A stretch of DNA of 64,000 nucleotides from Asticcacaulis tiandongensis. GTDB lineage: Bacteria > Pseudomonadota > Alphaproteobacteria > Caulobacterales > Caulobacteraceae. Every line of letters begins with the position of its first letter. Positions within the stretch are counted from its first letter, which is position 1. The notes below the pieces were generated by a model. It was not told the origin of the DNA, made no database searches, and was given only the letters and a program-made list of their open reading frames with translations. Below, piece by piece: positions 1-64,000 of this stretch. The position numbers and the translations under genes are program-made. The stretch spans positions 389,468-453,467 of the forward strand of contig NZ_ML636837.1 in assembly GCF_006475605.1 (NCBI RefSeq). The letters run 5' to 3'.

Positions 1-521
1 AGCGCCGGAATGGTTCTCAGGCCCTCAACAGCCGCCATAACGGACATGGCCGGTGTAATAACCGCATCGCCATAGAACAGAGCCGCCCCTATGACCCCCA
101 GAATAAAAATAATGCGTGTCCGTTTGCCCAGTGCCCGTTGCGCCAGAGCCATCAATGACAGGACGCCGCCTTCACCATTATTGTCGGCGCGCATGATGAA
201 AAAGACATATTTCACCGTCACAACCAGTATCAGCGCCCACAGCGCCAGAGACACGACGCCAAGGATTTCGGCACGCGTCACGCCGTCTGTGGCCGCAATA
301 TGCAGGGCTTCCTTGAAGGCATAGAGCGGACTGGTGCCAATGTCACCAAACACCACCCCCATAGACCCAAACGCCAGCACCCAGAATCCGGCACCACCGG
401 ATTTATGGGTACCGTGAGGGGGCTGATGGGGAGGGGTCGGAGCGCTGGCGCCATCTATGAGGTCCGCTGCCGACGAAACTTCAGGCGCATTAGGGGGCGT
501 ATCAGGGGTAACGCCAGTCAT
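1..521 (-). CDS. kup: Kup-type potassium uptake permease (3' end outside the window)
   Basis: The reverse strand reads open from an ATG at 521 to the window edge, giving the first 173 residues. Kup proteins are inner-membrane K+/H+ symporters. After a proline-rich cytoplasmic start of about 43 residues comes the first membrane segment with the family motif GDIGTSPLY at residues 59-67. It is followed by [16 protein letters not shown] and [10 protein letters not shown], both hallmarks of Kup. AGGAG lies 7 bases before the start. The protein should be about 600-650 residues, so most of it is missing here only because the window ends. It is transcribed away from the Rrf2 regulator gene. Confidence 0.93.
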
Positions 522-681
522 ATAAACTCTCCTGAAGACCAGACACACAGGATATCAACGGGGTCTTCGCTTGAACGCGGCGCTCCATACGCCCATTTAT
601 AGGGGGTTTCAACCTCAAAGCTGTGACGGATGTGACCTGCCCCTAGGAATGCTCATCAAAATACCTTAACAATAAACCGAT

Positions 682-1101
682 ATGTCAGACAGTCAGAAAT
701 TTCCCGTAGCGGCACATACCCTCGCCTATCTGGCGCACAGGGGCGCCTATGCGCGTGAGCAGGCGGTCTCAAGCTCGGTTCTGGCATCCTCTATACCGAC
801 CAATCCCGTGGTTATCCGGCGCATGACGACACAACTGGCCAAGGCCGGTTTTGTCGCTACCTGCTCAGGCGTCTCAGGTGGTACATGGCTTTTGCGACCC
901 GCTGAAACCATTACGCTTGATCAGGTCCTGCGCGCGGTTGACGGTTGCGCGCATCTTGGCAGCACACCGGCAGGGGCCAAGGGCTGTCCCGTCGGTCAGG
1001 CCATCCCCAAGGCCGTTAGTCTGGCCATGAAAAGCGCCGACACCGCCGCGGTCGAGGCCCTGTCTAAAATCACCGTGGCTGATCTGATAAGCCAGATATA
1101 A
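682..1101 (+). CDS. Rrf2/BadM-family transcriptional regulator
   Basis: This 139-residue protein has the Rrf2 winged-helix layout: an N-terminal helix (AAHTLAYLAHR), a recognition region around residues 40-60 (NPVVIRRMTTQLAKAGFV) and the wing GGTWLLRP. Rrf2 proteins repress or activate genes in response to Fe-S status, NO or redox. It has cysteines at CSG, GCAHL and GCPVG. They are not spaced like the three IscR cluster ligands, so an Fe-S cluster is not assured. The neighbouring SDR gene 75 bases downstream on the same strand may be a target or partner. The ribosome site before its ATG is weak. Confidence 0.85.
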   Translation: MSDSQKFPVAAHTLAYLAHRGAYAREQAVSSSVLASSIPTNPVVIRRMTTQLAKAGFVATCSGVSGGTWLLRPAETITLDQVLRAVDGCAHLGSTPAGAKGCPVGQAIPKAVSLAMKSADTAAVEALSKITVADLISQI

Positions 1102-1175
1102 AGCGCTTGCCATTGAAACGCTTATCGTGTTGGCTGATCCAAAATACTGACAGATAACCAGAAACGGCTCATCAC

Positions 1176-1970
1176 ATGCGACGACTTGCCCTCATCACCG
1201 GTGCCTCAAGCGGTATAGGTCTGGCACTGGCACGCATCTATGCATCAAACGGCTGGGACGTAGTTCTGACCGCTCGCCGTCAGGAGCGGCTGGAAAAGCT
1301 CAGTGAGGAAATTCGCCTGCGCTTTGGCGTAGAGGCCCATACGGTTGTCGCTGATCTGGCTGATCCGGCGTCAGTCGATAAGATACTGGCCTTTGTTGCT
1401 GGTCTCGGTCGCACCGTAGACGGACTGATCAATAATGCCGGTTACGGCCTGCATGACGGCTTTGTCGGTAATGCCTTTGAGACCCATCAGGCCTTTATGC
1501 AGGTTCTGATGCTGGCCCCTACACAGTTGGCGCATCGCGTCCTGCCGGACATGATTGGTCAGAAATTCGGTCGGATTCTTAATGTCTCGTCATTGGCATC
1601 CTATTTGCCCGCTTCGCCGTCAACCACCCTCTATGCGCCCGCCAAGGCCTATCTGACGACTTTTTCGCAGTCCCTACATCTTGAAACCCGAGATCATGGT
1701 GTGCACGTCACCGCTCTGTGCCCCGGTTTCACCTATTCCGAATTCCACGACGTCAATGGTTCGCGCGCGAAAATCAGCGCCAATGTGCCGGACTGGATGT
1801 GGATGGGGGCTGACGAGGTGGCACGTGAAGGCTATCAGGCCTGCGAAGCCAATCGCGCCATCTGTGTGCCAGGCGCACCTAACAAGGCATCCGCGGCCGC
1901 ACTTAAGGTCTTACCCGACGACTGGAGTCTTGAGATCATCAGCCGACAGGTCAATCGCATTACGCGGTAA
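1176..1970 (+). CDS. Short-chain dehydrogenase/reductase
   Basis: This 264-residue protein is a classical SDR oxidoreductase. It has the cofactor-binding TGASSGIG at residues 8-15, the NNAG motif near residue 89, and the catalytic Ser ... Tyr-x3-Lys around LYAPAK near residue 156. A basic pair RR after the second strand (TARRQERL) suggests NADP(H) preference. The substrate cannot be told from sequence. It follows the Rrf2 regulator and converges on the yggS gene, whose stop lies 6 bases away, so the two transcripts probably overlap. Confidence 0.9.
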   Translation: MRRLALITGASSGIGLALARIYASNGWDVVLTARRQERLEKLSEEIRLRFGVEAHTVVADLADPASVDKILAFVAGLGRTVDGLINNAGYGLHDGFVGNAFETHQAFMQVLMLAPTQLAHRVLPDMIGQKFGRILNVSSLASYLPASPSTTLYAPAKAYLTTFSQSLHLETRDHGVHVTALCPGFTYSEFHDVNGSRAKISANVPDWMWMGADEVAREGYQACEANRAICVPGAPNKASAAALKVLPDDWSLEIISRQVNRITR

Positions 1971-1975
1971 CGGTT

Positions 1976-2656
1976 TTATCTGTAACCGAAAATCGCGGTA
2001 CCCACCCGGATTTCTGTTGCCCCGAAGGTGATGGCGGTCTTGAAATCATCGCTCATGCCCATGCTTAAGGCCCTAAGGCCATTGCGTTCGGCAATCTTAC
2101 GTAACAGGGCAAAATAAGGCCCGCGTGGCCCCTCAACCGGCGGAATGCACATAAGGCCTTCAATTTTAAGCGCAAAATCGGTCTGCACGGTTTTGATAAA
2201 CCCATCAGCGTCCTGAGGCAGGATACCGGTCTTTTGCACCTCTTCGCCAATATTCACCTGAATAAAGAGCCGTGGGCAGCGCCCCTGTTTCTGGGCTTCA
2301 TCAGCAATGGCACGGGCAATCTTTTCCCGATCGACGCTTTCGATACAGTCAAAAAAGCCTACAGCTTCGGCGGCCTTGTTACTTTGCAGCGGGCCGATCA
2401 AACGCAGATCAAGATCAGCATAATCACCCCGCACCTCACCCCAGCGCTGCATGGCTTCCTGAACGCGATTTTCACCAAACTGGCGCTGACCGGCTTTGAG
2501 CACCGGTTCAATCACCTCCCAGGGCTGGTTTTTAGAAACCGCCGTCAGACGTGCCGCCTCCGCGCCGCGTCCGCTCTGACGCAAAGCTTTTTGCATATCA
2601 CGAACAATGCGCGCATAATTGGCAGCGGAGTCTGTCGCAGGTTGCTGAGATGACAT
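1976..2656 (-). CDS. yggS: YggS/PLPBP-family pyridoxal phosphate homeostasis protein
   Basis: This 226-residue protein is a single-domain alanine-racemase-like barrel that binds pyridoxal 5'-phosphate and buffers it in the cell, affecting amino-acid and vitamin B6 balance. The PLP lysine is in AVSKNQ (Lys42). GENRVQEA and the C-terminal SMGMSDDF...A...GATEIRVGTAIFG are the family signatures. The start overlaps the start of the divergent ThiE-like gene by a few bases, so their 5' ends and promoters must be intertwined. Length is typical of the family. Confidence 0.93.
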   Translation of the reverse strand: MSSQQPATDSAANYARIVRDMQKALRQSGRGAEAARLTAVSKNQPWEVIEPVLKAGQRQFGENRVQEAMQRWGEVRGDYADLDLRLIGPLQSNKAAEAVGFFDCIESVDREKIARAIADEAQKQGRCPRLFIQVNIGEEVQKTGILPQDADGFIKTVQTDFALKIEGLMCIPPVEGPRGPYFALLRKIAERNGLRALSMGMSDDFKTAITFGATEIRVGTAIFGYR

Positions 2657-3285
2657 ATAAAACCCGTTTCGCTTTTTTAATGAACCGCGCCAAAGACATA
2701 GCCCGCCACGCCCATATGTCCAGCCCCCGCGCTGATTTGCCGTGCCTGTATTTCTTTACAGATCCCGTCCGCACCCCTCATCCCGAAGACATCGCCGCGC
2801 ATCTGCCCGAAGGATCGGCCATCGTCTATCGCCATTTCGGTGACCGGCATGCGCCGGCACACGCCCGTGTCCTGCATGGGCTGGCAAAGGAAAAGAACCT
2901 TTATCTCTTGATCGGCAATGATGCGGAACTGGCGCTTGAAGTTGGGGCAGCAGGCATGCATCTGTCGGAAAGTCATCTTAAAGATGCGGTAAACCTGCGC
3001 ACGCTTTATCCGGCCTTATGTCTGACCGGTGCCTGCCATAAGGCTGAGGCCTTAAAACAGACCGAGATCACCGCCCTTGATGCGATTTTCGTTTCACCTG
3101 TCTTTCCAAGCCACAGTCTGTCAGCGGTCGGCAAACCGGCATTGGGTCTGAAAGGCATAGAAGAGGTCTGTGCCTTAAGTCCTGTGCCGGTAATGGGTCT
3201 AGGGGGGATTACAGCCGATAACGCGCATTTATTGAGTCAAAGCGGTCTGTCCGGCTTTGGGGCAATCGACGCGTTTAAACCTTAG
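2650..3285 (+). CDS. Thiamine phosphate synthase / TenI-like protein
   Basis: This 211-residue TIM-barrel protein resembles ThiE, which joins HMP-PP and HET-P to make thiamine phosphate, and the related TenI. Supporting motifs are GAAGMHLSE, the strand DAIFVSPVFPS and the phosphate-binding end PVMGLGGI. Canonical ThiE active-site residues are only partly recognisable, so a TenI-type role or another function is possible. I chose the ATG at 2650. An open frame reaches back to 2551, but that part lies inside yggS on the other strand. ATG 2680 is an alternative. Confidence 0.75.
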   Translation: MTYKTRFAFLMNRAKDIARHAHMSSPRADLPCLYFFTDPVRTPHPEDIAAHLPEGSAIVYRHFGDRHAPAHARVLHGLAKEKNLYLLIGNDAELALEVGAAGMHLSESHLKDAVNLRTLYPALCLTGACHKAEALKQTEITALDAIFVSPVFPSHSLSAVGKPALGLKGIEEVCALSPVPVMGLGGITADNAHLLSQSGLSGFGAIDAFKP

Positions 3286-3710
3286 AATTTAAAGGTGGTT
3301 TCCAGACGCACGCGCGGCTGCTTTTCTTCGCCAACCGGATCCTTGGGCTGAAGGCCCTTAGTCTTTTCACCGAAACCGACCGTACCGCCGACGCGGACAG
3401 ACGGTGAAATCTTATAGAAGGCACCAGCATCGACATCATTCCAGCCACTTGGGCGGGACTCTTCTTCGGTGACATCCAGCTTAAGACCCCAGCGGCCTTT
3501 CAGAGACCATTGGTAAATCTTGTTGGTTGGGCTGGCATTACCGGAATCTTTTTGCGTACCTGCGCCCGTCGTCAGGCTAAGGGCTGCTGCCGGTGATGAG
3601 GCTTCGGTTGCTCGTGTGGTTTTATTTGATTGCGCATAGGCAGGCAGAGCGCTTCCGGCAATCGCCAGAGCCGCAACCGGCGCTATTAATGACACAATCT
3701 TTTTCATCAC
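3282..3710 (-). CDS. NtrZ-like periplasmic regulatory protein
   Basis: This 142-residue secreted protein has a signal peptide ending ALPAYA|Q (residues 1-26), a low-complexity stretch rich in Ser, Thr and Ala, and a conserved C-terminal half beginning GRWGLKLDV and ending VRLETTFKF. The alternating hydrophobic pattern and terminal Phe look like a small beta protein. I recognise the C-terminal half as resembling NtrZ of Caulobacter, a periplasmic protein reported to act on the NtrY sensor kinase. That match is from memory and needs a profile search. No ntrY/ntrX genes are near. It converges on the ThiE-like gene with a 4-base overlap. Confidence 0.6.
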   Translation of the reverse strand: MMKKIVSLIAPVAALAIAGSALPAYAQSNKTTRATEASSPAAALSLTTGAGTQKDSGNASPTNKIYQWSLKGRWGLKLDVTEEESRPSGWNDVDAGAFYKISPSVRVGGTVGFGEKTKGLQPKDPVGEEKQPRVRLETTFKF

Positions 3711-4143
3711 ACCAACAACTTGCTTCGTCTTTATGACCGCTTCACAACAGAAGCGCTTAATAGTCAGGGCATGCGCATTATATAGGTAATGTTACGGTTT
3801 TATGTACCGTCGACAACCCGTTTCCTCCGCAGCCCGCATATCTTATGCCGTTAATCTGGCTTTGATATGTCAATTTCCGATTAAGACGGATTACGGGATT
3901 ACGTCAAATTAATTGAACGAATTTTGCCTCATCCGTCAATTTCGCGCATTTATTGTGTTCAAATGGTCACGCTCAATATCACAGAGACGACCCTTTTGCC
4001 CCATAAGTGTCTCAATTTGATGCGAGCAAGGCTAAATGAATCTCTTGTCAGACCCCCGCTTGGGCGTGCTATAGAGCATTCCGGTACGTATGAACGGCCA
4101 TATATGGCGCAGATATAAAGATTTTTTGCGGAGCGATCACTCT
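3711..4143. other. Non-coding gap between divergent ntrZ-like and DUF3576 genes
   Basis: This AT-rich stretch of about 430 bases holds no credible gene; the short open frames in it have no ribosome site and no protein-like composition. It must carry the divergent promoters of both flanking genes. One candidate promoter is seen near 4045-4075. No CtrA or parS site was found in it. Confidence 0.6.
4045..4075 (+). promoter_or_regulatory. Candidate housekeeping promoter for the DUF3576 gene
   Basis: TTGTCA (4045-4050) is followed after 17 bases by GCTATAGA (4068-4075), which resembles the Caulobacter sigma-73 -10 element GCTANAWC. Spacing to the core TATAGA is slightly long at 19. It sits about 70 bases before the chosen start codon. 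The match was made by eye. Confidence 0.35.
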
Positions 4144-4638
4144 ATGACGAAGACGGTTAAGGCTGTGCTGACTATGGGCGTTGCGGCCCTGGCCCTGAGC
4201 CTTGGGGGATGCCTCGGCTTCGGCCAGAAGAGCGACACAACGCTAACCGATGCACCGCGCTCCGGTTTGTTTGGTTTTGGCGGCAGCAAAAGCACGAATA
4301 CGAATGCCGATGCCGGTATTGGCGTAAACGCCTATCTGTGGCGCGCTTCGCTGGATACGATTTCCTTCATGCCTTTGGCTTCGGCTGATCCCTGGGGCGG
4401 CACGATCATTACTGAATGGTATGCCAACCCTGAAAAGCCTGATGAGCGCTTCAAGGCCACCATCTATATTCTCGATACGCGCCTGCGCGCTGATGCACTG
4501 AATGTGTCGCTCTATAAGCAAGTCAATAATGGCGGGCAGTGGGTGGACACCGCCGTCACCGCTCAAACTCAGATCGATATTGAAAACGCCATCCTGACCC
4601 GCGCCCGTCAGTTGCGTCTTTCGGATGTCCGTAACTAA
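4144..4638 (+). CDS. DUF3576 lipoprotein upstream of leuS
   Basis: From the ATG at 4144 this is a 164-residue lipoprotein with lipobox LGGC (Cys23), then a Gly/Ser/Asn-rich linker. A conserved domain follows containing GVNAYLWRASLDTISFMPLASADPWGG and a C-terminal helix with ARQLRLSD. It matches the alphaproteobacterial DUF3576 family, which often precedes leuS; function is unknown. An open frame extends back to 4090, but only the later ATG gives a proper signal peptide. Two terminator-like hairpins follow it before leuS. Confidence 0.85.
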   Translation: MTKTVKAVLTMGVAALALSLGGCLGFGQKSDTTLTDAPRSGLFGFGGSKSTNTNADAGIGVNAYLWRASLDTISFMPLASADPWGGTIITEWYANPEKPDERFKATIYILDTRLRADALNVSLYKQVNNGGQWVDTAVTAQTQIDIENAILTRARQLRLSDVRN

Positions 4639-4639
4639 G

Positions 4640-4659
4640 TCCGTACTTTTACGGATTTT
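4640..4659 (+). terminator. Terminator-like hairpin 1 after the DUF3576 gene
   Basis: TCCGTA-CTTT-TACGGA is followed by TTTT. The left arm is duplicated just upstream (GTCCGTA at 4627-4633 and 4639-4645), so two alternative pairings are possible. Confidence 0.5.
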
Positions 4660-4676
4660 ACCCTTTGTTTTAAAAG

Positions 4677-4712
4677 GAGCGCTCAGGGCCCGTCGGCTCT
4701 GGCGCTCTTTTT
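4677..4712 (+). terminator. Terminator-like hairpin 2 in the leuS leader
   Basis: GAGCGC (4677-4682) pairs with GCGCTC (4702-4707) and is followed directly by five T. It lies only 33 bases before the leuS start, with no obvious promoter in between, so it may act as an attenuator. Confidence 0.6.
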
Positions 4713-4744
4713 CAGTTTTAACCCGTATCCCGGCCTGTTCCTGA

Positions 4745-7318
4745 ATGTCACGTTACAATCCAAAAGAAACCGAACCTCGCCAGCGCAAAAGATGGGATGA
4801 CGCCAACGTCTTCCGCACACGCTCGCCTTCTGAAGCCGGTGACAGGCCAAAATACTACGTTCTGGAGATGTTTCCCTATCCATCGGGTCGCATCCATATG
4901 GGCCATGTGCGCAACTATGCCATGGGCGATCTGGTAGCGCGTTTTAAACGCGCGCGCGGTTTCAATGTTCTGCACCCTATGGGGTGGGATGCCTTCGGTA
5001 TGCCGGCAGAAAACGCCGCCATGGAGCGTGGCATCCATCCCAAGGGCTGGACCTATGACAATATCGCCAATATGCGCGCCCAATTGCAGCAACTGGGACT
5101 TTCGATTGACTGGTCGCGTGAATTTGCCACCTGTGACACCACCTATTACGGCCAGCAACAAAAGTGGTTTCTCGACCTCCTTAAGCATGATCTGGTGTAC
5201 CGCAAAGAAAGCACCGTCAACTGGGATCCGGTCGATAATACGGTTCTGGCCAACGAGCAGGTCATTGACGGTCGCGGCTGGCGCTCAGGCGCTCTGGTCG
5301 AAAAGAAAAAGCTGACCCAGTGGTTCCTGAAGATCACTCAGTATGCGGATGATCTGACCGAAGGGCTTGAAACGCTTGACCGCTGGCCGGACAAGGTGCG
5401 TCTGATGCAGTCGAACTGGATCGGGCGGTCCAAAGGGCTGAAGTTTAAATTTGCCTTTGCAGATCAAGCCCCTGAAGGGTTTTCAGACGGCCTTGAGGTC
5501 TATACCACTCGTCCGGATACCCTGTTTGGTGCAGGCTTTGTCGGTATTGCCGCCGACCATCCGCTGGTTAAATCCCTGCCGCAAACCCCTGAGCTTGAGG
5601 CATTTCTGGCCGAAGTTAAAAAAGGCGGCACCACTCAGGAAGAAATCGATACCGGTGAAAAGCTGGGTTTCAATACCGGTCTCAAGGTCGCCCATCCGTT
5701 CAAGGCCGGTGAGACTCTTGATGTCTGGATCGCCAATTTCATTCTGATGGACTATGGCACCGGCGCGATCTTCGGCTGTCCAGCCCACGATCAGCGCGAT
5801 CTCGATTTCGCCCGTAAATATGATCTGCCGGTCGTTGAAGTGGTTCTGCCGCCTAATGCCGACGATAGCTTTAAGGTTGAAAACGAAGCCTATACCGGTC
5901 TTGGGACGCTATTCAATTCTGACTTCCTCAACGGTTTAGACATCGAAGCCGCCAAGGCAGAGGCCATTGCCCGTATCGAAGCCGCAGATGCCGGTCAGGG
6001 CGCGACGATCTATCGTCTGCGAGACTGGGGGGTTTCGCGTCAGCGCTATTGGGGGTGTCCGATCCCTGTCATCCATTGTGACGATTGCGGGGTCGTACCC
6101 GTACCTGACGATCAGTTGCCGGTAAGCCTGCCTGAGGATGTGACCTTCGACGTGCCGGGCAATCCGCTGGATCGTCATCCGACCTGGAAGCATGTTAACT
6201 GTCCAACCTGTAACAAGGCCGCACGTCGGGAAACCGATACGCTGGATACCTTCGTCGACTCCTCTTGGTATTTTGCGCGCTTCACCTCGCCACATTCCAA
6301 TCAGCCGATCGATAAGGCCGCCGCTGATTACTGGCTGCCGGTTGATCAGTATATTGGTGGGATTGAACACGCCATCCTGCACCTGCTCTATTCGCGCTTC
6401 ATTACCCGCGCCCTGCACACCTGCGGCTATTTGAGTGTCAAAGAACCCTTTGCTGGTCTGTTTACGCAAGGCATGCTGACACATGAAACCTATAAGGCAC
6501 CCGGTGGGGAATGGGTTGATCCGTCAGATGTCGATATCACTACCGAAGGTGATAAGCGTAAGGCCGTACGTTTGTCGACCGGCGAAGACCTGAAGATTGG
6601 CGACATTGAAAAAATGTCGAAATCGAAGAAAAACGTCGTCGCCCCTGAAGACATCTTCCAGACCTATGGCGTTGACGCGGCGCGCCTGTTTGTATTGTCC
6701 AACTCACCGCCTGAACGCGATGTGCAATGGACGACCGGCGGTGTTGAAGGCTCATGGCGCTTTACGTCGAATGTCTGGGCGGAATTTGACCGCCTGCCTG
6801 AGGGCGATGTGGCCGCCACAGACGAGGCTGCGGCACTCGAGCTACGCAAAGCCGCTCATAAGGCCATCAAGGCCGTTACCGAAGGCTTTGAAGCCTTCCG
6901 TTTTAACTCGGCCATCGCCAAGCTTTATGAATTCGTCAACACACTGCGCGCCTCTGACATCGCCAAAACCGGTACTGACGCCCGTCGTGAGGCCCTGACC
7001 ATTCTGGCGGGCCTGATCGCCCCCATTACCCCGCATCTGGCCGAAGAAGGCTGGGCGCGCCTGGGATATGAGAGCCTGATCGCCGAAGCGGACTGGCCAG
7101 CATTTGATCCGGCTCTGGCTCAGGACGATGTTTACGTCCTGCCTGTGCAGGTCAATGGCAAGAAACGTGGTGAACTTTCGGTACGAATAGGCGCCAGCGA
7201 AGATGAAATCCGTCAAATGGCACTTGAAGATGAAACCGTTAAGCGACATCTTGAGGGCGTTACCGTTCGTAAGGTCATCGTCGTTCCGAACCGTATCCTC
7301 AACTTTGTCGTAGGATAA
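4745..7318 (+). CDS. leuS: Leucine--tRNA ligase
   Basis: This 857-residue class I synthetase charges tRNA-Leu with leucine. The HIGH motif appears as HMGH at residues 51-54 in [15 protein letters not shown]. The CP1 editing domain contains [12 protein letters not shown]. The KMSKS loop is KMSKSKKN near residue 623, followed by the anticodon-binding region ([22 protein letters not shown]). Length is normal for the bacterial form. The lptE and holA genes follow closely, an arrangement common in alphaproteobacteria. Tandem hairpins in its leader may control readthrough. Confidence 0.98.
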
Positions 7319-7321
7319 ATC

Positions 7322-7831
7322 ATGCGCCGCCTTCAACGCCGTCATCTGCTGGGTTTCATGGCTGGTCTTACGGCCCTTACCGGACTGACGGCGTGCGGGT
7401 TCACCCCTATCTATGCACAAAAAGATCTTGGGCTGAAACTGGCGCATATAGATCTGGTGACCCCTGAGACGCGCACCGGTTACTTTGTGCGTAACCGGCT
7501 TGTCACCACGCTCAATATCAATGAATCCGAACCCAAACTCTACCGCCTGACCGTTACCCTGCGCGAAAGACGCTATGATGTCGGCCTTCAGGTCGATGAT
7601 ACAGCCGTTCGTGCCGAAATTTCAAACGCCGTTACCTATACGTTGACAGATATTAAAACACGTCGGGTCATTACCCGTGGAAACTTCGTGGATACAACGA
7701 CTTACGACACATCCAATCAATCGCCTTATGTCGGAGTCGTGGCCCAGAAGGACGGTCAGGAACGCGCGGCCATAAGTGTCGCTGATCGCATTCATTCCGA
7801 ACTGGCGCTTTATTTCCACGGTCAGCAATAG
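7322..7831 (+). CDS. lptE: LPS-assembly lipoprotein LptE
   Basis: This 169-residue protein starts three bases after leuS stops. An arginine-rich start, hydrophobic core and lipobox LTAC (Cys25) followed by GFTPIYA are the usual opening of alphaproteobacterial LptE. LptE plugs the LptD barrel and helps insert lipopolysaccharide in the outer membrane. The rest is beta-rich (LYRLTVTLRERRYDVGLQ). Translational coupling with leuS and holA is likely. Confidence 0.85.
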   Translation: MRRLQRRHLLGFMAGLTALTGLTACGFTPIYAQKDLGLKLAHIDLVTPETRTGYFVRNRLVTTLNINESEPKLYRLTVTLRERRYDVGLQVDDTAVRAEISNAVTYTLTDIKTRRVITRGNFVDTTTYDTSNQSPYVGVVAQKDGQERAAISVADRIHSELALYFHGQQ

Positions 7832-7844
7832 TCCTTATCCCGTC

Positions 7845-8897
7845 ATGAAGCTGGTCAAGCGGCCTGAAATTGAAGCCTTTCTTAAGCAACCGCCTGCGGA
7901 TATCTGCGCATGCCTGATTTACGGTAAGGATCGCGGTCAGGTCATTGAGCGCGGCGATATTCTGGCACGACGGATAGTCGCTGACCCGAAAGACCCGTTT
8001 AACGTCTCGCTGTTGACCGATTCTGATATTGATGCCGATCCGGTGCGCCTTGAGGATGAACTCCAGGCACAGTCTTTAATGGGCGGGCGTCGACTGGTGC
8101 GCCTGAAGTTCTTCTCCGAAAAGGCCTCACTGGATAAGGCGGTCGCTGCAGCACTTAAAAGCCATCTTGGGGGCAGCACCCATTCAGATACTTTTTTTTT
8201 AATTGAGGCCGGTGGTCTCGGGACAGATTCTGCCATCAGGCGGCTGGCTGACGCCGATAAGGCCATGACGTCGATTGCCTGCTACGAAGATGAAACTGGC
8301 GACGTTATTCGCATGGCACGGGAAACTCTGGCGAAAAATGAAGTCGCCCTCACCCCTGACGCAATGGATATGTTTGCCAACCGCTTACCGCGTGAGCGTG
8401 GCGTAGCGCGTCAGGAAATCGAGCGCCTGTGCCTGTTTATCGGGCCAGGGTCTAAAAAGACGCTGGATGCCAAAGAGTTACAGGATTTTCTGGGCGTTGA
8501 GCCCGAAGCCTCGCTCTATCAGGCGGCTCTTGAGGCCTTTGGTGCCAAAATGGCTCCGGCTCAGGCCGGTTTACGCCGCGCTTTTGCCGAAGGTGAAAGC
8601 GGGATTGACGCGTTACGCGCCCTGAACGCACATCTTATCAAGCTCAGACTTATACAGGCACAGATTCAAAAGGGCATAGACGCCAAACAGGCCGCAAAAG
8701 CTGCCGGTGTATTCTGGAAACAGGAAGCCGAGTTTCTGCGACAGGCGCGCAACTGGTCAGACCATCTGATCGACGGCCTGTCCAAAGAACTTATTGATAC
8801 CGATAAGCTGTGCAAGACGACCGGAATGCCTGATCTTCTTATCGCTGAACGACTCTATATGAGCATTGCCGGACGCGCGAAAAGACTGGGTCTTTAA
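7845..8897 (+). CDS. holA: DNA polymerase III subunit delta
   Basis: This 350-residue protein is the clamp-loader wrench that opens the beta clamp during replication. The N-terminal nucleotide-binding-like fold holds YGKDRGQVIERGDIL, and the C-terminal collar domain ends IAERLYMSIAGRAKRLG. I chose the ATG at 7845. An earlier in-frame start at 7776 lies within lptE and adds unrelated residues. It converges on parB with a 4-base overlap. A run of nine T (8192-8200) encodes part of the TFFLIEAGG strand. Confidence 0.92.
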   Translation: MKLVKRPEIEAFLKQPPADICACLIYGKDRGQVIERGDILARRIVADPKDPFNVSLLTDSDIDADPVRLEDELQAQSLMGGRRLVRLKFFSEKASLDKAVAAALKSHLGGSTHSDTFFLIEAGGLGTDSAIRRLADADKAMTSIACYEDETGDVIRMARETLAKNEVALTPDAMDMFANRLPRERGVARQEIERLCLFIGPGSKKTLDAKELQDFLGVEPEASLYQAALEAFGAKMAPAQAGLRRAFAEGESGIDALRALNAHLIKLRLIQAQIQKGIDAKQAAKAAGVFWKQEAEFLRQARNWSDHLIDGLSKELIDTDKLCKTTGMPDLLIAERLYMSIAGRAKRLGL

Positions 8898-9766
8898 GCC
8901 TGCATCAGACGGCGACACAGATCATCAAGCTGTTCGAGATTAGCGTAGCTCAGGCGCAGTTCGCCCTTACCGCCGCGATCATCCAGCTTAACATTCAGAC
9001 CCAAAATTTCCTGTAAGTCCTGTTCCAGCGCCTGCGTATCAGCATTAGGCTGTGACTTGGCGCGAGCCGATTTTGTCGCAGATCCACTCTGACTATCACG
9101 CGACAGCGCCTCGGCCTGCCGTACAGACAGACCCTTCTGTATGATCAATTCGGCCAATTCTTCGGCATTATCGGCTGTGGCAATGGCCCGCGCATGCCCA
9201 CTGGTCAAACGCCCATGTAGCACATGATCCTGAATGGTTTCAGACAAGGCCAGCAGGCGCAGCGTATTGGCGACATGGCTACGGGATTTTGAAACCACTT
9301 GCGCGACGGCATCCTGTGTACGGCCGAAACGCTCCATCAGCGCGCGATAGGCACGCGCCTCTTCGATAGGATTAAGGTCTTCGCGCTGAACATTCTCGAT
9401 GATACCGATTTCCAGCACCTCAAGATCATCCAGTTCACGCACCAGCACCGGAACGGTTTTAAGACCCGCCTTCTGTGAGGCCCGCCAGCGACGTTCACCG
9501 GCAATGATCTGAAAACCCTGTCCAACCGGTCGTACCAGTATCGGCTGAAGAACACCCTTCTCACGAATAGACGCGGCGAGATCATCTATTTCAGCTTCTG
9601 AAAACAGGCGGCGCGGCTGATCAGGATTAGGCTTTAATAACTCAATCGGCTTTTCAAGGCTTTGGGCGCGAAATTCAGCAGCTTCAGGCATATCCGGAAT
9701 ATTGGCCTGATTGTCCCCTAAAAGAGCCGACAAACCACGGCCCAAACCTCTTTGTTTTTCCGACAT
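8894..9766 (-). CDS. parB: Chromosome-partitioning protein ParB
   Basis: This 290-residue ParB is a CTP-dependent clamp that loads at parS and spreads on DNA near the origin. The opening QRGLGRGLSALLGD is the ParA-contacting N-terminus. GERRWRA (residues 90-96) and ENVQRE (124-129) are the CTP-binding motifs. The helix-turn-helix lies at about 150-172 (DAVAQVVSKSRSHVANTLRLL), and a C-terminal dimer domain follows. It lies 32 bases after parA in one operon. Three perfect parS sites lie within 5 kb upstream. Confidence 0.98.
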   Translation of the reverse strand: MSEKQRGLGRGLSALLGDNQANIPDMPEAAEFRAQSLEKPIELLKPNPDQPRRLFSEAEIDDLAASIREKGVLQPILVRPVGQGFQIIAGERRWRASQKAGLKTVPVLVRELDDLEVLEIGIIENVQREDLNPIEEARAYRALMERFGRTQDAVAQVVSKSRSHVANTLRLLALSETIQDHVLHGRLTSGHARAIATADNAEELAELIIQKGLSVRQAEALSRDSQSGSATKSARAKSQPNADTQALEQDLQEILGLNVKLDDRGGKGELRLSYANLEQLDDLCRRLMQA

Positions 9767-9798
9767 AGCTATATCCGTTTTTATTCAGGGAAAGATGT

Positions 9799-10632
9799 TC
9801 AGGCAGCGTGCATTTCGCGGCGCTGCTTTTCACGTGAAACCAGTTCACGTGCCAGCTTCAGATAGGCCTGCGATCCGGTACATTTCAGATCATAGATCAG
9901 AGCAGGCTTACCAAAGGAAGGGGCTTCGGACACCCGAACATTACGCGGTATGACTGTCTCATATACCTTGTCGCCAAAGTGGCTGCGCACATCATTGGCC
10001 ACGTGTCCCGACAGAGCATTACGACGGTCGAACATGGTCAGAACAATGCCCTGAAGTTCAAGCTGAGGGTTCAGGCTGCCACGCACCAGATCAATGGTGC
10101 GCATAAGCTGACTAAGGCCTTCAAGTGCAAAAAACTCACATTGCAAGGGCACCAGCACTGCGTCTGCGGCGCTCATGGCATTGACGGTCAAGAGATTCAG
10201 TGAGGGCGGGCAGTCAATGAGGATATAACTATAGTTTACGCTGCCTTCGCGGCTCTGGTTTTCGATGGCGTCACGCAGTCGGTATGACCTGCGGTCAGCC
10301 TGACTAAGCTCAATTTCAACCCCCGACAGATCGGGATCGGACGGCAGAATAGACAAACCCGGCACAGAGGTTTTTATGGCAGAGTCATCGATAGATTTCT
10401 GATCGACGATCACATCATAAATGGTCGTGGTACGGGCCGATTTCGGCACACCCAGTCCCGTTGAGGCATTGCCCTGTGGGTCCATATCGATCAGCAGAAC
10501 CGTCTCGCCGACCGCCGCCAGAGCTGTGCCAAGATTAATGGCCGTTGTGGTTTTACCCACTCCACCCTTCTGGTTGGCAACCGCAAGCACCCGCGGCAAA
10601 GGTTTCGTGAGCTGAGAAGAATTATTTGACAC
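9799..10632 (-). CDS. parA: Chromosome-partitioning ATPase ParA
   Basis: This 277-residue ParA/Soj ATPase forms the nucleoid gradient that pulls ParB-parS complexes to the new pole. The deviant Walker A KGGVGKTT is at residues 22-29 and DMDPQGNASTGLG and LIDCPPSL follow. I chose the GTG at 10632, giving MSNNSSQ, because GGAG stands 8 bases before it. An in-frame ATG at 10659 would overlap rsmG by 38 bases and lacks a comparable ribosome site. It is in the rsmG-parA-parB run. Confidence 0.95.
   Translation of the reverse strand: MSNNSSQLTKPLPRVLAVANQKGGVGKTTTAINLGTALAAVGETVLLIDMDPQGNASTGLGVPKSARTTTIYDVIVDQKSIDDSAIKTSVPGLSILPSDPDLSGVEIELSQADRRSYRLRDAIENQSREGSVNYSYILIDCPPSLNLLTVNAMSAADAVLVPLQCEFFALEGLSQLMRTIDLVRGSLNPQLELQGIVLTMFDRRNALSGHVANDVRSHFGDKVYETVIPRNVRVSEAPSFGKPALIYDLKCTGSQAYLKLARELVSREKQRREMHAA
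9826..9841. promoter_or_regulatory. Degenerate parS-like site inside parA
   Basis: CTTTTCACGTGAAACC matches 13 of 16 bases of the parS palindrome, including the whole central CACGTG and flanking TTT/AAAC. It may be a weak ParB site or chance within codons. Confidence 0.35.
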
Positions 10633-11284
10633 GACGCACGCTCCGAATATGTACCACATGTCCCCGTTTATCGCTCAGGGATGTAAAACTGTCCGCCTCA
10701 AATCGCCACTGTTTGCGTGCCTCTGTGAGTTCGGCCTCTATGTTCTCACCCTTGAGAAACCAGCCCTCAGCGCCTCTGGCAAAAAAGGTTTCAGCATAGC
10801 CCAGCAGCTTCGGCAAAGGCGCCATTGCTCGCGCGGTAACGATATCTACGTTTAGTGAAACCTTTTCCGCCCGCTCATTGATGACCGTTGCCGGCAACTG
10901 AAACTTTTGCACAATCTCGCTCAAAAAGCGACAGCGTTTCTGCAAAGAGTCCACCAGATAAACGTGACCTGCCGTCTCTTGTGCATCTGACATATGCTTC
11001 AAAAGCATAGCCAATACCACACCGGGGAAACCAGCCCCCGCCCCAAGATCAGCCCAGCGCCTTGCCTTAGGCGCATGGTTCAACAACTGCGCACTATCAA
11101 GGACATGACGTGACCAATAGTTGGGTAAAGTGGCTGGACCTACCAGATTCATCACCTCATTGCGTTCAGACAACAACATGTGAAACTGATGAAGCTCCTG
11201 AAGCGCTTCCTGTTTCACGTGAAACACTAGCTGTGCAGCCATTTCCTGCGCCGTCATGGGGACGGTTTCATCAAAATTATTCAT
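10622..11284 (-). CDS. rsmG: 16S rRNA (guanine527-N7)-methyltransferase RsmG
   Basis: This 220-residue SAM-dependent enzyme (formerly GidB) methylates G527 of 16S rRNA. The SAM loop is [16 protein letters not shown], and MNLVG and VTARAMAPL are family motifs. The start overlaps the end of mnmG by 4 bases and its end overlaps parA only if parA uses its upstream ATG. A perfect parS site lies in its early codons, where it encodes FHVKQ, an insertion-like stretch ahead of the conserved domain. Confidence 0.96.
11211..11226. promoter_or_regulatory. parS: parS centromere site 1 (inside rsmG)
   Basis: A perfect match to the 16-base palindrome TGTTTCACGTGAAACA, the ParB loading site conserved across bacterial chromosomes. 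It lies about 7.9 kb from the origin-like gap. Confidence 0.95.
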
Positions 11285-13146
11285 GCTACAGCTGATTTCC
11301 GATTACGGACATAGTGCAACAGGGTTGTCAGCGCACCCGCCGTCATACCTTCGATACGATTGGCCTGACCCAGGGTGACTGGGCGCACACGTATCAGTTT
11401 TTCACGTATCTCATTCGACAGTCCCCCAATGGAGGCATAGTCGATGTCCTCAGGTAAGCTCAGGTTTTCATCTTTACGGAACGCTTCAATCTCAGTTTTT
11501 TGCCGCACGAGATAGCCTGCATATATGGCGTCCGTATGTACCTGTTCAAAGATAGACTCTGACCAATCACGGATTTGCGGCCATATGGCTTCAAGCTTTT
11601 GGCGATAGCAACTATCATAGGATAGCAGCTGCATCATATTACGCTTTTGCCCGTCAGCATTAACGTGGATGCCATAAGCAACGGCTTCATTCGGTGTAAT
11701 TTTCAGTTCTTGAGCCAGCTGACGGGCCTGAGCCAGCGCCTCTTTCTTGGCAAGCCAGTGCATCTTGCGTGTTTCGCTCAGGATACCCAATTTCAAACCA
11801 ATATCTGACAAACGCTGATCGGCATTATCCGCCCGTAGCATCAAACGGAATTCGGCCCGACTGGTGAACATACGATAGGGTTCGGTCACTCCCTTGGTCA
11901 CCAGATCATCAATCATTACCCCGATATAGGCCTCATCACGCCCAAGTATGACCGGACTATAGCCACCCGCGTGTGCAGCGGCATTGAGACCAGCCATCAG
12001 ACCCTGCGCCCCCGCCTCTTCATATCCGGTGGTGCCATTAATCTGACCGGCAAGAAACAAGCCCGGAAGCTTTTTCAGCTCCAGTGTTGGATAAAGCTCA
12101 CGCGGATCAACATAGTCATATTCAATAGCGTAACCAAAACGCTTGATGACCACCTCTTCCAAACCCCGAATAGTGCGGAGGAAGGCCTCTTGAGTCGCTT
12201 CGGAAACCGAGGTCGAAATGCCGTTCGGATAAACCGTATCATCGTCATAGCCCTCAGGTTCCAGAAAGACCTGATGACTGTCCTTATCGGAAAAGCGTAC
12301 AACCTTATCTTCAATGGACGGGCAATAACGTGGACCGCGGCCCGACAAGTAACCACCATAGACAGCTGACTCCGTCAGGCGGTCATTAATAATACGGTGG
12401 GTTTCAGCGTTCGTATAGGTGATGCCGCATTTAATCTGCGGCCGATCAATACGGGTGGTCAGAGTTGAAAATGGTACAGGCGGTTGATCGCCTTCCTGGG
12501 ATTCGAGAATGTCCCATTTGATCGTTTTGCCATCGAGACGTGCAGGCGTGCCAGTTTTCAGACGTCCCATATCGAGCTTCAGGTCATAAAGCTTTTGCCC
12601 TAAGCCGTTAGCCGGCTCATCGCCCATTCGGCCAGCGGCGATACGTTTTTCGCCGATATGGATAATACCCCTCAGAAAAGTACCGGTCGTCAGGACGGTT
12701 GCTTTTGAGCGATATTCTGTACCCTTGGCATCGATGACACCAATCACCTGATTGCCCTCTAGGATCAGGTCTTCGACAGCCGCTTCGATAATGCTCAGAT
12801 TTTCAGTCTGAGACAATTCAGCCTGCATGGCTTCACGATAACGCTTACGGTCAATCTGCGCTCTTGGGCCGCGCACAGCTGGACCTTTGGAACGATTGAG
12901 CATTTTGAACTGAATACCGCCGATGTCAGCCATCCGGCCCATTACGCCATCAAGGGCATCTATCTCGCGTACCAGATGCCCCTTCCCTAACCCACCAATG
13001 GCCGGATTACAGGACATCTCGCCCAGAGTCTCAAAGCGATGCGTCAGTAAAAGAGTCTTTGCCCCCATACGAGCCGAAGCAGTCGCCGCTTCGGCACCGG
13101 CGTGACCTCCGCCGACAACAATGACATCCCAAAATAATGAGGACAT
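11281..13146 (-). CDS. mnmG: tRNA uridine-5-carboxymethylaminomethyl modification enzyme MnmG
   Basis: This roughly 621-residue FAD protein (formerly GidA) works with MnmE to install the cmnm5 group on wobble uridine. The FAD-binding [10 protein letters not shown] is at the N-terminus. [22 protein letters not shown] and the C-terminal helical domain with [15 protein letters not shown] are typical. I prefer the ATG at 13146, with AAAAGG about 11 bases upstream. A GTG at 13158 would add four residues but has no suitably spaced ribosome site. It overlaps rsmG. Confidence 0.97.
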
Positions 13147-13247
13147 AGAGTAAGACACCTTTTACGGAATGATTGCGCCCCTATAGCAGACCCAGACCTT
13201 ACGGTCGAATCCCGAAAGGTTAATCTCCCCGTTTTTTACCGCGCCGG

Positions 13248-13263
13248 TGTTTCACGTGAAACA
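13248..13263. promoter_or_regulatory. parS: parS centromere site 2 (mnmG/mnmE junction)
   Basis: A perfect TGTTTCACGTGAAACA between the mnmE stop codon and the mnmG start. It is the only one of the three sites outside a coding sequence. Confidence 0.95.
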
Positions 13264-13265
13264 CT

Positions 13266-14603
13266 CTATTTACCAATACAGAAGCTCGAGAAAATATGAT
13301 CCAGTACCTGCTCAACATCTGTCCGTCCGAACAAAGCATCAAAACCGGAAACGGCCTGGCGTAAATCTTCTGCCATTAGTTCCGGTGTATCGAACCCTAT
13401 CTGAAGGGCGCGCGTAAGTGCCGCGTCGACTTCACGCAAGCGTTCAACATGGCGCTCACGCGTCGCTGCCGGAAAAGTGTTGAGCGACAAGGATCGCTCA
13501 AGATGAGTCTGCAATGCGGAGACAAGTGTTTCAAGGCCTGTGCCTTGCATTAGATCGGTGTGATAATGCTCAAGACCTTTGGCTTTGGCAAATATATCCA
13601 GAGCAGAGTCTTCACCATCCTTATCGGCCTTATTGGCAATCAGATAATCCCCTTTGATAACGTCATAAAGGTCCGCTTCGAATGGCTCGGAACTATCGAT
13701 TACCCAAAGACGCAGATCCGCCGTTTCTCCCCTTAAGCGCGCGCGGCGTATACCTTCGGATTCCACAAGATCGGAAGTCTCGCGCAATCCCGCCGTGTCG
13801 TAAATCAAGGCCGTATAGGCACCGAGCCTGATAGGTGATTCAATCACATCACGCGTTGTACCGGCAATAGGCGTGACAATGGCGGCATCAGTTTGCAGCA
13901 GGGCATTGAACAGGCTCGATTTCCCAGCGTTAGGCTTACCCATAATGGCAATACGATAGCCTTCGCGAATTTGACGGCCCCTCTGGGAGTCCTGAAGGCC
14001 ATCCGCAATTTCACTTTTTAGCTGAGCGATATCGGCGGTAATTCGATCGCTTAGGCTTTGAGGGATATCTTCATCTGGAAAGTCCACCAACGCTTCTATA
14101 TGCGCCAGTATAACAATCAGGCGCGCGCGCCAGTCAGTATACCGCGCTTTGAAACCACCGCCCAGTTGGGTCAAAGCCTGCTGACGCTGCGCTTCAGACT
14201 CAGCTTCAACAAGATCGGAAATGGCTTCAGCCTGAGTCAGGTCAAGCTTTCCGTTTTCAAACGCCCTACGTGAAAACTCCCCCGCCTCCGCGTGCCTTAG
14301 TCCAAGATCACGTAACACGGCGTAAAGCTTATCCAATACGGCCAAAGAACCATGCACGTGAAACTCAGCACAGTCTTCACCCGTGAAGCTTTGCGGACCT
14401 TTAAAAAAAAGTGTCAGGGCTTCGTCGATCAGTTTTGAGCCCGCCTTAAGCTGACCAAAGCTGGCAAACCGTGGCTTCGGCAAACGACCCAACAAAAGTC
14501 TTACAACCTCGGCAGATTGCGAACCCGATACCCGAATAACCGCCACACCAGCACGGCCCTGCGCTGATGCCAAAGCAAATATAGTCTGTTTCACGTGAAA
14601 CAC
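13266..14603 (-). CDS. mnmE: tRNA-modifying GTPase MnmE
   Basis: This 445-residue protein partners MnmG in wobble-uridine modification. It has the formyl-THF-binding N-terminal domain (TIFALASAQGRAGVAVIRVSG), an inserted G domain with P-loop GKPNAGKSS and switch GTTRDVIE, and the terminal catalytic motif FCIGK. The GTG start at 14603 makes the first codons read MFHVKQ, and those codons are a perfect parS site. The family normally begins close to the TIFALAS segment, so the parS codons are an N-terminal add-on. Confidence 0.96.
   Translation of the reverse strand: MFHVKQTIFALASAQGRAGVAVIRVSGSQSAEVVRLLLGRLPKPRFASFGQLKAGSKLIDEALTLFFKGPQSFTGEDCAEFHVHGSLAVLDKLYAVLRDLGLRHAEAGEFSRRAFENGKLDLTQAEAISDLVEAESEAQRQQALTQLGGGFKARYTDWRARLIVILAHIEALVDFPDEDIPQSLSDRITADIAQLKSEIADGLQDSQRGRQIREGYRIAIMGKPNAGKSSLFNALLQTDAAIVTPIAGTTRDVIESPIRLGAYTALIYDTAGLRETSDLVESEGIRRARLRGETADLRLWVIDSSEPFEADLYDVIKGDYLIANKADKDGEDSALDIFAKAKGLEHYHTDLMQGTGLETLVSALQTHLERSLSLNTFPAATRERHVERLREVDAALTRALQIGFDTPELMAEDLRQAVSGFDALFGRTDVEQVLDHIFSSFCIGK
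14587..14602. promoter_or_regulatory. parS: parS centromere site 3 (first codons of mnmE)
   Basis: A perfect TGTTTCACGTGAAACA covering codons 1-6 of mnmE. It lies about 4.5 kb from the origin-like gap, the nearest of the three. Confidence 0.95.
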
Positions 14604-14614
14604 TGTTCCTGAAT

Positions 14615-14866
14615 TTAAGGCGCTTTAAAGCCACCCATACCAGCGGTTGCCGCCGATTGCATCAGTTTCATAAACTGATCCTGCGCCTGAACACCAAAGC
14701 TCGACCAGGTCTTGAGAATTTCTTCAGGCTGCATCTGGTTAATATTTTGTTCAACCCGTTGCTTCATTTGATCAACCATAAAGTCATTCAGGGTCTCGAC
14801 ATTTGGTAAGCCCAAAAAGGTGCGGGCTTCCAACGGCGTGCATTCAATATCAATCGTAACCTTCAT
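14615..14866 (-). CDS. Small DUF6489-family protein
   Basis: This 83-residue protein starts MKVTIDIECTPLEARTFLGLPNV, the opening I associate with the alphaproteobacterial DUF6489 family found between rho and mnmE. The rest is helical and Gln/Met-rich, ending in a Gly/Ala tail. There is no signal peptide or membrane segment, so it is cytoplasmic. Function is unknown. It lies between a strong rho terminator and mnmE on the same strand and may be the first gene of the mnmE operon. Confidence 0.75.
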   Translation of the reverse strand: MKVTIDIECTPLEARTFLGLPNVETLNDFMVDQMKQRVEQNINQMQPEEILKTWSSFGVQAQDQFMKLMQSAATAGMGGFKAP

Positions 14867-14879
14867 GACCTGATCCTGT

Positions 14880-14908
14880 AAAAAAACGGGGCCGGTTAAA
14901 CCGACCCC
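14880..14908 (-). terminator. Intrinsic terminator of rho
   Basis: On the minus strand GGGGTCGGTT pairs with AACCGGCCCC (one G-T wobble; 14888-14908) and is followed by GTTTTTTT. It sits six bases after the rho stop and should end the hemE-to-rho transcript before the DUF6489 gene. Confidence 0.85.
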
Positions 14909-14913
14909 CCTTC

Positions 14914-16260
14914 TTATGTATTCATGCTTTGGAAGAATTCGCCATTGTTTTTAGTCTGCCGAAGCTTATCGATCAGGAACTCAATCGCATCCTGTGCTCC
15001 CATCGGATTTAGGATACGGCGCAAGACATAGGTCTTTTGCAGGTCGGAACGGTCAACCAGCAGGTCTTCCTTACGCGTACCGGATTTAAGGATATCCATG
15101 GCTGGGAAGACGCGCTTGTCTGCAACCTTACGGTCCAGCACGATTTCGGAGTTACCTGTACCCTTGAATTCTTCGAAGATAACTTCGTCCATCTTGGAGC
15201 CGGTATCTATCAGGGCCGTGGCAATGATCGTCAGAGAGCCACCTTCTTCTATGTTACGCGCCGCACCAAAGAAACGTTTAGGGCGTTGCAAGGCATTGGC
15301 GTCAACACCACCAGTCAGTACCTTACCCGATGATGGCACAACCGTATTATAGGCACGTCCAAGACGCGTGATCGAGTCGAGCAGGATGACCACATCGCGT
15401 TTGTGCTCAACCAGACGCTTAGCCTTCTCGATGACCATTTCCGCCACCTGAACGTGACGCGTCGCCGGTTCGTCAAAGGTCGAGGAGATAACTTCACCGC
15501 GCACGGTACGTTGCATGTCCGTCACTTCTTCGGGGCGTTCGTCGATCAGCAGCACCATCAGGTAACATTCAGGATGGTTAGCGGCGATGGACTTGGCGAT
15601 ATTTTGCAACATCACCGTCTTACCCACACGTGGCGGCGCCACGATCAGACAACGCTGGCCCTTACCCAGAGGCGCAACAATATCGATGATCCGGCCCGAA
15701 CGATCCTTAAGGGTCGGATCGTCAATTTCCATATGCAGACGCTCATCCGGATAGAGCGGCGTCAGGTTATCGAAATGCACCTTATGGCGGATCGCCTCAG
15801 GGTCTTCGAAATTAATCGTCTGGATTTTAGACAGGGCAAAATAGCGCTCACCCTCACGCGGCGAACGGATCGGACCTTCGACCGTATCGCCAGTACGCAG
15901 GGCATGACGTCGGATTTGCTGCGGGCTGACATAGATATCATCCGAACCCGGCAGATAATTGGCTTCGGGCGAGCGCAGGAAGCCAAACCCATCCTGAAGC
16001 ACTTCTATAACGCCGGAACCGGTGATCTCTACCCCTTCTTCGGCCAGAACCTTCAGGGTCGCAAACATCAGATCCTGCATCCGCAGGGAGGCCGCGTTTT
16101 CTACCCCGATTTGTTCGGCAAAGGCCAGCAGGTCCGCAGGCGATTTGTCCTTCAGTTCCTGAAGTGACATTTTCTCGGCATTAGCGTTTTCAGAATCCTC
16201 GTCTGTGGTTTCTTCAACCGGCAACTCGAATTCGGCTTCGTCTTGTGTCTCGTCAGACAT
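14914..16260 (-). CDS. rho: Transcription termination factor Rho
   Basis: This 448-residue hexameric RNA helicase ends untranslated transcripts. An acidic N-terminal tail of about 30 residues precedes the Rho N domain. The cold-shock-like RNA-binding domain ([38 protein letters not shown]) follows, then the ATPase with Walker A PPRVGKT and the Q/R-loop region. Length is a little above the E. coli 419 because of the tail. It ends in the strong terminator just downstream, and a 230-base leader separates it from hemJ. Confidence 0.98.
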
Positions 16261-16492
16261 GGCTTACTCTCTCAAACAGGGTCCATCAGACGCAAAAACG
16301 GATTCGTTGCGACGAAAAACCTATCTATTTTCAATTCCTTAAGAAGGAATCGTTTAAATTATATCGGATGGGGCCTTTAGACCGTGAGAACCACGGGGCC
16401 ATGTGACCGCGACTTAAACCCAGATATTAAAAATCCGGAACGCGGCATTCTTTCTCCAGATACAACTGAAAACGCGGGTTAGCAAACAAAAT
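16261..16492 (-). other. rho leader / hemJ-rho spacer
   Basis: A 232-base untranslated stretch precedes rho. It has a small palindrome ATTCCTT-AAG-AAGGAAT at 16334-16350 and no open frame worth calling. A long leader fits the autogenous control known for rho in other bacteria, but no specific signal is proven here. Confidence 0.4.
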
Positions 16493-16948
16493 TCAGCGGT
16501 TAAAAAATTCGAGCGTCACGGCCATGACCATAATAATCGCCAGAACAAACGGGATTTCATTAGCGATACGCCAGAATTTTTCAGTGCCAATGAATTCGCC
16601 ACGTTGCAATTTCTTGAATCGCGCCGCCAGCACATGATGCCAGCCGGTAATGGCCACCACCCCAATAAGCTTCACAATAAACCACGGCTGATGAAAAATG
16701 CCCCATCCGGTACGCTGAGTGACATTGACCCAGATGAGCGCCACACCAAAGACCCATGCGGCTATCATGGCCGGATTCATAATCAGGCGCAAAAGGTTGC
16801 GCTCCATCACCTTAAAGACGTCCGTAACGACCGGTTGGTCACTGTGTTTTATGTGGTAGATAAAAAGCCGCGGCAGATAGAGCAAACCGGCCATCCACGC
16901 AATGATCGCCAGAATGTGCAGACCCCGAAACAGATCATACAGGTTCAT
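16493..16948 (-). CDS. hemJ: Protoporphyrinogen IX oxidase HemJ
   Basis: This 151-residue inner-membrane protein has four to five predicted membrane helices. It begins LFRGLHILAIIAWMAGLLYLPRLFIYH, the HemJ signature with the conserved His11. Lys residues in the FIVKLIGV helix and EKFWRIANEIP near the end also fit. HemJ replaces HemG/HemY in most alphaproteobacteria and performs the next-to-last haem step. It lies two bases after hemH in the hemE-hemH-hemJ operon. Confidence 0.92.
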   Translation of the reverse strand: MNLYDLFRGLHILAIIAWMAGLLYLPRLFIYHIKHSDQPVVTDVFKVMERNLLRLIMNPAMIAAWVFGVALIWVNVTQRTGWGIFHQPWFIVKLIGVVAITGWHHVLAARFKKLQRGEFIGTEKFWRIANEIPFVLAIIMVMAVTLEFFNR

Positions 16949-16950
16949 CT

Positions 16951-17907
16951 CTATACCCCCTTACCGATTTGGCTCAGAACTTCATCCGCCAGCGCAGTGA
17001 TAAACCCTTTGTCTGTCCCCAGAGCCGGAATGCGGTGATAGGCTCTGGCCCCCGCCTCTTCGGCCAGTTCGCGATACTCGATATCAAGTTCTACAAGGGT
17101 TTCAATATGTTCGGAAACAAAGGCAATCGGCACCACGACCGGAATTTTGCCCGCCGTAACGGTCTCTATTATGGTTTCGTCTGTAGAAGGCCCTATCCAT
17201 TTCAGCGGCCCGACACGGCTTTGATAACAGATCAGGTGATCGATAGGCATCCCAAGATCAGCTATAATCGCCGCCACGGTCTGCTCAACCTGCTGCTGAT
17301 AGGGATCACCGGCCAGAATGATCTTTTCGGGTAAGCCATGCGCCGAAAACAACAATCGGTGTTGTGAGACATCAAGTCCCTCAAGACCTTTACGGATAAG
17401 ATTAATATGGGCCGCAATGAACTTAGGGCTTACCGGATAGTCTTTAATATATCTGACAGGGGCCTTGCCTTTGTAGTGCTTTTTAAAGTCGACAAAGGCC
17501 GTTTCAGTCGTCGTCGTTGAGAACTGCGGATAAAGCGGCAGAGCGATAATTTCATCCGCCCCCCACGCCTCAAGATCACTAATCGCTTCCGAGATAAACG
17601 GATGCCAGTAACGCATACCGATAAAGGTCTTGAATTCGGCCTGACCCGTTGCGTTCAGTTCAACCTCAAGCGCATTAGCCTGATCCTGCGTCAGCGCGAC
17701 AATCGGCGATCCGCCACCCATCAGGGCATAGTTAGCCTGAGCTGACTTTTCGCGTCGTGTTGAAATCAGCCAGGCCACCGCCTGTCGAAAGCCGGCCGGC
17801 AAGCCAATAATGAAAGGATCGCTGAACAGATTATACAGAAATGGCCTGACATCAGCCTGAGTCAGAGGCCCGCCCAGATTAAACAGAACGACCGCAACTT
17901 TTTTCAC
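16951..17907 (-). CDS. hemH: Ferrochelatase
   Basis: This 318-residue enzyme inserts Fe2+ into protoporphyrin IX to make haem. The N-terminal VVLFNLGGP, the porphyrin-side LPLYPQFSTTT and the metal-site histidine in LLFSAHGLPEKI are all present, as is the acidic FVSEHIETLVELDIEY. It lies between hemE and hemJ with one- and two-base gaps, a tight operon for late haem synthesis. Confidence 0.97.
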   Translation of the reverse strand: MKKVAVVLFNLGGPLTQADVRPFLYNLFSDPFIIGLPAGFRQAVAWLISTRREKSAQANYALMGGGSPIVALTQDQANALEVELNATGQAEFKTFIGMRYWHPFISEAISDLEAWGADEIIALPLYPQFSTTTTETAFVDFKKHYKGKAPVRYIKDYPVSPKFIAAHINLIRKGLEGLDVSQHRLLFSAHGLPEKIILAGDPYQQQVEQTVAAIIADLGMPIDHLICYQSRVGPLKWIGPSTDETIIETVTAGKIPVVVPIAFVSEHIETLVELDIEYRELAEEAGARAYHRIPALGTDKGFITALADEVLSQIGKGV

Positions 17908-17908
17908 C

Positions 17909-18934
17909 TTAACCTCTTATGCGTTTAAGGGTCTGTTCGACGTGAGCAATCGGCGTATCCGGAAAGATGCCATGACCGAGATTGAATATATAAGGCCCCT
18001 GCCCCCACGCCTCAAGCAGACGATCAATAGCGGCATCAAGCGCCTTACCACCCGAACGTAAGACGACCGGATCAAGCGCCCCCTGAATGGGTCTGATTTT
18101 CTGCAATGCCTGGCCAAGCTCAAGCGGTGTTGCCGTCCCGAGCGCCTGAGCCTGAATATCGACAGCTTGTGCATACTGAAGCGAACACGCCTCAGCCCCA
18201 CGCGGAAAACCGATGACTGGCAAATTCACACCCAGTTCGCGCACACGGGCAATCAAACGCTTATGCGGTTCAATAACCAGTTGGGCGAACAAGGGATCAG
18301 GAAAACCCTCAGCCCAGCTTTCGAAGATCTTCAAAACCTGTGCCCCTGACTGCGCCTGCATCAGAAGATATTGTGCTGAGGCCTCGATAACGACATCTAA
18401 AAGCTGCGACACAAGTTCGGGTTGCTCATAAACAAAACTGCGGATCAGCGACCGGTCATGAGCTTTGCGGCCATTCAGCATATAGGTCATGACAGTCCAG
18501 GGCCCGCCACAGAAACCGATCAGTGTCGTTTCCTTAGGCAATTCCGAACGCAGTATCTTCAGGGTTTCACCGACTTTAGCCAGATACGCCCCCGCCGAGC
18601 CTGCCTTATCGGCCATAAGCGCCATAGGCGGTAAGTCACCCAATATGGGGCCCTCACCCGCTTCAAACCGTACATCCTGACCAAGGGCCATAGGGATGAC
18701 GAGAATGTCTGAAAACAGAATAGCCCCGTCCATGCCATAGCGTCTTACGGGTTGCAGGGTCGCTTCAGCGGCTTTTTCAGGGTTGAGACAAAAGCTAAGA
18801 AAATCAGGTGTTGTCGCCCTGAGTTCGCGATATTCCGGAAGATGGCGTCCCGCTTGACGCATAAACCAGACAGGGGGCGTTTTCAGTGTTTGACCTGAAA
18901 GAACGGATAACAGAGGTGGCATAGGTTCCGACAT
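17909..18934 (-). CDS. hemE: Uroporphyrinogen decarboxylase
   Basis: This 341-residue TIM-barrel enzyme decarboxylates uroporphyrinogen III to coproporphyrinogen III. The signature PPVWFMRQAGRHLPEYRE is at the N-terminus, followed by FSDILVIP and the GFCGGPWTV loop. It is the first gene of the haem operon and transcribes away from the origin-like gap, as hemE does beside Cori in Caulobacter. Its promoter must lie in that gap. Confidence 0.98.
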   Translation of the reverse strand: MSEPMPPLLSVLSGQTLKTPPVWFMRQAGRHLPEYRELRATTPDFLSFCLNPEKAAEATLQPVRRYGMDGAILFSDILVIPMALGQDVRFEAGEGPILGDLPPMALMADKAGSAGAYLAKVGETLKILRSELPKETTLIGFCGGPWTVMTYMLNGRKAHDRSLIRSFVYEQPELVSQLLDVVIEASAQYLLMQAQSGAQVLKIFESWAEGFPDPLFAQLVIEPHKRLIARVRELGVNLPVIGFPRGAEACSLQYAQAVDIQAQALGTATPLELGQALQKIRPIQGALDPVVLRSGGKALDAAIDRLLEAWGQGPYIFNLGHGIFPDTPIAHVEQTLKRIRG

Positions 18935-18966
18935 AGGTCAACTCATAGGCTTAAGGCTGAATGACC

Positions 18967-18998
18967 TCAATCTAATAATAGAAATATAAATAGATTGA
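18967..18998. repeat. Inverted repeat next to hemE
   Basis: TCAATCTA (18967-18974) and TAGATTGA (18991-18998) form a perfect 8-base inverted repeat around an AT-only-like 16-base loop, 33 bases upstream of the hemE start. It could be an operator at the hemE promoter or part of the origin. Confidence 0.6.
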
Positions 18999-19060
18999 AG
19001 AGGTAGTAGAGGGCTTAAGAGTGCGGAAAATCGTCGCAGCCGTAAGACTTATATCTGGTT

Positions 19061-19109
19061 TTTCACAGCCATATCTTAACAGAATCTTAATTTTCCAAAG
19101 GCTGTGAAA
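19061..19109. repeat. 10-base inverted repeat enclosing a CtrA box
   Basis: TTTCACAGCC (19061-19070) and GGCTGTGAAA (19100-19109) are exact reverse complements. The 29-base spacer contains the CtrA box at 19076-19090. The left arm overlaps the DnaA-box-like TTTTTCACA. Confidence 0.85.
19076..19090. promoter_or_regulatory. CtrA box a
   Basis: TTAACAGAATCTTAA is a perfect TTAA-N7-TTAA. Its spacer contains a GANTC methylation site (GAATC). Confidence 0.8.
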
Positions 19110-19120
19110 TGTTTGGATAA

Positions 19121-19135
19121 TTAACTAATCGTTAG
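19121..19135. promoter_or_regulatory. Near-consensus CtrA box b
   Basis: TTAA-CTAATCG-TTAG differs from the CtrA consensus by one base and is followed by a GANTC site. Confidence 0.5.
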
Positions 19136-19141
19136 GAATCC

Positions 19142-19156
19142 TTAACAAAAATTTAA
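19142..19156. promoter_or_regulatory. CtrA box c
   Basis: TTAACAAAAATTTAA is a perfect TTAA-N7-TTAA. A further near match (TTAA-N7-TAAA) begins three bases later at 19159. Confidence 0.8.
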
Positions 19157-19182
19157 AGTTAAATTTGCGTAAATTTTTATGG

Positions 19183-19197
19183 TTAATGTTTTCTTAA
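19183..19197. promoter_or_regulatory. CtrA box d
   Basis: TTAATGTTTTCTTAA is a perfect TTAA-N7-TTAA, the third in about 120 bases. Confidence 0.8.
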
Positions 19198-19322
19198 CAT
19201 ACCCACAGAATGTCAGACCGGATTATCCCGATTTTACGACCATGGGGAAAACGATGGGGTAATCCGAGGGCTTATTAACGCTCATCCTCAGGCCTTGCAC
19301 ACTACCGCGAATTGCCTGATGA

Positions 19323-19342
19323 TTGTGCGCATATTGTACGCA
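19323..19342. repeat. Tandem 9-base direct repeat near the PPRP start
   Basis: TTGTGCGCA (19323-19331) and TTGTACGCA (19334-19342) are an 8-of-9 direct repeat one helical turn (11 bases) apart. This is the layout of a dimeric or cooperative protein site. Confidence 0.5.
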
Positions 19343-19387
19343 ACTATCCCGCCCTTATCCCCAATAGCTGTACACAGATTTATTTAA

Positions 19388-20239
19388 ATGGCCGCATCCC
19401 CTCCCCGCATCGGTACCTATTTCCACGTACATCTGGTTTCAGATTCCACGGGCGAGACCCTGAACGCGCTGGCCAAGGCCGCCGCCGCGCGGTTTGAGGA
19501 TATTTTCCCGATAGAGCATATCTATGTGCTGATCCGGTCGGAAAAGCAGCTCGAACGCGCCTTGCAGGAAATAGAGAGTTTTCCGGGCATTGTGCTGCAT
19601 ACCATGGTTGATATGGATTTGCGGACAACGCTCGAAACCCGCTGTCGTGAGCTGGATATTCCAACCATTGGCGTGCTTGATCCATTGGTTGTGGCCTTTT
19701 CCCGCTATCTGGGGGCCGCCATGTCCAAGCGTATCGGCGCTCAACACAATCTGGACAATGAATATTTTGAGCGTATCGAAGCGCTGAACTATGCCATTGC
19801 CCACGATGATGGCGCGGCAGCCGATAAGTTACGGCAGGCGGAAATCATTCTGATCGGCGTTAGCCGGACATCGAAAACCCCGACCTGTATCTATCTGGCC
19901 CATCGCGGCTATAAGGCCGCCAATATTCCATTGGTGCCGGGTCAGTCCCTGCCCGATACGCTGGATGAACTGACTGAACCGCTGGTGGTCGGGCTGATCG
20001 CCTCACCTGATCGCCTGATTCAGATACGTAAGGCCCGTCTTCTGACCTATAATGACGATCGGCCAACGACCTATACGGATTCAGAGGCTGTCCGCGAAGA
20101 AATCATCGCCGCGCGTCGTTTGTTTGAACGTAAAGGCTGGCCGGTTATTGACGTGACCCGCCGTTCCATCGAAGAAACTTCGGCAGCGATCATAAGTTTG
20201 CTGAACGAAAAGCGCACAGGCCGCCTTGGCGGTATCTGA
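19388..20239 (+). CDS. Kinase/pyrophosphorylase regulating PEP synthase or PPDK (DUF299)
   Basis: This 283-residue bifunctional regulator belongs to the DUF299 family, which phosphorylates and dephosphorylates pyruvate,phosphate dikinase or PEP synthase. HLVSDSTGETL is the family opening and the P-loop-like GVSRTSKTPTCIYLA is central. The C-terminal TYNDDRPTTYTDSEAVREEI fits too. It is the first gene on the right side of the origin-like gap. A homolog occupies the same place in Caulobacter, as far as I recall. Confidence 0.92.
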   Translation: MAASPPRIGTYFHVHLVSDSTGETLNALAKAAAARFEDIFPIEHIYVLIRSEKQLERALQEIESFPGIVLHTMVDMDLRTTLETRCRELDIPTIGVLDPLVVAFSRYLGAAMSKRIGAQHNLDNEYFERIEALNYAIAHDDGAAADKLRQAEIILIGVSRTSKTPTCIYLAHRGYKAANIPLVPGQSLPDTLDELTEPLVVGLIASPDRLIQIRKARLLTYNDDRPTTYTDSEAVREEIIAARRLFERKGWPVIDVTRRSIEETSAAIISLLNEKRTGRLGGI

Positions 20240-20268
20240 TACGCCCTGTATGACAAGAGTACGCCTAT

Positions 20269-20865
20269 ATGACATCACCCCTGATACTGGCCTCCGGTTC
20301 CAAAATCCGCGCGTCCCTGCTGACCGGATGTGGTCTGAGCTTTGTAAAAAAACCCGCCGACATAGACGAAGACGCCATCAAGGATGACTGTCTCGGTCGT
20401 GGCTTTTCGCCCAAGGCCGTGGCCATGAAGCTGGCTGAGGAAAAGGCACGGCACATTTCCTTACAGTCAGACGGACTGGTAATTGGTGCGGATTCGGTTC
20501 TGGAACTGGAACGTGATCTGATCAGCAAACAAAAAACCCTTGCGGATGCTGCTGATCTGCTGCGCCGTTTTTCGGGTAAGACACACCATTTGCATTCAGC
20601 CGTCGCTATGGCGCAAAAAGGTGAGATATTGTGGTCGCATGTCGATACGGCAGATATGTCCGTGCGGCGTTTAAGTGAGACATTCATCGACCACTATATC
20701 TCACAAGCTGGTGATGAGATTCTGGCCAGTGTTGGCTGCTATATGCTCGAGGCGCACGGCGTGCATCTGTTTGACAGCATCAAGGGCGACTACTTTACCG
20801 TTCTGGGCCTGCCACTTCTGCCACTTCTGGCTCAACTCCGTCATTATGAGGTAATACCGGCATGA
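20269..20865 (+). CDS. maf: Maf-family nucleotide pyrophosphatase
   Basis: This 198-residue protein hydrolyses non-canonical or excess nucleoside triphosphates. LILASGSKIRASLLTGCGL is the Maf N-terminal motif and VIGADSVLELE, FSGKTHHLHSAVA and SIKGDYFTVLGLPLLPL complete the signature. Maf proteins prefer dTTP/UTP or m7GTP; which one is not clear here. Its stop overlaps the aroE start by 4 bases, so the two are translationally coupled. Confidence 0.92.
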   Translation: MTSPLILASGSKIRASLLTGCGLSFVKKPADIDEDAIKDDCLGRGFSPKAVAMKLAEEKARHISLQSDGLVIGADSVLELERDLISKQKTLADAADLLRRFSGKTHHLHSAVAMAQKGEILWSHVDTADMSVRRLSETFIDHYISQAGDEILASVGCYMLEAHGVHLFDSIKGDYFTVLGLPLLPLLAQLRHYEVIPA

Positions 20866-21713
20866 GTAACCCGCTTAATTTTCCCACGGGTGCCGCTATG
20901 GTTGCCGGTGTTGTTGGCCAGCCGATTCATCATTCCCTGTCGCCGTTTCTGCATACGGCCTGGATCAGACATCTGGGTTTGAATGCGGTCTATGTCCCGT
21001 TTGGCCCTAAGGATGAGCACGGTTTTGAGCGACTGATCCTGTCTTGCCGCACTAATGGCGTGCGTGGTCTGAATGTAACCGCGCCGTTTAAGGAAATCGC
21101 GCTAAAATTGGCCGACAGTTACAGCGATATCGCCCATAATTCAGGCTCGGCCAATCTCCTGACCTTCGATGATGAGGGCCATATCCATGCCGATTCAACC
21201 GATGGCCATGGTCTGATCAGGGCATTTGCCCTGCAGGCACCGGCATGTGACCTTACGTCAGGGGCGGTAACACTGCTCGGAGCCGGTGGAGCATCACGGG
21301 CAGTGGTGGCCTCGCTTCTGCGTCTCGGCTGCAATGACGTGCGCATCGTCAACCGCACCGTTGCCCGTGCCGAAGAACTGGTCTTTGCCTTCAAAGATAA
21401 GGTTACGGCCTACGGTCTTACGGATGTAGAAAAAGCCTTTGCGGGATCGGTTGCGGTTATCAATGCCGCATCCGGCGGCCCCTTACCCCCCCTTACAGGC
21501 CTTGATCAGTCGGCGTGCGTCATGGACATGACCTATCGCCCCCTGAAAACGGCGTGGTTACAGGCCGCTGAAAATGCCGGTCTGGGTATTGTCGATGGTC
21601 TGGGTATGCTGATCGAACAGGCGCGTCCGTCATTTGAAGCCTTTTATGGTGTTGCCCCCGATGAGGCTCAGGACGTCAGGCGACTGGCGCTCAATTTCCT
21701 CGGTGAAGCATGA
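20862..21713 (+). CDS. aroE: Shikimate dehydrogenase
   Basis: This 283-residue NADP-linked enzyme reduces 3-dehydroshikimate in the shikimate pathway. The substrate site GQPIHHSLSPFLH and the catalytic Lys region GLNVTAPFKE are in the N-terminal domain. The nucleotide loop LLGAGGASRAVVASLL follows, then NRTVARAEEL and DGLGMLIEQA. It overlaps maf upstream and coaE downstream by 4 bases each. Confidence 0.96.
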   Translation: MSNPLNFPTGAAMVAGVVGQPIHHSLSPFLHTAWIRHLGLNAVYVPFGPKDEHGFERLILSCRTNGVRGLNVTAPFKEIALKLADSYSDIAHNSGSANLLTFDDEGHIHADSTDGHGLIRAFALQAPACDLTSGAVTLLGAGGASRAVVASLLRLGCNDVRIVNRTVARAEELVFAFKDKVTAYGLTDVEKAFAGSVAVINAASGGPLPPLTGLDQSACVMDMTYRPLKTAWLQAAENAGLGIVDGLGMLIEQARPSFEAFYGVAPDEAQDVRRLALNFLGEA

Positions 21714-22300
21714 TCCATATAGGCCTGACCGGTTCCATAGGTATGGGCAAATCGACCGTCGCCCAGATGTTCAGGGATGAAAGTATTCCGGTATCTGATG
21801 CTGATCAGGTGGTTCACCAGCTCTATACGCAGTCTAAACCGCTGAAATTAGCCCTGACCGAAGCCTTTGGCGATGTTTTGACCAATGAGGTTGTCGACAG
21901 GGCCAAATTGTCTTCGCGTTTGCAGGCAGATACCAAAGGTTTTTCGCTTCTTGACGCGATTGTCCATCCCTATGTGGCCGCAGAACGAGACCGGTTTGTG
22001 AAGACGAACCGTGAAGCGGGTACCAGGCTTATTGTCTCGGACATACCGCTTCTGTTCGAAACGGGCGCAGAGGCGCAGTTTGACAAGGTCGTGGTCGTGA
22101 GCGCTCCCCCTGAGGTGCAAGCTCAACGTGTTTTGGCACGTCCGGGCATGACATCTGAGAAATTCGCGCAAATCCTCAGTCGCCAGACGCCGGATACTGA
22201 AAAACGTCAGCGTGCAGATTTTGTCATCAATACGGGTCAGGATATTGAGGCAACACGCGCCGAGGTCAGGGCGCTTATCAACCGGCTAATTGGTGAATAG
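21710..22300 (+). CDS. coaE: Dephospho-CoA kinase
   Basis: This 196-residue P-loop kinase performs the last step of coenzyme A synthesis. GLTGSIGMGKSTVAQMF holds the Walker A, DADQVVHQLY is the substrate lid, and DIPLLFETGAEAQFDKVVVV is the core. It is the third gene in the maf-aroE-coaE run and starts inside aroE's stop. Confidence 0.96.
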   Translation: MIHIGLTGSIGMGKSTVAQMFRDESIPVSDADQVVHQLYTQSKPLKLALTEAFGDVLTNEVVDRAKLSSRLQADTKGFSLLDAIVHPYVAAERDRFVKTNREAGTRLIVSDIPLLFETGAEAQFDKVVVVSAPPEVQAQRVLARPGMTSEKFAQILSRQTPDTEKRQRADFVINTGQDIEATRAEVRALINRLIGE

Positions 22301-22335
22301 CTGGACAAGCGGCAAAAAGAGATTCACAAACAACT

Positions 22336-23037
22336 ATGGCCAGAGAAATCGTCCTTGATACGGAAACCACCGGCATTGACCCCAAAAAAGGGCACCGCCT
22401 GATCGAAATCGGCTGCCTTGAGATCGAAGACCTGCTTCCGACGGGCCGGACCTTCCACCGCTATGTCAATCCGGAACGCCTGATTGAACCGGACGCGATC
22501 CGTGTGCATGGCATTACCGATCAAATGGTCGCCGATAAGCCGAAATTTGCCGAAATAGTCGATCAGATGCTTGAGTTCATCGGGGACTCTAAAATCATCG
22601 CGCACAACGCGGCCTTTGACCGTGGCTTCGTGAATATGGAACTTGAGCGGCAAAATCGTGGGCCGCTTGTCACCGAACAATGGATTGATACGCTGGAAAT
22701 GGCCCGTCACCGCTTTCCGGGTATGGCCAATTCGCTTGATGCCCTGTGTAAGCGGTTTAATATTTCGCTGGCTGAGCGTGACAAACACGGGGCCTTGCTC
22801 GATGCCCGTCTATTGGCCGGCGTCTATCTTGAGCTGCATGGCGGTAAGGAGCGCGGGCTTGATCTGGCGATGGCCGGAAGCGTCGGTGCGAGTGGACAAC
22901 CGCTCGAAGCCGTCGACTATGGGGTGCGGCCCAATCCCCTGCCCTCATTTATTCATCCCGAAGAAGCTGAAGCGCATCAGGCCTTTTGCCTCAAGTTTCT
23001 GAAAGATAAAAACCTTTGGGGTTATCAGACGCAATAA
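22336..23037 (+). CDS. dnaQ: DNA polymerase III epsilon subunit (proofreading exonuclease)
   Basis: This 233-residue protein carries the three DEDDh exonuclease motifs: LDTETTGIDP, AHNAAFDRGFVN and HGALLDARLLA. It edits errors during replication. The C-terminal tail after residue 190, ending with a Trp-Gly-Tyr stretch, would bind the polymerase alpha subunit. A bidirectional hairpin separates it from convergent secB. Confidence 0.95.
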   Translation: MAREIVLDTETTGIDPKKGHRLIEIGCLEIEDLLPTGRTFHRYVNPERLIEPDAIRVHGITDQMVADKPKFAEIVDQMLEFIGDSKIIAHNAAFDRGFVNMELERQNRGPLVTEQWIDTLEMARHRFPGMANSLDALCKRFNISLAERDKHGALLDARLLAGVYLELHGGKERGLDLAMAGSVGASGQPLEAVDYGVRPNPLPSFIHPEEAEAHQAFCLKFLKDKNLWGYQTQ

Positions 23038-23066
23038 AAAAGGGCAGGTAATGAACCCGCCCTTTT
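23038..23066. terminator. Bidirectional terminator between dnaQ and secB
   Basis: AAAAGGGC (23038-23045) pairs with GCCCTTTT (23059-23066). A-rich and T-rich flanks on the two sides let it work for both converging genes. Confidence 0.8.
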
Positions 23067-23073
23067 GAGACCC

Positions 23074-23583
23074 TTAAGCCTGACCCTGAGTTTGCTGGGC
23101 GGCCAGATTGTCTTTTTGCTGAAGATACAGCGTCCCGAAATCAATCGGCTCAACAAAGAACGGCGGGAAGAAGCCGCCATCTGACGTCACGTCAGCAATA
23201 ATGCGACGGGCAAACGGGAACAGATAGCGCGGGCATTCCACCAGCAGGGTGGGTTCAATCATCTGTTGGGGCACATTCGCCAGCTGGAACAGGCCACCAT
23301 AGACCAGTTCAATGGCAAATACGGCGCCATCTGGATTGCTGGCCTTAACGGTGAGCTTCAGGTCAACTTCGAACAGACCATCCGGACGACCTTTGGCGTT
23401 CATTTCAACGCCCATATCGATTTCCGGACGAACCTCCATACGCAGCGACTCCGGCGCGCGTGGATTTTCAAAGGAAAAGTCGCGGATAAACTGGGCAACC
23501 ACCTGCATATTAGGCGGCAGAGTCGTTGTACCTGAGGTTTCCAGAACCGTTTGCCCGTCGCCGGGTGTTGCGTTATCGGTCAT
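23074..23583 (-). CDS. secB: Protein-export chaperone SecB
   Basis: This 169-residue tetrameric chaperone holds preproteins unfolded and hands them to SecA. The core includes [30 protein letters not shown] and [25 protein letters not shown], all well conserved. I chose the ATG at 23583 (MTDNATPGD). The open frame continues 13 residues upstream, but those residues are unlike the family. The C-terminal tail is Gln-rich. Confidence 0.96.
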
Positions 23584-23766
23584 AAGCCTATGTGCTCCAT
23601 TATATTCAGGGCGGTGGCGCACGCCTTTAATTCCGCCTGTTCAAAAAGGCCCCTATCACGCATAAAATGTAATGGCAATCAAACGAACGGTTCCACTTCT
23701 GTAAACTTCGCCTATATAGGATAGGAAACCAATTGTCTTATCACCCGTCCGAGGGCTTTTTATACG

Positions 23767-24393
23767 ATGTCATGGGATCTGGTCATCCTTGCGGTTATTA
23801 CTGTTGTGGTACTGTTTCAGCTTTATAATGTGCTGGGCAAGCGCGTTGGGCTGAAGGCCGAAGATAAGGCCGGTGCGAAAAAGCCAGAGGAAAATGAAGG
23901 CGCTGTGCGTATTGAACGGGCACCTGAAACCGTGCGCATCCCCAATCTGGAAGTATTGAAAACCCGTGACGCCAATTTCAATGAAATCAATTTTCTTGAA
24001 AAGGCACGCGAAGTTTACGAACAGATCGTTCTGGCCTTTAACCGCGGTGAAGTGAACAGTGTTAAGGAACGTCTGTCGGATACCGTCTATAAGGTTTTCT
24101 CTGACGCCGCCGCCGCCCGCAGTGACGACGCCAAAAAGCAGGTCGTGAAATTTGTTGATACGCCCAAGGCTGACATCGACACCATCGATTTCAAGGATGA
24201 TCTGGCGCAGGTACGTGTGCGCTTCCTGTCGGAACTGGTCTATGAAACCCGTACACCTTCTGATGAGGTCGGCAAACCCGACGCGGTCAGCAGCGTTCAT
24301 CGCCGCACAGCGGAATACTGGACGTTCCAGAAAACCCTGAAAACACCAAACCATCCGTGGATGCTCATTAAGGTAGAGGCGGCCAAAGCGTGA
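23767..24393 (+). CDS. Tim44-domain membrane-anchored protein
   Basis: This 208-residue protein has one N-terminal membrane helix (LVILAVITVVVLFQLYNVLG), a charged linker and a Tim44-like C-terminal domain with FLEKAREVYEQIVLAFNRGE and RRTAEYWTFQKTL. The family (TimA) is common beside secB in alphaproteobacteria and is a proposed adaptor at the inner membrane. In Caulobacter the neighbour beyond it is dnaA, as I recall; here it is mltA. Confidence 0.88.
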   Translation: MSWDLVILAVITVVVLFQLYNVLGKRVGLKAEDKAGAKKPEENEGAVRIERAPETVRIPNLEVLKTRDANFNEINFLEKAREVYEQIVLAFNRGEVNSVKERLSDTVYKVFSDAAAARSDDAKKQVVKFVDTPKADIDTIDFKDDLAQVRVRFLSELVYETRTPSDEVGKPDAVSSVHRRTAEYWTFQKTLKTPNHPWMLIKVEAAKA

Positions 24394-25565
24394 GGTCAGC
24401 AGGTTTCTGGCTTAAAACCGTAGCCTTAACGGGCACGGCCCTATGGCTAACGGCCTGCGTCCAGACGCCGAAACCTCCTGTAACTCCGCCGGTTACACCT
24501 CCGGTCACTGTACCGGTGACGCCACCGACAACGCCAACTGATCCCCTGCCCTATATCCCTGCGCACCAAAGGCTATCAACCTTGCCCGGTTGGGAGACAA
24601 GTGATGCCTTTATTGCGCTTGAGGCTGTGCGTGGCACCTGCGCCTATCGCAGTGGCCGTCAGTATGCAGCGATATGTGCCGAACTGGCGACAAGCCATTT
24701 TGAATCACCAGAGGAAATTAAAAACTGGCTTCTCGCACGGTTCAGAATTGAACGGATTGAGGGCGAAGGTCTGTTGACGGCCTATTTTGTCCCTGAATAT
24801 CCGGCAGTCAGTGTGCCGAACGACGAATTTTCGCAACCCGTAAGGCCTCGGCCTGCTGATCTTGAAATGGTCGATGGCGCGAGAATGAGCCCGCCGCAAA
24901 CCTCTGGCGTTCTGGTGGCTGCGCGGCGTGAAAATGGGCGTTACGTGCCCTATTATGGGCGCGCTGAGATCGAAGCGCAGCCAGCTACGGGTGCGACGCT
25001 TTATATGCGGCCGGAAGATTATTTCTTTATGCAGATTCAGGGGTCGGGATTTCTGACCCTGCCGGATGGCAAGCGTGTTCTGGCGGCCTATGCGGCCAAC
25101 AACGGACTGCCCTTTGTCGGCATTGCGCGTGTGATGACGGACCGGGGCATATTGGCGGCAGATCAGTCTTCCGGCGAAAATATCCGTAAGTGGCTGGCAG
25201 CCAATCGTGGCGCGGTCGCTCAGGAAATGATGAACCAGAATCCGCGTTATGCGTTTTTCACGATTGATACGACGCGTATGGAGCCTTTGGGGGCGGCGGC
25301 TGTACCCTTACCGGCGGGTTCAGCCATAGCGGTTGACCCGGCACATCATGCCTATGGCGACCTGTACTGGATTGATGCCGATGCTGGTGCACTGAAGAAC
25401 GCCTTCCCGACCTATCAGCGCATGGTTTCGGCGCTGGATACAGGTGGCGCGATTAAGGGTAAAGTCAGGGCCGATCTCTATATGGGTATTGGTGATCGGG
25501 CGGGTCTTGAGGCCGGTCGGGTGAAACACAGCTTACGCAAGTGGCGCATTGTACCGGCCCGCTAA
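24390..25565 (+). CDS. mltA: Membrane-bound lytic murein transglycosylase A
   Basis: This 391-residue lipoprotein cleaves peptidoglycan glycan strands. It has a GTG start, a lipobox LTAC followed by VQTP, and a linker of repeated PPVT units. The MltA domain follows with GLLTAYFVPEYPA and the conserved FFMQIQGSG. The C-terminal 3D domain contains the catalytic-Asp motif DTGGAIKG...RADLYMG. It overlaps the Tim44 gene by 4 bases, so the two are coupled. Confidence 0.94.
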   Translation: MRSAGFWLKTVALTGTALWLTACVQTPKPPVTPPVTPPVTVPVTPPTTPTDPLPYIPAHQRLSTLPGWETSDAFIALEAVRGTCAYRSGRQYAAICAELATSHFESPEEIKNWLLARFRIERIEGEGLLTAYFVPEYPAVSVPNDEFSQPVRPRPADLEMVDGARMSPPQTSGVLVAARRENGRYVPYYGRAEIEAQPATGATLYMRPEDYFFMQIQGSGFLTLPDGKRVLAAYAANNGLPFVGIARVMTDRGILAADQSSGENIRKWLAANRGAVAQEMMNQNPRYAFFTIDTTRMEPLGAAAVPLPAGSAIAVDPAHHAYGDLYWIDADAGALKNAFPTYQRMVSALDTGGAIKGKVRADLYMGIGDRAGLEAGRVKHSLRKWRIVPAR

Positions 25566-25567
25566 AA

Positions 25568-25978
25568 TTAAAAATCAAATACCAGCCTGACTGTGCGCGC
25601 GGTCATATAGATCAGTATGCCTGAGCTTGAGGCAAAGATGAAAGAGCGCAGGACAATCTTGTTGCCAAACGCCTGTATGAGCGTATGCGCCACCCGCAGT
25701 CCGACATAGATCCAGCCGAGCACCAGAAACAGCCGGTCAGCATAACCGCTGAGGTGTATGGCCAGACACAGAGCGTAAAACAGCGTCGGCTGTTCCATCA
25801 GGTGATTGTAGTTTTCTGCGACATTCTGCGCCGAGGCGGGCAGCTTGCGGAAATTACGCTTATCCGCCAGCAATTGCGGATTAAGGCGCAGTTTTATGAT
25901 CGCTGGAATGCGCCGGGCATAAAGCCAGACCAGCACCACCAATGACCAGACAATAAGCCCAAGAACTGGTTCGATCAT
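25568..25978 (-). CDS. MAPEG-family membrane protein
   Basis: This 136-residue protein has about four membrane helices and the MAPEG fold pattern: NYNHLMEQPTLFYAL in the second helix, then GWIYVGLRVAHTLIQ. MAPEG proteins are glutathione-dependent or eicosanoid-type membrane enzymes. Bacterial members are mostly uncharacterised. It ends two bases from convergent mltA and sits downstream of the HerA-like gene on the same strand. Confidence 0.85.
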   Translation of the reverse strand: MIEPVLGLIVWSLVVLVWLYARRIPAIIKLRLNPQLLADKRNFRKLPASAQNVAENYNHLMEQPTLFYALCLAIHLSGYADRLFLVLGWIYVGLRVAHTLIQAFGNKIVLRSFIFASSSGILIYMTARTVRLVFDF

Positions 25979-25990
25979 GGCTTTGTCCGT

Positions 25991-27454
25991 TTAGCGCTTT
26001 TTCTTCATGGAACCCAACAGGCCACGTACCAGTTCCCGCCCGAGTGTCACCCCAACCGTGCGCACCACCGACACGGCCACTGACGTGACCGCTTTTTCTG
26101 TAGCTGTGGGTTTGCGCACCACTTCCTTTTCGACCTTTACGGTTTTGGTGATTTTAACCTCTGCCTCAGCTTCAGTCGCGGCTTTGGCGCGGGCGCTGAG
26201 GATTTCAAAGGCGGATTCCCGATCACGCACCTGATCATACATGCCCGAAACCGGTGATTTCTGGATAACAGCAGCACGTTCTGTGTCAGTGAGTGGCCCC
26301 ATGCGTGATGCCGGGGGACGGATTTTCGCCTGAGCTGTCATGGAGGGCGCAGCTTTTTCATCCAGAAGCGACACGAGCGCTTCACCGACCCCAAGCCCCT
26401 GAATAGCTGTGGCCGTTTCAAAGGCCGGATTGGGCCGGAAGGAATTGGCAGCGGCTTTCAGGCCCTTTTGTTCAGTAGGCGTATAGGCGCGCAGGGCATG
26501 CTGGACGCGGTTGCCCAACTGGGCCAATACCGAATCCGGCACATCGGCAGGATTCTGGGTAACAAAATAAATCCCCACGCCCTTGGAGCGGATCAGACGG
26601 ACAACCTGTTCGATCTTTTCCAGTAAGGCCTTGGGTGCTTCGTTGAAAAGCAGATGCGCTTCGTCAAAGAAGAAGACCAGACGTGGCTTTTCCGGATCAC
26701 CGACTTCGGGCAGCTGCTCAAACAGTTCCGATAGAAGCCACAAAAGGAAGGTCGAATACAGACGCGGGCTACCAATCAGCTTATCGGCAGCGAGAATATT
26801 GACATAGCCCTTACCGGCAATATCGGTGCGCATCAGGTCAATGAGATTGAGTGCCGGTTCACCAAAGAAGCTGTCGCCGCCCTGGGCCTCAAGGGTCAGA
26901 ATCTGACGCTGTATGGCCCCGATCGATGCCGCAGACACCTGACCATAGGTCTGGCTGATGGTTTTGGCATTATCGGCCACATAGGTCAGCATTGATCTGA
27001 GGTCTTTCAGATCAAGCAGTAACAGACCTTCCTTGTCGGCCACGTGAAATACGATGTTCAGGACGCCTTCCTGCACCTCATTGAGCTGAAACAGGCGCGC
27101 CAGCAAAAGTGGCCCCATCTCTGAGATGGTCGTGCGGATCGGGTGGCCCTTCTGGCCGAAAATATCCCAGAACACGGTTGGGGCAGCAGAGCCTTTGAGG
27201 TCTATACCCATAGATTCCGCACGGGCGATCAGCTTTTCATTAGGCGTTCCTTCGGCGGCAATGCCCGACAGATCGCCTTTGATGTCTGCGGCAAACACCG
27301 GCACACCAGCATCAGAAAAAGCCTGCGCCAGAATTTGCAGGGTGATGGTTTTCCCTGTGCCTGTGGCACCGGCGACAATCCCGTGACGGTTGGCGCGATT
27401 GAGCAAAAGAGACTGCGGTGCATCGGAAAAACCGACCAGAATACCATTACTCAT
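25991..27454 (-). CDS. HerA-like (DUF853) ATPase
   Basis: This 487-residue ATPase belongs to the HerA/FtsK branch. Walker A is [12 protein letters not shown] near residue 33 and Walker B is [13 protein letters not shown]. It also has [30 protein letters not shown], typical of DUF853. The C-terminal tail is Lys/Glu-rich. The family is widespread; a role in DNA handling is inferred from HerA, but no NurA partner is adjacent. The tail ends in a basic patch (MKKKR). Confidence 0.88.
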
Positions 27455-27639
27455 GCTTGTGCGCCTCGCTGAAAATCATGACCCGTTCGATAAGCCACTC
27501 ATAAAACGGCTTATGGGAGGTGTGAAGCCTTAGATAGCGGTATTTTTTAGCCTTTGTAACGGCCTTTTCGCACACGAAGGACTCACACAACTGTGATACG
27601 CGAACAGTAGAGAAATTCAGCTCTTGTGATATTCTGTAC

Positions 27640-27787
27640 GTCAGAGGCGCTGTCTCTCTCAGCGGCCTTGAAAGGCTCTCTCATGTTCCCCCCAGACATC
27701 AGAGAGCCAAAGTCACAGACAGACGTTCTTCCCCCCATGACGAACGTCTGGAACAGAACCGCCCGCCTGAACAAGGCGGGCGGTTTT
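27640..27787 (+). ncRNA. Candidate small RNA with two C-rich loops and a terminator
   Basis: Three consecutive stems fill the gap between the HerA-like and universal-stress genes. Stem A pairs GGCTCTCT (27674-27681) with AGAGAGCC (27701-27708) and exposes TCCCCCCAG. Stem B pairs CAGACGTTC (27720-27728) with GAACGTCTG (27742-27750) and exposes TTCCCCCC. Stem C is the terminator. A weaker hairpin lies at 27648-27664. C6 loops are anti-Shine-Dalgarno in type, as in GsrN of Caulobacter and the cuckoo/CcsR RNAs of other alphaproteobacteria. The 5' end and promoter are not resolved. Confidence 0.6.
27757..27787 (+). terminator. Strong intrinsic terminator of the candidate sRNA
   Basis: AACCGCCCGCCT (27757-27768) pairs perfectly with AGGCGGGCGGTT (27774-27785) around a 5-base loop and is followed by more T. 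It lies too far from the upstream gene, on the other strand, to be anything but the end of a local transcript. Confidence 0.9.
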
Positions 27788-27854
27788 CGTTTGTTGAATG
27801 AGTACTTTTGAGTGAACATGTCTGCCGGTTATAAATCGGCTCAGGAGGCACGCC

Positions 27855-28331
27855 TTGTCAGTACGTAAGTTTCTAATCGTTGCCGATGATAGTGCCCAGT
27901 TTAATGCGGCGCTGAAGTTTGCTTCGGGCCGCGCTAAAAACACAGGCGGTGTTGTGGCTCTGTTGCGGGTGCTTGAACCTTCCGATTTCAGCCAGTGGGT
28001 TGGTGTGCGCGATGAAATCGAGCGCGAAGAACGGGCTGAGGCCGAAACCCTGATGGCGGAACTGGCTAATGTCGCCGCGGTAAGGTCGGGCCGTCCTGCA
28101 GAAATCATTATTAAAACGGGCGGACTAAAGGAATCCATTCGCGAAGTCATTGATGAAGATCCTGACATCAAAATTATTGTCCTGGCGGCGACCCATCATA
28201 ATCGGGACATAGGGCCGCTGGCCGCGCTTCTGGTGCGAGAGGGCATGGTAAGCCTCCGGGGTAAGCGTACGGTGCCGGTGACGGTGGTGCCCGGCGACCT
28301 CAGTGATGCGGAAATCATGGACCTTGTTTAG
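27855..28331 (+). CDS. Universal stress protein (UspA-like)
   Basis: This 158-residue single-domain protein has the Usp alpha/beta fold: FLIVADDSAQFNAALKFA at the start, a central helix with EIERE and IIVLAATHHNR, and a final VPVTVVPG strand. It starts with TTG at 27855, made clear by a perfect AGGAGG (27843-27848) six bases upstream. The ATP-binding Gly pattern G-2x-G-9x-G(S/T) is not obvious, so nucleotide binding is uncertain. It lies just downstream of the sRNA terminator. Confidence 0.85.
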   Translation: MSVRKFLIVADDSAQFNAALKFASGRAKNTGGVVALLRVLEPSDFSQWVGVRDEIEREERAEAETLMAELANVAAVRSGRPAEIIIKTGGLKESIREVIDEDPDIKIIVLAATHHNRDIGPLAALLVREGMVSLRGKRTVPVTVVPGDLSDAEIMDLV

Positions 28332-28396
28332 TGATCGGGCTTGTTTTTATGGGTGTTTAAGCCCATGTGTGAGCCGTAATCGAAAGACAAGATGCC

Positions 28397-28966
28397 ATGT
28401 TTATCCAGACTGAAGCTACGCCCAACCCAGATGTTCTCAAGTTTCTGCCCGGCCGTGTGGTATTGGGGCAGGGGTCTCTGGAATTTCGTGATGAGACCGA
28501 AGCCGAAAAGTCACCTCTGGCCCACGCCCTGTTTCAACTGGATGGTGTGTCGGGTGTTTATTTCGGTTCAGACTTCCTGACGGTTAAGCGCGATCCTGAG
28601 GCGGGGCTCATCTGGGCGCAGATAAAAGCACCGATTCTGGCGGCGATCATGGATTTCTATGTGTCCGGCAAACCGCTGCTCGTTAATGCCGGTGATGCAC
28701 CGGTAGAGCGCGAATATGAGGGCGAGGTCGCCCAGATTGTCGCCGAAATCAAGGATCTGCTCGACACCCGCGTCCGTCCGGCCGTTGCGCAGGATGGCGG
28801 GGATATCGAATTCGAGCATTTTGATATGGATACGGGCACCTTGTTCCTGCACATGCGCGGCGCCTGTTCGGGATGCCCGTCTTCTTCGGCGACCTTGCGT
28901 CAGGGTGTTGAATCCCTGATGCGCCATTATGTTCCTGAGGTTCAGGCTATCGAGCAGGTTCTGTAA
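28397..28966 (+). CDS. NifU/NfuA-like Fe-S scaffold protein
   Basis: This 189-residue protein has an N-terminal Nfu domain (MFIQTEATPNPDVLKFLPGR) and a C-terminal NifU domain with the cluster-binding motif CSGCP. It carries and delivers 4Fe-4S clusters. Both domains and the two cysteines are intact. It comes six bases before tsaB and probably shares a transcript with it. Confidence 0.94.
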   Translation: MFIQTEATPNPDVLKFLPGRVVLGQGSLEFRDETEAEKSPLAHALFQLDGVSGVYFGSDFLTVKRDPEAGLIWAQIKAPILAAIMDFYVSGKPLLVNAGDAPVEREYEGEVAQIVAEIKDLLDTRVRPAVAQDGGDIEFEHFDMDTGTLFLHMRGACSGCPSSSATLRQGVESLMRHYVPEVQAIEQVL

Positions 28967-28971
28967 GGCTT

Positions 28972-29664
28972 ATGACGGCCCACATAAGGGACACTTACGT
29001 TCTGGTACTGGACACGGCCATGCATGCCTGTTCGGTGGGACTGTTTTCACGTGGTGATCAGGCAATCACAACGCATTTTTCTGTCTCTGATCCCATGACG
29101 CGCGGGCATCAGGAACGCATTGGCCCGCTGGTAGCTGAGGCTATTGAACAGTGTGGCATCCAGCCTGCGCAAATTGAACGCATTGGCGTCACCCTCGGGC
29201 CGGGCTCTTTTACGGGGCTTCGGGTTGGGTTATCCTTTGCCAAGGGGCTGGCTTCGGGTTTGTCCGTACCTCTGCATGGCTTTTCTACACTCGAAGCTCT
29301 GGCGGGTGCGGTGTGTCTTAAAAACCGCCGGCGTCTGGCGGCCTATGAGGCGGGCAGGGGGCAGGTCTATGTGCAATATGTGGGGGCGGATAATGTTGCC
29401 TCACCGCCCCAAGCCGTCGGACTTGAGGGTTTGAGCCGCTTGGGCCATGTTTATGACCCTGAGATCATTACCGGATCAGGCGCGGCCTTGCTGGCCACGG
29501 TTTTTCCTCAGGCTGAATCCGTAGGAACGGCCTTACCGGACATGTCGGCAATGGCCAGCCTGTGCTTTGAACGTCCCTCCGATTTCACAGACCTGACACC
29601 ACTTTATATGCGTGAGGCGGACGCCAAGGTATCGGATAAGGCCGTCATACGGTTCGACTTTTGA
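28972..29664 (+). CDS. tsaB: tRNA threonylcarbamoyladenosine biosynthesis protein TsaB
   Basis: This 230-residue protein partners TsaD in making t6A37 on ANN-decoding tRNAs. The ASKHA-type opening VLDTAMHACSVGLF, the motif LGPGSFTGLRVGLSFAKGLA and the C-terminal region fit TsaB. It is coupled to rimI by a TGATG junction, a common pairing in proteobacteria. Confidence 0.93.
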   Translation: MTAHIRDTYVLVLDTAMHACSVGLFSRGDQAITTHFSVSDPMTRGHQERIGPLVAEAIEQCGIQPAQIERIGVTLGPGSFTGLRVGLSFAKGLASGLSVPLHGFSTLEALAGAVCLKNRRRLAAYEAGRGQVYVQYVGADNVASPPQAVGLEGLSRLGHVYDPEIITGSGAALLATVFPQAESVGTALPDMSAMASLCFERPSDFTDLTPLYMREADAKVSDKAVIRFDF

Positions 29665-30116
29665 TGCGTTCAATCCGCCAACTGTCCGAGGTGACGCCGC
29701 AGCTTTCTGAGATTCATGCGGCATCGTTTGATTTTGGCTGGAGCGCGTCCGATTTTCACGGCATGCTGACGCGCCCGCATTATCTGACCTATGGCATCTA
29801 TGATGATACGCAGCTCAAAAGCTTTGTTGTCCTGAGCCTTATTGCCGGAGAAGGTGAAATCCTGACACTGGCAACGGATACAAACTGTCGCCGTCAGGGA
29901 TTGGCGCGTGACCTGATGCGGTTTGTCATAGATCGGCTTAAGGCGGAAAATTGCGATAGTCTGTTCCTTGAGGTCGCGGTCGATAATCCGGCGGCCTTAA
30001 ATCTTTATGAAACTCTGGGTTTTCATCGTACGGGTCTGCGCAAGGCCTATTACAGTCGCCTTTCCGGCCCGCCCGTGGATGGATACGCTCTGCGCCTTGA
30101 ACTTAAAAGGGCTTGA
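29664..30116 (+). CDS. rimI: Ribosomal protein S18 alanine N-acetyltransferase RimI
   Basis: This 150-residue GNAT enzyme has the acetyl-CoA loop CRRQGLARDLM and the motif LEVAVDNPAALNLYETLGFHRTGLRKAYY typical of RimI. I use the ATG at 29664, overlapping the tsaB stop (TGATG); a TTG one codon earlier is possible. Its place after tsaB supports the name over a generic GNAT call. Confidence 0.9.
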   Translation: MRSIRQLSEVTPQLSEIHAASFDFGWSASDFHGMLTRPHYLTYGIYDDTQLKSFVVLSLIAGEGEILTLATDTNCRRQGLARDLMRFVIDRLKAENCDSLFLEVAVDNPAALNLYETLGFHRTGLRKAYYSRLSGPPVDGYALRLELKRA

Positions 30117-30186
30117 CCTTAAGAGGAGGACAGAGACAATGTGTCCCCGTTACCGAACGCGGGTAGGCTAATTCAGGAGACAGACT

Positions 30187-30600
30187 ATGGATCGGATTGA
30201 ACAGCAGTGCATCGAAAAAGGCATGCGCATGACCGACCAGCGCCGCGTTGTGGCGCGCGTTCTGTCTCAGGCCACTGACCATCCGGATGTAGAAGAACTG
30301 TATCGTCGCGCCGCCGCTGTCGATCCGAATATCTCGCTGGCCACGGTTTATCGCACCGTGCGTCTATTTGAAGAGGCCGGTGTGGTGGAGCGCCATGATT
30401 TCGGTGATGGTCGTTCGCGCTACGAACAGGCCGGTGATGACCACCACGATCACCTGATCAACATAAAGACCGGTCAGGTCATTGAATTTTTTGATCAGGA
30501 AATTGAAACCCTCAAAGAGGCGCTGGCGACCAAGCTGGGCTTCAAGCTGGTCGGCCACAAGCTTGAGCTTTATGGCGTGCCGCTTGACGACGACAAATAG
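30187..30600 (+). CDS. fur: Ferric uptake regulator Fur
   Basis: This 137-residue metal-sensing repressor has the winged helix (NISLATVYRTVRLFEEAGVVERHDF) and the metal-site DDHHDHL at residues 84-90. The C4 zinc cysteines of E. coli Fur are absent: HHDHLINIKTGQVIEF replaces the CxxC region. That is usual for alphaproteobacterial Fur. A ribosome site AGGAG lies before the start. The transcript terminator appears to lie inside the convergent GH28 gene. Confidence 0.94.
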   Translation: MDRIEQQCIEKGMRMTDQRRVVARVLSQATDHPDVEELYRRAAAVDPNISLATVYRTVRLFEEAGVVERHDFGDGRSRYEQAGDDHHDHLINIKTGQVIEFFDQEIETLKEALATKLGFKLVGHKLELYGVPLDDDK

Positions 30601-30612
30601 ACAACGACTCCG

Positions 30613-32019
30613 TTAGTCTGTGTGAATAAAGCCCTCCACGTTTTCGGTCACGACCGGCGTATGGAGGGTTTTTTGTACCTGAATATCTTTCAGGCTTACA
30701 TTACGGACGGGCGCCTCGGCCTCAGCCTTAATCTGACAGACAAAGGCGGCTTCATTAACGCGGATATGGCTGAGATGCAGACCTTCAATCGCTGTAAGCT
30801 TACGCACATAGGTCGGCATCAGGTTGCGCCATTGATAAAGCACATCGGTCTCTACACTCAGGACACCACCGGCGATCTTCGTTGCACTGATATTTGAGAC
30901 GTGAATATTCTTCACATAGCCGCCGCGCCGTTCATTGGTTTTGACAAACAAAAGATTGCTGATCGGCACCGCATGGCCGTCTGCTCCGTCACCGCTTCCA
31001 ACAAAATGGCAATTATCGACAAAGACGTTTTCAATGCCGCCAGACAGTTCGCTGCCGATGGCCATTAGCTGGTGGCCATTGAGAATGCGGCAGTTACGCA
31101 TGACGATATTTTTCGACGGCGTATTTAACCGCCAGGCGTCCATATCACGGCCGGATTTTACGGAGATGGCGTCATCACCCTGATCGAAAACACAGTCCTC
31201 AATCAGGACATTCTGGCTCATCTCAGGATCAACGCCGTCATTATTGTGACCGTGAGCGCGAACCTTAATCCGGCGTATGACGACATCCTGTGACAGGTAG
31301 GGATGCATGACCCAGAACGGACTGTCTTCGATGGAAATATCTTCGACAAGCACATTACGGCAGCGATTAAACTGAACGAACTGAGGGCGCAGATTGGCTT
31401 CACCCCTTGTCATATCCCGATCTGCGACCGGTACATTTGTATAGGCCAGATTATAAAGCGCCACGAGGGCATCCATGTGCGGCTTCGGTCGGGCGTACCA
31501 TACCTTCCACACATCAAGTCTGGCCTTAAGCCGCCCCTCCCCGGTAATGGCGATATTCTCACACTGATAGGCGTAGATGAGCGGCGAATAGTTCATACAT
31601 TCTATGCCCTCCCATGTTGTGTGAACGGCGGGCAGATAGTCCGCAGGCTGTTCCGAGAACAGCAGGGTTGCTCCTTTAGAGACATGCAAACAGACGTTAC
31701 TTTTGAAATGAATCTTACCGGTAAGCCATGTGCCTTCAGGTACAACAACCACACCGGCTCCGGCGGCGTGTGCCGCATCAATAGCCGAGGCAATCGCCAC
31801 TGTGGTCTTTGCCTGATCTTCCTGTAAAGCGCCGAAATCAGTGATCACAAAGTGCGGTGCGTCACTGAAATCAGGAATTAAGATCGGCGGCATGGCAAAT
31901 GGCGCATCAACCTGAATTTGCATCTGTTTTGTCAGGCGCGGCAGGGTGGCGCAACCGCTTATCAGAAACGGGCTGATAAGGCTCGTCATGACGAGTTGAC
32001 GGCGTGACAGATGTGGCAT
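30613..32019 (-). CDS. Glycoside hydrolase family 28 (polygalacturonase-like) lipoprotein
   Basis: This 468-residue right-handed beta-helix protein resembles pectin hydrolases. The start has SRRQLVM, Tat-like, and a lipobox ISGC (Cys23), so it is probably exported and lipid-anchored. Family residues are seen as NND (259-261), GDD (Asp282-Asp283) and GH (His316), matching the NTD, DD and GHG motifs except for the final Gly (GHQ). An R-x4-K follows. Substrate is probably a galacturonide or related rhamnogalacturonan piece, by inference. It is the only polysaccharide gene here. Confidence 0.88.
30632..30674 (+). terminator. fur terminator embedded in the GH28 coding region
   Basis: CCCTCCA (30632-30638) pairs with TGGAGGG (30662-30668), enclosing an inner CGGT...ACCG stem, and is followed by six T. 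It lies 32 bases after the fur stop but inside the last codons of the convergent GH28 gene. Confidence 0.75.
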
Positions 32020-32175
32020 GTGGCATTTCCCTCAGCTGTGAATAACAGCCTTTTTGACTTTAATTATCCTACAAATAAGCCTGACCGGCTTATAAACACA
32101 ATCCTTAGTATCTCTTTACGGGCAATTTCTGGCCTTCCTCTTGAAAAAAACCACATGAAACCTCATAAGGCCCTT

Positions 32176-33546
32176 ATGAGCGAAACCGTTAAGTCCGAGC
32201 CGCTGAAGAAGCTGCACATCAAAACCTATGGCTGTCAGATGAACGTCTATGACAGTGAGCGTATGGTCGATATTCTGCGCCCGCTGGGCTATGAGGTGTC
32301 GGGCGAAGCTGACGGCGCCGATCTTGTGCTGCTCAACACCTGTCACATTCGTGAAAAAGCTGCGGAAAAGGTCTATTCGGAAATCGGCCGCCTCAAGGAA
32401 CTGCGTGAAGAAAAAACCGCGCGTGGCGAAGGGCGCATGACCATTGCCGTTGCCGGTTGCGTCGCTCAGGCCGAAGGGGCGGAGATCATGAACCGTGCCC
32501 CTGCGGTTGATCTGGTGGTCGGGCCTCAGGCCTATCATCAGTTGCCGGAACTGATTGCCCGCACGACCCGCGCCAGAGGTGAGCGCCTGTCGGCTGATTT
32601 TGCCCCTGAAGACAAGTTCGACAGCCTGAGTGCCGAACGTCATGTGACCGGCCCGACGGCGTTTCTGACGGTTCAGGAAGGTTGCGACAAGTTCTGTACC
32701 TTCTGTGTGGTGCCCTATACGCGTGGGGCGGAATGGTCGCGTCCGGTGGCGTCGATTGTCGCCGAAGCCCGTTCTCTGGCCGAAAAGGGTGTACGCGAAG
32801 TCACGCTTCTGGGGCAGAATGTTAATGCCTATAATGGCGATGATGGCGCGGGTAATGAATCCAGCTTGCCGCTTCTGATGGAAGCTTTGAGTGAAATCCA
32901 CGGCCTTGATCGCATTCGATATACCACAAGCCATCCTAACGACATGACCGACGAGCTTATCCGCGCCCATGCGGATAACCCGAAGATCATGCCCTATCTG
33001 CATCTTCCGGTGCAGTCCGGTTCCGACAAGATTTTGCGGGCCATGAACCGTAAACATGGTCGTCAGGCCTATATCGAGCTTATTGAACGCATCAAGGCGG
33101 CTAACCCACGTCTGGCCCTGTCGGGAGATTTCATCGTCGGCTTCCCCGGTGAGACCGATAAGGATTTCGACGACACGATGGATCTGATCCGTCAGGTCAG
33201 ATATGCCTCGGCTTTTTCGTTCAAATACTCCAAGCGTCCCGGCACACCGGCATCAGGCATGCCCGGTCAGGTTGATGAGGCCGTGGCCGATGCCCGTCTT
33301 AAGGCGCTTCAGGCATTAATTAATGAACAGCAACAGGCCTTTAAGGCTGATCTAGTGGGTCAAACGATTGATGTATTGTTTGAAAAGCGTGGACGTCATA
33401 ACCGTCAGGCCATTGGGCGGTCACCGTGGCTGCAATCCGTCTTCGCTGAAGATGCCGATCATCTGATCGGGCAGATTGTGCCGGTGAAAATCATCGGCTT
33501 AGGTAATAACTCGCTTATTGGCGAGTTGGAAAGCGTGCCCGCGTGA
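32176..33546 (+). CDS. miaB: tRNA-2-methylthio-N6-dimethylallyladenosine synthase MiaB
   Basis: This 456-residue radical-SAM methylthiotransferase modifies A37 of UNN-decoding tRNAs. The N-terminal cluster cysteines are in YGCQMN, NTCHIR and VAGCVAQ. The radical-SAM triplet is CDKFCTFC and a C-terminal TRAM domain follows. I chose the ATG at 32176 because AAGG lies 5 bases ahead. An in-frame ATG at 32155 would add seven residues. It leads the miaB-phoH-ybeY-corC-lnt operon. Confidence 0.97.
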
Positions 33547-34499
33547 GCCCCGCTTCGGAAGATTTTCTAGAACTCGAAGATGACGCGGTTTTTGCCTTGT
33601 CTGGCCCCGCGCAGCGTTATCTGGCCCTGATCGAAGGGGCCTATCATGTGCTGATTGAAACGCCGGGGGGCGGGTTTTCCATCAATGGCAAAACCCGTGA
33701 TCGCCAAAGGGCGCGGACAGTGCTTGAGGCGCTGAACGAGCTGCACGACGAAGGGGTGGAGATTTCCGAAGCCGATGTGCGCACCCTGATCAGCAACCCG
33801 ACCGGTGAATCGCCGAAATGGGCCGATCATCATGGCGGATCGCATGTGGTGGTCATGGGCCGCAAGGGGGCCGTAGCGCCGAAAACCGCCGGACAGGCCA
33901 GCTATTATCAGCAGCTTCTGCGCCATGACCTGACCTTTGGTCTCGGGCCAGCCGGATCGGGCAAGACCTTTCTGGCGGTAGCCTATGGGGCCTCTCTATT
34001 ACTCAAGGGCATGGTCGATCGTCTGGTGATTACCCGTCCTGCCGTTGAGGCCGGTGAGAAGCTCGGTTTCCTGCCCGGTGATCTCAACGAAAAGGTCGAT
34101 CCTTATCTGATGCCGATCTGGCAGGCGCTCGATGATATTCTTGGGGCCGAAGCCCTGCGTCGCCGCCGCGACCGTAATGAGATTGAGGTTGCGCCTCTGG
34201 CCTATATGCGTGGACGTACCCTGTCCAACGCCTATGTCATTGTCGATGAGGCACAGAACACCACCCGTCAGCAGATGAAGATGGTGCTGACCCGTCTGGG
34301 TGAAGGCTCAAAGATGGTTGTCACCGGCGATCCGTCTCAGGTTGATCTGCCGCGTCAGTCGGATTCCGGCCTTATCCAAGCCACTCATCTGCTTAAGGGT
34401 GTCAAGGGCGTGGGCATTTCCCATCTGACGGCAGATGACGTGGTGCGGCACGAACTGGTGGCCCGTATCGTGCGGGCCTATGACAGCGAAAAATCATGA
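33543..34499 (+). CDS. PhoH-family ATPase
   Basis: This 318-residue protein has an N-terminal KH-like region and a PhoH ATPase domain with P-loop [13 protein letters not shown], Walker [13 protein letters not shown] and [12 protein letters not shown]. The family couples to YbeY and is thought to act on RNA as an ATPase or helicase. Start is a GTG that overlaps the miaB stop by 4 bases. Its stop overlaps ybeY by 4. Confidence 0.94.
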
Positions 34500-34978
34500 C
34501 AACCGATGTAACCCCGCTCGTTGATATTGAAGTTGAGCATGAGGCGTGGCTGGATGAACTGCCAGATGCCGCTTTATGCGTTCAGAAGGCGATAGAAACC
34601 ACTTTCGCGCATATGCAGGTAACCGAGCAGCTCGATATTGTGGTGTTGCTGGCGGATGATGCCGAACTGAAAAGCCTCAACAAAGAATTCCGTCAGAAGA
34701 ACGCACCCACAAATGTGCTGTCTTTTCCGGCACCTGAGATGATGCACCCGCATCTGGGGGATATGGCGCTGGGGTTTGAAACCTGCCTGCGTGAGGCATC
34801 AGAACAAGGCAAAACCCTGAAAGATCATCTCATGCATTTAAGTGTGCATGGGGCTTTGCATCTTTTGGGTTATGACCACATTATAGACGCCGAGGCCGAA
34901 GATATGGAAAGCCTCGAGCGTGACATTCTAAAGGGGTTGGGTATAGCCGACCCCTATGCATACGGGACAACTGACTAG
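34496..34978 (+). CDS. ybeY: Endoribonuclease YbeY (rRNA maturation)
   Basis: This 160-residue zinc metalloprotein helps 16S rRNA 3' maturation and ribosome quality control. The metal-binding motif HGALHLLGYDH with three His is intact and LNKEFRQKNAPTNVLSFP precedes it. It lies between phoH and the CorC-like gene in the standard order. Confidence 0.96.
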   Translation: MTTDVTPLVDIEVEHEAWLDELPDAALCVQKAIETTFAHMQVTEQLDIVVLLADDAELKSLNKEFRQKNAPTNVLSFPAPEMMHPHLGDMALGFETCLREASEQGKTLKDHLMHLSVHGALHLLGYDHIIDAEAEDMESLERDILKGLGIADPYAYGTTD

Positions 34979-34980
34979 AT

Positions 34981-35871
34981 ATGCCGGAGCCTGACAGTAG
35001 CGACTTGAATGAACCCGTTGAACGCAAGGGTCAACGTACCCTGTTCAATCTGTTCGGCCTGTTCGGGCAGGCGGAGGATGAGTCAGAAACTGTGGCGGAA
35101 GACGCCTCCAATGAGCTGATTACCCATGCCCGCGCCTTTCAGAATCTGAAAGTTGCCGATGTTATGACCCCGCGCGCCGACATGGTGGCGGTGGAAGTGT
35201 CGGCCACTCTGGCGGATGTCATCCGGCTGTGTGTCGAAAGCGGCCATTCGCGCCTGCCGATCTATCAGGAAACCCTCGATGATCCGGTCGGCGTACTGCA
35301 CATCAAGGACACGCTGAAGCTTCTACATCCCGATAAGGGGATTACACCGGCATGGGATGAACAGGTGGTCGGTCGTCTGCGCCGCGATCTGATCTATGTC
35401 CCGGCATCCATGGCGGCCTCAGGTTTACTGCTCAAAATGCAGAACCAGCGCTCGCACATGGCGGTGGTGATTGATGAATTTGGCGGCACCGAGGGTCTGG
35501 TCACCCTCGAAGATCTGCTGGAGGCGGTGGTCGGTGATATTGTCGATGAATACGACAATGAAGACCCTGATGAACTGACCGATCTGGGTGAGGGCAGGTT
35601 CGAAATTGGCGGTCGTGTCGAGCTTGAGACCATCGAACACCGTCTGGGCCTTAAGTTGTTCCTTTCTGAAGGCGAAGATGAAGTCGATACCATCGGAGGC
35701 CTTGTAGCGACTTTGGCCGGAAGAGTGCCACAGGTTGGTGAAACCATTCCTTATGCGGCGGGAAAAGTTGATATCGAAATTATCGAAGCCGACGCCCGTA
35801 TTGTGAAGCGTGTGCGTTTATCCCCCCAACACGCGGACAGGGATGCGGACGCCCTAACACCGGATGAATAA
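34981..35871 (+). CDS. CorC/TlyC-type CBS-domain protein
   Basis: This 296-residue cytoplasmic protein has two CBS domains (VADVMTPRADMVAVEV... and HMAVVIDEFGGTEGLVTLEDLLEAVVGDI) and a C-terminal transporter-associated domain. It lacks the membrane segment of full CNNM/HlyC proteins. The family is linked to Mg2+/Co2+ efflux. It is two bases after ybeY and its end overlaps lnt by 8 bases. Confidence 0.92.
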   Translation: MPEPDSSDLNEPVERKGQRTLFNLFGLFGQAEDESETVAEDASNELITHARAFQNLKVADVMTPRADMVAVEVSATLADVIRLCVESGHSRLPIYQETLDDPVGVLHIKDTLKLLHPDKGITPAWDEQVVGRLRRDLIYVPASMAASGLLLKMQNQRSHMAVVIDEFGGTEGLVTLEDLLEAVVGDIVDEYDNEDPDELTDLGEGRFEIGGRVELETIEHRLGLKLFLSEGEDEVDTIGGLVATLAGRVPQVGETIPYAAGKVDIEIIEADARIVKRVRLSPQHADRDADALTPDE

Positions 35872-37570
35872 AGCGGCCACTTCCGATATGGGCCAGCCGC
35901 TTCAGGGCGGATTCTTAAGGGCCAAGGCGTTGTTCGAGCGCTTTTCCGGCCCGAAACGCTGTGCGGCTCTGGCGGGAGCCCTGATTGCACTGGCCCAGCC
36001 GCCGTTCGGATTTTTACCGGGCTTGGTGGGTTATGCCTGGCTCTTGTGGTTGCTGGATAGAGAACAGGGGCCTAAGCCTCTGCGGCGCGCTTTTGCCATT
36101 GGCTGGTGGTCAGGCTTTGCCTATTTTCTGATAAGCTGTTTCTGGGTCGCTGAAGCGTTTCTGGTCGATGCACGGTCGCATGGTTGGATGGCACCCATTG
36201 CCGTCACCCTTCTGCCGTCCGGCATTGCCCTGTTTTGGGGGGCGGCATTTGTTTTGTACCGGCGTTTCTGTCCGGAGGGCTGGTCGCGTTGGCTGTGGTT
36301 TGTCGGGCTGTTTTGCGCTTTTGAAACCCTGCGCGGCACCATCCTGACCGGTTTTCCATGGAATCCGGCAGGGGCAACATGGGAAGCAGGTTCTGCCATG
36401 TCGCAGATTGTCTCGATAACAGGCATATATGGTCTGGGCCTGATTACCGTACTGGCTTTTTCAAGTCCGGCCATCAGCCGCCTTAAAGGGCGCGGCGTGT
36501 GGCCGGTCGCTGTATCTGTTTTGCTGCTGGTACTGGTTTTTGCTTTCGGTGCGCAACGCCTGCACAGAATTGAGACAGGGCAGACAGATACGCTGATACG
36601 GATTGTTCAGCCCAATGTCGAGCAGCGCGCCAAATGGACGGTCGGGGCCTTGCGGGGCGTGTTTAATGACTATGTGTCAATGTCAAAAGCGCCAGTCGAT
36701 ACCGATAGGTTACAATCGGTAGCAAAAAGTGTGGTTAAATCACACCCTGACATCGTGATCTGGCCAGAGGGGGCATTACCGGCCTCTGCCGATGCGCTTT
36801 TCTCAGCACAATCATGGACTGCGGAAGGCTTCAGCACCTTGCTGAAACCGGATCAGGCGCTGATTATGGGGGCCTATCATTCGGATTATGTGCCGGAAAA
36901 AGGCACGGTCTGGCGAAATGCCCTGTTGGTTTTACAGCAAAAAGGGCCTGATACTCATGTGTCGGCCTCCTATTCCAAATTCAAGCTCGTGCCATTTGGT
37001 GAGTTTTTACCCATGGAAAGCCTATTGGAATCTTTTGGGTTCAAACAACTGGTGCATATCGGTGACAGCTATACGGCTGGCCCGCGTACAGCCTCAGTAG
37101 AGGTAGAGGGGATTGACAGATTCCTGCCGCTTATTTGTTATGAAGGACTGTTTCCCGGCCTGTCGACTGGACTTTTTTCGTCTTCGGATATGATCCAAAG
37201 ACCCAAATGGATCGTTAATATCTCCAATGATGCCTGGTTCGGGCCAACGACAGGCCCAAGGCAACACTTTAATTTGTCAGGGTTTCGCGCCATTGAAGAA
37301 GGTTTACCCATGGTAAGGTCAACCCCCACGGGAATATCCGTGGTGCTTGATCCATTAGGGCGTATAGTCAAAGGCTCAAAACTGGATATAGGCGAAAGTG
37401 GTTACAGAGATGTCTGGCTGCCTGAATCGATAAAACCGACCTTCTATTCGGCCAACAGACATTTGTATCTTCTTGTTGTTATGCTTTTTTGCTTGATTCC
37501 AACGGTAATTACCCTTTTCGTGCGTAAGGCTAAACCGCATGCACCGGATAATGACGTATCAGGCGTATAA
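35864..37570 (+). CDS. lnt: Apolipoprotein N-acyltransferase
   Basis: This 568-residue inner-membrane enzyme adds the third acyl chain to lipoproteins. Five to six N-terminal membrane helices precede the nitrilase domain. The catalytic triad is readable as Glu in WPEGALP, Lys in SKFKLVPFGEFLP and Cys in LICYEGLFP. A final membrane helix closes the protein. An internal ATG at 35888 is possible. It ends the operon that begins at miaB. Confidence 0.95.
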   Translation: MNKAATSDMGQPLQGGFLRAKALFERFSGPKRCAALAGALIALAQPPFGFLPGLVGYAWLLWLLDREQGPKPLRRAFAIGWWSGFAYFLISCFWVAEAFLVDARSHGWMAPIAVTLLPSGIALFWGAAFVLYRRFCPEGWSRWLWFVGLFCAFETLRGTILTGFPWNPAGATWEAGSAMSQIVSITGIYGLGLITVLAFSSPAISRLKGRGVWPVAVSVLLLVLVFAFGAQRLHRIETGQTDTLIRIVQPNVEQRAKWTVGALRGVFNDYVSMSKAPVDTDRLQSVAKSVVKSHPDIVIWPEGALPASADALFSAQSWTAEGFSTLLKPDQALIMGAYHSDYVPEKGTVWRNALLVLQQKGPDTHVSASYSKFKLVPFGEFLPMESLLESFGFKQLVHIGDSYTAGPRTASVEVEGIDRFLPLICYEGLFPGLSTGLFSSSDMIQRPKWIVNISNDAWFGPTTGPRQHFNLSGFRAIEEGLPMVRSTPTGISVVLDPLGRIVKGSKLDIGESGYRDVWLPESIKPTFYSANRHLYLLVVMLFCLIPTVITLFVRKAKPHAPDNDVSGV

Positions 37571-37686
37571 GAAAATTAAGACCTTGGGCAAAGGGATGGG
37601 GTGAAACTCCTGCCGGTGACCATCGGAAATCATAGCTTAGAGATTTAGACCGGAGATTGCCGGTCTGTGGAATTATAGAGGCGAAG

Positions 37687-38106
37687 TTGAACGATACCGC
37701 AAAAACAGATCGCAGTCCGAACCCGGTTGACCTGCATGTGGGTGCCCGTGTGCGCATGCGCCGGAAATTTTTAGGCCTGTCTCAGGAAGGTCTGGCTGAG
37801 ACCATCGATCTGACCTTTCAGCAGGTGCAGAAATATGAGCGCGGTTCAAACCGCATCAGCGCGTCGAAACTGTATGAAATTGCCAAGGCTCTCAAAGCTC
37901 CTGTGGCTTATTTCTTCGAAGGTTACGGCGCATCCGATACCGTCGAAGGCTTCTCGGAGTCAGAATCAGAACAGTTCGTACATGGATTTCTGATGACAAC
38001 CGAAGGCATCGAACTGGCTGAAGCTTTTCCACGCATCAAAAATTCCAAGCATCGCCGTCGGCTGCTTGAGCTGGTACGCTCGCTGGCTGAGGATGAAGAG
38101 GCTTAA
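37687..38106 (+). CDS. Cro/CI-type helix-turn-helix regulator
   Basis: This 139-residue protein has a lambda-repressor-like HTH (VGARVRMRRKFLGLSQEGLAETIDLTFQQVQKYERGSNRISASKLYEIAKAL) and a helical C-terminal tail. I chose the TTG at 37687 since GAGG is 5 bases ahead. An earlier TTG at 37657 would add 10 unlike residues. Homologs occupy the same slot between lnt and metK in Caulobacter; the target is unknown to me. A perfect terminator follows. Confidence 0.86.
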   Translation: MNDTAKTDRSPNPVDLHVGARVRMRRKFLGLSQEGLAETIDLTFQQVQKYERGSNRISASKLYEIAKALKAPVAYFFEGYGASDTVEGFSESESEQFVHGFLMTTEGIELAEAFPRIKNSKHRRRLLELVRSLAEDEEA

Positions 38107-38130
38107 GGCTTCCCTGACTTTGTAAGCATT

Positions 38131-38162
38131 ATAAAACCCTGCCTGAAAAGGCAGGGTTTTAT
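38131..38162 (+). terminator. Terminator after the HTH gene
   Basis: ATAAAACCCTGCCT (38131-38144) pairs perfectly with AGGCAGGGTTTTAT (38149-38162) around a GAAA tetraloop. The A/T tracts make it bidirectional in principle. It isolates metK from the upstream operon. Confidence 0.9.
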
Positions 38163-38175
38163 GCGGTGCAAAGAA

Positions 38176-38241
38176 ACGGCTTGATCATATAAAGATATGT
38201 TTATATGGCTATGGCTAAAGTAATTTAGCTAACGGAGCCGT
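38176..38241 (+). promoter_or_regulatory. Possible structured metK leader (three-way junction)
   Basis: Three exact stems nest in 66 bases that end one base before the metK ATG. P1 pairs ACGGCT (38176-38181) with AGCCGT (38236-38241). P2 is CATATAAA-GATATG-TTTATATG (38186-38207). P3 is GCTAAA-GTAA-TTTAGC (38214-38229). P1 covers the AG of the ribosome site GGAG (38234-38237), so closing P1 would hide it. I cannot place it in a known SAM riboswitch class. Part of the stretch could instead be the promoter. Confidence 0.4.
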
Positions 38242-38242
38242 C

Positions 38243-39421
38243 ATGTCAGTGCGTCCATCCTACATCTTTACATCCGAAAGTGTTTCAGAGGGTCATCCGG
38301 ATAAGGTGGCTGACCGGATATCCGATGTGGTGGTTGACGCGTTTCTGGCCGCCGATTCCGAAGCCCGAGTCGCCTGTGAAACCCTTGTGACCACCAACCG
38401 CATTGTTCTGGCCGGTGAAGTACGCGCCGGTGATGATCAGATCAGTGACATTGTCGATGGCCTTGAGGACAAGGTGCGTGCCGCCGTCAAGGATATTGGC
38501 TATGCGCAAAAAGGCTTTCACTGGAAGCTGGCCGACTATGCCTGTCACCTGCACGCCCAGTCTGCCGATATTGCCCAAGGCGTCGACGCCAGCGACAACA
38601 AGGACGAAGGCGCGGGCGATCAGGGTATTATGTTCGGCTACGCCACGGATGAAACGGCTGAACTGACCTCTGCACCGCTGCAATGGTCACACAATATTCT
38701 GCGCCGTCTGGCCGAAGCCCGTCACGGCGGCGAAAGCCGTCTTGAGCCGGACGCCAAATCGCAGGTCACGGTTCAATATGAAAACGGTGTCCCCAGCCGC
38801 ATCCTTAAGGTGTTGATTTCCCATCAGCACAAGGACGGCCTGTCACCCAAAGACGTCGAAGCCATTGTTAAACCTTATGCGCTTGAAGTTTTGCCCGAAG
38901 GTATGGTGACCGAAGATACCGAGTGGCTGGTTAATCCGACGGGTAATTTTGTCATTGGCGGGCCGGATGGTGATGCCGGTCTGACCGGTCGTAAAATCAT
39001 CGTTGATACCTATGGCGGGGCTGCACCGCATGGTGGTGGCGCTTTTTCGGGCAAAGACCCGACCAAGGTTGATCGCTCGGCGGCCTATGCCCTGCGTTAT
39101 CTGGCGAAAAATGTTGTTGCGGCAGGTCTGGCAAAAAAATGCACCCTTCAGGTCGCCTATGCCATTGGTGTATCTCAACCGCTGTCCTTCTATGTAGACA
39201 CCCACGGTACGGGTCAGGTCGATGAGGCTAAGCTTGAAGCTATTCTGCCCGAACTGATCGGTGGCCTGACGCCGCGGGGCATTCGTTTGCACCTCGGACT
39301 AAACAAACCAATCTATGAGCGCACCGCCGCCTATGGTCATTTTGGTCGGACACCGGATGCCGATGGTGGTTTTTCGTGGGAACGCACTGATCTGGTTGAC
39401 GCCCTCAAGGGCGCGTTCTAA
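38243..39421 (+). CDS. metK: S-adenosylmethionine synthase
   Basis: This 392-residue enzyme makes SAM from methionine and ATP. The N-terminal [20 protein letters not shown], the Mg/K-site [12 protein letters not shown] and the C-terminal [20 protein letters not shown] are intact. Start has GGAG six bases upstream, inside the possible structured leader. trmB follows after 9 bases on the same strand. Confidence 0.98.
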
Positions 39422-39430
39422 AGCGCTTCC

Positions 39431-40156
39431 ATGTCAGACGAAATCCCTTCCGCCCCGACTTCAGGCCCTACATGGGGGCCAATGCGCTCGTTCGGGCGTA
39501 TCAAGTCACGCACCCTGAAGCCGCGTCAGGCCAGCCTGTTCGACAGCCTGCTGCCGGAGATTGAAATCAATGCTGAGCGCACTGAGGCGATCAATGGTGG
39601 CGATCTGAGTGGGGCGTCCGAGCTGTGGCTTGAGATCGGCTTTGGCGGCGGGGAGCATCTGGCCGGCCAGGCCGAACGCAATCCTCAGGCGCTGATACTG
39701 GGCTTTGAGCCGTTTCTTAACGGCGTTGGCTCGCTTCTGCGCCACGTCGATGAGCGTAATCTCAAAAACGTTCGCGTTCTCGCCGATGATGCGCGTCCGG
39801 TAATCGATCGGTTGAAAGATGCCTCGGTCGATAAGGTGTTTATCCTGTTCGCCGATCCCTGGCCCAAGGCGCGTCACCATAAGCGTCGCTTCATTCAAAC
39901 CGAAACGCTCGATGCCTTTGCCCGTGTCATGAAGGATGGAGCGAGACTGCGTTTTGCGACCGATTGGGCCGACTATGCCGACTGGACGCTGGAAAAGGCG
40001 ACTACCCATCCGGACTTTGACTGGCCCGCGCAGTCACAGACGGAGTGGAACACACCGCCAGCCGATCACCTGACGACGCGTTATGAGGAAAAAAAACTGG
40101 GCGATTGCGCTCCGGTTTTCCTCGATTTTTATCGCAAGGCGCGACCGGTTACATAA
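39431..40156 (+). CDS. trmB: tRNA (guanine46-N7)-methyltransferase TrmB
   Basis: This 241-residue SAM-dependent enzyme makes m7G46 in tRNA. LWLEIGFGGGEHLAGQA is the SAM loop and FADPWPKARHHKRRFIQ is the family signature. The N-terminal extension of about 50 residues is Arg/Lys-rich. It sits between metK, which makes its cofactor, and rimP. Confidence 0.95.
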   Translation: MSDEIPSAPTSGPTWGPMRSFGRIKSRTLKPRQASLFDSLLPEIEINAERTEAINGGDLSGASELWLEIGFGGGEHLAGQAERNPQALILGFEPFLNGVGSLLRHVDERNLKNVRVLADDARPVIDRLKDASVDKVFILFADPWPKARHHKRRFIQTETLDAFARVMKDGARLRFATDWADYADWTLEKATTHPDFDWPAQSQTEWNTPPADHLTTRYEEKKLGDCAPVFLDFYRKARPVT

Positions 40157-40186
40157 ACCCCTTGGCAAGTACAGGATTTGCGCCTA

Positions 40187-40218
40187 TAAGGCCTGTCAAC
40201 ATCGTCCGACAGGCCTTA
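40187..40218 (+). terminator. Hairpin 1 in the trmB-rimP gap
   Basis: TAAGGCCTGTC (40187-40197) pairs perfectly with GACAGGCCTTA (40208-40218) across a 10-base loop. No T run follows, so it may act as an anti-terminator-like or processing stem rather than a terminator. Confidence 0.5.
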
Positions 40219-40227
40219 CGGCTGACG

Positions 40228-40260
40228 GCGGCGGCCCGTAAGAAGGCCTGCCGCTTTTTT
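40228..40260 (+). terminator. Intrinsic terminator just before rimP
   Basis: GCGGCGG (40228-40234) pairs with CTGCCGC (40248-40254, one G-T wobble) and six T follow. It sits 41 bases before rimP, so it could end trmB transcripts or attenuate the rimP-nusA operon. Confidence 0.7.
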
Positions 40261-40301
40261 GTTGCCTGAACCTGCGGATAATAAGCTTTAAGGAAATTGA
40301 T

Positions 40302-40943
40302 TTGCGCGCCAAGACGGCTGAAGACCGTAAACTGCTGGAAATATTTGATCCCATCGCCGAAACCCTCGGACTGGATATTGTGCGTGTGCGCCTGATGGGT
40401 GCTAACAAGCCCGGTGGATCGAAGCGCCTTCAGATTATGGCTGAACGTAAGGCTGACGGTGAAATAAACGTCACCCAGTGCGCGCGTTTGTCTCGTGCCC
40501 TGTCGGCCTATCTCGAAGAAGCCGATCCGATTGATGGCGAATATATCCTCGAAGTGTCGTCGCCCGGTATTGACCGGCCTCTGACGCGCCTGACGGATTT
40601 CGAAACCTATCAGGGCCTTGAGGCACGCATCGAACTGGATCGTCTGGCCGAGGGTCGCAAGCGTTTTCGCGGTATTGTCGCGGGCATCGAAGACGATCAT
40701 GTGGCGATTGACCTTGAGGGCGAGGAAGAAACCGCGCTTATTCCGTTTGAATGGATCATTGATGCCAAGCTGGTGCTCAATGACGAACTGATGAAGCGCG
40801 GCGCGGAACAGCGCGCCCTTCGCGGTGAAGACGAAGATGATCTTGAAGACGAGGACTTCGACGACGAAGACCTCGGGGATGATGATTTTGAAGACGGTGA
40901 CTTCGATCTGGACGACGAAGACACTGAAGACAAAGATAATTAA
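40302..40943 (+). CDS. rimP: Ribosome maturation factor RimP
   Basis: This 213-residue protein helps 30S assembly. The N-terminal domain has [14 protein letters not shown] and [15 protein letters not shown] and the Sm-like C-terminal domain follows. The last 45 residues are almost all Asp/Glu. The start is TTG at 40302 with AAGGAA 7-8 bases upstream. It opens the rimP-nusA-ylxR-infB operon. Confidence 0.94.
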
Positions 40944-40955
40944 GGAGCAGGGCTC

Positions 40956-42614
40956 ATGAGCTTTACCGGTATCAGTGCTAACCGTCAGGAACTTCTACAG
41001 ATTGCCGATGCGGTGGCACGTGAAAAGTCCATCGATAAGGGTGTGGTCATTGAGGCCATTGAAGAGGCCATTCAGAAGGCCGCCCGTACCCGTTACGGCG
41101 CCGATCATGACATTCGCGTCCACATTGATCCACGCAGTGGTGAAATGACCATCACCCGCGTGGTGACGGTTGTGGCTGATGAAGAGCTTGAGTTTGAAAA
41201 CGCTCAGCGTACCCTGACCGAAGCGCTTAAGGATGACGCGGACGCTTTTGTTGGCAAGACCTACGAAGAAACCCTGCCACCGTTCGAACTGGGCCGTGTC
41301 CAGACCCAGATGGCCCGTCAGGTCGTAACCCATAAGGTGCGCGAAGCTGAGCGTGAGCGTCAGTATGATGAATTCAAGGACCGTGTTGGTGAAATCGTCA
41401 ACGGTACGGTGCGCCGCGTTGAATATGGCAATGTGATTGTCGATCTTGGTCGTGGCGAAGGCATTATGCGCCGTGACCAGTCGATTCCGCGTGAAGCGTT
41501 TCAGGTCAATGACCGTATCCGCGCCTATATCTATGACGTGCGTCGTGAAACCAAGGGCCCGCAGATCATGCTCAGCCGTGCGCACGGCGGCTTTATGGCC
41601 AAACTGTTCGCGCAGGAAGTCCCTGAAGTTTATGATGGCGTGATCGAGATCAAGTCGGTGGCCCGTGACCCCGGCTCGCGCGCCAAGATGGCGGTTCTGT
41701 CGAACGACAGCTCGATTGATCCGGTCGGTGCCTGTGTCGGTATGCGCGGTTCGCGCGTTCAGGCCGTGGTCGCTGAACTGCAAAACGAAAAAATCGACAT
41801 CATCCAGTGGTCGCCGGATGAAGCCACCTTCATCGTTAACGCGCTGGCCCCTGCCGAAGTCTCGAAGGTTGTGCTCGACGAAGAAGAAGACCGCGTCGAA
41901 GTGGTTGTGCCTGACGAACAACTGTCGCTGGCCATTGGCCGTCGCGGTCAGAACGTGCGTCTGGCGTCACAGCTAACAGGCTGGCAGGTGGATATCATCA
42001 CTGAGGCGCAGGACTCTGAGCGTCGTCAGAAGGAATTCGCTGAGCGTACCGCCCTGTTCCAGGAAGCACTGGATGTTGATGAGGTTATCGCCCAGCTTCT
42101 GGTTACCGAAGGCTTCTCAAGCGTTGAGGATCTGGCCTGGGTTGACGAAAACGAAATCGCGACCATCGAAGGCTTCGATGAGGATACGGCGTCTGAACTT
42201 CAGGCCCGCGCCCGTGACTTCCTTGAGCGTGAAGCTGCAGAACAGAATGCCAAGCGCGTTGAACTGGGCGTTGAAGATGCCCTGCTCGATATCATTGGCA
42301 TCACCCTGCCTATGGCTATTGCCCTTGGTGAAGCGGGTGTGAAGACCGTTGAGGATCTGGCTGATCTGGCGACCGATGAAATCCGCGGTGGCTTTGAGCA
42401 GCGCGGTTCGGACAAGGTAAAGGTGCCGGGCGCTCTGGAATCCTTCTCCCTGTCGGTTGCTGATGCTGAGGCGCTTATCCTGAACGCTCGTATTTCGGCG
42501 GGCTGGATCGAAGCCCCTGAAGCACCGATCGAAGAAGACGTAGCCGAAGACGACACTAACGAGGACACTTTTGCGGAGGAGGGCGAAACCAATGACGCCG
42601 AATCCGAACAATGA
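40956..42614 (+). CDS. nusA: Transcription termination/antitermination factor NusA
   Basis: This 552-residue RNA-polymerase-binding protein has an N-terminal domain with AVAREKSIDKGVVIEAIEEAIQKAAR, an S1 domain (GEIVNGTVRRVEYGNVIVDLG), two KH domains (DPVGACVGMRGSRVQAVVAEL and AIGRRGQNVRLASQLTGW) and C-terminal acidic repeats. The final 30 residues are Glu/Asp-rich. It is the second gene of the operon and overlaps ylxR. Confidence 0.97.
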   Translation: MSFTGISANRQELLQIADAVAREKSIDKGVVIEAIEEAIQKAARTRYGADHDIRVHIDPRSGEMTITRVVTVVADEELEFENAQRTLTEALKDDADAFVGKTYEETLPPFELGRVQTQMARQVVTHKVREAERERQYDEFKDRVGEIVNGTVRRVEYGNVIVDLGRGEGIMRRDQSIPREAFQVNDRIRAYIYDVRRETKGPQIMLSRAHGGFMAKLFAQEVPEVYDGVIEIKSVARDPGSRAKMAVLSNDSSIDPVGACVGMRGSRVQAVVAELQNEKIDIIQWSPDEATFIVNALAPAEVSKVVLDEEEDRVEVVVPDEQLSLAIGRRGQNVRLASQLTGWQVDIITEAQDSERRQKEFAERTALFQEALDVDEVIAQLLVTEGFSSVEDLAWVDENEIATIEGFDEDTASELQARARDFLEREAAEQNAKRVELGVEDALLDIIGITLPMAIALGEAGVKTVEDLADLATDEIRGGFEQRGSDKVKVPGALESFSLSVADAEALILNARISAGWIEAPEAPIEEDVAEDDTNEDTFAEEGETNDAESEQ

Positions 42615-43284
42615 GACCCTTGTCGATCTGAATGAAGAGGTAACTGAGGCGGGCACTGACCTGCCTCAGCTTACGACGCGGCGCGATATTGCCTCGCATA
42701 CGGCCTTTGACCGTGACGGACTCATCCGGTTTGTCATCGGACCGGACGGTTTTGTCGTGCCTGATCTGGCGGAAAAACTGCCGGGGCGGGGGCTTTGGGT
42801 CAAATCTGACCTCGAAAGCCTTGAGCTGGCGATAAAAAAGAATCTGTTTTCGCGCGCTGCCAAAAAACAGGCAAAGGTGCCGGAAGGTCTTATCGATCAG
42901 GTACATAGTCTGTTGCGTCGCCGCATCCTTGAGCAGCTTGGCCTCGCCCGACGCGAAGGGCAACTGACGACGGGGTTTGAAAAAGTCGCGGCAATGCTTA
43001 AATCATCTGTACCCCCTAAGGCGGCATGGCTGATTGAGGCGGTTGACGGGTCATCTGATGGCCGCAATAAGCTGCTATCCGTCGTATTTCCGCATCGGCC
43101 GGATGTAAATATCTGCGGAATTTTCAATAATGACGAATTGAGTTTGGCTTTAGGGCTGGAAAATGTCATACACGCAACCCTGATCGAAGGTCGGCGGTCA
43201 CTGCGTGTCGGACGCGAATTACGTCGTATCAGTGGCTTTGAGCCCTTGTTCCCGCCGCAATGGCAGGAAAAGCCCTTTCATTAA
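42592..43284 (+). CDS. YlxR/DUF448 RNA-binding protein with an L7Ae-like tail
   Basis: From the ATG at 42592 this is 230 residues. The N-terminal YlxR domain includes HTAFDRDGLIRFVIGPDGFVVPDLAEKLPGRGLWVK; the C-terminal half resembles an L7Ae-type domain (EGQLTTGFEKVAAMLKS). The usual GRG-W motif is kept. GAGGG lies 8 bases before this ATG; a TTG at 42571 is a weaker start. It overlaps nusA by 23 bases and lies in the standard nusA-ylxR-infB order. Confidence 0.9.
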   Translation: MTPNPNNETLVDLNEEVTEAGTDLPQLTTRRDIASHTAFDRDGLIRFVIGPDGFVVPDLAEKLPGRGLWVKSDLESLELAIKKNLFSRAAKKQAKVPEGLIDQVHSLLRRRILEQLGLARREGQLTTGFEKVAAMLKSSVPPKAAWLIEAVDGSSDGRNKLLSVVFPHRPDVNICGIFNNDELSLALGLENVIHATLIEGRRSLRVGRELRRISGFEPLFPPQWQEKPFH

Positions 43285-43391
43285 GGCCTTAAAAGGACTA
43301 TCAGGGCAGCTTCCATGCCCGACGGCCAGATGGTACGAAATTGGTAGAAGCGAAACGTAAAAGTTTCATAGGGAATAAGTAAGCAAGCTGA

Positions 43392-46373
43392 ATGAGCGAC
43401 GCGAAAGACGATAAGACGGACACCCAAAAGGGCGAAAACACACGGGCCCCGCTCACGCTTAAGCCCCGTGTCGGCGGAAATGTGTCCACCGGTACGGTGA
43501 AGCAAAGCTTCAGCCATGGCCGTTCGAAGACGGTGGTGGTCGAAACCAAGCGCCGCATAGGTACGCCTCCGGGTGCACCACGTCCCGGCGCAGATACCAA
43601 TCTGGCGCGTCCGAAACCTCAGGCCCCAGCCTCATCACAGCGCCCTCAGGGTCAGCAGGGTGGTGGTAACACCGGTGGCCTGCGTCAGGAAGAGCTTGAA
43701 GCCCGCCGCCGTGTTCTGGAACAGGCCCGTGCTGAGCAGGCCAAACAGGAACAGGCGCGTCGCGAAGCCGAAGCCCGTCGGGTAAAGGCCGCAGAAGAGG
43801 CCGCGCGCGCTGCGCCGCCACCGGCGCCGGTTGCCAGTGAAAAACCTGAAGCCAAGGCTCCGGTTTCTGAAACCAAGGCACCTGAATCTAAACCGGTTGA
43901 AGCAAAGCCGGTTGCGGCTGAAGCGCCACGTCAGGCTGCCGCGCCTGTGTCTGCCATTGAGCAGGCCTTGTCGCGTCCGGCGCAACGTGCGCCGCGTGAA
44001 GGGCATCGTGAAGGTTTTAACCGTGATAACCGCTCACAGGGTGATCGCCCGCAAGGCGACCGCCCCAGAAGCGACCATCCGCGCGGCGATCGTCCGCAAG
44101 GTGAGCGTTCCGGTGCGCCGCGTGGCGATCGTCCGCCGTTTAACCGCGACGGCAACCGTCCACAGGGTGACCGCCCGCCGTTCAACCGTGACCGTCCACA
44201 GGGCGATCGTCCGCCGCGTCCAGCCGGTGAAACCGTACGCTATAGCGCCAACTCGCCGCGCCCGCCACGTGTCGGGTCAGGGGTATCGGCCAATGCGCCA
44301 GCCACTCCTGAAGTTGACCGTATCCGCTCCTCGCGTGGCACAGCTTCGCCTGCGCCTAAAACGACCGATGTCAGAAGCCGTACGCTGGATGACGATGATG
44401 GTCGGGGCAATAAGAAGGGCCGCGCCGGTGCACCGGTTAAGGCTGTCTCGCAGACTCGTGGTGAACCTAAGCGCCGTGAGGGTCGCCTGACGCTTCAGGC
44501 GGTTGTCGGTAACGATGAGGATGCCGCCGAACGCATGCGTTCGCTGGCCTCGGTGCGTCGTGCCCGTGAACGTGAGCGCGAAAAGCGTAAGGGTTCTCAG
44601 ACCGAACAGGCCCGCGTCTCGCGCGAAGTTGTTATTCCTGACGTTATTACGGTTCAGGAATTGTCGAACCGTATGGCCGTACGTGCCGTGGACATCATCA
44701 AGCTTCTGATGAAGCAGGGCATGATGCTGAAAATCACGGATGTGATCGATACGGATACGGCGGAGCTTGTGGCCACTGAGTTTGGTCACGTTGTTAAGCG
44801 TGTGTCTGAAGCCGACGTCGAAGAAGGCTTTATTGCCGCTGACGACCATGATGATGATACGGTTTCGCGTCCGCCGGTTGTGGCGGTTATGGGTCACGTT
44901 GACCATGGCAAGACATCACTTCTGGATGCCTTGCGCTCAACGGATAAGGCCGCCGGTGAAGCCGGTGGTATCACCCAGCACATTGGTGCCTATCAGGTAC
45001 ATGTGCCGTCGGGTGAACGCGTTACCTTTCTTGATACTCCGGGTCACGCCGCCTTCTCAGCTATGCGGGCTCGCGGGGCTAATGTCACGGATATCGTGGT
45101 ACTGGTGGTGGCAGCGGATGACGGCGTGATGCCGCAGACGATTGAAGCCATCAACCATGCGCGTGCCGCAAAGACGCCTATGATCGTAGCCGTCAACAAG
45201 ATGGATAAGCCTGAGGCTAATCCGCAGCGTATCATTAATGAACTTCTGCAATATGAAGTGGTTGTTGAAGCGCTTGGCGGTGACACCCAGATTATCGAAG
45301 TGTCGGCCAAGGCCCGTACGGGTCTTGACAGCCTGATCGAAGCTATCCTGCTTCAGGCCGAAGTCCTTGACCTTAAGGCCAACCCTGATCGTACCGCTGA
45401 AGGTACGGTTATTGAAGCCAAGCTGGATAAGGGACGTGGCCCTGTGGCCACCGTTCTGGTCAGCCGTGGTACCCTGAAGCGCGGCGATATCGTTGTTGCC
45501 GGTTCTTCATGGGGCCGTGTGCGCGCCCTTATTGATGAGCGTAATGCGCAGCTTAACGAGGCTGGCCCATCGCAGCCGGTTGAGATTCTGGGTCTAGATA
45601 ATGCGCCTGATCCCGGTGATACCTTTGCCGTTGTGGAATCTGATGCCCGTGCGCGTGAGATCACGGAATATCGTACCCGCGTACGTCGTGAAAAGATGAT
45701 TGCGCCGGTAGGTGTCTCGCTGTCGGACATGATGTCCAAGCTTCAGGACAAGAAGGTTCAGGAACTGCAACTGATCGTCAAATCTGACGTTCAGGGGTCT
45801 GCCGAAGCTATTGTCGGATCGCTGGAAAAGGTCGGTAACGACGAAGTCCGTGCGCGCATCATCCACTCAGGTGCCGGTGCCATTACGGAATCGGACGTGC
45901 AACTGGCCAAGGGTTCAGGTGCACCGATCATCGGCTTTAACGTCCGCGCCAGCAAGCAGGCGCGTGATCTGGCCGAACGTGAAGGCGTGGAAATCCGCTA
46001 TTACTCGATCATCTATGACCTGATCGATGACATCAAGGGCGTGCTTTCGGGTATGCTGTCGCCGATCCAGCGTGAAACCTTCCTCGGTAATGCCGAAATT
46101 CTTGAGGTGTTCGACATCACCAAGGTCGGCAGGGTTGCCGGTTGTCGGGTCACCGAAGGTCGCGTGCAGAAGGGTGCCCGCATCCGTATCCTACGCGATG
46201 ATGTGGTCATTCAGGAAATGGGCGTTCTTTCGACGCTCAAGCGCTTTAAGGATGAAGTCAACGAAGTCGTGGTCGGTCAGGAATGCGGTATGGCATTCAA
46301 CGGCTTCCAGGACATCAAAAAGGGCGATTTCATCGAATGCTTCACAGTCGAAGAAATCAAACGCACTCTGTAA
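43392..46373 (+). CDS. infB: Translation initiation factor IF-2
   Basis: This 993-residue GTPase delivers initiator tRNA to the 30S subunit. A very long N-terminal half is Arg/Pro/Gln/Asp-rich and contains repeats of the type GDRPQ. The G domain begins near residue 500 with [15 protein letters not shown], then [15 protein letters not shown] and NKMD, followed by domains II-IV. Length is above the E. coli 890, mainly from the repeat region. Confidence 0.98.
44029..44226 (+). repeat. In-frame repeat tract in infB
   Basis: About 200 bases encode six or more imperfect copies of [10 protein letters not shown] units spaced by FNRD, built on repeated GGTGATCGTCCGC-like DNA. It forms a flexible, basic linker in IF-2. 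The tract is prone to length change by recombination. Confidence 0.75.
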
Positions 46374-46378
46374 GAGAG

Positions 46379-46404
46379 TTTAGCCCGGCGAAAGCCGGGC
46401 TAAA
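46379..46404 (+). terminator. Hairpin at the end of the rimP-infB operon
   Basis: TTTAGCCCGGC (46379-46389) pairs perfectly with GCCGGGCTAAA (46394-46404) around a GAAA tetraloop. Only a short T run lies a few bases on, so termination may be partial. Confidence 0.75.
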
Positions 46405-46424
46405 TGCTTTTAGAGGGGTGGGTA

Positions 46425-46778
46425 ATGTCATGCGTGGGGGACATGGACATATTAGCGCTATATCTCGATCGTAGTGATCCGTTTATATATTCGCTTATAG
46501 CTATACCAGTTATAGCCGTAATGGCTTATTTTCTGGAGGGTTGGCGTAGATACGCAGCCATAATAGCTTTCACGCTTTTGCCAACGATTCTGTTCTTAGT
46601 GTTTGTGAGGGCTTTGCTTCCATGGATGGTCTTTCAAGTTGACTTTTCAAAAACCACCTGGATATGGATGGGGTTGATCATTGTCCTCGCCTATAATCTG
46701 TTCTGGCTCTTGCCAGCATTCCTAGGATTCCTGTTGGGAAATCTGGCAATGTGGGTGAAGCTTCACCAATCTAAATAG
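46425..46778 (+). CDS. Small membrane protein of unknown function
   Basis: From the ATG at 46425 this is a 117-residue protein with three to four hydrophobic helices: about residues 21-35, 42-65 and 76-107. GAGGGG lies 6 bases before the start. I recognise no family. The base and codon use differ from neighbours: many ATA isoleucine codons (for example five in about 30 codons near the start) that are rare elsewhere in the window. That suggests recent arrival. It follows the infB hairpin and precedes purU on the same strand. Confidence 0.7.
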   Translation: MSCVGDMDILALYLDRSDPFIYSLIAIPVIAVMAYFLEGWRRYAAIIAFTLLPTILFLVFVRALLPWMVFQVDFSKTTWIWMGLIIVLAYNLFWLLPAFLGFLLGNLAMWVKLHQSK

Positions 46779-46799
46779 GCCTGTTTCTTTCTGAAATTT

Positions 46800-46830
46800 T
46801 TGACTTTTCGCAAGATTTGCCTGTTATAGC
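46800..46830 (+). promoter_or_regulatory. Candidate promoter of purU
   Basis: TTGACT (46800-46805) is followed after 17 bases by GTTATAGC (46823-46830), 26 bases before the chosen purU start. The match was made by eye. Confidence 0.35.
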
Positions 46831-46855
46831 TGGACGAAATTTTTGGAATGCGTTT

Positions 46856-47737
46856 ATGCCTGATACGACCTTTTTTGATCCGTCTCATTATGTGCTGATT
46901 ATCAAGTGTCCTGACACACGCGGTATCGTAGCGGCAGTGTCCGGTTATCTGAATGACAACGACATTTCGATTGTTGAGTCCAATCAGTTCAATGACGCAC
47001 AGGGCGGTAATATGTTCTATGTGCGGGTGGTCTTTAAGCAGGCTGGCCCGCGTATGCCGCCGATGGAAATCCTGCGCGAAGGCTTTAAGCCGATTGCGCA
47101 TCGATTTGCCATGGATTGGGAAATCCATAATTTGTCGGTTAAACCCCGCATTGTCATCGCTGTCTCGAAATTTGGCCATTGCCTGTATGAATTGCTGCAT
47201 CGCTGGCGTGCCGGACTTCTGCCAGCCGATATTGCGGCGGTCGTATCCAACCACGAAGACATGCGCTCTTTTGTGGAATGGAATGGCCTGCCCTATATCC
47301 ACCTGCCGATTACTAAAGACACAAAGGCCGAACAGGAAGCGGCGTTTCTTAAAATCCTTGAGGATCAGAAAGCTGACCTTCTGGTGCTGGCGCGCTATAT
47401 GCAAATTCTGTCGGACGACTTCAGCGCCCGTGTGGCGGGCCGTTGTATCAACATCCACCACTCGTTCCTGCCGTCTTTCAAGGGGGCCAAGCCCTATCAT
47501 CAGGCGCATCAGCGCGGGGTGAAGATCATCGGGGCGACGGCGCACTATGTTACCGAAGACCTCGATGAAGGCCCGATTATCGAACAGGACGTACAGCGCG
47601 TGAACCACGGCCATACCCCTGAACAGCTTGTGGCCATTGGTCAGGACATAGAGGCCCGCGTCCTTGCCCGTGCGGTCACCTGGCATGTCGAACGTCGCGT
47701 GATTATCAACGGCGGCAAGACGGTGGTCTTCTCCTAA
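46856..47737 (+). CDS. purU: Formyltetrahydrofolate deformylase
   Basis: This 293-residue enzyme releases formate from 10-formyl-THF. It has an N-terminal ACT domain ([21 protein letters not shown]) and a formyltransferase-like domain with [47 protein letters not shown], carrying the catalytic Asn, His and Asp. I chose the ATG at 46856. The upstream extension overlaps the putative promoter. It converges on the chemoreceptor gene with a 4-base overlap. Confidence 0.94.
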
Positions 47738-49218
47738 GCCGCCAGATCATCCATCTGTTTTTTGACCTCCGCTGACGCCGTAACCACTTCGGAAAATGTA
47801 TGGCTGATGGTGCCAATGGACTCATTAATCTGGGTCACGGCACCAACGGCAGTCTGCATATCCGCACTGATACTGCCGGTCGCGGCGTTTTGTTGCTCAA
47901 GGGCACCGGCCACCGAGGCGACATTTTCCAGAACCGTATTCATGCCGCCGGAAATAAGGTTCAGCGCGTTGACGACTTCGGAGGTTATTTCCTGCATGCT
48001 GGCGATTTCATCGGCGATCTTGCGCGTTGAATCTGCGGCCTGATTGGCAAGGGACTTAACCTCGGAGGCGACGACGGCGAAGCCTTTGCCCGCTTCACCG
48101 GCGCGGGCGGATTCTATGGTCGCATTAAGCGCCAGAAGGTTAATCTGAGCGGCAATGCCCTGAATGAGCGCCACGACATTGTTCATCGAGGTGGCAGAAC
48201 TGTTCAGAAGCCCCGCTGAGCTGTTGGCCGTTTCGGCATATTTAAACACACCTTCAACGCCTGATTTGGCATTGAACATGCTGTTGGAAATCTCACGGAC
48301 ACTTTGACTGAGTTCTTCCGATGCCGAAGCCACGGATTGAATAATGGCACCGGTTTCATCAGAGGCATGGCTGGCCTGACTGGCCATCGAATGTGCACCG
48401 GATATCTGCTCGATGAGCCGGCCCAGAGACCGGTTAGCCTCTTCGCTGCGCTGACGTCGATGCACGGCGGCGGTAATATCGACGGCAAACTTGACGACCT
48501 TCACCACAGCACCGTTGTCATCAAGGATCGGGTTATAGGTTGCCTGAATATAGAGTTCACGTCCGCCCTTACCGAAGCGGCGATATTCACCGGCCTGGTA
48601 CTCACCCTTAGCGAGGTCACTCCAGAAGCGCCTGTAAGCCTCATTTTGAATATAATCAGGGTCGCAAAACAGACGGTGATGCTGACCTGCTATTTCCTGT
48701 AAACAATAACCCAGCGCATTCAGGAAATTGTCATTGGCCGTAAGGATATGCCCATCCGGTGTGAATTCAATAACCGCCTGAGCCTTGCTTATCGCGTTGA
48801 TCTTACCTTCATAGTCGAGATCCTTAAGGCGGGTTTTAGTAATATCACTGGCAAATTTAACGACTCTTATCACCTTGCCCTGTTTGTCACGTATCGGATT
48901 ATAGGTGGCCTGAAGCCATATCGGTTTCCGGTCTTGTCCAAAGCGTTTGAATATCCCTTCGGCAAATTCGCCATTCGTTAAACGCTCCCAGAACCGCTGA
49001 TAGTCAACGCTTTGGGTATATGTGGCATCGCAAAAAATGCGATGATGCTGGCCGACAATATCCTTAAGTGTGTAGCCTACGGTCTGAAGAAAGTTTGGAT
49101 TGGCTGTAAGTATCTGCCCGTCAGGCGAAAAGGCGATTACAGCCTGTGACGCATTGAGGGCGGAAATAATACCCTCATCGTCGGCTGAAGCGCTCTGTCT
49201 GGTTCCGAATATACCCAT
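47734..49218 (-). CDS. Soluble methyl-accepting protein with tandem PAS domains (BdlA-like)
   Basis: This 494-residue chemoreceptor has no membrane segment. Two PAS domains (about 20-130 and 140-250) are near-duplicates of each other, both with ILTAN...FL...GY...I.GQHHR.FCD and a PAC end RVVKFA-ITD. A cytoplasmic MCP signalling domain follows, with the hairpin tip [33 protein letters not shown] intact. The domain plan matches BdlA, a biofilm-dispersal sensor of Pseudomonas. The ligand may be FAD or haem, by family inference. No other che genes are near. Confidence 0.9.
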
Positions 49219-49295
49219 CTCACGTACCCCCGCAAAGACATAAACACAACCATAGATTTTATTACAAGGTTATAATTAAGTATTAATGCGATAGC

Positions 49296-50492
49296 TCACG
49301 GTTGATGTGATTTGCGAAATGGTACGTTAATCGTCAGGTAGGTCGCGGCCCGCCAGACCCATTCCAAAGGCCCATAGTAAAAATATCTGAACCAGACATG
49401 GGCAAAAAGCACCTGTAACCCGAAGGCGCCCAATCCGATTAATACCGCCTCGGATTGCGTCATGGTGGCATGAAGCCCCAATCCATAGCCGTAAAACACC
49501 GGCACAAAGATAAGCGACTGAAGGATATAAAGGCTTAAGGTCATGCGTCCGACGGGTGCCAGAATATTTAGTAGCTTACCTGCTCCGCCGTAATAAAGTG
49601 TTGTAAATCCAAGCATCAGCACAGCCATTACGGATATATCGAACAGGCTGCTTATGATGGCCCTAAACAGGATACGCGGCATGAATATGGCATCTGACGT
49701 AGGTATAAGCGCGATCAGAGGTTCCCGCACGACGTAAATTCCGACAGCGGTAATTGCGGCGGCCAGCAGACCATAGAGTCTGATTTTCCCAAAGGTTTCC
49801 GGGCGGGCAAAAAAGCCAATGCGCCCCAGGATCATACCGATCAGTGAAAGACCGAGTATCTGGCTCAGTCGACCGGACTCGTACATGAACAGCCACTTGA
49901 AACCATGCCCGTCCGTAATATTGGCACTGATGGTATCGGTGAAATTACCGCTCAGATAAACCTCAGGGATGGCTTCAGACCAGAATTTGAGCGGTTGATT
50001 AGCCCATTCCGCTCCGTTGAGGCCGGCAACAATCTGAATGATCATCAGCGGTTGCAACAGGAAGAAGAGCGCGAATATCCATAACCACAGATTTGATTTC
50101 ACACGGTAAAAGGGAATGAGAAACAAACCCATGACCGCCAGCACTTCAAGCACATCACCGCGATACCACAGACAGTGTAACAAACCTAAAGCCGCCAGCA
50201 CGACAAGGCGCCAGATGAAGCGGCCAGTAAAATCAACGCCTTTTTGTGCCGACCGATCCATGATGATGAAAAAGCTGACACCAAAACACAGGGCCAGAAG
50301 CGCAAAGGCCTTACCGGCGAAAATCAGCCACACGGTATCGTGTATCATAAGCTGAAACGGGTCTTTGGTCGGATTGGCCCAATAGAGCTCAAACAGTTCC
50401 GGCATATGGACGATAAACAAACCGAACAGCGCCAGACCCCGAAGGGCATCTAATCCCTCCATGCGAGGCGTGAAACCCGTATGCGCCGTCAT
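49296..50492 (-). CDS. DUF418 membrane protein, copy 1
   Basis: This 398-residue protein has about nine to ten membrane helices. It begins RMEGLDALRGLALFGLFIVHM, the heptad-like opening of DUF418/YeiB proteins, and ends in the DUF418 domain with LYILQSLIFVPVFYGYGLGL and FRYFYYGPLEWVWR. The family is related to acyltransferase-type membrane proteins; no function is established. It is paired with a close paralog just upstream on the same strand. Confidence 0.88.
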   Translation of the reverse strand: MTAHTGFTPRMEGLDALRGLALFGLFIVHMPELFELYWANPTKDPFQLMIHDTVWLIFAGKAFALLALCFGVSFFIIMDRSAQKGVDFTGRFIWRLVVLAALGLLHCLWYRGDVLEVLAVMGLFLIPFYRVKSNLWLWIFALFFLLQPLMIIQIVAGLNGAEWANQPLKFWSEAIPEVYLSGNFTDTISANITDGHGFKWLFMYESGRLSQILGLSLIGMILGRIGFFARPETFGKIRLYGLLAAAITAVGIYVVREPLIALIPTSDAIFMPRILFRAIISSLFDISVMAVLMLGFTTLYYGGAGKLLNILAPVGRMTLSLYILQSLIFVPVFYGYGLGLHATMTQSEAVLIGLGAFGLQVLFAHVWFRYFYYGPLEWVWRAATYLTINVPFRKSHQP

Positions 50493-50531
50493 CTAAACCC
50501 CCTGTTATGTTTTGCTAAGGGCTAACACGGC

Positions 50532-51704
50532 TTAGGGGGTTTGGCCATGCTTTCTGAGGGGCACATCAAAGCGCAAATAGGTACCGCACCGCCATAACCA
50601 TTCCAGCGGGCCGTAGTGGTAGCGTTTGAACCACAGATGTGCGAACAGGAGTTGGGCTGTAAAGCCAATAATCGCCAGACCCAGAGCGGCTGTGGTGGTC
50701 ATGTGCTGATAAAGACCGAGACCAAATCCGTAATAAAGCGGCACGAATATCAGCGACTGTCCGACATAGAGGGTCAGGGTCATGCGCCCGAGCGGAGCCA
50801 GACAATTCAGAATCGTTTGGGCCCTTACCCACTGATAAAGCTCGATGAACCCAAGCACATAGAGCGCCATTACCAGATCGACCCGGTAAAGGGTCAGTAT
50901 CGCCTCACGATAGTGGGTGACAAAACGATGATCCGGTGTCGAGTGGATCAGATGCCTGAGGCTGAGTTCATTGAGGTACAAAAGCCCGAGCGCCACGGCG
51001 CAGGCCAGCATAGCCGCGCGTCTTTGCAGGCTGAAGGCTTCGGGGCGGTGGAAGAAGCCGATGCGTCCCAGCACCAGACCGATGATAAACAGGCCGGTTA
51101 TCTGGGTCACACGCCCCGATTCCAGCATGTATATCCATTTGCGTTGCCATCCGCTGGTAGCGTTATGGGCAAATATATCGCCCAAAGAGCCGGCGGCGTA
51201 GACGCTTAAGGACTGAAATCTTATGTGTAAGGGAGCTGTATTTGCCGCCGGATCGCTCATGGCGCGCCACAACATAAACATCAGATCAGGTTGCAGCAGC
51301 AAAACACAGCCCAGAACCGTCAGTATGTTCGTTGGCAAGCGGTTGAGCAGCAGAAGCCCGATGCCGATCAGGGCCAGAATCTGCAGAATATCACCGATAA
51401 ACAGTAAGCCGTGTACAAGGCCCAGACCACACAGCAAGGCCATGCGCCAGAGAAACCGTTTACTGAAATCGACGCCTTTTTTGGCCTGACCGTCCATAAT
51501 GATGAAAAAGCTCAGGCCAAACATCAGGGCAAAGATGGAATAGGCCTTGCCCGACACCAGAAGGTGCAGAAAGTCATGCAGCGCATTGCGATCCTTTACG
51601 AACCAGAACAGTTCGTAATAGTCAATGACATGCAGCAGAAACAGCCCCATCAGGGCGAAACCGCGCAGGGCATCAATCATCAGAAGGCGCGAGGCAGTCG
51701 GCAT
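50532..51704 (-). CDS. DUF418 membrane protein, copy 2
   Basis: This 390-residue paralog starts LLMIDALRGFALMGLFLLHV and ends LYVGQSLIFVPLYYGFGLGL and FKRYHYGPLEWLWRCGTYL. The two copies are similar all along their length, including the FFIIMDGQAKKGVDFSKRF loop (FFIIMDRSAQKGVDFTGRF in copy 1). The 39-base gap between the genes and same strand point to tandem duplication and one operon. rbfA is divergent. Confidence 0.88.
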   Translation of the reverse strand: MPTASRLLMIDALRGFALMGLFLLHVIDYYELFWFVKDRNALHDFLHLLVSGKAYSIFALMFGLSFFIIMDGQAKKGVDFSKRFLWRMALLCGLGLVHGLLFIGDILQILALIGIGLLLLNRLPTNILTVLGCVLLLQPDLMFMLWRAMSDPAANTAPLHIRFQSLSVYAAGSLGDIFAHNATSGWQRKWIYMLESGRVTQITGLFIIGLVLGRIGFFHRPEAFSLQRRAAMLACAVALGLLYLNELSLRHLIHSTPDHRFVTHYREAILTLYRVDLVMALYVLGFIELYQWVRAQTILNCLAPLGRMTLTLYVGQSLIFVPLYYGFGLGLYQHMTTTAALGLAIIGFTAQLLFAHLWFKRYHYGPLEWLWRCGTYLRFDVPLRKHGQTP

Positions 51705-51797
51705 ACAAAACCGTGACGGGCAGTGAAAAACGGCCCCCCATATCAGGGCGGTCTATTTAATGATAGAAAAAACGGCAAAAACGCCTATATGGAGCCC

Positions 51798-52259
51798 ATG
51801 AAAAGAAACGATCATAAATCAGGCCGTGGCCAGAAGCCTGAAGCGCTCGGCCCTACGCAACGCCAGTTACGGGCCGGTGAACTGGTGCGCCATGCATTGG
51901 TGGAAATCCTCCGTGAAGAAGAGATTCACGACGACGACCTTAATGGTGTGTCAGTGACGGTTACCGAGGTGCGTTGCTCACCCGATCTGCGCCACGCCAC
52001 CGTGTTTATCGAACCCCTGGGTGCGGGTCTTATTGCTTCTGAAAACAAGGCTGCCACTGTTAAGCCGGCAATTGAGGCCCTGAACCGTCACGCCAAATAT
52101 CTGCGCGGCATACTGGGCCGTAATATCGATATGAAGTTCACACCGGCGCTCCGTTTTCTGCATGACGAAAGCTTCAACGAAGCCTCGCGCATTGATGCCC
52201 TGCTGGCCCGTCCGGATGTGGCACGCGACCTGATGGCTCCGGATGAGGATGACGCCTGA
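51798..52259 (+). CDS. rbfA: Ribosome-binding factor A
   Basis: This 153-residue KH-like protein matures the 30S subunit. QRQLRAGELVRHALVEIL and HATVFIEPLG fit, and IDMKFTPALRFLHDESFNEASRIDALL is the C-terminal signature. I use the ATG at 51798 with GGAG 3 bases ahead; ATG 51789 is an alternative. It starts the rbfA-truB-rpsO-pnp set, which is normally directly after infB. Confidence 0.92.
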   Translation: MKRNDHKSGRGQKPEALGPTQRQLRAGELVRHALVEILREEEIHDDDLNGVSVTVTEVRCSPDLRHATVFIEPLGAGLIASENKAATVKPAIEALNRHAKYLRGILGRNIDMKFTPALRFLHDESFNEASRIDALLARPDVARDLMAPDEDDA

Positions 52260-52261
52260 GC

Positions 52262-53215
52262 ATGGCGCGTAAGAAAAAAGGCGAGCTGGTTAACGGCTGG
52301 GTGTGTCTCGATAAACCACACGGTTTAGGTTCAACTCAGGCGGTGTCGCTGGTCAGGCGGTTGTTCAACGCCCAGAAGGCCGGACATGCCGGAACGCTTG
52401 ATCCGCTGGCCTCAGGCATTTTGCCGATTGCCTTGGGCGAAGCCACCAAGACGGTTCCTTATCTGATGGAAGCCGATAAGGTCTATCGCTTTAACGTAAG
52501 ATGGGGCTTACGCACGGATACCTATGATCTTGAGGGCGAAGCGGTCGAACAAAACGATCTGCGTCCGACCGAAGATGAAATCCGTGCCGTTCTGCCGCAA
52601 TTTATCGGTGATATTGAACAGGCCCCGCCTGCTTTTTCGGCCATCAAGGTCGACGGCAGACGCGCCTATGATCTGGCGCGCGAAGGGGTTCTGGTTGAAC
52701 TGGAAACCCGTCCGGTGACGGTACATGACCTCAGGCTAGAGCGTATCGTCAGCGTTGATGAGGCCGAGTTTGTGCTCCATTGCGGCAAGGGCACCTATGT
52801 GCGCTCGATTGCCCGAGATCTGGCGCTGGAACTGGGGGTGCTGGGGGTGGTCAGTGTGCTTAGGCGTGAAGCTGTTGGCGCCTTTGATTTAAATTTATGC
52901 ACAGGGGTGGAAAATCTGGAGGATTTGGTGCATAGAGACGCCGCTTACGAGGCTTTACTTGGGGTCGAGACAGCGCTGGACGACATCCCGGCCTTGCCTG
53001 TGACCCTTGATGAGGCTTCGCAGCTCAAACAGGGCCGTGACATTCCCCTGTCTTTTTCGCGTGTTGAGCAGGCGAACCAAACCCTTAAGGATCGTCGTGA
53101 GGCGGGCTTCAAAGAGTTTGAACGCACGCTCTGGGCGCAAACGGACGGTAAGGTTGTGGCTCTGGGTGAATTGCGTCTGGATCGTTTTTACCCCACGCGC
53201 ATTCTTAACCTTTAA
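52262..53215 (+). CDS. truB: tRNA pseudouridine55 synthase TruB
   Basis: This 317-residue enzyme makes pseudouridine 55 in the T-loop of tRNA. The catalytic Asp is Asp47 in [28 protein letters not shown] and [11 protein letters not shown] follow. It starts two bases after rbfA stops. The C-terminal PUA-like end appears short but complete. Confidence 0.96.
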
Positions 53216-53268
53216 CCCTCCCGCAGGCCCGATCCGCAAGATCTGGCTGCGAAGAAAAGGAGACCCCG

Positions 53269-53538
53269 ATGTCGATTACTGCCGAACGTAAGGCCGAATT
53301 GATCAAGACCCACGCCCGTTCCGAAGGGGACACCGGCGGGGCCGAAGTGCAGATCGCAATCCTCTCTGAGCGTATTGCTAACCTCACTGAACACTTCAAA
53401 GACCACAAGAAGGACAACCACTCACGTCGTGGCCTTCTGAAGCTGGTGTCGCAACGTCGCCGCCTGCTTGACTACCTCAAAAACACCGAAGCTGCGCGCT
53501 ATCAGGCGATCATCGAGACCCTGGGTCTGCGTCGCTAA
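53269..53538 (+). CDS. rpsO: 30S ribosomal protein S15
   Basis: This 89-residue protein binds 16S rRNA in the central domain and bridges the subunits. [49 protein letters not shown] is textbook. AGGAG lies eight bases ahead. It comes between truB and pnp as in most proteobacteria. Confidence 0.98.
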
Positions 53539-53552
53539 GTTTTGAGCTATCC

Positions 53553-53583
53553 TTCAGGGCCTGAGACCTTCTCAGGCCCTGAA
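53553..53583 (+). terminator. Long hairpin after rpsO
   Basis: TTCAGGGCCTGAG (53553-53565) pairs perfectly with CTCAGGCCCTGAA (53571-53583), loop ACCTT. There is no T run. It is probably an RNase-processing or 3'-end-protecting stem. Confidence 0.7.
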
Positions 53584-53626
53584 ACTTATCTGATCCCTGC
53601 CTGAGGGAGGTTTCAGGCAAACTGAT

Positions 53627-53680
53627 CCGGCAAACCGTTTGCCGGTGATAACGCGGGGCAAGGCACAAGGTGCTCGCCCC
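53627..53680 (+). promoter_or_regulatory. Structured pnp leader (two stems)
   Basis: CCGGCAAAC (53627-53635) pairs with GTTTGCCGG (53637-53645). A second stem pairs GGGGC (53655-53659) with GCCCC (53676-53680), with GCAC/GTGC inside. The place and layout resemble the pnp leader of E. coli, where RNase III cuts and PNPase represses its own mRNA. That role here is inferred. Confidence 0.5.
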
Positions 53681-53726
53681 ATTATACGCCTTCTGGAATG
53701 GGCCAGCGGGTGAAAGAAAGACAAAA

Positions 53727-55958
53727 ATGTTTGATATTAAAAGAAAAACCATTGACTGGGCTGGCCGTAAACTGACCCTCGAAACCGGTCGCATCGCGCG
53801 TCAGGCAGACGCAGCGGTTCTGGCGACCTATGGTGACACGATTGTGCTGGCGACGGTGGTCTATGCCCGTTCGCCTAAGCCCGGTCAGGATTTCTTCCCC
53901 CTGACGGTCAACTATCAGGAAAAGACCTTTGCCGCGGGTAAGATTCCGGGCGGCTATTTCAAGCGCGAAGGCCGTCCTTCGGAAAAGGAAACACTGGTTT
54001 CCCGCCTGATCGACCGTCCGATCCGTCCGCTGTTCGTCAAGGGCTTCAAGAATGAAGTGCAGGTCGTTGTTACCGTGCTTCAGCATGACCTTGAGAACGA
54101 TCCGGACATCCTCGGTCTGGTTGCCGCCTCTGCTGCCCTGACCCTGTCAGGTGTGCCGTTCATGGGCCCGATCGGTGCCGCCCGCGTGGCCGTCATCGAA
54201 GGCGAATATGTTCTGAACCCAACCCTTGATCAGACCAAAGAGTCCGATCTTGACCTGGTGGTCGCCGGTACGCAGGACGCGCTGATGATGGTTGAATCCG
54301 AAGCCAAAGAGCTTACGGAAGAAAAAATGCTCGGTGCATTGGTGTTCGCCCATCAGGGTATGCAACCGGTTATCGATGCGATCATCGAACTGGCGGAACA
54401 CGCCGCCAAAGAGCCTTTCGCCTTCGAAGCCGAAGATTTCTCTGACGTTGTCCTGAAAATCAAGGCGATTGTCGGCGACGATATCCGCACGGCCTACAGC
54501 CACAAGGCCAAGGAAGAGCGCCGTAACGCCGTTGGTGCCGCCAAGGTTAAGGCCGGTCTGGCCCTGCTGAAGACCGAAGAAAACCCTGAAGGCGTTGACG
54601 CAACCATTTTTGGTTCGGCCTTCAAGGAATGTGAAGCCGACGTCCTGCGTCGTGACATCATCGATCATGGCCGTCGCGTTGATGGTCGTCCGGTCGATAA
54701 GGTACGTTCGATCCTCGGTGAAGTCGGTATCCTGCCGCGCACCCACGGGTCTGCCCTGTTCACGCGCGGTGAGACTCAGGCACTGGTTGTCGCCACTCTC
54801 GGCACCGGCGACGATGAGCAGTTCATCGACGCGCTCGAAGGCACCTATAAAGAAAAGTTCCTTCTGCACTACAACTTCCCTCCATACTCTGTAGGTGAAG
54901 CGGGCCGTATGGGCTCACCGGGTCGCCGCGAAATCGGTCACGGTAAGCTGGCATGGCGCGCCGTTCGTCCGATTCTTCCGGCCACGGAAGATTTCCCTTA
55001 CACCATCCGCGTGGTGTCGGAGATCACCGAGTCCAATGGTTCATCCTCGATGGCCACGGTCTGCGGTACGTCTCTGGCTCTGATGGATGCCGGTGTGCCG
55101 CTCAAGCGCCCGGTTTCCGGTATTGCCATGGGCCTGATTCTCGAAAAGGACGGCTATGCGGTTCTGTCCGACATCCTCGGTGACGAAGATCACCTTGGCG
55201 ACATGGACTTCAAGGTGGCCGGTACCGAAGTGGGTATCACCTCGCTTCAGATGGACATCAAGGTTCCGGGTATTACCGAAGAAATCATGCGCAAGGCGCT
55301 GCATCAGGCCAATGAAGGCCGTCTGCACATTCTTGATGAAATGAACAAGGCTATCTCCGGTTCACGTGAAGAACTGGGTGAGTTTGCCCCCAAGATCGAA
55401 ACCATCAAGATCGCGGTCGACAAGATCCGTGAAGTGATCGGTTCCGGCGGTAAGGTCATTCGCGAAATCGTTGAAAAGACCGGTGCCAAGATCGACATCG
55501 GTGAAGACGGTACGATTAAGATCGCCGCTTCGCTGCAAGCCAATATCGATGCCGCCCGCGACTGGATTAAGTCGATTGCTTCGGAACCTGAAGTCGGTGC
55601 CATCTATAAGGGCAAGGTCGTGAAGGTCGTCGATTTCGGCGCGTTCGTGAACTTCTTTGGTGCCAAGGATGGTCTGGTTCACATCTCGCAGATCAAGAAC
55701 GAAAAGGTCGCCAAGACCTCTGACGTTCTGAACGAAGGCGACGAAGTGAAGGTGAAGTTCCTGGGCTTTGACGATCGTGGCAAGACCAAGCTGTCGATGA
55801 AGGTCGTTGATCAGGAAACCGGCGAAGATCTCACCGAAAAGCTGGCGGCTGAACGTGCCGCCCGCATCGAAGCCGGTGAAGAGGCGCCTGCACCTGAAGG
55901 CAATGACGAAGGCGGCGAAAAGCGAGAGCGCCGTCCGCGCCGTCCGCGCCGCGACTAA
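53727..55958 (+). CDS. pnp: Polyribonucleotide nucleotidyltransferase (PNPase)
   Basis: This 743-residue 3'-5' phosphorolytic RNase has two RNase PH domains ([36 protein letters not shown]), a KH domain ([25 protein letters not shown]) and an S1 domain ([22 protein letters not shown]). An acidic then Arg/Pro-rich tail closes it. I chose the ATG at 53727 (MFDIKRK); an upstream frame from 53670 would overlap the leader stems. Confidence 0.98.
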
Positions 55959-55968
55959 TTATCGGGGT

Positions 55969-55989
55969 GAAGGGGTCTTAGACCCCTTC
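55969..55989 (+). terminator. Hairpin after pnp
   Basis: GAAGGGGTC (55969-55977) pairs with GACCCCTTC (55981-55989), loop TTA. It is followed by a second, stronger terminator. Confidence 0.6.
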
Positions 55990-56004
55990 GTCTTGTGATC
56001 TGAG

Positions 56005-56035
56005 AAAGCGATCCTTTACGGGGTCGCTTTTTTTT
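56005..56035 (+). terminator. Main pnp terminator
   Basis: AAAGCGATCC (56005-56014) pairs with GGGTCGCTTT (56021-56030, one G-T pair) and a run of eight T ends it. Confidence 0.9.
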
Positions 56036-56100
56036 ATGGATTAAAGGCGAGGGGACATTGTCTCCTCGACCCCGAAACCAATCCGCGATAATCTGAGGGC

Positions 56101-56775
56101 ATGATTACGATTATTGATCAAACCCTTGACCGTCCGGCAATAGTGTTACTTGCCAATCGGGGCGAGCCTGTAAAGCTTGAAGGCTGCGAACTTGAAGAGG
56201 CAGACCTGTCCGATCTGATTATGGACGGATGGATTTTCGAGCAGTGCCTGATGAAGAACACCAAGCTGGTGTCAGCAAGGCTGGAAAAGGCGCAATTCAT
56301 TTCCTGCAAGGGGGCGCATGCCAATTTCACTTCAGCGCATCTGATTGAAGCACAGTTTACTGCCTGTGATTTCAACAATTCAAAATTTCGCGGCAGTCAT
56401 CTGGCGCAGGCCGTATTCAAGCGCTGTAAACTGACCGGCGCTGATTTCAACGACAGCCGCGCCATGGATATACGGTTTGAGGATTGTCGACTTAATCACG
56501 CACGACTGCGCGGTTTTGCCTTTAACAAACAGATCCTGAAATCGGTGGATTTCTCCAATGCCGATCTGATGCGCTGTGATTTTCGCGATGTGGTGTTTGA
56601 AGACTGTTCTCTGCGTGATGCCGACCTCAACGACGCCCGCTTTGGTGGCGCGGATATGCGTGGCACAGATATTGGCGGGGTGAGGCTGGATGATGCCCGC
56701 CGTTTCAAGGGCGCGACCATTTCACGGGCGCAGGCCGCAGAGCTTCTGTCCGAACTGGGGTTAAAGGTTCGCTAG
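56101..56775 (+). CDS. Pentapeptide-repeat protein
   Basis: This 224-residue protein is a right-handed quadrilateral beta-helix built of A(D/N)LXX-type repeats from about residue 25 to 200 (for example ADLSDL, ADFNDS, ADLNDA). No signal peptide is seen. The overall length is like Qnr and MfpA, which mimic DNA and bind gyrase, but most such proteins have unknown roles and the key loops of Qnr are not evident. It is tightly joined to the YaiI gene by a shared base. Confidence 0.85.
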   Translation: MITIIDQTLDRPAIVLLANRGEPVKLEGCELEEADLSDLIMDGWIFEQCLMKNTKLVSARLEKAQFISCKGAHANFTSAHLIEAQFTACDFNNSKFRGSHLAQAVFKRCKLTGADFNDSRAMDIRFEDCRLNHARLRGFAFNKQILKSVDFSNADLMRCDFRDVVFEDCSLRDADLNDARFGGADMRGTDIGGVRLDDARRFKGATISRAQAAELLSELGLKVR

Positions 56776-57233
56776 TGCCAATCACCGTCTACATAGATGC
56801 CGATGCCTGCCCGGTTAAGGACGAAACCTACAAGGTCGCGGCCCGCTACGGTCTAAAGACGTTGGTTGTCTCCAACAGCTTTATCCAGATTCCAAAATCT
56901 GATCTCATCGCACGCATGGTTGTCGATGCCGGGCCGGATATCGCTGATGACTGGATCGCCGATCAGGTTGTACAAGGTGATGTGGTGGTCACCAATGATA
57001 TTCCGCTGGCCGGTCGTGTGCTGGCGAAGGCTGCGCATGCATTGGCCCCAAACGGCAGGGCCTTTACACCGGATTCGATCGGAGCGGCCCTGTCGCAGCG
57101 CGCCCTGATGGAACATATCCGCTCAACAGGTGACATTACCGGTGGCCCACCGCCTTTTGCGGCTTCGGATCGTTCGAAGTTTCTGCAAATGCTCGATCAG
57201 ATCATTTCCAAACAACGCCGCCGACAACCCTAA
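56775..57233 (+). CDS. YaiI/YqxD (DUF188) family protein
   Basis: This 152-residue protein has the family opening VYIDADACPVKDETYKVA and the later VVTNDIPLAGRVLAK and a PIN-like pattern of acidic residues, so nuclease activity is conceivable but unproven. It starts with GTG overlapping the stop of the pentapeptide gene by one base, so the pair is translationally coupled. Confidence 0.9.
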   Translation: MPITVYIDADACPVKDETYKVAARYGLKTLVVSNSFIQIPKSDLIARMVVDAGPDIADDWIADQVVQGDVVVTNDIPLAGRVLAKAAHALAPNGRAFTPDSIGAALSQRALMEHIRSTGDITGGPPPFAASDRSKFLQMLDQIISKQRRRQP

Positions 57234-57270
57234 ACGCGCTATTTCGCGTAAATGACTTGCCTTAAATAAG

Positions 57271-57294
57271 TGAACGATTTAGATGAAACGTTCA
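57271..57294. promoter_or_regulatory. Possible operator before the TonB-dependent receptor gene
   Basis: TGAACG (57271-57276) and CGTTCA (57289-57294) are inverted half-sites with a 12-base spacer, 23 bases before the receptor start. It could be the site of a repressor. The factor is unknown. Confidence 0.45.
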
Positions 57295-57316
57295 AATAAC
57301 GTGGACTGAACTCTCT

Positions 57317-59656
57317 ATGCATCACAAGTGGATGAGAACGGCGCTGTGTGGTGCTTTGGCCGGGTGGGTACCGCTGACCGCTGCCGCGCAGGACGAGGTT
57401 ACCGAAGTTGTGGTGACCGCTCAGAAAAAGCCTGAGCCTCTGGCGCGTACACCGCTTTCGGTAGCGGTTATCTCGGGCGATCAGATACGTGGGGCCGGTG
57501 CCTATGACCTTAAGGACGTGCAGATACTGACGCCGTCCCTGTTGATTACCTCAACCGCCAACGAAGCCCAGACTACCGCTCGCTTACGCGGCGTAGGTAC
57601 GGTGGGTGATAATCCGGGTCTGGAATCGTCTGTTGGTGTGGTCATTGACGGTGTGGTGCGCGCGCGAACGGCTACGGCCATGAGCGATCTGGGGGTGGTA
57701 GAGCGCATCGAAATCCTCAAGGGTCCGCAAACCAGCCTGTTCGGTAAGGGGGCGTCCGGTGGCATCATTCAGGCGGTCACAGAGGCACCTCGTTTTAAGT
57801 CTATTCAATCGCTTGAGCTTGATCTGGGGGAACATGGCACCAAGGGCGTGGCGGGCTATGTGTCTGGCCCCCTAAGCCCGAAGTGGGCCGGGTCTCTTTC
57901 ACTTGTACACCGGCAACGCGATGGTCAGTATAAGGTCAATATCGATCAGGGGCCGCGCATTGAGCGCGAAGACGGGGACCAGAACTATTACTCCGTACGC
58001 GGACAAATGCTCTATATGTCCGAAGATCGCATCAAAATCAGACTGATTGCTGATTACACGCAACGCGATGAGAACTGCTGCGCCGGTACGGCCATAGCCG
58101 TTGGCGGGGCCGCAGACTACGTCAGCAGCCTGACGCCGTCAGATGGGGTGGTAAAGGATCCAGACCCGTCACAACGTATTGCCTGGCTTAACCGCTCGAC
58201 CGCGCAGGATATTACCGATGCCGGTTTGTCGCTGGAACAGACCGTAAGGCTCAATGATGATGTGACGCTTGTGTCGATCACGGCGGCGCGTACCTATCGT
58301 CATACATCCGGCTACGATGCCGATTTCACCAGCGCTGACATCTATTATCGTGAACCGGACGGGGCATTCGGCAACCGGTTTGATACCTTAAGTCAGGAAG
58401 TGCGCCTGAATGGCCGATGGTCATCTCTCGACTGGCTTATCGGACTTTATCTGTCTTCCGAAGACCTTGAGCGTCATGACCAGTATCTCTATGGCAAGGA
58501 TTATGAGCCCTATATGGGTCTGCTTCTGTCCCGTGGCACCAATAGTGAGCGTATCTCCGAACTGACCGGCCTTCCCGTGGGTGAGTCCTACTTGCCGGGT
58601 TTGGGGGCCAATGATTTTTACCGCCAATCTGAGCGCAACGCCGCCTTGTTTGCCAATGCCGAATGGGAAATCGGATCAGATGTATCTGTCGTCGGCGGAC
58701 TGCGCCTTAACCATCAGGCGAAATCCTTGCGCGCCAGTTTTACCAATTCGGATGACGGCATGGCCTGTGAAGCAGCCCAATCCTTAGGGTCACCGTCATT
58801 GGGCATCGTGTGTCTGCCCTGGTCTAATCCGGCCTTCAATAATCTGACCACGACGCAAAAAATGTCAGACTGCGCCACGACCGGCACGCTGAAACTGGTG
58901 TGGCGGCCGAAATCGGCCCTGACGACCTATGTATCGATCAGCCGTGGCTGGAAGGGTGGCGGGTTCAATCTGGATCGTGAACAAAACAGCGGTTTTGACG
59001 CGGTTTATGATACGTCTTTCGCGCCCGAAACGGTGACTGCCTATGAACTGGGTTTCAAGGGCCGCTGGATGCGGGGCAGGCTTGCGCTGGATGCTGCCCT
59101 GTTCGAACAAAGGTTCGAAAACTTCCAGCTGAATACCTTTCTGGGTACGACCTTCCTTGTGACCTCTGTGCCGGAACTACGGTCTAAAGGTATCGAAGCC
59201 GAAGGCAGGCTTAGTCTGCGCAATGGTTGGCGCTTCATCAGTGGCGTGACATGGACAGATAGTCGTTTTGGTTCTGATCCGGTACAGGGCTTGCCTCTGG
59301 TTGCGGGGGGCAGGGCTTCTTTTGCCCCTAAGTGGTCGGTCACCACCCAGATCGACTATAGCCGCCAACTGTTCGGCCTTGAATTCAAGGCCTCCCTCGA
59401 TGCCCGTTATAACAGTGCCTATAATACCGGTTCTGATTTGGCACCGATCAAGTTGCAGGACGCCTTTACCCTGATGAACGGTCGCCTCACCCTTGCCAGA
59501 TTTGATGAGAGTGTGGCGGTCGATCTGTGGGGCAAGAATCTGACGGATCAGGACTATTATCAGGTGGCTTTTGGCGCACCGTTTCAGTCAGGCAGCTTCA
59601 ATGCTTTTATGGGACAACCACGCACATTGGGCATAAGCCTGCGCCTGAAACGATAA
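57317..59656 (+). CDS. TonB-dependent outer-membrane receptor
   Basis: This 779-residue receptor takes up a nutrient through the outer membrane using TonB energy. A signal peptide is cut near residue 24 (TAAA|QD), and the TonB box EVTEVVVTAQ follows directly, so there is no N-terminal signalling extension. The plug domain has GPQTSLFGKGASGGIIQAVT. The barrel ends LRLKR rather than in Phe, which is unusual for outer-membrane barrels. The substrate is unknown; caulobacters carry many such receptors. No TonB/ExbB genes are near. Confidence 0.92.
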   Translation: MHHKWMRTALCGALAGWVPLTAAAQDEVTEVVVTAQKKPEPLARTPLSVAVISGDQIRGAGAYDLKDVQILTPSLLITSTANEAQTTARLRGVGTVGDNPGLESSVGVVIDGVVRARTATAMSDLGVVERIEILKGPQTSLFGKGASGGIIQAVTEAPRFKSIQSLELDLGEHGTKGVAGYVSGPLSPKWAGSLSLVHRQRDGQYKVNIDQGPRIEREDGDQNYYSVRGQMLYMSEDRIKIRLIADYTQRDENCCAGTAIAVGGAADYVSSLTPSDGVVKDPDPSQRIAWLNRSTAQDITDAGLSLEQTVRLNDDVTLVSITAARTYRHTSGYDADFTSADIYYREPDGAFGNRFDTLSQEVRLNGRWSSLDWLIGLYLSSEDLERHDQYLYGKDYEPYMGLLLSRGTNSERISELTGLPVGESYLPGLGANDFYRQSERNAALFANAEWEIGSDVSVVGGLRLNHQAKSLRASFTNSDDGMACEAAQSLGSPSLGIVCLPWSNPAFNNLTTTQKMSDCATTGTLKLVWRPKSALTTYVSISRGWKGGGFNLDREQNSGFDAVYDTSFAPETVTAYELGFKGRWMRGRLALDAALFEQRFENFQLNTFLGTTFLVTSVPELRSKGIEAEGRLSLRNGWRFISGVTWTDSRFGSDPVQGLPLVAGGRASFAPKWSVTTQIDYSRQLFGLEFKASLDARYNSAYNTGSDLAPIKLQDAFTLMNGRLTLARFDESVAVDLWGKNLTDQDYYQVAFGAPFQSGSFNAFMGQPRTLGISLRLKR

Positions 59657-59688
59657 ACGCTCCCCGTCATAATGACGGAGAGCGTTTA
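59654..59688. terminator. Bidirectional terminator between receptor and trxA
   Basis: TAAACGCTC (59654-59662) pairs with GAGCGTTTA (59680-59688), extended by CCGTCAT/ATGACGG inside. It begins at the receptor stop codon and separates the convergent genes. Confidence 0.75.
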
Positions 59689-59710
59689 AGGCGCTAGATT
59701 ATCGCGAATC

Positions 59711-60037
59711 TCAGGTTACACCGGCTTCGGTCAGCCATTCCACAAGCTTGGATTTCGGCATGGCACCGACCTTCATCGACTTGATTTCGCCGTTCTGGAA
59801 CAGGATCATCGTCGGAATGCCGCGCACACCAAAACGTGAAGGGGTCATGGGGGAGTCGTCGATATTCAACTTGGAAATGGTCAGCTTGTCGCCATAGCTG
59901 GTGGCCAGTTCATCAAGGATGGGCGCGATCTGCTTACAGGGGCCGCACCACTCTGCCCAGAAATCGACCAGAACCGGCTTATCCGATTGCAGGACATCAG
60001 CTTCGAAGGTTTCGTCCGTGACTTTCAAGGTAGACAT
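59711..60037 (-). CDS. trxA: Thioredoxin
   Basis: This 108-residue protein reduces disulfides in the cytoplasm. The active site is WCGPCK (Cys31, Cys34). FWAEWCGPCKQIAPILDEL and the cis-Pro loop RGIPTMILFQNG are standard. It follows addA on the same strand after 75 bases. Confidence 0.97.
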   Translation of the reverse strand: MSTLKVTDETFEADVLQSDKPVLVDFWAEWCGPCKQIAPILDELATSYGDKLTISKLNIDDSPMTPSRFGVRGIPTMILFQNGEIKSMKVGAMPKSKLVEWLTEAGVT

Positions 60038-60112
60038 AGGGGTATCCTGTACTAATAAGGCCGAAAGGCGTCTGGTCTCAAGTTAGGGAGTCGGCAGGCG
60101 TAAATCAATGGT

Positions 60113-63100
60113 CTAACGGGTCGTCTGTCTGATTTCGCTGATCCGAAGCTGGATCAGCTCTTCACTCAGGGGCGTCAGTTTCGGACCGTCAGTCCACAGA
60201 AAGGCGGCGTCAATCCGGTGGTCTGGGTAAATTTGCTGTAGCAGAGCAACATACCCCGCCATCTGGCGTTGATAGTCCAGAGCCGCGTTCTCGGCGCTGT
60301 CGGGCGCAGGGCGATTGGATTTATAATCGATCACCAGAACGCGGTCAGCCTCAACGACCAAACGGTCGATGCGGCCAGACAAATAAAGCCCCGACGCCAG
60401 CTTACCGGCAATTGCTACTTCGGGGCGTGAGGCAGGAGAAAAGGCGGTATGAAAACGGTCATCGGCAAGGACGGTAAAGACGCTGTCGAAGATTTCGCTG
60501 CGGTGGTCGGACGTCAGTTTAGGCTGCTTTCCAAGCCATGTGCGGGCTACATCCGCGCGCTTTTCAGGCGAAATATCCGGCAGGATTTCAAACAGCTTAT
60601 GGATCAGCAGGCCGCGGCCATAGCGACCCAGCCCCTTGTCACCTGTCAAGGGCGAAGGCGCGCGATCGTTCGAGGTACGATCCTCATCCGACAATTGCGA
60701 CAGGGCGCGCCAGCGTGTCGTCTCTGAGTCTTCGGCAGGAGGCTGGGTGACAAAGGCGGGCAAGCAAGGCCGGTCTGTGACATTACCTGCCTGTGGCGGT
60801 AATTGCGGGGCGGGTTCACCATAAATGAGCACCTGTGCCCGTCGAATGTCGCGGTTATCATCCACGACATCTTTGGGCAGACCGAAATCAATCACGCCCG
60901 GTATATCGCAAGCGCTGACGGCCTCACCTAAGCGGGCAAAGCCATTGGCGGCCAGATCGTACCAGTCAGGATAGTTGCCATTATAGGCGCGTTTACCCTG
61001 AAAGCCACAGATGGTCAGACGATCGCGCGCCCGCGTCACGGCGACATAGAACAGGCGCAAATGCTCCTTGTCGTCCTTAAGGCTAAGCGCCGATTTTATG
61101 TCCGTCACCGCCTGCGGATCGTCTTTTGTGCTTAGGGACAGGAACAGATCACTATCGTCGGATAGCACCAGAAGATCGCTTTTCTGTGTGCTCTTGTGGC
61201 CGGGGCCAACCGGCAAAATAACCCATGGTGCTTCAAGCCCTTTGGAACCATGTACCGTCATAACCCTCAGGCGGTCGCCGCCTTCTTCCTGCTCGCGCTT
61301 AATCTCGGACGCATTGAACTCACACAGGTTGAGGAAATGGATCATGCCGATATCGCCAACACCCTCCGCCTTCAGGGCCAGATTGAGGGTTTCATCAAGC
61401 ACGTCTTCGCATTCAGGCCCCAGACGGGTGACAAAACGCTGACGCATCGTGCGGTCATCGGAATCCTTACGATTAAGAAGACGCCCCAGCAGATCAAAGG
61501 CGGTGCGGTGGCTGGCCTCTGTAATAGCCCAGCTTATCAGTCCGAAAGCGGCCTTAAGGCGCGGATTTTCCGCATGACGCGACACCAGAGCGGACCAAAG
61601 TCCACCCGTATCCGGCATAAGGTCATACAGGTCTGTCTCGCTTAGATCACATAGGGGACTGCGCAGTATCGCCGCCAATGACAGGCTGTCGTTTGGATTA
61701 AGACAGACACGCAACAGGCCGCGTATATCTTCGAAGGCAATATGGGTCTCAAGCTTGAGACGGTCGGCACCGGATACCGGCACGCCAATGGTTTTAAGTT
61801 CGCGGATAATATGTTCAAACAGCGCATCGCGCTTACGCACCAGTATCAGAATGTCACCGGCATGCATCGGTCGGGCCGTACGGGTCGTCTTGTCGATGAT
61901 GCTGCGGCCCGCATCAAGCTCTGACTTGATATGAAACGCCAGTTGTCGCGCCAGTCGTTTAGCCGGTGCCACCGCTGAGGCATCGACCGGATCGACATCG
62001 TCGTCTTCGCTGTCTTCGGTTTCGGCCACCGGCAGCGGATAGACGGGGGGCCACAATTCCACACAGGCCTGACGCTCGGAACGTCTGGCGACATGGGTGA
62101 TCTTATCCGTCGTGAACCTCAGGGCCTCAGCCAGTTCCGGCGCATCAAAAGCGGCATCGACAAAGCCCAGAATTTCCGGCAGCGAGCGCCAGCTTTCCAC
62201 AAGATCAGGTGCAACGAACCTGAGGGCTGCCTGTTGGGCGCGGGTTTGATAGTGTTGTCTGGCCCCTAAAAACCGTTCGGGTTGCGCCCCCTGAAAGCCA
62301 TAGATGGATTGTTTCTCATCACCTACAGCAAACACGGTGCGTATGTCCGCCTGAACAGCACCGGCACCGGCAAAAAACTCTTCGCTCAAGGCACTGACGA
62401 TCTGCCACTGGTCATCAGAGGTGTCCTGCGCCTCATCGACCAGAACATGCTCAAGGCCGCCATCCATCTTGAACAAGACCCATGCCGACATCAGACGATC
62501 CGACAAAAGCGCACGTGCCTTACCGATCAGATCCTGAAAATCAAGCTGGCCGGTGGCGGCCTTAAGGCGTTGATAAATGTCACTGAAATCTTCAAACAGC
62601 CTGAGGGTGTCAAAGGTATTATAAGCCGTTTCGGCGGCTCGGGCCTGCGCCTTGACCTCACAAAGCTGCACACTCAAGCCTTCAAGCCAGGCGACATCGG
62701 CGGGAAGAGTCTTTTTGGTGAACAGACCCCTCTGTTTCAGGCTGCCTTCCTTGGTGTGCAATAGATAGAAAAGTCCCTCAAAATCAAAATCCTTACCGCT
62801 TTGGCAGGCTTCGTAATAGCTGAGTAAGCTTGCTGATACCTTGTCATTTGTCGCGTCTCCGGCCCCGGCCATGGAGCGGGCTACGTCACGCACCTGTTCC
62901 CAGTTCAGATTATCGGCAAAGCGTGTAATGACCGTTTCCTTGGTCACGGGAGCGTCAAGGCCCAGGACATTAAACAGATAATGGCCCCAGGATTTGGCGT
63001 CCTGATCGGCCGCCTTTATTTTCAACGCATCGAATTGGGCGGCAATCCGATCATGCTGATAGATGAATTGCCCCAGCAGACGTTCAAAATTTGTCGCCTT

Positions 63101-63613
63101 CAGCTTGCGGATCAGGCGATCACGGTGGCTCATATCGCCGTCACAGGTAAGCAACTGATCAATGGCCTTACGCGAAAGGTCTCTGGACACGAGATCATCC
63201 AGCACACTGAAAGCCGGAGACAGGCCGGCCTCAAGCGGAAACCGTCGCAGAAGCTTTTCACAAAAGGCATGTATGGTCTGGATTTTCAGGCCACCGGGCG
63301 TCTCAAGCGCGCGGGCGAATAACGCACGCGCCTTAGGCAGATCACGCGCGTCCTCGTCGATTTTTGCCAGTTCTGCCGCCAGATCATCATCTTTCGCCAC
63401 GGCCCAGTGCCCCAGTCGCTCATACAGGCGACCCTGCATTTCGGCGGCGGCAGCCTTGGTATAGGTGACGCACAAAATATGTTCGGGCTTAGCCCCTTGC
63501 AGCAGAAGGCGCGCCACACGGCTGACGAGGGTAGAGGTCTTGCCCGAACCGGCATTGGCGGTGACGAATACGTGGGCGCGGGGATCGGCAGCGATGTTCT
63601 GGGCGGTGCTCAT
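60113..63613 (-). CDS. addA: Double-strand break repair helicase-nuclease AddA
   Basis: This 1166-residue UvrD-type helicase with a C-terminal RecB-like nuclease processes broken ends with AddB. Walker A is TANAGSGKTSTL at the N-terminus, with DEAQDTSDDQW and FAVGDEKQSIYGFQGA in the helicase core. The nuclease motif is LVIDYKSN near the end. The length fits the alphaproteobacterial family. Its start overlaps the addB stop by 4 bases. Confidence 0.97.
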   Translation of the reverse strand: MSTAQNIAADPRAHVFVTANAGSGKTSTLVSRVARLLLQGAKPEHILCVTYTKAAAAEMQGRLYERLGHWAVAKDDDLAAELAKIDEDARDLPKARALFARALETPGGLKIQTIHAFCEKLLRRFPLEAGLSPAFSVLDDLVSRDLSRKAIDQLLTCDGDMSHRDRLIRKLKATNFERLLGQFIYQHDRIAAQFDALKIKAADQDAKSWGHYLFNVLGLDAPVTKETVITRFADNLNWEQVRDVARSMAGAGDATNDKVSASLLSYYEACQSGKDFDFEGLFYLLHTKEGSLKQRGLFTKKTLPADVAWLEGLSVQLCEVKAQARAAETAYNTFDTLRLFEDFSDIYQRLKAATGQLDFQDLIGKARALLSDRLMSAWVLFKMDGGLEHVLVDEAQDTSDDQWQIVSALSEEFFAGAGAVQADIRTVFAVGDEKQSIYGFQGAQPERFLGARQHYQTRAQQAALRFVAPDLVESWRSLPEILGFVDAAFDAPELAEALRFTTDKITHVARRSERQACVELWPPVYPLPVAETEDSEDDDVDPVDASAVAPAKRLARQLAFHIKSELDAGRSIIDKTTRTARPMHAGDILILVRKRDALFEHIIRELKTIGVPVSGADRLKLETHIAFEDIRGLLRVCLNPNDSLSLAAILRSPLCDLSETDLYDLMPDTGGLWSALVSRHAENPRLKAAFGLISWAITEASHRTAFDLLGRLLNRKDSDDRTMRQRFVTRLGPECEDVLDETLNLALKAEGVGDIGMIHFLNLCEFNASEIKREQEEGGDRLRVMTVHGSKGLEAPWVILPVGPGHKSTQKSDLLVLSDDSDLFLSLSTKDDPQAVTDIKSALSLKDDKEHLRLFYVAVTRARDRLTICGFQGKRAYNGNYPDWYDLAANGFARLGEAVSACDIPGVIDFGLPKDVVDDNRDIRRAQVLIYGEPAPQLPPQAGNVTDRPCLPAFVTQPPAEDSETTRWRALSQLSDEDRTSNDRAPSPLTGDKGLGRYGRGLLIHKLFEILPDISPEKRADVARTWLGKQPKLTSDHRSEIFDSVFTVLADDRFHTAFSPASRPEVAIAGKLASGLYLSGRIDRLVVEADRVLVIDYKSNRPAPDSAENAALDYQRQMAGYVALLQQIYPDHRIDAAFLWTDGPKLTPLSEELIQLRISEIRQTTR

Positions 63614-64000
63614 GCCTTATCCTCCGCAGCAGTGCTGTCGGCCTCATCGCCCAGCACGTGCCATTCATAGAGCCGCGCCAGATGATCATAGTCTCCGCCG
63701 CGTTCATGACGATATTGCGGGGCCCGCCATGACCGGTAACCTTTGGCAGGGTTTTCGTATTGAAGAATGCGGGTTTTTAGGCGTCTGAGGGCATCATCGG
63801 CCATATCATCGGTGGTTTGCGGATTGTCTTTTGCGGGCTTGATGGGTTTGGTATTCACTTCATCGGCTGACAAACGGACATAACATAGCTCACCCAATCC
63901 TTTGCTTAAGGCATGTGCATCTATGCCTTTGAAGGTGCCATATTTGATGATGGCAGCGGTCAGGGTCAGTTGCGGATTGAACCCGCTTAAGACGGCCTTA
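63610..64000 (-). CDS. addB: AddB C-terminus (5' end outside the window)
   Basis: The frame is open from the window edge to a stop at 63610, giving the last 129 residues. The translation includes GFNPQLTLTAAIIKYGTF, ADDALRRLKTRILQYE and a tail with SWRAPQYRHERGGDYDHLARLYEW, typical of alphaproteobacterial AddB. AddB is the second subunit of the AddAB repair enzyme. It is coupled to addA by a 4-base overlap. Confidence 0.9.
   Translation of the reverse strand, partial: KAVLSGFNPQLTLTAAIIKYGTFKGIDAHALSKGLGELCYVRLSADEVNTKPIKPAKDNPQTTDDMADDALRRLKTRILQYENPAKGYRSWRAPQYRHERGGDYDHLARLYEWHVLGDEADSTAAEDKA

Follow-up and report, generated by a model that had tools for sequence, protein, structure and literature searches.

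The evidence gathered here argues strongly that the 453-bp gap between hemE and the PPRP gene is the chromosome replication origin of Asticcacaulis, and a real origin of the Cori type. The initial annotation had proposed a Cori-like origin at this place, and the proposal is now backed by GC skew, by parS sites, by conservation of the flanking genes and by a footprint common to 25 gaps. This type of locus is already known, and the Asticcacaulis gap is a layout variant of it; in the literature searched (titles and beginnings of abstracts, with most subscription papers lying outside) we found no analysis of the Asticcacaulis origin. The window, that is, the whole 64,000-nucleotide stretch of DNA analysed, corresponds to positions 389468-453467 of contig C15, in a genome of 3,219,428 bp assembled in 22 contigs. 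The gap and its flanks are as follows (window coordinates).

18935..19387, no strand: gap with the inferred Cori-type origin, 453 bp, 38% GC versus 54% for the window
17909..18934, minus strand: hemE, uroporphyrinogen decarboxylase, origin flank (PF01208, E 2.7e-95)
19388..20239, plus strand: PPRP/COG1806 kinase-pyrophosphorylase gene, origin flank (PF03618, E 4.2e-91)

The gap is gene-free and the genes on its two sides diverge, as first described. This divergent hemE-COG1806/PPRP arrangement is the one that characterizes the alphaproteobacterial hemE-COG1806 class of chromosomal origins. The genome belongs to Asticcacaulis: the PPRP protein is 82-87% identical to its best 15 named loci, all from this genus, and several of these loci have a gap identical to one from genomes classed in the same genus as the window. 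The gap also displays the above-average AT content and low-stability core of this class: no other 100-bp stretch of the window is as unstable as 19102-19201 (nearest-neighbour sum -112.9, versus a mean of -146.9 and a standard deviation of 6.6), which is likely to be the unwinding element. Since five other stretches of C15 are less stable, we consider stability as supportive, not diagnostic.

A switch in GC skew, another property of hemE-COG1806 origins, was found at this locus both in C15 and in a sampled relative. We pieced contig C15 (756 kb) together from 36 stretches plus the window, and its cumulative GC skew reaches its minimum at window position 18682, about 250 bp from the gap, while a two-segment fit places the change point at 20325. 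The minimum is broad, values within 60 counts of it spanning 17715-25012, and it falls just inside hemE. The GC-skew check suggested with the initial annotation thus comes out in its favour, as far as one contig allows. The relative G013, a single contig of 3.706 Mb, was sampled with 20 stretches of 20 kb, one per 185 kb: all ten stretches between 740 and 2405 kb have negative skew, the sign is positive from 2590 kb on, and PPRP lies at 2510 kb. The opposite flip falls between 555 and 740 kb, half a chromosome away from the PPRP locus. One of the 20 stretches departs slightly from this two-arm pattern (3515 kb, -0.003).

The parS pattern TGTTTCACGTGAAACA has three perfect occurrences in the genome, all within 4.3-7.7 kb of the gap, as is expected of parS near an origin. 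Their neighbours are parA-like, gidB, gidA and mnmE genes.

11211..11226, no strand: parS TGTTTCACGTGAAACA, perfect
13248..13263, no strand: parS TGTTTCACGTGAAACA, perfect
14587..14602, no strand: parS TGTTTCACGTGAAACA, perfect
9799..10659, minus strand: parA-like ATPase gene of the origin-proximal cluster (PF13614/PF01656)

A search for RepC (PF03428), as a mark of a repABC-type second replicon, returned no match in this genome.

Could the origin lie elsewhere, for instance beside dnaA, the gap being an AT-rich promoter region? The dnaA gene, encoding a protein with both the ATPase and helix-turn-helix domains, is located about 80 kb from the gap.

C15:328108-329562, outside the window: dnaA

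With oriC placed at the hemE/PPRP locus, its distance to dnaA is 72-200 kb in all 17 Asticcacaulis genomes that carry the two on a single contig; the remaining 8 of 25 genomes have them on separate contigs. By contrast, three of the 17 records (G010, G015 and G022) start at dnaA or within 410 bases of it, 156-176 kb from the hemE/PPRP origin. In Caulobacter, according to the available text of PMC4221894, an inversion put dnaA 50 kb nearer the origin in NA1000 than in K31. Besides the three records that begin at dnaA, an origin elsewhere would draw support from two perfect overlapping CtrA boxes (TTAA-N7-TTAA-N7-TTAA) at C15:327731-327756 (locus L130), 352-377 bp upstream of dnaA, and from a similar pair, one perfect box and one with a single mismatch at the same 11-bp spacing, at -571/-560 before dnaA in L167, one of 20 relatives whose upstream regions were compared unaligned. 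However, the skew of C15 falls steadily through dnaA without a turn, the skew flips, the parS sites and the conserved footprint all indicate the gap, and none of the other 20 upstream regions read has such a perfect pair. We thus regard an origin away from the gap as highly improbable. In the same unaligned comparison, L170 has one perfect box at -787 and L157-L160 have one-mismatch boxes near -418; a conserved second CtrA target before dnaA is unsupported, two perfect overlapping boxes being present in none of the 20 relatives.

We defined a CtrA box as TTAA-N7-TTAA and a near box as one with at most one mismatch. The genome encodes GcrA and a CtrA orthologue (C15:751901-752506) that is 93% identical over 202 residues to a CtrA probe sequence. 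The three perfect boxes and two near matches initially reported in the gap were counted again; all five are there, the near ones with one mismatch each.

19076..19090, no strand: CtrA box S1, TTAACAGAATCTTAA, perfect
19121..19135, no strand: CtrA box S2, TTAACTAATCGTTAG, one mismatch
19142..19156, no strand: CtrA box S3, TTAACAAAAATTTAA, perfect, 21 bp from S2
19159..19173, no strand: near CtrA box S4, TTAAATTTGCGTAAA, one mismatch
19183..19197, no strand: CtrA box S5, TTAATGTTTTCTTAA, perfect

Such a cluster, typical of a Cori of the Caulobacter crescentus type, is hardly produced by base composition. Dinucleotide shuffles of the gap contain a mean of 0.06 perfect boxes, with three or more in none of 20,000 shuffles, and five boxes with at most one mismatch in 0.36% of them. 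Of the 76 tiles of 453 bp in C15 that are AT-rich (AT content of at least 0.58), those clear of the gap have at most one perfect box, and up to five with at most one mismatch. The 3.22-Mb genome totals 37 perfect boxes, a modest excess over the 28 matches to the reversed control pattern; the gap accounts for three of the 37, and no second 453-bp stretch in the genome has three. A count of four boxes at window 14435-14753 includes one palindromic stretch read twice.

We then compared the gap with its counterparts in other species. Among the 119 relatives searched, 118 have PPRP, and gap DNA was taken from 24 of the same genus and 45 others. We left out 16 loci with gaps identical to another, L022 and L023 (no hemE match) and the near-duplicate L051, as well as L055, L056 and L072 (3 of the 45), where hemE was not found in the fetched stretch; the remaining 42 of 45 have a divergent hemE. 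The resulting alignment comprises 25 distinct Asticcacaulis gaps including that of the window, which form 11 clusters at 80% identity; the window gap is 46-56% identical to the other 24. S5 is perfect in all 25 gaps. S3 is perfect in 16 and has at most one mismatch in 24, and S2 has at most one mismatch in 23 gaps and is perfect in none. Every one of the 25 gaps keeps S2 and S3 21 bp apart, and S3 and S5 41 or 42 bp apart. In the S1 area, a box with at most one mismatch was found in 19 gaps (search within 9 bp on either side), 45 bp from S2 in 14 of them and 39 bp in 5; the array is not phased as a whole, because S1 is missing in 6 gaps and variably placed otherwise, and because S2 is never perfect. 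S4 has at most one mismatch in 6 of 25 gaps and is probably not a conserved site. The boxes (at most one mismatch) span 117-123 bp in total in 21 gaps, over the AT-rich core, and 78, 97, 97 and 234 bp in the others.

The most conserved block of the alignment overlaps S2:

19115..19129, no strand: most conserved block, genus consensus GGATAATTAACCAAA, here GGATAATTAACTAAT

Its weighted conservation is 0.98, versus a mean of 0.66, and GGATAATTAAC[CT]AA occurs in 22 of 25 gaps. Neither GATAATTAAC nor AATTAAC[CT]A, two parts of this block, was found in the 42 gaps of other Caulobacterales. Read on the minus strand, the GGATAATTAACCAAA block contains TTATCC, with which a DnaA box begins.

The DnaA-box-like sites mentioned by the initial annotation are a fair description in that near matches exist, but a loose one, the gap having no exact TTATCCACA or TGATCCACA. 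The matches are as follows.

19059..19067, plus strand: DnaA-like box TTTTTCACA at the left edge of the AT-rich core; CACA (19064-19067) in 25/25 gaps, full TTTTTCACA in 18/25
19112-19120, minus strand: TTATCCAAA, within one mismatch of TTATCCACA
19199..19207, plus strand: DnaA-like box ATACCCACA beside S5; CACA (19204-19207) in 25/25 gaps, CCACA in 10/25
19243..19248, minus strand: W-box TCCCCA; TGGGGA near there in 14/25 gaps
19355..19363, plus strand: W-box-type site TTATCCCCA, within one mismatch of TTATCCACA; TCCCC here in 18/25 gaps
19373..19376, plus strand: CACA of a PPRP-proximal DnaA-like half-box, in 25/25 gaps

The CACA at 19204-19207 lies six bases past S5. Degenerate DnaA boxes (anything within one mismatch of TTATCCACA) are present in 11 of 25 gaps. 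W-boxes, found in the C. crescentus-type Cori, are present: TCCCCA occurs twice in the gap (19243, minus; 19358, plus), versus 0.07 expected from its density in the window, and is lacking in two of the 25 gaps (L002 and L011). The G-box TGATCCACA, also part of that type of Cori, is found in none of the 25 Asticcacaulis gaps with one mismatch allowed.

How far does this locus follow the Cori of C. crescentus? Our map of the Caulobacter sites derives from a review and from locus L054 (genome G057, same family), which we typed as Caulobacter-type only by its exact TAACGCTCTGTT; the accessible part of PMC4285127 gives this as the IHF sequence of the C. crescentus Cori. In the 521-bp gap of L054, CtrA boxes are at positions 67, 88, 211, 259 and 468, and a further one at 263 overlaps the box at 259; the box at 468 is next to TGATCCACA. 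This layout agrees with the five-site, G-box picture of Cori in the portions available of PMC4468827 and PMC1914354. The likeness with the C. crescentus Cori extends to the divergent flanks, the similar gap size, the clustered CtrA boxes, the weak DnaA boxes including TCCCCA, the presence of parS within 8 kb and a CtrA box near a DnaA-type box. In contrast, Asticcacaulis has no G-box, no hemE-side pair and no PPRP-side CtrA/G-box composite, its boxes (at most one mismatch) are in 21 of 25 gaps confined to 117-123 bp instead of the 416 bp of the Caulobacter-type L054, and it has the GGATAATTAACCAAA core, which was not found in the 42 gaps of other Caulobacterales.

The view that the same scheme is preserved here is therefore true in part: the CtrA boxes and their adjacency to a DnaA half-box are kept as a principle, but the positions and the G-boxes are not, S4 recurs in 6 of 25 gaps, and nothing can be built on the GANTC sites. 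Taken literally, as a Cori in which all five C. crescentus CtrA sites have stayed where they were, it would account for the shared flanking genes, the five boxes with at most one mismatch and the W-box-type sites. It does not agree with the positions, since the boxes of the window gap are at 141-248 of 453, away from the Caulobacter-type positions of L054; nor does it agree with the genus, where 1 of 25 gaps has a box within 120 bp of hemE and none has one within 130 bp of PPRP, with the G-box and S4 counts given above. This literal version is already largely refuted by position, and we give it little chance of being right.

As for GANTC, the two sites reported are present (19082 and 19136), but a meaning as parts of the switch did not hold: two do not clearly exceed the number that chance would give (0.73 per 453 bp in C15), and the sites are poorly conserved, a GANTC within 8 bp of these positions being found in 4 and 6 of the 25 aligned gaps, respectively, the window included. 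We thus ruled out GANTC as part of the switch. For IHF, whose site overlaps a CtrA site in the C. crescentus-type Cori, the window gap contains no exact copy of the 13-letter consensus, and copies with one mismatch are poorly conserved, reaching at most 6 of 25 gaps at any one place; some of these arise from a TTAACA-N5-TTAA CtrA box alone.

We propose that the gap is the origin of the C15 chromosome, where DnaA opens the AT-rich core and a compact array of phosphorylated CtrA keeps it shut until CtrA is lost, and we hold this working to be very probable as a whole. CtrA silencing is suggested here by homology, and binding, helical phasing, repression, opening and cell-type timing are predictions made from sequence. 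DnaA would act from the weak edge boxes (TTTTTCACA on the left, ATACCCACA on the right, and the W-box-type sites further right) inward, and would open approximately 19102-19201. Phosphorylated CtrA on S1, S2, S3 and S5 (122 bp) would cover the AT-rich core and abut the right DnaA half-box. With about two helical turns between S2 and S3 and about four between S3 and S5, the CtrA dimers on these boxes would lie on one face of the helix. In the non-replicating cell type, the occupied array would bar DnaA and leave the core closed; once CtrA is lost, initiation would be licensed, and the new origin would then be segregated by ParB bound to the three parS sites. The strongly conserved Asticcacaulis array would in this respect be a second architecture, in which CtrA excluding DnaA may be set against CtrA holding the unwinding element shut.

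In the C. crescentus model presented in the available text of PMC4468827, CtrA sterically excludes DnaA from the weak boxes at Cori. According to the same text, the normal cycle of C. crescentus was only slightly perturbed when all five CtrA sites were weakened; because of this mild effect, CtrA may be no main timer, but rather a stress or back-up brake.

Alternatively, the origin may well be at the gap while the CtrA boxes serve chiefly to control the two divergent promoters, of hemE and of PPRP, rather than initiation. Divergent genes do flank the gap, and the text available of PMC4468827 mentions that CtrA may also act via transcription at Cori. However, S2-S5 sit on the least stable stretch, away from the gene starts, S5 precedes a CACA by six bases in all 25 gaps, and our sigma-70 scan of the gap gave one promoter-like match, at chance level, other promoter types being outside its reach. 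A role mainly at the promoters is in our opinion unlikely, if somewhat less so than a Cori preserved in place. A terminator scan of the gap found none.

CtrA-box enrichment spans the family and is weaker across the order, with changing layouts. The 21 dereplicated gaps of other Caulobacteraceae contain 51 CtrA boxes (at most one mismatch), versus 1.5 in shuffles, and 18 of them have at least two. In other families of the order the enrichment is moderate (33 boxes versus 5.9 in shuffles), with at least two boxes in 8 of 20 gaps, and in the five gaps from outside the order it is absent (3 versus 6.0). The other Caulobacteraceae show a hemE-proximal box in 9 of 21 gaps, a PPRP-proximal one in 7 and a G-box (one mismatch) in 9. 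The central array is not unique to Asticcacaulis, since several of these gaps have fewer, central boxes, and neither is the absence of a G-box, since only 9 of the 21 have one. Box pairs 21 bp apart occur twice in the 21 gaps and four times in the 20, whereas shuffles average 0.0 and 0.03 pairs at 20-22 bp; as this makes six pairs in all, the recurrence is a lead and not a law.

Further away, in the accessible part of PMC1914354, the hemE/COG1806 origin of Rickettsia prowazekii and the COG1253/hemE origins of Wolbachia, Ehrlichia and Anaplasma are predicted by motif counts. These share a hemE-flanked intergenic origin, with CtrA, DnaA and IHF sites predicted in many of them. The second flank differs in Anaplasmataceae; the comparison covers the flanks and the kinds of sites.

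More speculatively, Caulobacterales origins may keep the CtrA-silencing logic while repeatedly rewiring it, the 21-bp box pair acting as a mobile module. In Asticcacaulis this would have led to a same-face clamp on the unwinding core with a box by the DnaA half-site, instead of boxes guarding scattered DnaA boxes, and GGATAATTAACCAAA might serve as clamp anchor or as contact with the opened strand. We put this forward as a tentative idea that is more easily doubted than believed.

Two inverted repeats are present in the gap. A perfect 10-nt repeat combines TTTCACAGCC at 19061-19070 with GGCTGTGAAA at 19100-19109 (minus strand), and the CTGTG of the latter partner is found in 23 of 25 Asticcacaulis gaps. 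An imperfect 14-nt repeat, TCAATCTAATAATA/TATAAATAGATTGA, lies at 18967-18998 near the hemE start, with a two-mismatch CtrA box at 18975 within it; it is possibly an eroded CtrA site, the Caulobacter-type gap of L054 bearing a CtrA pair there.

Elsewhere in C15, the only other cluster of five CtrA-like boxes (at most one mismatch) is at C15:749232-749334, upstream of a Flp/Fap pilin gene (C15:749451-749624, 57 residues, PF04964, E 7.5e-22). It resembles the CtrA-controlled pilA promoter of Caulobacter; since CtrA targets pilA in C. crescentus, as stated in the available text of PMC11264516, this cluster provides a modest positive control that the motif means CtrA in this genus.
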